Shown in pieces: positions 1 through 12,739 of a DNA stretch of 12,739 nt. Within the stretch, counting starts at the first letter, position 1. Each line of letters starts with the position of its first letter. The notes under the pieces were generated by a model, which was not told the origin of the DNA, ran no database searches, and saw nothing but the letters and a program-made list of their open reading frames with translations. The stretch comes from Burkholderiaceae bacterium (GTDB lineage: Bacteria > Pseudomonadota > Gammaproteobacteria > Burkholderiales > Burkholderiaceae_C), in contig JAGOBT010000041.1 of assembly GCA_017999135.1 (NCBI GenBank), forward strand, positions 1-12,739. Direction: 5' to 3'. A program made the position numbers and the translations under genes.

Positions 1-1
1 C

Positions 2-271
2 CGCACCGTTCTGCTGGCCCCGGGCCCAGCTGCCGCGGCCAGTGCCCCCGCCCCGGGCACCGACGCTGCCGGTGGCCTGTACCGCCACGGCATGGAACTG
101 GTGCTGGAAGGCAGCTTCGCCGACCTGCTGGGCTACCTGCAGGCCATGGAAGCACTGCCGCAGCGGGTGCTGTGGGGTGCGGTGACGCTGAAGGTGGAGC
201 AACACCCCAAGGTGGTGCTGACCCTGCGTGTCTACACCCTGAGCCGCGACCGCGCGTGGCTGGAGATCTGA
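2..271 (+). CDS. mshJ: MshJ-like pilus alignment protein, C-terminal fragment
   Basis: Open from the left edge of the window in frame 2 to a TGA at 269-271, giving the last 89 residues of a protein whose start lies outside. After an Ala/Pro/Gly-rich linker comes a folded stretch beginning GLYRHGMELVLEGSF, followed by a segment with LLGYLQAMEALPQRVLWG and ending TLRVYTLSRDRAWLEI. This is the ferredoxin-like C-terminal half typical of MshJ/PilO/GspM-type proteins, which sit in the inner membrane with their C-terminal domain in the periplasm and connect the platform to the secretin. The identification rests on this pattern plus position: the next gene, mshK, starts two bases after the stop, as in MSHA loci. 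The transmembrane and coiled-coil part cannot be seen. A PilO name would be equally fair on sequence alone; context favours MshJ. Confidence 0.8.
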   Translation, partial: RTVLLAPGPAAAASAPAPGTDAAGGLYRHGMELVLEGSFADLLGYLQAMEALPQRVLWGAVTLKVEQHPKVVLTLRVYTLSRDRAWLEI

Positions 272-273
272 CC

Positions 274-912
274 ATGGCCCGCCCCACCGCACGCCACCTC
301 CACCCCCGCCGCCCTGCCCGCCCGCTGCACGCTCTGGCGGTACCCGGGCTGGCGGCGCTGGGGCTGGCGGCCACGGCCCTGGCCGCCCAGGGCGGCCCGC
401 TGGCCGACCCCACCCGGCCGCCCGCCGCGCTGATGGCCCCCGGCGGCCTGGCCGCGGCGGCCCTGCCTCACCGCGCCAATCTGGACACCGCGCGCGCCAT
501 TGCCGCCGCCGCCCGCGCCGCCGACGCCCCGCCCCCGGCACCGCCGCCCAGCGTGCAGGCCGTGCAACTGCCGGCCCACGGCACCGCGCGGGCCCTGGTG
601 GACGGCCGGCAGGTGCAGGTGGGCGACCTGCTGGACGGCCGCGCCATCCTGGCCATCGACCCGCAGGGGCTGCTGGTGAAAGGGCCGCGCGGGCCCGAGC
701 GGCTGTGGTTGCTGGGCGGCACGCCCAAGCAGGCCGCCGGCAGCATCACCCACAGCCAGTCGGCGCGCTTCCAGCCGGCGCCCGCGCCCGGCCTGCCGGC
801 CGACAGCCAGGCCGCCACGCCCGCCGAGCGCGGCGCTGGTGCCGCACCCACCTCCTCCACCACCAGTGCCGCGCCAGCCCCCCTGTCGCTGGCCGGAAGG
901 ACCACCCCATGA
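274..912 (+). CDS. mshK: MshK-like periplasmic pilus assembly protein
   Basis: A 212-residue protein. The ATG at 274 is chosen because a GGAGA ribosome site (262-266) lies 7 bases upstream and because it gives a sensible export signal: basic residues 1-19, then a hydrophobic stretch to about residue 37 (LAATALAAQ). Residues 45-50 read DPTRPP, a hallmark just after the signal in MshK proteins. Residues about 90-150 form a small beta domain (ARALVDGRQVQVGDLLDGRA, then a segment ending ERLWLLGG), like the PilP/GspC homology region that contacts the secretin. The C-terminal 55 or so residues are Ala/Pro/Ser/Gln-rich and probably disordered. Its stop overlaps the mshL start (ATGA at 909-912), implying translational coupling. 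The expected role is a periplasmic partner of the MshL secretin. This is inferred from family and position, as MshK is poorly characterised. Confidence 0.82.
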   Translation: MARPTARHLHPRRPARPLHALAVPGLAALGLAATALAAQGGPLADPTRPPAALMAPGGLAAAALPHRANLDTARAIAAAARAADAPPPAPPPSVQAVQLPAHGTARALVDGRQVQVGDLLDGRAILAIDPQGLLVKGPRGPERLWLLGGTPKQAAGSITHSQSARFQPAPAPGLPADSQAATPAERGAGAAPTSSTTSAAPAPLSLAGRTTP

Positions 913-2789
913 TCCGCAATCCCATCGCAACGCCGATGCTGGCACCCTTGCTGCTGCTGTTGCTGCAGGCCCTGCCCGGCACCGCCGCGGAGCGGCGCCT
1001 GCCCATGCAGGCCGACGGCCCGCTGCTGCTGGCCGACCTGGGCACGCTGATGCGGCCGCAGCAGCGCCGCGACCGCCCGCCCGAGGCGCAGCGCCTGGCA
1101 CTGGCCGCACCGGCGCCGGTGGCTGCCTTGCCGGTCACCGCCGTGGCCGCAGCGCTGCCAGCTGCCGCACCGGCGCCGTTCCTCCCGGCGCCGATGCTGC
1201 CGGCACCGGCGGCTGTGGCACCTGCGGCGTTGCCACCGACTGCGGCGCCGCTGCAGGTGGCACAGGCCGCACAGGTCGCACAGGTGGCCACCACGCCGGC
1301 GCGCGGCGGCACGCCCGACGCCCGCTTCGACCTGGCCATCAACAACGCCCCGGCCGCGCAGGTCTTCCTGCAGCTGGCCCAGGGCACCGGCTGGAACATG
1401 CTGGTGGCGCCCGAGGTGAGCGGCACGCTGTCGATCGCGCTGAAGGACACCACCGTGCCCGAGGCCATGGACACGCTGCGCGAGCTGTTCGGCTATGAAT
1501 ACCGCATCACCGGCAACCGCATCTTCGTCTACCCCAACACGGTGCAGACGCGGCTCTACCGGGTGAACTACCTGCCCGGCCGGCGCCAGGGCGCCAGCGA
1601 CATCCGGGTGAGCAGCAGCGCCATGACCAGCGGCGCCACCACCGCCAATGGCGCCAGCGGCAACTCCAACCAGGGCGGCGGCGGCAGCCCGGTGGGCAAT
1701 CGGCCCGATGACAACGCCCATGTGCGCACCACGTCGGACGCCGACTTCTGGCGCGAGGTGCAGGCCTCGCTGGCCGCGCTGGTGGGCAGCGCCGGCGGGC
1801 GCCAGGTGGTGCTGAATCCGGCCGCCGGCGTGGTCGTCGTCAAGGCCACGCCAGGCGAGCTGCGCCAGGTCGAGCAGTACCTGAAGGCGGTGCAGCTGTC
1901 GATCGAACGCCAGGTGATGCTGGAGGCGAAGATCGTCGAGGTCAGCCTCAGCAAGGACGCGCAGACCGGCATCAACTGGGGTGCCTTCGGCAAGCTGGGC
2001 AGCGGCCAGCTGTCGATCGGCAGCGCCGCACCGGGCAGCCGCCTGGGCACCACCGGCCCCCTGGGCAGCAACGAGGGCACGCTGGTCGCCCCGGGCGTGG
2101 ACATGGCCACCGGCGCGCTGGGCCGCGGCTTCTACGGCCTGGCGTTCCAGGCCAGCAACTTCGCCGCGCTGCTGAACTTCCTGCAGACGCAGGGCGACGT
2201 GCAGGTGCTGAGCAGCCCGCGCATCGCCACCCTGAACAACCAGAAGGCGGTGCTGAAGGTGGGCTCCGACGAGCTGTATGTCACCGGTGTCACCACCACC
2301 ACCACCAGCAACGGCACCAGCAGCAACAGCTCACCGTCCCTCACCTTGCAGCCGTTCTTCAGCGGCATCTCGCTGGACGTGACGCCGCAGATCGACGACG
2401 CCGGCAACGTGATGCTGCATGTGCACCCCACCATCAGCACGGTGACCGAGAAGAACAAGAACATCGACCTGGGCTCGCTGGGCGCCTTCAAGCTGCCGCT
2501 GGCGGCCAGCGCGGTCAACGAGACCGATTCCATCGTGCGGGTGCGCGACGGCCAGATCGTGGCCATCGGCGGCCTGATGAAGCAGGAACTGCGCGACGAG
2601 CGCACCGGCCTGCCGGTGGTCAGCGAGGCGCCGGTGGTGGGCGGCCTGTTCCGCCAGACCGGCACGGTGGTGAACAAGCGCGAGCTGGTGATCATGCTCA
2701 AGCCCACCATCATCCAGGAAGGTGCGGCCTGGCCCGACGGCCCCACGCTGGGCGGCCTGCCCGCGCCGGCCTCGACGCCCACCCGCTGA
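909..2789 (+). CDS. mshL: MshL, outer-membrane secretin of the MSHA pilus
   Basis: A 626-residue secretin, the outer-membrane pore through which the pilus leaves. The ATG at 909 overlaps the mshK stop and has a GGAAGGA site at 895-901, 7 bases upstream. Residues 1-27 are a Sec signal peptide (poly-Leu core, cleavage near GTAA|ER). Residues about 62-130 are an Ala/Pro/Gln low-complexity linker. Residues 139-207 match the short secretin/TonB N-terminal domain (FDLAINNAPAAQVFLQLAQG). A Ser/Gly/Asn-rich loop (234-267) is followed by an N1-like domain (280-328). The secretin core starts near 334 (VMLEAKIVEVSLS), includes VQVLSSPRIATLNNQKAVLK near 431-450 and a Thr/Ser/Asn-rich loop at about 457-475, and ends with GGLFRQTG and KRELVIMLKPTII (about 588-603). 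Length and domain order are normal for MshL. No lipobox is seen, so a separate pilotin may be needed. Confidence 0.93.
   Translation: MIRNPIATPMLAPLLLLLLQALPGTAAERRLPMQADGPLLLADLGTLMRPQQRRDRPPEAQRLALAAPAPVAALPVTAVAAALPAAAPAPFLPAPMLPAPAAVAPAALPPTAAPLQVAQAAQVAQVATTPARGGTPDARFDLAINNAPAAQVFLQLAQGTGWNMLVAPEVSGTLSIALKDTTVPEAMDTLRELFGYEYRITGNRIFVYPNTVQTRLYRVNYLPGRRQGASDIRVSSSAMTSGATTANGASGNSNQGGGGSPVGNRPDDNAHVRTTSDADFWREVQASLAALVGSAGGRQVVLNPAAGVVVVKATPGELRQVEQYLKAVQLSIERQVMLEAKIVEVSLSKDAQTGINWGAFGKLGSGQLSIGSAAPGSRLGTTGPLGSNEGTLVAPGVDMATGALGRGFYGLAFQASNFAALLNFLQTQGDVQVLSSPRIATLNNQKAVLKVGSDELYVTGVTTTTTSNGTSSNSSPSLTLQPFFSGISLDVTPQIDDAGNVMLHVHPTISTVTEKNKNIDLGSLGAFKLPLAASAVNETDSIVRVRDGQIVAIGGLMKQELRDERTGLPVVSEAPVVGGLFRQTGTVVNKRELVIMLKPTIIQEGAAWPDGPTLGGLPAPASTPTR
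1254..1289 (+). repeat. Four 9-bp tandem repeats inside mshL
   Basis: Four tandem copies of a 9-base unit of the form CAGGTSGCA lie at 1254-1262, 1263-1271, 1272-1280 and 1281-1289. They encode QVA-QAA-QVA-QVA at the end of the Ala/Pro linker between the signal peptide and the first folded domain of MshL. The unit is a multiple of three, so copy-number change would lengthen or shorten the linker without a frameshift. Confidence 0.75.
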
Positions 2790-2813
2790 CCCCGCCGCAG
2801 GCGCAGTCCCACC

Positions 2814-4538
2814 ATGGCCCGTCCAGAACGCATCCGCCTTGGCGACCTGCTGATCCAGGAGGCGCTGCTCACGCCCGCCCAGCTGGATGAAGCCCTGGTC
2901 GACCAGAAGAAGACCGGCCGCAAGCTCGGCCGCATCTTCATCGACCGCCAGTGGGTGACCGAGGTGCAGATCGCCAAGGCAGTGGCACGCCAGCTGCGGG
3001 CACCCTTCATCGACCTGACCAGCCGCAACCTGCGGCCCGAGGTGGCGGCCCTGCTGCCCGAGACGCACGCCCGCCGCCTGCGCGCGCTGCCGATCGAGAA
3101 CACGCCCGGCGCGCCGCTGCGGGTGGCCATGGCCGACCCCACCGACCTGAACGCCTACGACGAGGTGACGCGCCTGACGCGGCGCGAGATCGACCTGGCG
3201 GTGGTGGCCGAAAGCCACCTGCTGGCCGCACTGGACCGGGTGTACCGCGGCGGCGACGTGATGGCCGGCCTGGCGCGCGAACTGACGGCCGACATCGCCA
3301 ACGTCGAAGACGAGATCGGCGACCTGCTCGGCCTGAGCACCGCCACCACCGAAGACGCACCGGTGGTGCGGTTGCTGAGCTCGATGTTCGAGCAGGCGCT
3401 GCGCTCGCGCGCATCGGACATCCACATCGAGCCGCAGGAGCGGCACCTGCGCATCCGCTTCCGCATCGACGGCGTGCTGCATGTGCAGACCGAGGCCGAC
3501 CCCAAGATCGCCGGCGCGGTGGCGTTGCGCCTGAAGCTGATGAGCGGGCTGGACATCAGCGAGAAGCGCCTGCCGCAGGACGGCCGCTTCCACGTCAAGC
3601 TCAAGCACAGCAGCGTGGACGTGCGCATCAGCACCCTGCCCACGCAGCATGGTGAATCGGTGGTGATGCGGCTGCTGAACCAGAGCGCCGGCCTGCTGCA
3701 GATCGACAGCCTGGGCCTGCCGGCCGAGGTGGCCGCCGCGGTGGCGCGCTGCCTGCAGCGGCCCAACGGCATGTTCGTCGTCACCGGCCCCACCGGCAGC
3801 GGCAAGACCACCACGCTGTATGCCGCACTGAATGCGCTGAATGACACCGAGCGCAAGATCATCACCGTCGAAGACCCGATCGAGTACCGCCTGCCCGGCC
3901 TGAACCAGGTGCAGGTGATGGACAAGATCGACCTGAGCTTCCAGCGTGTGCTGCGCGCCGCGCTGCGGCAGGACCCCGACGTGATCCTGATCGGCGAGAT
4001 GCGCGACCAGACCACCGCCGAGATCGGCCTGCGCGCCGCGCTGACCGGCCACCTGGTGCTGAGCACCCTGCACACCAACGACGCGCTGTCCACGCCGCTG
4101 CGGCTGATCGACATGGGCGTGCCGCGCTACATGGTGGCGCTGAGCCTGCACCTGGTGCTGGCCCAGCGCCTGGTGCGCACCGTGTGCAGCAACTGCAGCG
4201 AACCGCATGAGCCCGACGCCCACCACCACGCCTGGCTGCGCCAGGCCCTGGGCACCGACTGCGACGCGGTGCTGGCCAGCCGGCCGTTCCGCCATGGCCG
4301 CGGCTGCGAGGCCTGCAACAGCACCGGCTACAGCGGCCGCTCCGGCGTGTATGAATTCATCGAGATGACGCAGGACCTGGTCGAGGCCATGAACGACGGC
4401 GACCCGGTGCGCTTCACCCAGGCTGGGCGGCGCCAGATGGCCGGGCGCACGCTGCGGCGTGACGCCCTGCGCCTGGCGCTGGCCGGCCGCACCACGCTGG
4501 ACGAAGTGGTCCGCGTGGGCACGGCGATGGAGGACTGA
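2814..4538 (+). CDS. mshE: MshE, pilus extension ATPase with c-di-GMP-binding MshEN domain
   Basis: A 574-residue GspE/PilB-family ATPase that powers pilin polymerisation on the cytoplasmic side of MshG. Residues 8-60 form the MshEN module: motif I (R8-L9-G10 to Q31) and motif II (K37-L38-G39 to Q60), each 24 residues with a 5-residue spacer, the arrangement that binds c-di-GMP in this family. The ATPase part has an Asp box (DIHIEP, 202-207), Walker A (GPTGSGKTTT, 325-334), Walker B-like VILIGEMRD (390-398) and a His box (STLHTND, H420). A tetracysteine metal site follows (C458, C461, C498, C501), typical of extension ATPases and absent from PilT-type retraction ATPases. The start at 2814 lies 24 bases after mshL with only a weak ribosome site (CAGG near 2798). 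mshM and mshN, which separate mshL from mshE in Vibrio, are not here. Confidence 0.95.
   Translation: MARPERIRLGDLLIQEALLTPAQLDEALVDQKKTGRKLGRIFIDRQWVTEVQIAKAVARQLRAPFIDLTSRNLRPEVAALLPETHARRLRALPIENTPGAPLRVAMADPTDLNAYDEVTRLTRREIDLAVVAESHLLAALDRVYRGGDVMAGLARELTADIANVEDEIGDLLGLSTATTEDAPVVRLLSSMFEQALRSRASDIHIEPQERHLRIRFRIDGVLHVQTEADPKIAGAVALRLKLMSGLDISEKRLPQDGRFHVKLKHSSVDVRISTLPTQHGESVVMRLLNQSAGLLQIDSLGLPAEVAAAVARCLQRPNGMFVVTGPTGSGKTTTLYAALNALNDTERKIITVEDPIEYRLPGLNQVQVMDKIDLSFQRVLRAALRQDPDVILIGEMRDQTTAEIGLRAALTGHLVLSTLHTNDALSTPLRLIDMGVPRYMVALSLHLVLAQRLVRTVCSNCSEPHEPDAHHHAWLRQALGTDCDAVLASRPFRHGRGCEACNSTGYSGRSGVYEFIEMTQDLVEAMNDGDPVRFTQAGRRQMAGRTLRRDALRLALAGRTTLDEVVRVGTAMED
4529..4534 (+). promoter_or_regulatory. 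Ribosome binding site of mshG inside the end of mshE
   Basis: GGAGGA overlaps the last codons of mshE and lies only 3 bases before the mshG ATG, whose first base is the last base of the mshE stop (TGATG). This is a strong Shine-Dalgarno with tight spacing, consistent with re-initiation coupling of motor and platform synthesis. Confidence 0.55.
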
Positions 4539-5770
4539 TGCCACGCTTTGCCTACACCGGCCGCGGGGCCAGCGGCGACGTGCAGGGCGAGCTGGACGGC
4601 GCCGACGCCACCGCCGTGGCCACGCTGCTGATGTCGCGCGGGGTCACACCGCTGCAGATCGCCGCCAGCCGCGGTGCCGGCGCGCCCGACGGTGCCGCAG
4701 GCAGCAAACCGCTGGCACTGTTCCAGCCCAAGGTGCAGCCGGCCGATCTGATGATGTTCAGCCGCCAGTTGCACACCCTGCTGCGCGCCGGCGTGCCCAT
4801 CCTGCGGGCGCTGGCCGGGCTGCAGGATTCGGCGGTGAACCAGCGCTTCAAGCAAGTGCTGGCCAATGTGCGCCACAGCCTGGAATCGGGCATCGAGCTG
4901 TCGATCTGCTTCGCCCAGCAGGGCGGGGTGTTCAACAACTTCTATGTGTCGATGGTGCGCGTGGGCGAGATGACCGGCCGGCTGGACGACGTGTTCATGC
5001 GCCTGTTCAGGCACCTGGAGTTCGAGCAGTTCATGCGCCAGCAGGTCAAGAGCGCGCTGCGCTACCCGACCTTCGTGATCCTGGCCATGATGGTGGCCAT
5101 CGGCGTGATCAACACCCTGGTGGTGCCGGCCTTCGCCAATGTGTTCAAGAGCTTCGGTGCCGAGCTGCCGCTGGCCACGCGCATCCTGGTGGCCAGCAGC
5201 AACTTCACGCTGAACTATGGCTGGCTGCTGCTGGGCGGCGCGGTGGCGGCCTTCTTCACGCTGCGCCAGTGGATCGCCCGGCCCGCCGGCCGCCAGGCCT
5301 GGGACCGCCTGGTGCTGCGGCTGCCGCTGGCCGGGCGCATCGTGCAGAAAGCCACGCTGTCGCGGTTTGCGCGCAGCTTCTCGCTGGCCCTGAAGAGCGG
5401 CGTGCCCATCGAGCAGGCACTGAGCGTGGTGGCCCAGACGGTGGACAACGCCTGGATCAGCCGCAAGGTCGAGGGCATGCGCGAGGCGGTGGAGCGCGGC
5501 GACACCATCCTGCGTGCGGCCATCGCCAGCGGCGTGTTCACCCCGGTGGTGCTGCAGATGATCGCCGTCGGCGAGGAGACCGGCGCGGTCGACGAGCTGA
5601 TGGAGGAGATCGCCGAGCTCTACAGCAACGACGTGCAGTACGAGCTGAAGACGCTGTCGCAGCAGATCGAGCCGATCCTGATCGTGTTCCTGGGCGTGCT
5701 GGTGCTGGTGCTCGCCCTGGGCGTATTTCTCCCTTTGTGGGATCTCGGTCGCGTCACGCTCAAGAAATAG
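4538..5770 (+). CDS. mshG: MshG, inner-membrane platform protein (PilC/GspF family)
   Basis: A 410-residue polytopic platform protein that couples MshE ATP hydrolysis to pilin extraction from the membrane. It starts at the TGATG overlap with mshE. It has the family's two T2SSF repeats: the first with FSRQLHTLLRAGVPILRAL (from about 74) and MVRVGEMTGRLDDVF (about 139), the second with FARSFSLALKSGVPIEQAL (from about 277) and MIAVGEETGAVDELMEEI (about 341). Likely membrane segments are 176-203 (beginning YPTFVILAMMVAIGV), 227-245 (LLLGGAVAAFF) and 379-402 (IVFLGVLVLVLALGVFLPL). Length and architecture are standard for MshG/PilC. The N-terminal 70 residues are a soluble cytoplasmic segment rich in Ala/Gly. 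The gene ends the machine operon; a non-coding gap follows before the pilin gene. Confidence 0.93.
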   Translation: MPRFAYTGRGASGDVQGELDGADATAVATLLMSRGVTPLQIAASRGAGAPDGAAGSKPLALFQPKVQPADLMMFSRQLHTLLRAGVPILRALAGLQDSAVNQRFKQVLANVRHSLESGIELSICFAQQGGVFNNFYVSMVRVGEMTGRLDDVFMRLFRHLEFEQFMRQQVKSALRYPTFVILAMMVAIGVINTLVVPAFANVFKSFGAELPLATRILVASSNFTLNYGWLLLGGAVAAFFTLRQWIARPAGRQAWDRLVLRLPLAGRIVQKATLSRFARSFSLALKSGVPIEQALSVVAQTVDNAWISRKVEGMREAVERGDTILRAAIASGVFTPVVLQMIAVGEETGAVDELMEEIAELYSNDVQYELKTLSQQIEPILIVFLGVLVLVLALGVFLPLWDLGRVTLKK

Positions 5771-5866
5771 AAAGCACTGTCCGATACCCCATGCAACCCC
5801 GACGCCCAGTGGCTGAGGGAGCTGTCGAGTCCATCAACCACTGTCCCTTTTCAACGGAGCGAAACC
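5771..5866 (+). promoter_or_regulatory. Pilin leader region, probable site of a pilin promoter
   Basis: This is the only substantial non-coding gap in the window, 96 bases between mshG and the pilin gene. It is visibly richer in A/T than its surroundings (the run from about 5762 to 5778 and CCCTTTTCAA near 5845-5854). An 8-base direct repeat, CACTGTCC, occurs at 5775-5782 and 5839-5846. I could not identify a convincing sigma-70 or sigma-54 promoter by eye. The promoter role is inferred from the usual need for high pilin expression and from the terminator that ends the pilin gene. Confidence 0.4.
5856..5859 (+). promoter_or_regulatory. Ribosome binding site of the major pilin gene
   Basis: GGAG lies 7 bases before the ATG at 5867, a well-spaced Shine-Dalgarno site. 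It supports this start, which yields a 7-residue prepilin leader. Confidence 0.65.
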
Positions 5867-6280
5867 ATGAAACTGCGTCCTCAAGGCTTCACGATGATCG
5901 AGCTGATCGTCGTCATCGTCATCCTCGGCATCCTGGCGGCCACCGCCCTGCCCAAGTTCATCGACATGAACAGCGACGCCAAGGCCGCTGCGCTCAAGGG
6001 CGTGGTCGGTGCCGCCGCCAGTGCCATGACGATCAACTACAGCGGTTGTGCCGTGACCCAGCACGCACCGGCCGCCGGCAAGTGCGTGAAGGTGGACAAC
6101 TGCAACGACCTGGGCACCATCATGCAGGGCGGCATGCCCAACGGCTACACCATCGCCGACGCGGCGCTGGGCACCGGCGCGGCCGGCAGCAATGCGGTGG
6201 AAGCCACCTGCACCATCACCCAGACCGATGGCAGTGCCACCGGCACCTTCACCGGCATCGCGGCCGGCAACGGGGTGTGA
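5867..6280 (+). CDS. mshA: MSHA-type major pilin (type IVa-like prepilin)
   Basis: A 137-residue type IV prepilin, the expected building block of the fibre. The leader MKLRPQG (7 residues) ends in the Gly-Phe prepilin peptidase site, and Glu12 is position 5 of the mature protein, needed for assembly. The N-terminal helix runs FTMIELIVVIVILGILAATA, followed by PKFIDMNSDAKAAALKGV, the pattern of MshA/MshB pilins. The mature globular part has four cysteines (C61, C73, C79, C115), enough for two disulfides. It is the only pilin gene between the machine genes and mshQ, so I call it the major subunit. An mshB-like assignment cannot be excluded on sequence alone. It has its own ribosome site, a 96-base leader and a terminator immediately downstream, consistent with separate, strong expression. 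Confidence 0.88.
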   Translation: MKLRPQGFTMIELIVVIVILGILAATALPKFIDMNSDAKAAALKGVVGAAASAMTINYSGCAVTQHAPAAGKCVKVDNCNDLGTIMQGGMPNGYTIADAALGTGAAGSNAVEATCTITQTDGSATGTFTGIAAGNGV

Positions 6281-6291
6281 TGAGAGGCTGA

Positions 6292-6308
6292 GCGGCGCCC
6301 GGCGCCGC
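6292..6308 (+). promoter_or_regulatory. Upstream hairpin with the same core as the terminator
   Basis: A perfect 7-bp stem GCGGCGC/GCGCCGC with a CCG loop begins 12 bases after the pilin stop codon. Its arms are identical in sequence to the core arms of the terminator 25 bases downstream. Its 3' arm (6302-6308, extendable to 6300-6308) can therefore pair instead with the terminator's 5' arm (6324-6332), which would block terminator formation. It may act as an anti-antiterminator, or simply as an mRNA 3'-end stabiliser. Confidence 0.55.
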
Positions 6309-6321
6309 CTTCCAGCAGAAC

Positions 6322-6345
6322 AAGCGGCGCTGAGCGCCGCTTTTT
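6322..6345 (+). terminator. Intrinsic terminator after the pilin gene
   Basis: A 9-bp GC-rich stem (AAGCGGCGC at 6322-6330 with GCGCCGCTT at 6334-6342) with a TGA loop runs into a T tract at 6341-6345. It lies 41 bases after the pilin stop and just before mshQ, so mshQ and the minor pilin genes either depend on read-through or are made at a lower level than the pilin. Confidence 0.85.
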
Positions 6346-6364
6346 GCGTTCTGGCGCAGGCCAG

Positions 6365-9300
6365 ATGCAGCGCAACATCGCCGGGATGCGCATGCCACGC
6401 CTTCTCGCCGTGTTCTGCTGGGCTGTCCTGTTGCTGGCCGGGCCCGCCAGTGCCGCCAGCTACGACTTCCCCGCAGCGATGCCGGCGGGCTGCAGCGGCA
6501 GCAACGGCAGCTACACCTGCAGCATCACCAGTCTGTCCTGGGGCGACACGGTCAGCATCAGCGGCACCAAGCCGGCCAGCATCACCTTCAGTGGCAATCT
6601 CGACCTCAACAGCGCACGCATCAATCCGTCAGGCAGCGCCAGCGACCTGACCCTGGTGGTGCGCGGCCGGCTCAGGCCCGGCTACCAGGCGGTGGTGAAC
6701 GCCGCCGTGCAAGCCAACGAGATCCATGACGCAGATGGCGCCGTCAGCTTCGGCGGCAGCCTGCGCGCCACGGCCGGCCAGGTCAGCCTGGGCTACCAGA
6801 CCAGCGTGTCCGGCAACATCACCGTCGACGCTGGCAATGCGATCCTGGCCGACCAGGCCGTGGTGCGCGGCCACATCAGCGCCAGCGCGCAGGTGACCAC
6901 GGCCTACCGCAGCCAGGTGGGTGGCGGCATCACGGCCGGCAGCACCATCACCATCGGCCAGGAGACCACCGTGGCTGGCGCCATCGTGGCAGGTGGCAGC
7001 GCCAACATCAGCATCGGCTACGGCGCCACCGTGGTCGGCGACATCCGGGCGCATGCGGGCACGGTCACGTTGGCGCAGGCGGCGGTGGCCAAGGCCTGCG
7101 TGCAGACACTGACCAGCAGCCGGGCCGTCACCCTGGGCCTGCAGGCCACGGTGGCCGGTGTGTGCTGCGGCAACCAGGGCAGTTGCAGCAACAGCTGCGT
7201 GCGCAACAACACCACCGCGGCCATGCCGGCGCTGTGCACGGTGCCGAACGGATCCGGCCTGACCGGCGTCTACTTCAACAACATGACCCTGACCGATCCC
7301 GCCAGCCTCAAGCGCGTGGATGGCACGGTGGGATTCGACTGGGTCAATGCTGCCCCAGCCACAGGCGTGCCGGCCGACCGGTTCAGCATCCGCTGGACAG
7401 GCTTCGTGCGCGTGCCGGTGACCGGCAGCTATCGCTTCCAGACCCGCAGCGACGACGGCGTGCGCCTGTGGGTGAACAGCGTGCAACTGGTGAACAACTG
7501 GACCAACCACGGCGCGACGCTGGACAACAGCAGCGCCATCACGCTCAATGCCGGGGTGGACTACCCCATCACGATGGAGTTCTACGAAAACGGCGGGCAA
7601 GCGGTGGCAGCGCTGCACTGGCTGAGGCCCGGCGATGCGGTCTACACGATCATCCCGCCTGGCACCGCCGACGGTGGCGGGCTGTTCACCGAGGAACAGG
7701 CCCCGCTGATTGCCAGCTACGACTTCAACGAAGCCAGCTACAACGGCACCGCAGGCGAGCTGATCGACGGCGCCGGCTACGGCGGTGGCCCGTTCCACGG
7801 CAAGGCGCAGGGCGCCGCCAGGCCCACCACCGCCAGCAGCACGCCGGCCATCCCCGGCACCCCAGGCACCTGCAGCTACGCCAGCCTGGCGGGCCCGGTC
7901 AACAACGGGCCGGGCTTCATCGTCACCGGCCTGCCGGTGTCCACCGTAGCAGGCGCCAAGACCACGGTGGCGTTCTGGATGTACTGGTCGGGCAGCGGCA
8001 ATGGCATGCCGATCGGCTGGCATCTGCATGACCTGTGGTTCAGCGGCGCGAACTTCGGCTTCAACACGGCGCAGGGCGATGTCCATGGCGTGCCATCGGC
8101 CAGCCTGGCGAAGACCTGGCGGCATGTGGTGGCCGTGTTCACCAATGGCAGCGTCATCGACAACAAGCTCTACATCGACGGCGTGGCCCAGTCGCTCACC
8201 CGGCTCGCAGGCACGCCGAGCACGGCCAACGCGGTGGCCAGCAGCAGCTTGCAGATCGGCGGCTGGGGCGCCAACACCAACTACCGGTTCATCGGTCTGA
8301 TCGACCAGGTGCGGGTGTTCAACGGCGAGCTGACGGCAGGCCAGGTGGCCGCGCTGCACGCCGAGACCGCCCCCTGCCCGCCACCCGCCGGCCCGCACCA
8401 CCTGGAGATCCAGCATGCCAGCGGCACCGGCCTGACCTGCACGCCGTCGACTGTGACGGTCCGGGCCTGCGCCGATGCGGCCTGCAGCAGCGATTACACA
8501 GGCGGCGTGACCGGCACCCTCGGCGCCACCGGCGGCTCCGTGGCCTGGCCGGCGGGCACGGCCTTCAGCATTCCGTCAGGCAGCGGCAGCACCACCATCA
8601 GTGTGCAGGTCACCACCACCACACCCGCCGTGCTGGGCGTGGCCAGCAGCACGCCAGCAGCCTTGAATGCCACCAGCTGCGACTTTGGCAGCCCAGCCTG
8701 CTCCTTCACCGCCGCCGATGCCGGCCTGCTGTTCGACCTGCCCCACCACCGCAGCGACAGCAGCCAGGCCTTCACCGTGCAGGCCGTGCGCAAGAGCGAC
8801 AACGGCCTGGCCTGCACGCCGGCCTTTGCCAATGTCACCCGCAGCGTGACCTTCCGCTGCAGCTACGACAACCCCAGCAGCGGCAGCCTGCCCGCGCGCG
8901 TGGGCGGCAGCGCACTGAACGCCAGCGGCAGCGCGGCGGCCGCCTGCGACGGTGGCGGCCGCGCCGTGAGCCTGGCCTTCAACGCCAGCGGCGTGGCCAG
9001 CACCAGCCTGCAGTACGCCGACGCCGGCCAGCTGACGCTGAGCGCCACCTACACCGGCGGTGCCGCCACCAGCGACACCGGCCTGGTGATGAGCGGCAGC
9101 GACAGCTTCATCGCCGCGCCCGAGCGATTCACCCTGGGCAGCGTCACCGCCGGGCCGATCCGCGCGGGCAGCAGCTTCAGCGCCACCGTGACGGCCCGCA
9201 ACGCCAACGGCGCGGCCACCCCGAACTTCGGCCGCGAGACCGGCGCCGAGACGCTGTACGTCGGCTGGGCACGCCTGCAGCCCACCGGGGGTGGTGCCGC

Positions 9301-10546
9301 CGATGGCAGCTTTTCGGGCAGTTTCGGCAGTTTTGCCAACGGCAGCGCCAGCGCCACCAACCTGGCCTGGACGGAAGTGGGCCGCGGCGACCTGGTGGTG
9401 CGCAGCACCAATGCCGGCGGCTACCTGGGCAGCGGCCTGCTGGCCTATGGCACCAGCGCCGGCAATGCCATCACCTGCGCCAACGAGAACAGCACCTGCG
9501 CGCTGCCAGCCGGCACCACCGCCACGGTGTACTACGGCGAGCGCGGCACCTGGGTGGCCAAGGCCGGGCAGACCGGCAACGTGGCCTGCAACAACCCGAA
9601 CTTCGGCGACCCGCTGGTGGGCGTGCCCAAGAAGTGCCTGTACGTGGCCACCAGCGCCACCAACGGCTCCGTCGGCGACGTGATCCCGCACCGCTTCAGC
9701 GTGGCCGCCAGCCATGCCTGCGGCGCCTTCAGCTACGCCGGCCAGCCCATCCCCACCACGGTGACGGCGCTCAACGCCGCCGGCGGCACCACCGTCAACT
9801 TCAATGGCACGGCCACCACCACCCCCACCTTCGCCCAGGCGGTGACGCTGGCCGACGCCGGCGGCCTGGGCCTGGGCACGCTGTCGGGCGCCAGCATCGC
9901 CGCCAGCGCCTTCAGCGCCGGCGTGGCCAGCGCGTTGCCGAGCTACGCCTTCAGCACCAAGGCCACCGCCCCGCAGAGCCTGGTGCTGCGCGCCAGCAAT
10001 GGCGCCAGCGGCGCCGCCCTGGTCAGCTCGGCCGGCGGCACCGAGCCCACGCTGCCGCTGCGCAGCGGCCGGCTGCGGTTGAGCAACGCCTTCGGCAAGG
10101 CCACGGCCGCGCTGCAGCTGCCGGTGGTGGCCGAGTACTGGGCCGGCAGTGCCTGGCTGCTCAACAGCGCCGACAGCTGTACCGCGCTGGCCGGCGCCAG
10201 CGTGGCCCTGGCCAACCCGCGCGGCGCCACGGGCGCGGCCAGCGCCGCCACCACCAGCGCCGGTGCGCTGGCCATCGGCAGCGGCAACGGCAGCATCACC
10301 CTGGCCGCACCCACCCCGGCCGGCAGCACCCTCAGCCTGGACATCGCCCTCAACCTGGGCAGCACCACTGCCGACCAGTCCTGCAACACCGCCCACCCCG
10401 CCACCACCGGCGCCGCCCTGCCCTGGTTGCGTGCCCAGAACGGCAGCTGCGCCGTGTCGGCCGACCGCGACCCCGCCGCACGCGCCAGCTTCGGCATCTT
10501 TGCCCCGGAAACCCGCAAGACCGTCCATGCACGCGACCTGTACTGA
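6365..10546 (+). CDS. mshQ: MshQ-type giant exported protein with PA14 and LamG-like domains
   Basis: A protein of 1393 residues from the ATG at 6365; ATGs at 6386 and 6392 are also possible, and none has a strong ribosome site. A Sec signal peptide ends at GPASA|AS. After a Cys-containing lead-in, residues about 106-269 are 18-21-residue beta-solenoid-like repeats. Residues 296-433 are a PA14 domain (GLTGVYFNN, TGSYRFQTRSDDGVRLWVN) whose adjacent Asp363-Asp364 match the calcium-binding pair of PA14 lectins. Residues about 448-667 look like a LamG/concanavalin fold (LIASYDFNEAS, KLYIDGVAQ, IDQVRVFN). From about 678 to the end is the MshQ-family DUF6701 region, with Cys-bearing motifs and the ending FGIFAPETRKTVHARDLY. 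The role is inferred: a large surface or pilus-tip protein, possibly glycan-binding. It follows the terminator and overlaps mshC by 20 bases. Function in this family is not established. Confidence 0.85.
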   Translation: MQRNIAGMRMPRLLAVFCWAVLLLAGPASAASYDFPAAMPAGCSGSNGSYTCSITSLSWGDTVSISGTKPASITFSGNLDLNSARINPSGSASDLTLVVRGRLRPGYQAVVNAAVQANEIHDADGAVSFGGSLRATAGQVSLGYQTSVSGNITVDAGNAILADQAVVRGHISASAQVTTAYRSQVGGGITAGSTITIGQETTVAGAIVAGGSANISIGYGATVVGDIRAHAGTVTLAQAAVAKACVQTLTSSRAVTLGLQATVAGVCCGNQGSCSNSCVRNNTTAAMPALCTVPNGSGLTGVYFNNMTLTDPASLKRVDGTVGFDWVNAAPATGVPADRFSIRWTGFVRVPVTGSYRFQTRSDDGVRLWVNSVQLVNNWTNHGATLDNSSAITLNAGVDYPITMEFYENGGQAVAALHWLRPGDAVYTIIPPGTADGGGLFTEEQAPLIASYDFNEASYNGTAGELIDGAGYGGGPFHGKAQGAARPTTASSTPAIPGTPGTCSYASLAGPVNNGPGFIVTGLPVSTVAGAKTTVAFWMYWSGSGNGMPIGWHLHDLWFSGANFGFNTAQGDVHGVPSASLAKTWRHVVAVFTNGSVIDNKLYIDGVAQSLTRLAGTPSTANAVASSSLQIGGWGANTNYRFIGLIDQVRVFNGELTAGQVAALHAETAPCPPPAGPHHLEIQHASGTGLTCTPSTVTVRACADAACSSDYTGGVTGTLGATGGSVAWPAGTAFSIPSGSGSTTISVQVTTTTPAVLGVASSTPAALNATSCDFGSPACSFTAADAGLLFDLPHHRSDSSQAFTVQAVRKSDNGLACTPAFANVTRSVTFRCSYDNPSSGSLPARVGGSALNASGSAAAACDGGGRAVSLAFNASGVASTSLQYADAGQLTLSATYTGGAATSDTGLVMSGSDSFIAAPERFTLGSVTAGPIRAGSSFSATVTARNANGAATPNFGRETGAETLYVGWARLQPTGGGAADGSFSGSFGSFANGSASATNLAWTEVGRGDLVVRSTNAGGYLGSGLLAYGTSAGNAITCANENSTCALPAGTTATVYYGERGTWVAKAGQTGNVACNNPNFGDPLVGVPKKCLYVATSATNGSVGDVIPHRFSVAASHACGAFSYAGQPIPTTVTALNAAGGTTVNFNGTATTTPTFAQAVTLADAGGLGLGTLSGASIAASAFSAGVASALPSYAFSTKATAPQSLVLRASNGASGAALVSSAGGTEPTLPLRSGRLRLSNAFGKATAALQLPVVAEYWAGSAWLLNSADSCTALAGASVALANPRGATGAASAATTSAGALAIGSGNGSITLAAPTPAGSTLSLDIALNLGSTTADQSCNTAHPATTGAALPWLRAQNGSCAVSADRDPAARASFGIFAPETRKTVHARDLY
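6680..7171 (+). repeat. Beta-solenoid-like repeats in the N-terminal part of MshQ
   Basis: At the protein level about seven degenerate units of 18-21 residues occur, with the pattern G-x-x-(T/A)-x-V-x-G-x-I-x-A, for example GYQTSVSGNITVDAG, GQETTVAGAIVAGG and GYGATVVGDIRAHAG. The alternation of hydrophobic residues and Gly suggests a right-handed beta-helix or bactofilin-like stack, suited to a rigid stalk. The DNA itself is not an obvious tandem repeat. Confidence 0.65.
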
Positions 10547-11024
10547 CCCGGTCAGCCCACGGCCGGCACGCGGCTTCACCATGGTGGAGCTGATCGCCGT
10601 GCTGCTGCTGGTGGGCGTGCTGGCGGTGGTGGCCCTGCCGCGGCTGGACGGCACGCTGGGCCTGCGCGGCAGCGCCTGGCGCGACCAGGTGCTGGCCGCC
10701 ACGCTGCAGGCCCGCAGCCTGGCCACCGGCCACCGGCGGCTGGTGTGCCTGACGGTGGCCACCGGCGCGGTGCAGATGGCCCTGGCCAGCGCCAACCCGG
10801 CCACCAGCTGCGACACGCCGCTGCCCGGCCCCGATGGCGACGCCCGCTGGGCGGTGGACGGGCAGTCGCTGGCGGTGACCGTCACCCCGGCGGGCACGCT
10901 GTACCTGCAGCCCGACGGCCGCATCACCAGCGACGGCGCCGGGCTGGCCGCGGTGAACGCCACCATCGCCATCGCCGGCGAAGCGGCGCTGCAGATCACC
11001 GGGGAGACCGGCCATGTGCACTGA
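10527..11024 (+). CDS. mshC: MshC-like minor pilin (GspH/FimT-type)
   Basis: A 165-residue prepilin-like protein. The ATG at 10527 lies inside the end of mshQ (20-base overlap). It gives a 16-residue leader ending PARG|FTMVE, with Glu at mature position 5 and a hydrophobic helix (LIAVLLLVGVLAVVALPRL). After the helix come SAWRDQVLAATLQARSLATG and a beta-rich C-terminal domain (LTVATGAVQMALASANP, LYLQPDGRIT), as in GspH/FimT pseudopilins and MshC. Two cysteines (in RLVCLTV and TSCDTP) could pair. It is expected to be processed by the prepilin peptidase and incorporated at low copy, probably at the pilus tip or in the initiation complex with MshD, MshO and MshP. Naming follows its place as the first of four minor pilin genes. 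No strong ribosome site is seen, so it is probably translated by coupling to mshQ. Confidence 0.8.
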   Translation: MHATCTDPVSPRPARGFTMVELIAVLLLVGVLAVVALPRLDGTLGLRGSAWRDQVLAATLQARSLATGHRRLVCLTVATGAVQMALASANPATSCDTPLPGPDGDARWAVDGQSLAVTVTPAGTLYLQPDGRITSDGAGLAAVNATIAIAGEAALQITGETGHVH

Positions 11025-11493
11025 GCGCCGCCGCGCCCGCTCCAGCCGGCCCGCGTGCCGCGGCTTCAGCCTGCCCGAGGCGCTGCTGGCCATCGTCGTC
11101 ATCGGCGTGGGGCTCACCGGCGTGCTGGCGGCCTTTGGCAGCGTCACCCGCCACAGCGCCGACCCGGTGGTGCACAAGCAGATGATCGCCGTGGCGCAAG
11201 AGCTGCTGGAGGAGATCCAGCTCAAGCCCTACGCGGTGGCCGCGCACACCGCCCCCGCCGGCTGCGCCCGCGACACCTTCAACGACGTGCGCGACTACAA
11301 CGGCTACAGCAGCACCGGCGTGTGCACCGTGGACGGCGTGGCCATCCCGGCGCTGGCCGGCCTGCAGGTGCGCGCCACCGTGGCCACCGGCACGCTGGGC
11401 GGCGTGGGCGCCGCGCTGAAGATCACCATCACCGTGCAGGCCGACGGACAGACGCTGTCGCTGGTGGGTTGGCGCACGGACTACGCGTCATGA
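11014..11493 (+). CDS. mshD: MshD minor pilin
   Basis: A 159-residue prepilin-like protein that starts 11 bases before the mshC stop, with a good ribosome site (GGGGAGA, 11001-11007) 7 bases upstream. The leader is 17 residues, ending ACRG|FSLPE. Glu is at mature position 5 and the helix reads ALLAIVVIGVGLTGVLAAFG. MshD-family traits are the block DPVVHKQMIAVAQELLEEI after the helix, a Cys-flanked FNDVRDYNGY segment and the ending LVGWRTDYAS. It resembles GspI/PilV-type minor pilins, which nucleate the tip complex. It shares the ATGA overlap with mshO (11490-11493). Nothing looks damaged. Confidence 0.87.
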   Translation: MCTERRRARSSRPACRGFSLPEALLAIVVIGVGLTGVLAAFGSVTRHSADPVVHKQMIAVAQELLEEIQLKPYAVAAHTAPAGCARDTFNDVRDYNGYSSTGVCTVDGVAIPALAGLQVRATVATGTLGGVGAALKITITVQADGQTLSLVGWRTDYAS

Positions 11494-12353
11494 AGCACCA
11501 CGCCCCCGCCCGACGCCGCGGCTTCACCTTGGTGGAGCTGATCGTCACGCTGGTGCTGTTCGGCCTGATGGGCGCCACGCTGGTGGTGTTTCTGCGGCCG
11601 GCGGTCGACAGCTGGCTGGCGGTGCGCACCCGCGCCGCGCTGGCGTCGGACGCCGACCACGCACTGCGCCGCATGCTGCGCGATGTGCGCGCCGCGGTGC
11701 CCAATTCCATCCGCACGCCGAACACGCAGTGCTTCGAGCTGGTGCCCACCGGCGGCGGCGGGCGCTACCGCATGGCGGCCGATGGCGTGACGGCCGGCAG
11801 CGCGCCGGCCGACCCCCAGGTGGCCACCACGCAGTTCGACGTGTTCAGCAACCTGCAGCCGCTGCCGGCGGTGGGCGACTGGGTGGTGGTGGACAACCAG
11901 AACCCGGGCGACGTGTACAGCGGCACCAACCGCAGCGCCATCACCGCACTGGCCACGCCGGCCGCGGCGCACGGGCGGCACCGGCTGTCGATCGATGCGC
12001 TGCAATTCCCGCTGGGCTACGAGGGCGGCCGCTTCACCTGGGTGCCCGACAGCCAGAAGGCGGTGTTCTACGCCTGCAGCGGCGCCAGCGCCACGCTGGA
12101 CGGCAACGGCGACGCGCCCGGCGTGCTGGTGCGCCTGAAGGACTACGGCTTCAACGCCACGGCCCCCACCAGTTGCCCGGCGGTGAACGGGGCCGACGTG
12201 CTGGCCACCGGCGTGCGCAGCTGCCGCTTCCTCTACAACGCCAACCAGGGCGCCACCCAGCAGAGCGGCTTCGTGTCGCTGCAGATCGAGCTGACGCGCA
12301 ACAACGAGACCGCCAGCCTGGTGCTGGGGGCCCATGTGAGCAACGTGCCATGA
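11490..12353 (+). CDS. mshO: MshO minor pilin (GspJ/PilW-like)
   Basis: A 287-residue prepilin-like protein. The ATG at 11490 overlaps the mshD stop by 4 bases. The leader is MKHHAPARRRG (11 residues), then FTLVE with Glu at mature position 5 and a helix LIVTLVLFGLMGATLVVFL. The next segment, RPAVDSWLAVRTRAALASDA then ALRRMLRDVRAAVPNSIRT, is characteristic of MshO. The long C-terminal domain has a set of cysteines (FYACSG, TSCPAV, SCRFLYN) and ends IELTRNNETASLVLGAHVSN. It is larger than the other minor pilins, as expected for the GspJ/PilW-like component of a tip complex. No clear ribosome site lies before it, so it is likely coupled to mshD. Its stop overlaps the mshP start (ATGA at 12350-12353). 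Confidence 0.9.
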   Translation: MKHHAPARRRGFTLVELIVTLVLFGLMGATLVVFLRPAVDSWLAVRTRAALASDADHALRRMLRDVRAAVPNSIRTPNTQCFELVPTGGGGRYRMAADGVTAGSAPADPQVATTQFDVFSNLQPLPAVGDWVVVDNQNPGDVYSGTNRSAITALATPAAAHGRHRLSIDALQFPLGYEGGRFTWVPDSQKAVFYACSGASATLDGNGDAPGVLVRLKDYGFNATAPTSCPAVNGADVLATGVRSCRFLYNANQGATQQSGFVSLQIELTRNNETASLVLGAHVSNVP

Positions 12354-12739
12354 ACAACATGGTGCGCAGCGGAGCGGCGCGGGACGAGCGCCGGGCCGCC
12401 ATCGGCCAGAGGCCGATGGCCTTTCGCAGGCACAGACAGTCCGCAGGGACTGTCTGTGTCCGGCTCCAGCTCACCAAGCCGGCCCGCCATCCCCTCGGGG
12501 GATCGGCCGACGTACCCGTCGGCCGAGGGGCACCGTCCCGAGGTCTGGGGGCCATCGCGGTGATCGTGGTGCTGGTGCTGCTGGCCACGGTGGCGGCGGC
12601 GGTGGTGCGCTTTGGCCAGCAGGGCCAGACCATGGTGCAGCAGGATGTGCAGGGCCTGCGCGCCAGCGCTGCCGCACGCGCCGGCATCGAATGGGGCCTG
12701 TACCAGGCGCTGAAGGGCGGCTGGACCAGCTGCAACGGC
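12350..12739 (+). CDS. mshP: MshP-like minor pilin, 3' end outside the window, leader enlarged by an insertion
   Basis: The reading frame is open from the ATG at 12350, which overlaps the mshO stop as ATGA, to the window edge: 130 residues, incomplete. The recognisable MshP/PilX-like part begins at RG|LGAIAVIVVLVLLATVA (residues 64-82), followed by TMVQQDVQGLRASAAARAG and IEWGLYQALKGG, typical of MshP. Mature position 5 is Ala, not Glu, as in other PilX/GspK-like minor pilins. The 60 or so residues before RG are Arg/Pro-rich and unlike any pilin leader. They coincide with a hairpin-rich DNA insert (about 12362-12541) carrying AGG, AGA, ACT and TGT codons. The next possible start, ATG at 12416, would still leave a 43-residue leader, and no ATG/GTG/TTG lies between there and the hydrophobic segment. 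Either MshP tolerates a 65-residue leader or the gene is impaired. Confidence 0.75.
   Translation, partial: MNNMVRSGAARDERRAAIGQRPMAFRRHRQSAGTVCVRLQLTKPARHPLGGSADVPVGRGAPSRGLGAIAVIVVLVLLATVAAAVVRFGQQGQTMVQQDVQGLRASAAARAGIEWGLYQALKGGWTSCNG
12362..12541. repeat. Palindrome-rich insert within the 5' end of mshP
   Basis: Four hairpins in 160 bases: 12375-12380/12388-12393 (6 bp); 12398-12407/12411-12420 (10 bp, loop AGA); 12431-12442/12447-12458 (CACAGACAGTCC with its exact complement, 12 bp, loop GCAG); and 12504-12512/12517-12525 (9 bp, loop TACC), flanked by CCCCT 12491-12495 and AGGGG 12526-12530. A 7-base inverted pair CGGGACG (12380-12386) and CGTCCCG (12534-12540) brackets the block and may mark its ends. 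By hand count 13 of 58 codons read through it end in A/T, against 5 of the next 65. This looks like a small REP/MITE-like palindromic element. I cannot tell which family, or whether it recurs in the genome. No transposase and no clear target duplication is seen. Confidence 0.7.

Follow-up and report, generated by a model that had tools for sequence, protein, structure and literature searches.

Short palindromic repeats that lie in frame within protein-coding genes are already known, and the question they raise is why coding sequence tolerates them. The RPEs of Rickettsia are described as such repeats within conserved protein genes, and at least one case, in gmk, is reported as shown to be translated (PMC2229807). 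The same question arises at the mshP gene of a Burkholderiaceae bacterium, where palindromic DNA lies in frame between the start codon and the mature part of the encoded minor pilin. The window analyzed here is the whole stretch of 12,739 nucleotides (contig JAGOBT010000041.1, forward strand) at whose end this gene lies.

The mshP Locus

The upstream minor pilin gene mshO (11490..12353, + strand), which contains an N_methyl motif, has a stop codon that overlaps the mshP start. The mshP ATG at 12350-12352 shares bases with the mshO TGA at 12351-12353, which agrees with the coupled ATGA start at 12350 proposed in the sequence-only reading of this DNA. The mshP frame (12350..12739, + strand) is open for 130 codons up to the contig end at 12739, and the gene is thus partial. 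In this frame, 65 residues (MNNMVRSGAARDERRAA...KPARHPLGGSADVPVGRGAPSRG) precede LGAIAVIVV with no intervening stop, and mature MshP, from its hydrophobic helix onwards, begins at 12545 (12545..12739, + strand, partial), as had also been read. The RG|LGAIA site was aligned by eye with the MshP proteins of relatives, and a Pfam search of the window MshP protein matched no family. Codons that had been singled out as rare (AGG twice, AGA, ACT, and TGT) are present in the mshP frame.

The mshP start and first codons (12350..12366, + strand) are taken as the original leader start from the mshP genes of relatives, with an inferred boundary. A long variant of a palindromic repeat follows in frame as leader residues (12367..12531, + strand; 5′ boundary approximate). 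The earlier proposal of an in-frame insert holds, but its limits of 12362-12541 are better placed at about 12367-12531, as inferred from other copies.

A Dispersed Repeat in Aquabacterium-like Burkholderiales

A search of the organism's own genome (an assembly of 3.80 Mb in 633 contigs, 71% complete) with 12350-12560 finds seven further places at E <= 2.8e-15, so the mshP insert is not a chance sequence. With a consensus query, the same genome gives 18 rows at E <= 0.01, two of which are halves of the window copy. The repeat is present in 25 of 80 genomes at E <= 1e-6, own genome included. Within the genus, 19 of 21 genomes carry it, as do 6 of 27 in the family's other genera, whereas 0 of 32 outside the family do. 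Copy numbers are lower bounds, since about 11 candidates were scored per genome. The genus, to which the own genome is assigned, appears to belong to the Aquabacterium-like Burkholderiales. A pattern scan of named genomes returns at least 119 stretches, and the genera among the 80 matches listed include Aquabacterium, Methylibium, Piscinibacter, Rhizobacter, Rubrivivax, Ideonella, Sphaerotilus, and Pelomonas/Roseateles. The BLASTN-type check suggested beforehand thus recovered copies both in the own genome and in congeners, and the insert belongs to a family of dispersed palindromic repeats of a presumably mobile type.

An 86-nt query matched nothing in plasmid and phage records at E 1e-5. The search for a mobilizing enzyme covered Y1_Tnp and found none: this domain is absent from 8 of the 21 genus genomes, own genome included, and 7 of those 8 carry the repeat. 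Some of the Y1_Tnp-lacking assemblies are incomplete and others are 99-100% complete, and a RAYT as universal partner is ruled out by these eight genomes. Target-site duplication, a mark of MITEs (non-autonomous transposons), was looked for in 66 copies, and none that is consistent beyond ATG(A) was found; when their 5′/3′ ATG-context pairs are compared with shuffled pairs, the excess is confined to isolated positions (z 3.4 at +4, 2.4 at +8, and 2.9 at -2).

Repeat Architecture

The usual element is approximately 80-91 nt long and consists of a variable arm, the core CGCCGGGCCGCYCCCAAG, a matching arm, ATCCCCTCGGGGGAT, a variable palindrome, and the end CGAGGGGC; copies across the family measure approximately 80-165 nt. 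That the usual element is short follows from the own-genome copies, in which parts of window 12370-12400 are joined directly to 12469/12474-12531 or slightly beyond. The window copy contains the 5′ arm and first part of the core (CGGGACGAG CGCCGGGCCGC; 12380..12399, + strand), an extra core-loop module with two hairpins (12400..12475, + strand), and the core end AAG with the 3′ arm CCGGCCCGC (12476..12488, + strand). These are followed by a local hairpin ATCCCC/GGGGAT (12489-12503, + strand), the variable palindrome (12504..12525, + strand), and the conserved, Shine-Dalgarno-like end CCGAGGGGC (12523..12531, + strand). There is no start codon 4 nt past CCGAGGGGC in this copy, which instead has ACCG and then TCC. 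By hand count, the extra module adds a net 72 nt to the short form on contig C21 of the same genome, and the reading frame is therefore kept.

Four strong hairpins had been noted in the insert and all were located, including hairpin 1 (CCATCGGCC/GGCCGATGG, 12399-12419), hairpin 2 (CACAGACAGTCC/GGACTGTCTGTG, 12431-12458), and hairpin 4 (CGGCCGACG/CGTCGGCCG, 12504-12525). The predicted RNA fold of 12340-12560 has an energy of -135.6 kcal/mol versus -104.8 +/- 5.4 for 200 dinucleotide shuffles (z = -5.75), none of which is as stable. Four short copies folded singly give z values of -0.43, -1.52, -3.05, and +0.25 against shuffles; three of the four are no more stable than shuffles, and the idea that short copies are unusually stable RNAs was rejected.

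Larger arrangements also occur. At locus L013 of the own genome (G000:C235, approximately 640-780), a related palindromic module (GGCAGGCGCCAGACAGTCC...GGACTGTCC) occurs twice in tandem, and this module type is also nested within the window copy. Head-to-tail repeat pairs approximately 88-90 nt apart are seen at L032 (G020:C23), L193, L223, L236, and L266.

Phasing to Start Codons

A first sample of 97 non-redundant copies with a 3′ end was drawn from 146 loci chosen by consensus similarity, with genes called using a codon model trained on the window. Both flanking genes run along the repeat in 88 copies and against it in 7; of the other two copies, one has convergent neighbors and one has divergent neighbors. 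Among the 88, the first in-frame start is exactly 4 nt past CGAGGGGC in 66 copies and elsewhere in 22. The pattern is also visible free of gene calling: 63 ATG and 7 GTG/TTG codons stand at offset 4 in the 97 copies, whereas control CGAGG sites outside repeats have ATG at offset 4 in 6 of 1643 cases and at other offsets in 1-40. In a second sample, from named genomes, 37 of 55 copies have both genes on their own strand and 23 of these 37 have the start at +4; the remainder comprises 7 reversed copies, 6 called convergent, 2 divergent, and 3 at a contig end. Locus L264, a derivative without the middle hairpins, keeps the 4-nt spacing when read by eye.

One hundred copies have a start at +3 to +9, and the genes downstream of them fall into 91 families. 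With one copy taken per family, the start is at +4 in 83 of the 91, and this regularity offers a testable answer to why coding sequence tolerates the repeat, namely that the repeat would exploit stop-restart translation. From these placements, it is likely that a dispersed palindromic repeat occupies translation-start regions inside operons. What appears new here is a repeat family phased to translation starts; a literature search, largely outside subscription journals, recognized no account of this family or of start-phased repeats.

Start phasing is mostly absent from related repeats that lack the canonical end. These have both genes on their own strand in 16 of 61 cases, and many of those with titles shown come from Roseateles/Pelomonas. 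Many of these 61 copies (L188-L306) are longer, with an added hairpin (GGCGATGTGCTTGCGGC...GCCGCAAGCATCGCC), and most lie off co-directional junctions.

Two explanations of the phasing merit closer consideration. The first, held at slightly under an even chance, is that these repeats are mobile mini-cistrons with start codons as their homing site. Each would insert at a start, duplicate or supply an ATG, and bring a stop-free palindromic body and its own ribosome site, after which the host gene would restart or be extended in frame. The second, which is possible but somewhat doubtful, is that an RPE-like repeat inserts randomly, that mainly copies at operon junctions survive where expression is kept, and that the 4-nt Shine-Dalgarno spacing is selected later. 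The CGAGGGGC end does resemble a Shine-Dalgarno sequence, and the +4 spacing puts its GAGG at the usual distance from ATG, as later selection would favor. The new start also lies inside the native frame at two loci, 4 codons further in for fabZ and 2 codons further in for a HIT-protein gene, which indicates that a start can be remade after insertion. Random insertion, however, fits poorly with the scarcity of convergent sites, where selection would be weakest: they make up 1 of 97 and 6 of 55 copies, and three of the latter six have ATG at +4 and may be miscalled. It would also require that an ATG was remade at one fixed place in most of the 91 families, which amounts to many parallel changes.

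The accD gene of G006 preserves both sides of an insertion. Its left flank has a Shine-Dalgarno sequence and ATGAGT at the expected native start position, and its right side retains the native coding start, so that ATGAGT stands on both sides. The start codon behind an inserted repeat may be a duplicate, may have come with the element, or may have been rebuilt afterwards.

A Short Frame through the Repeat

An ATG located 11-47 nt upstream of the core opens a frame across the whole repeat in most copies; this frame is usually approximately 35 codons long and usually stops on the next start codon. Of the 100 copies whose start falls at +3 to +9, an ATG-initiated frame (phase given relative to the gene) spans the repeat in phase 2 only in 57, phase 1 only in 11, phase 0 only in 11, and two phases in 8, while 13 have none. 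The stop takes the form of ATGA on the start or of TGACATG when the phase differs. In the 79 single-phase copies, phase 2 goes with ATGA (55/57 versus 10/22; Fisher p = 8.5e-7) and phase 1 goes with TGA at -4 (8/11 versus 6/68; Fisher p = 1.5e-5), with both p-values uncorrected for relatedness. Counted per gene family, 55 of 62 ATGA-type copies with a spanning frame stop exactly there (p 1.8e-19 against a chance of one third, a null that is somewhat too low since two-phase copies are included). Over the final 79 nt, each of the three forward frames is free of stops in 98-99 of the 100 copies, related copies not being independent.

This match between stop context and frame would be difficult to account for if the short frame went untranslated or its stop were of no consequence. 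Ribosomes would enter at the original start, read across the stop-free hairpins to give peptides of the RAERRAAPKPAR type, terminate at ATGA or TGACATG, and begin again on the gene via GAGGGG. Such stop-restart would allow the repeat to spread without silencing its host gene. If this is true, annotation misses short translated frames and assigns wrong N-termini in the in-frame cases.

The same features could belong to a regulatory leader, an attenuator or translational switch kept for its function and not a mobile repeat, although this is unlikely. It would account for the coupled short frame with its stop-start overlap and for conserved hairpins with compensatory changes. Pairing was scored over 86 distinct 43-mers: 97.5% of cells pair in the local hairpin, which has 9 compensatory cells, and 89.0% pair in the variable palindrome, which has 61 compensatory cells changed on both sides. 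By contrast, a helix that could mask the Shine-Dalgarno end has no compensatory changes in the same 43-mers, although 94% of it is paired. Masking by CCCCTCG is possible, but the folds of five copies disagree on its partner, and it was set aside as a candidate. A regulatory leader is also at odds with the 91 gene families found downstream of 100 copies, the absence of Rfam matches reaching the gathering score in 8 sources, the variable presence of the repeat between congeneric genomes at six loci compared, and a peptide frame that differs at an apparently orthologous permease site.

Relation to Known Repeats and Translational Coupling

An ATGA overlap is a typical site of translational coupling. 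In coupling, translation of one gene promotes that of its co-oriented neighbor (PMC12548453), whereas here a dispersed repeat would take the place of a host gene as the upstream cistron.

The sequence-only reading had likened the insert to RPEs. The likeness is one of behavior only: both are many-copy palindromic repeats that lie in frame in protein genes, here at mshP and gspI, where relatives have empty sites. RPEs are 105-146 bp long with 12-bp inverted ends, and the account in PMC2229807, as far as it was available, describes neither start-codon phasing nor a stop-restart arrangement; their hosts are Rickettsia, while those of the present repeat are Burkholderiales. Enterobacterial RU-2/YPAL, RU-1/ERIC, and the 107-bp Correia element are further small repeats with open frames fused to genes (PMC2229807), and in-frame fusion to genes is described for RPE, RU, and Correia repeats (PMC2229807, PMC2759123). 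For RU-2/YPAL, RU-1/ERIC, and Correia repeats, the available part of PMC2229807 gives no fixed start-codon spacing, and its examples include C-terminal fusions. REPs, which are associated with RAYTs, are likewise many-copy palindromes, but they are 20-40 bp long and, by their name, extragenic (PMC3733652), whereas the present copies measure approximately 80-165 nt and occur in genus genomes that lack Y1_Tnp.

In-Frame Fusions

In 11 of the 88 co-directional copies, an open frame runs from an upstream start into the gene with no start at +3 to +9. The upstream start is GTG or TTG in three of these fusions. Two others, L044 and L111, have an ATG at +4 in another frame and may not be true fusions. 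The fused genes include mshP, gspI, a CoaBC-like gene (L143), and a LivH-like permease gene, the last two named by eye. The gspI gene, on contig C21 of the own genome, encodes a second prepilin, a T2SSI-type pseudopilin, whose leader of 33 residues (MRCATRDERRAAPKPARDPLGGSAGVPAGRGAG|GFTLVE) includes the repeat, read in the frame that mshP uses; the protein after the insert matches T2SSI (E 2.2e-11) and N_methyl (E 5.9e-7). A repeat peptide joined to a pilin start is clear in 1 of 21 genus genomes, in this gspI, and a row from G002 is weaker. In mshP and gspI, the frame runs on into the gene and the prepilin leader is thereby lengthened; the longer leader would be removed by prepilin peptidase. 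If so, these natural long leaders probe the leader length that prepilin peptidase accepts.

The permease gene is filled in two genomes, the own genome (G000, L014) and G018 (L141), at apparently orthologous sites. The repeat is kept as DNA and read in different frames, giving the peptides RDERRAAPKPARIPSGDRPPYPAGEG and GPSAGPPQAGPHPPGGSTGVPGGRGA, which indicates that the repeat peptide itself is not conserved. Leader cleavage had been put forward as the way in which the repeat survives, but it does not generalize: most copies examined are unfused and start-phased with a stop-restart arrangement, and fusions also occur in the non-pilin permease and CoaBC-like genes. The prepilin leader therefore appears to be one tolerant place among several.

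Empty and Filled Sites in Relatives

MshO is detected in 11 of the 21 genus genomes, own genome included. Nine relatives' mshP genes have a similarly coupled ATG and leaders of 7-30 residues with no repeat, which was the outcome anticipated for an inserted block; the comparison covers nine readable mshO/mshP junctions, with G010 (L083) left out because the motifs missed it. The empty site of G008, for example, encodes the leader MTPPRLSLPARG|LGAVAVIVV.

Other loci vary in the same manner. The repeat is present at fabZ in 2 of the 19 genomes where the gene was found, at sdhB in 2 of 15 loci read (G011 and G009; L176-L178, missed by the motifs, excluded), and at accD in 2 of 19 loci read (L345 and L346 excluded for the same reason). 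A third accD flag, L361, was false and reflects the unrelated CCGGGCCGC. The HIT-protein gene is filled at 1 of 19 loci, and gspI at 1 of 18, in the own genome only, with a motif that sometimes matched a neighboring pilin gene as well; the empty gspI site of G006 reads MTRAG|GFTLVE. A reversed repeat lies at what by eye seems to be the same gene junction in L030, L048, and L056 (G000, G010, and G002), which suggests that some insertions are probably old and vertically kept. At the sdhA-sdhB junction of the own genome (L169, G000:C244), a different palindromic repeat (CCCCCTCAAGGGGG...) is found, while G009 and G011 carry the start-phased repeat there.

An assembly error or a pseudogene is very improbable. 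The assembly is fragmented and incomplete, and mshP runs off its contig, but an exact 18-base search of 321 loci finds the same long variant in one other genome, G013 (L051). The mature part of mshP is also open and close to that of G008, with 9 synonymous and 7 non-synonymous codon differences over 65 codons; the resulting dN of 0.062 and dS of 0.209 indicate that mshP has stayed under constraint. A native extended N-terminal domain of MshP, to which the 65 leader residues in an open frame might point, is next to inconceivable given the empty sites in nine relatives, the repetition of the insert DNA elsewhere, and the apparently orthologous permease genes that keep the repeat DNA in different frames.

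Elsewhere in the msh locus, window 6344-10546 contains a 1400-codon open frame with TTG as its first start. It is far longer than its neighbors, and its position leads us to assume that it is MshQ-like.
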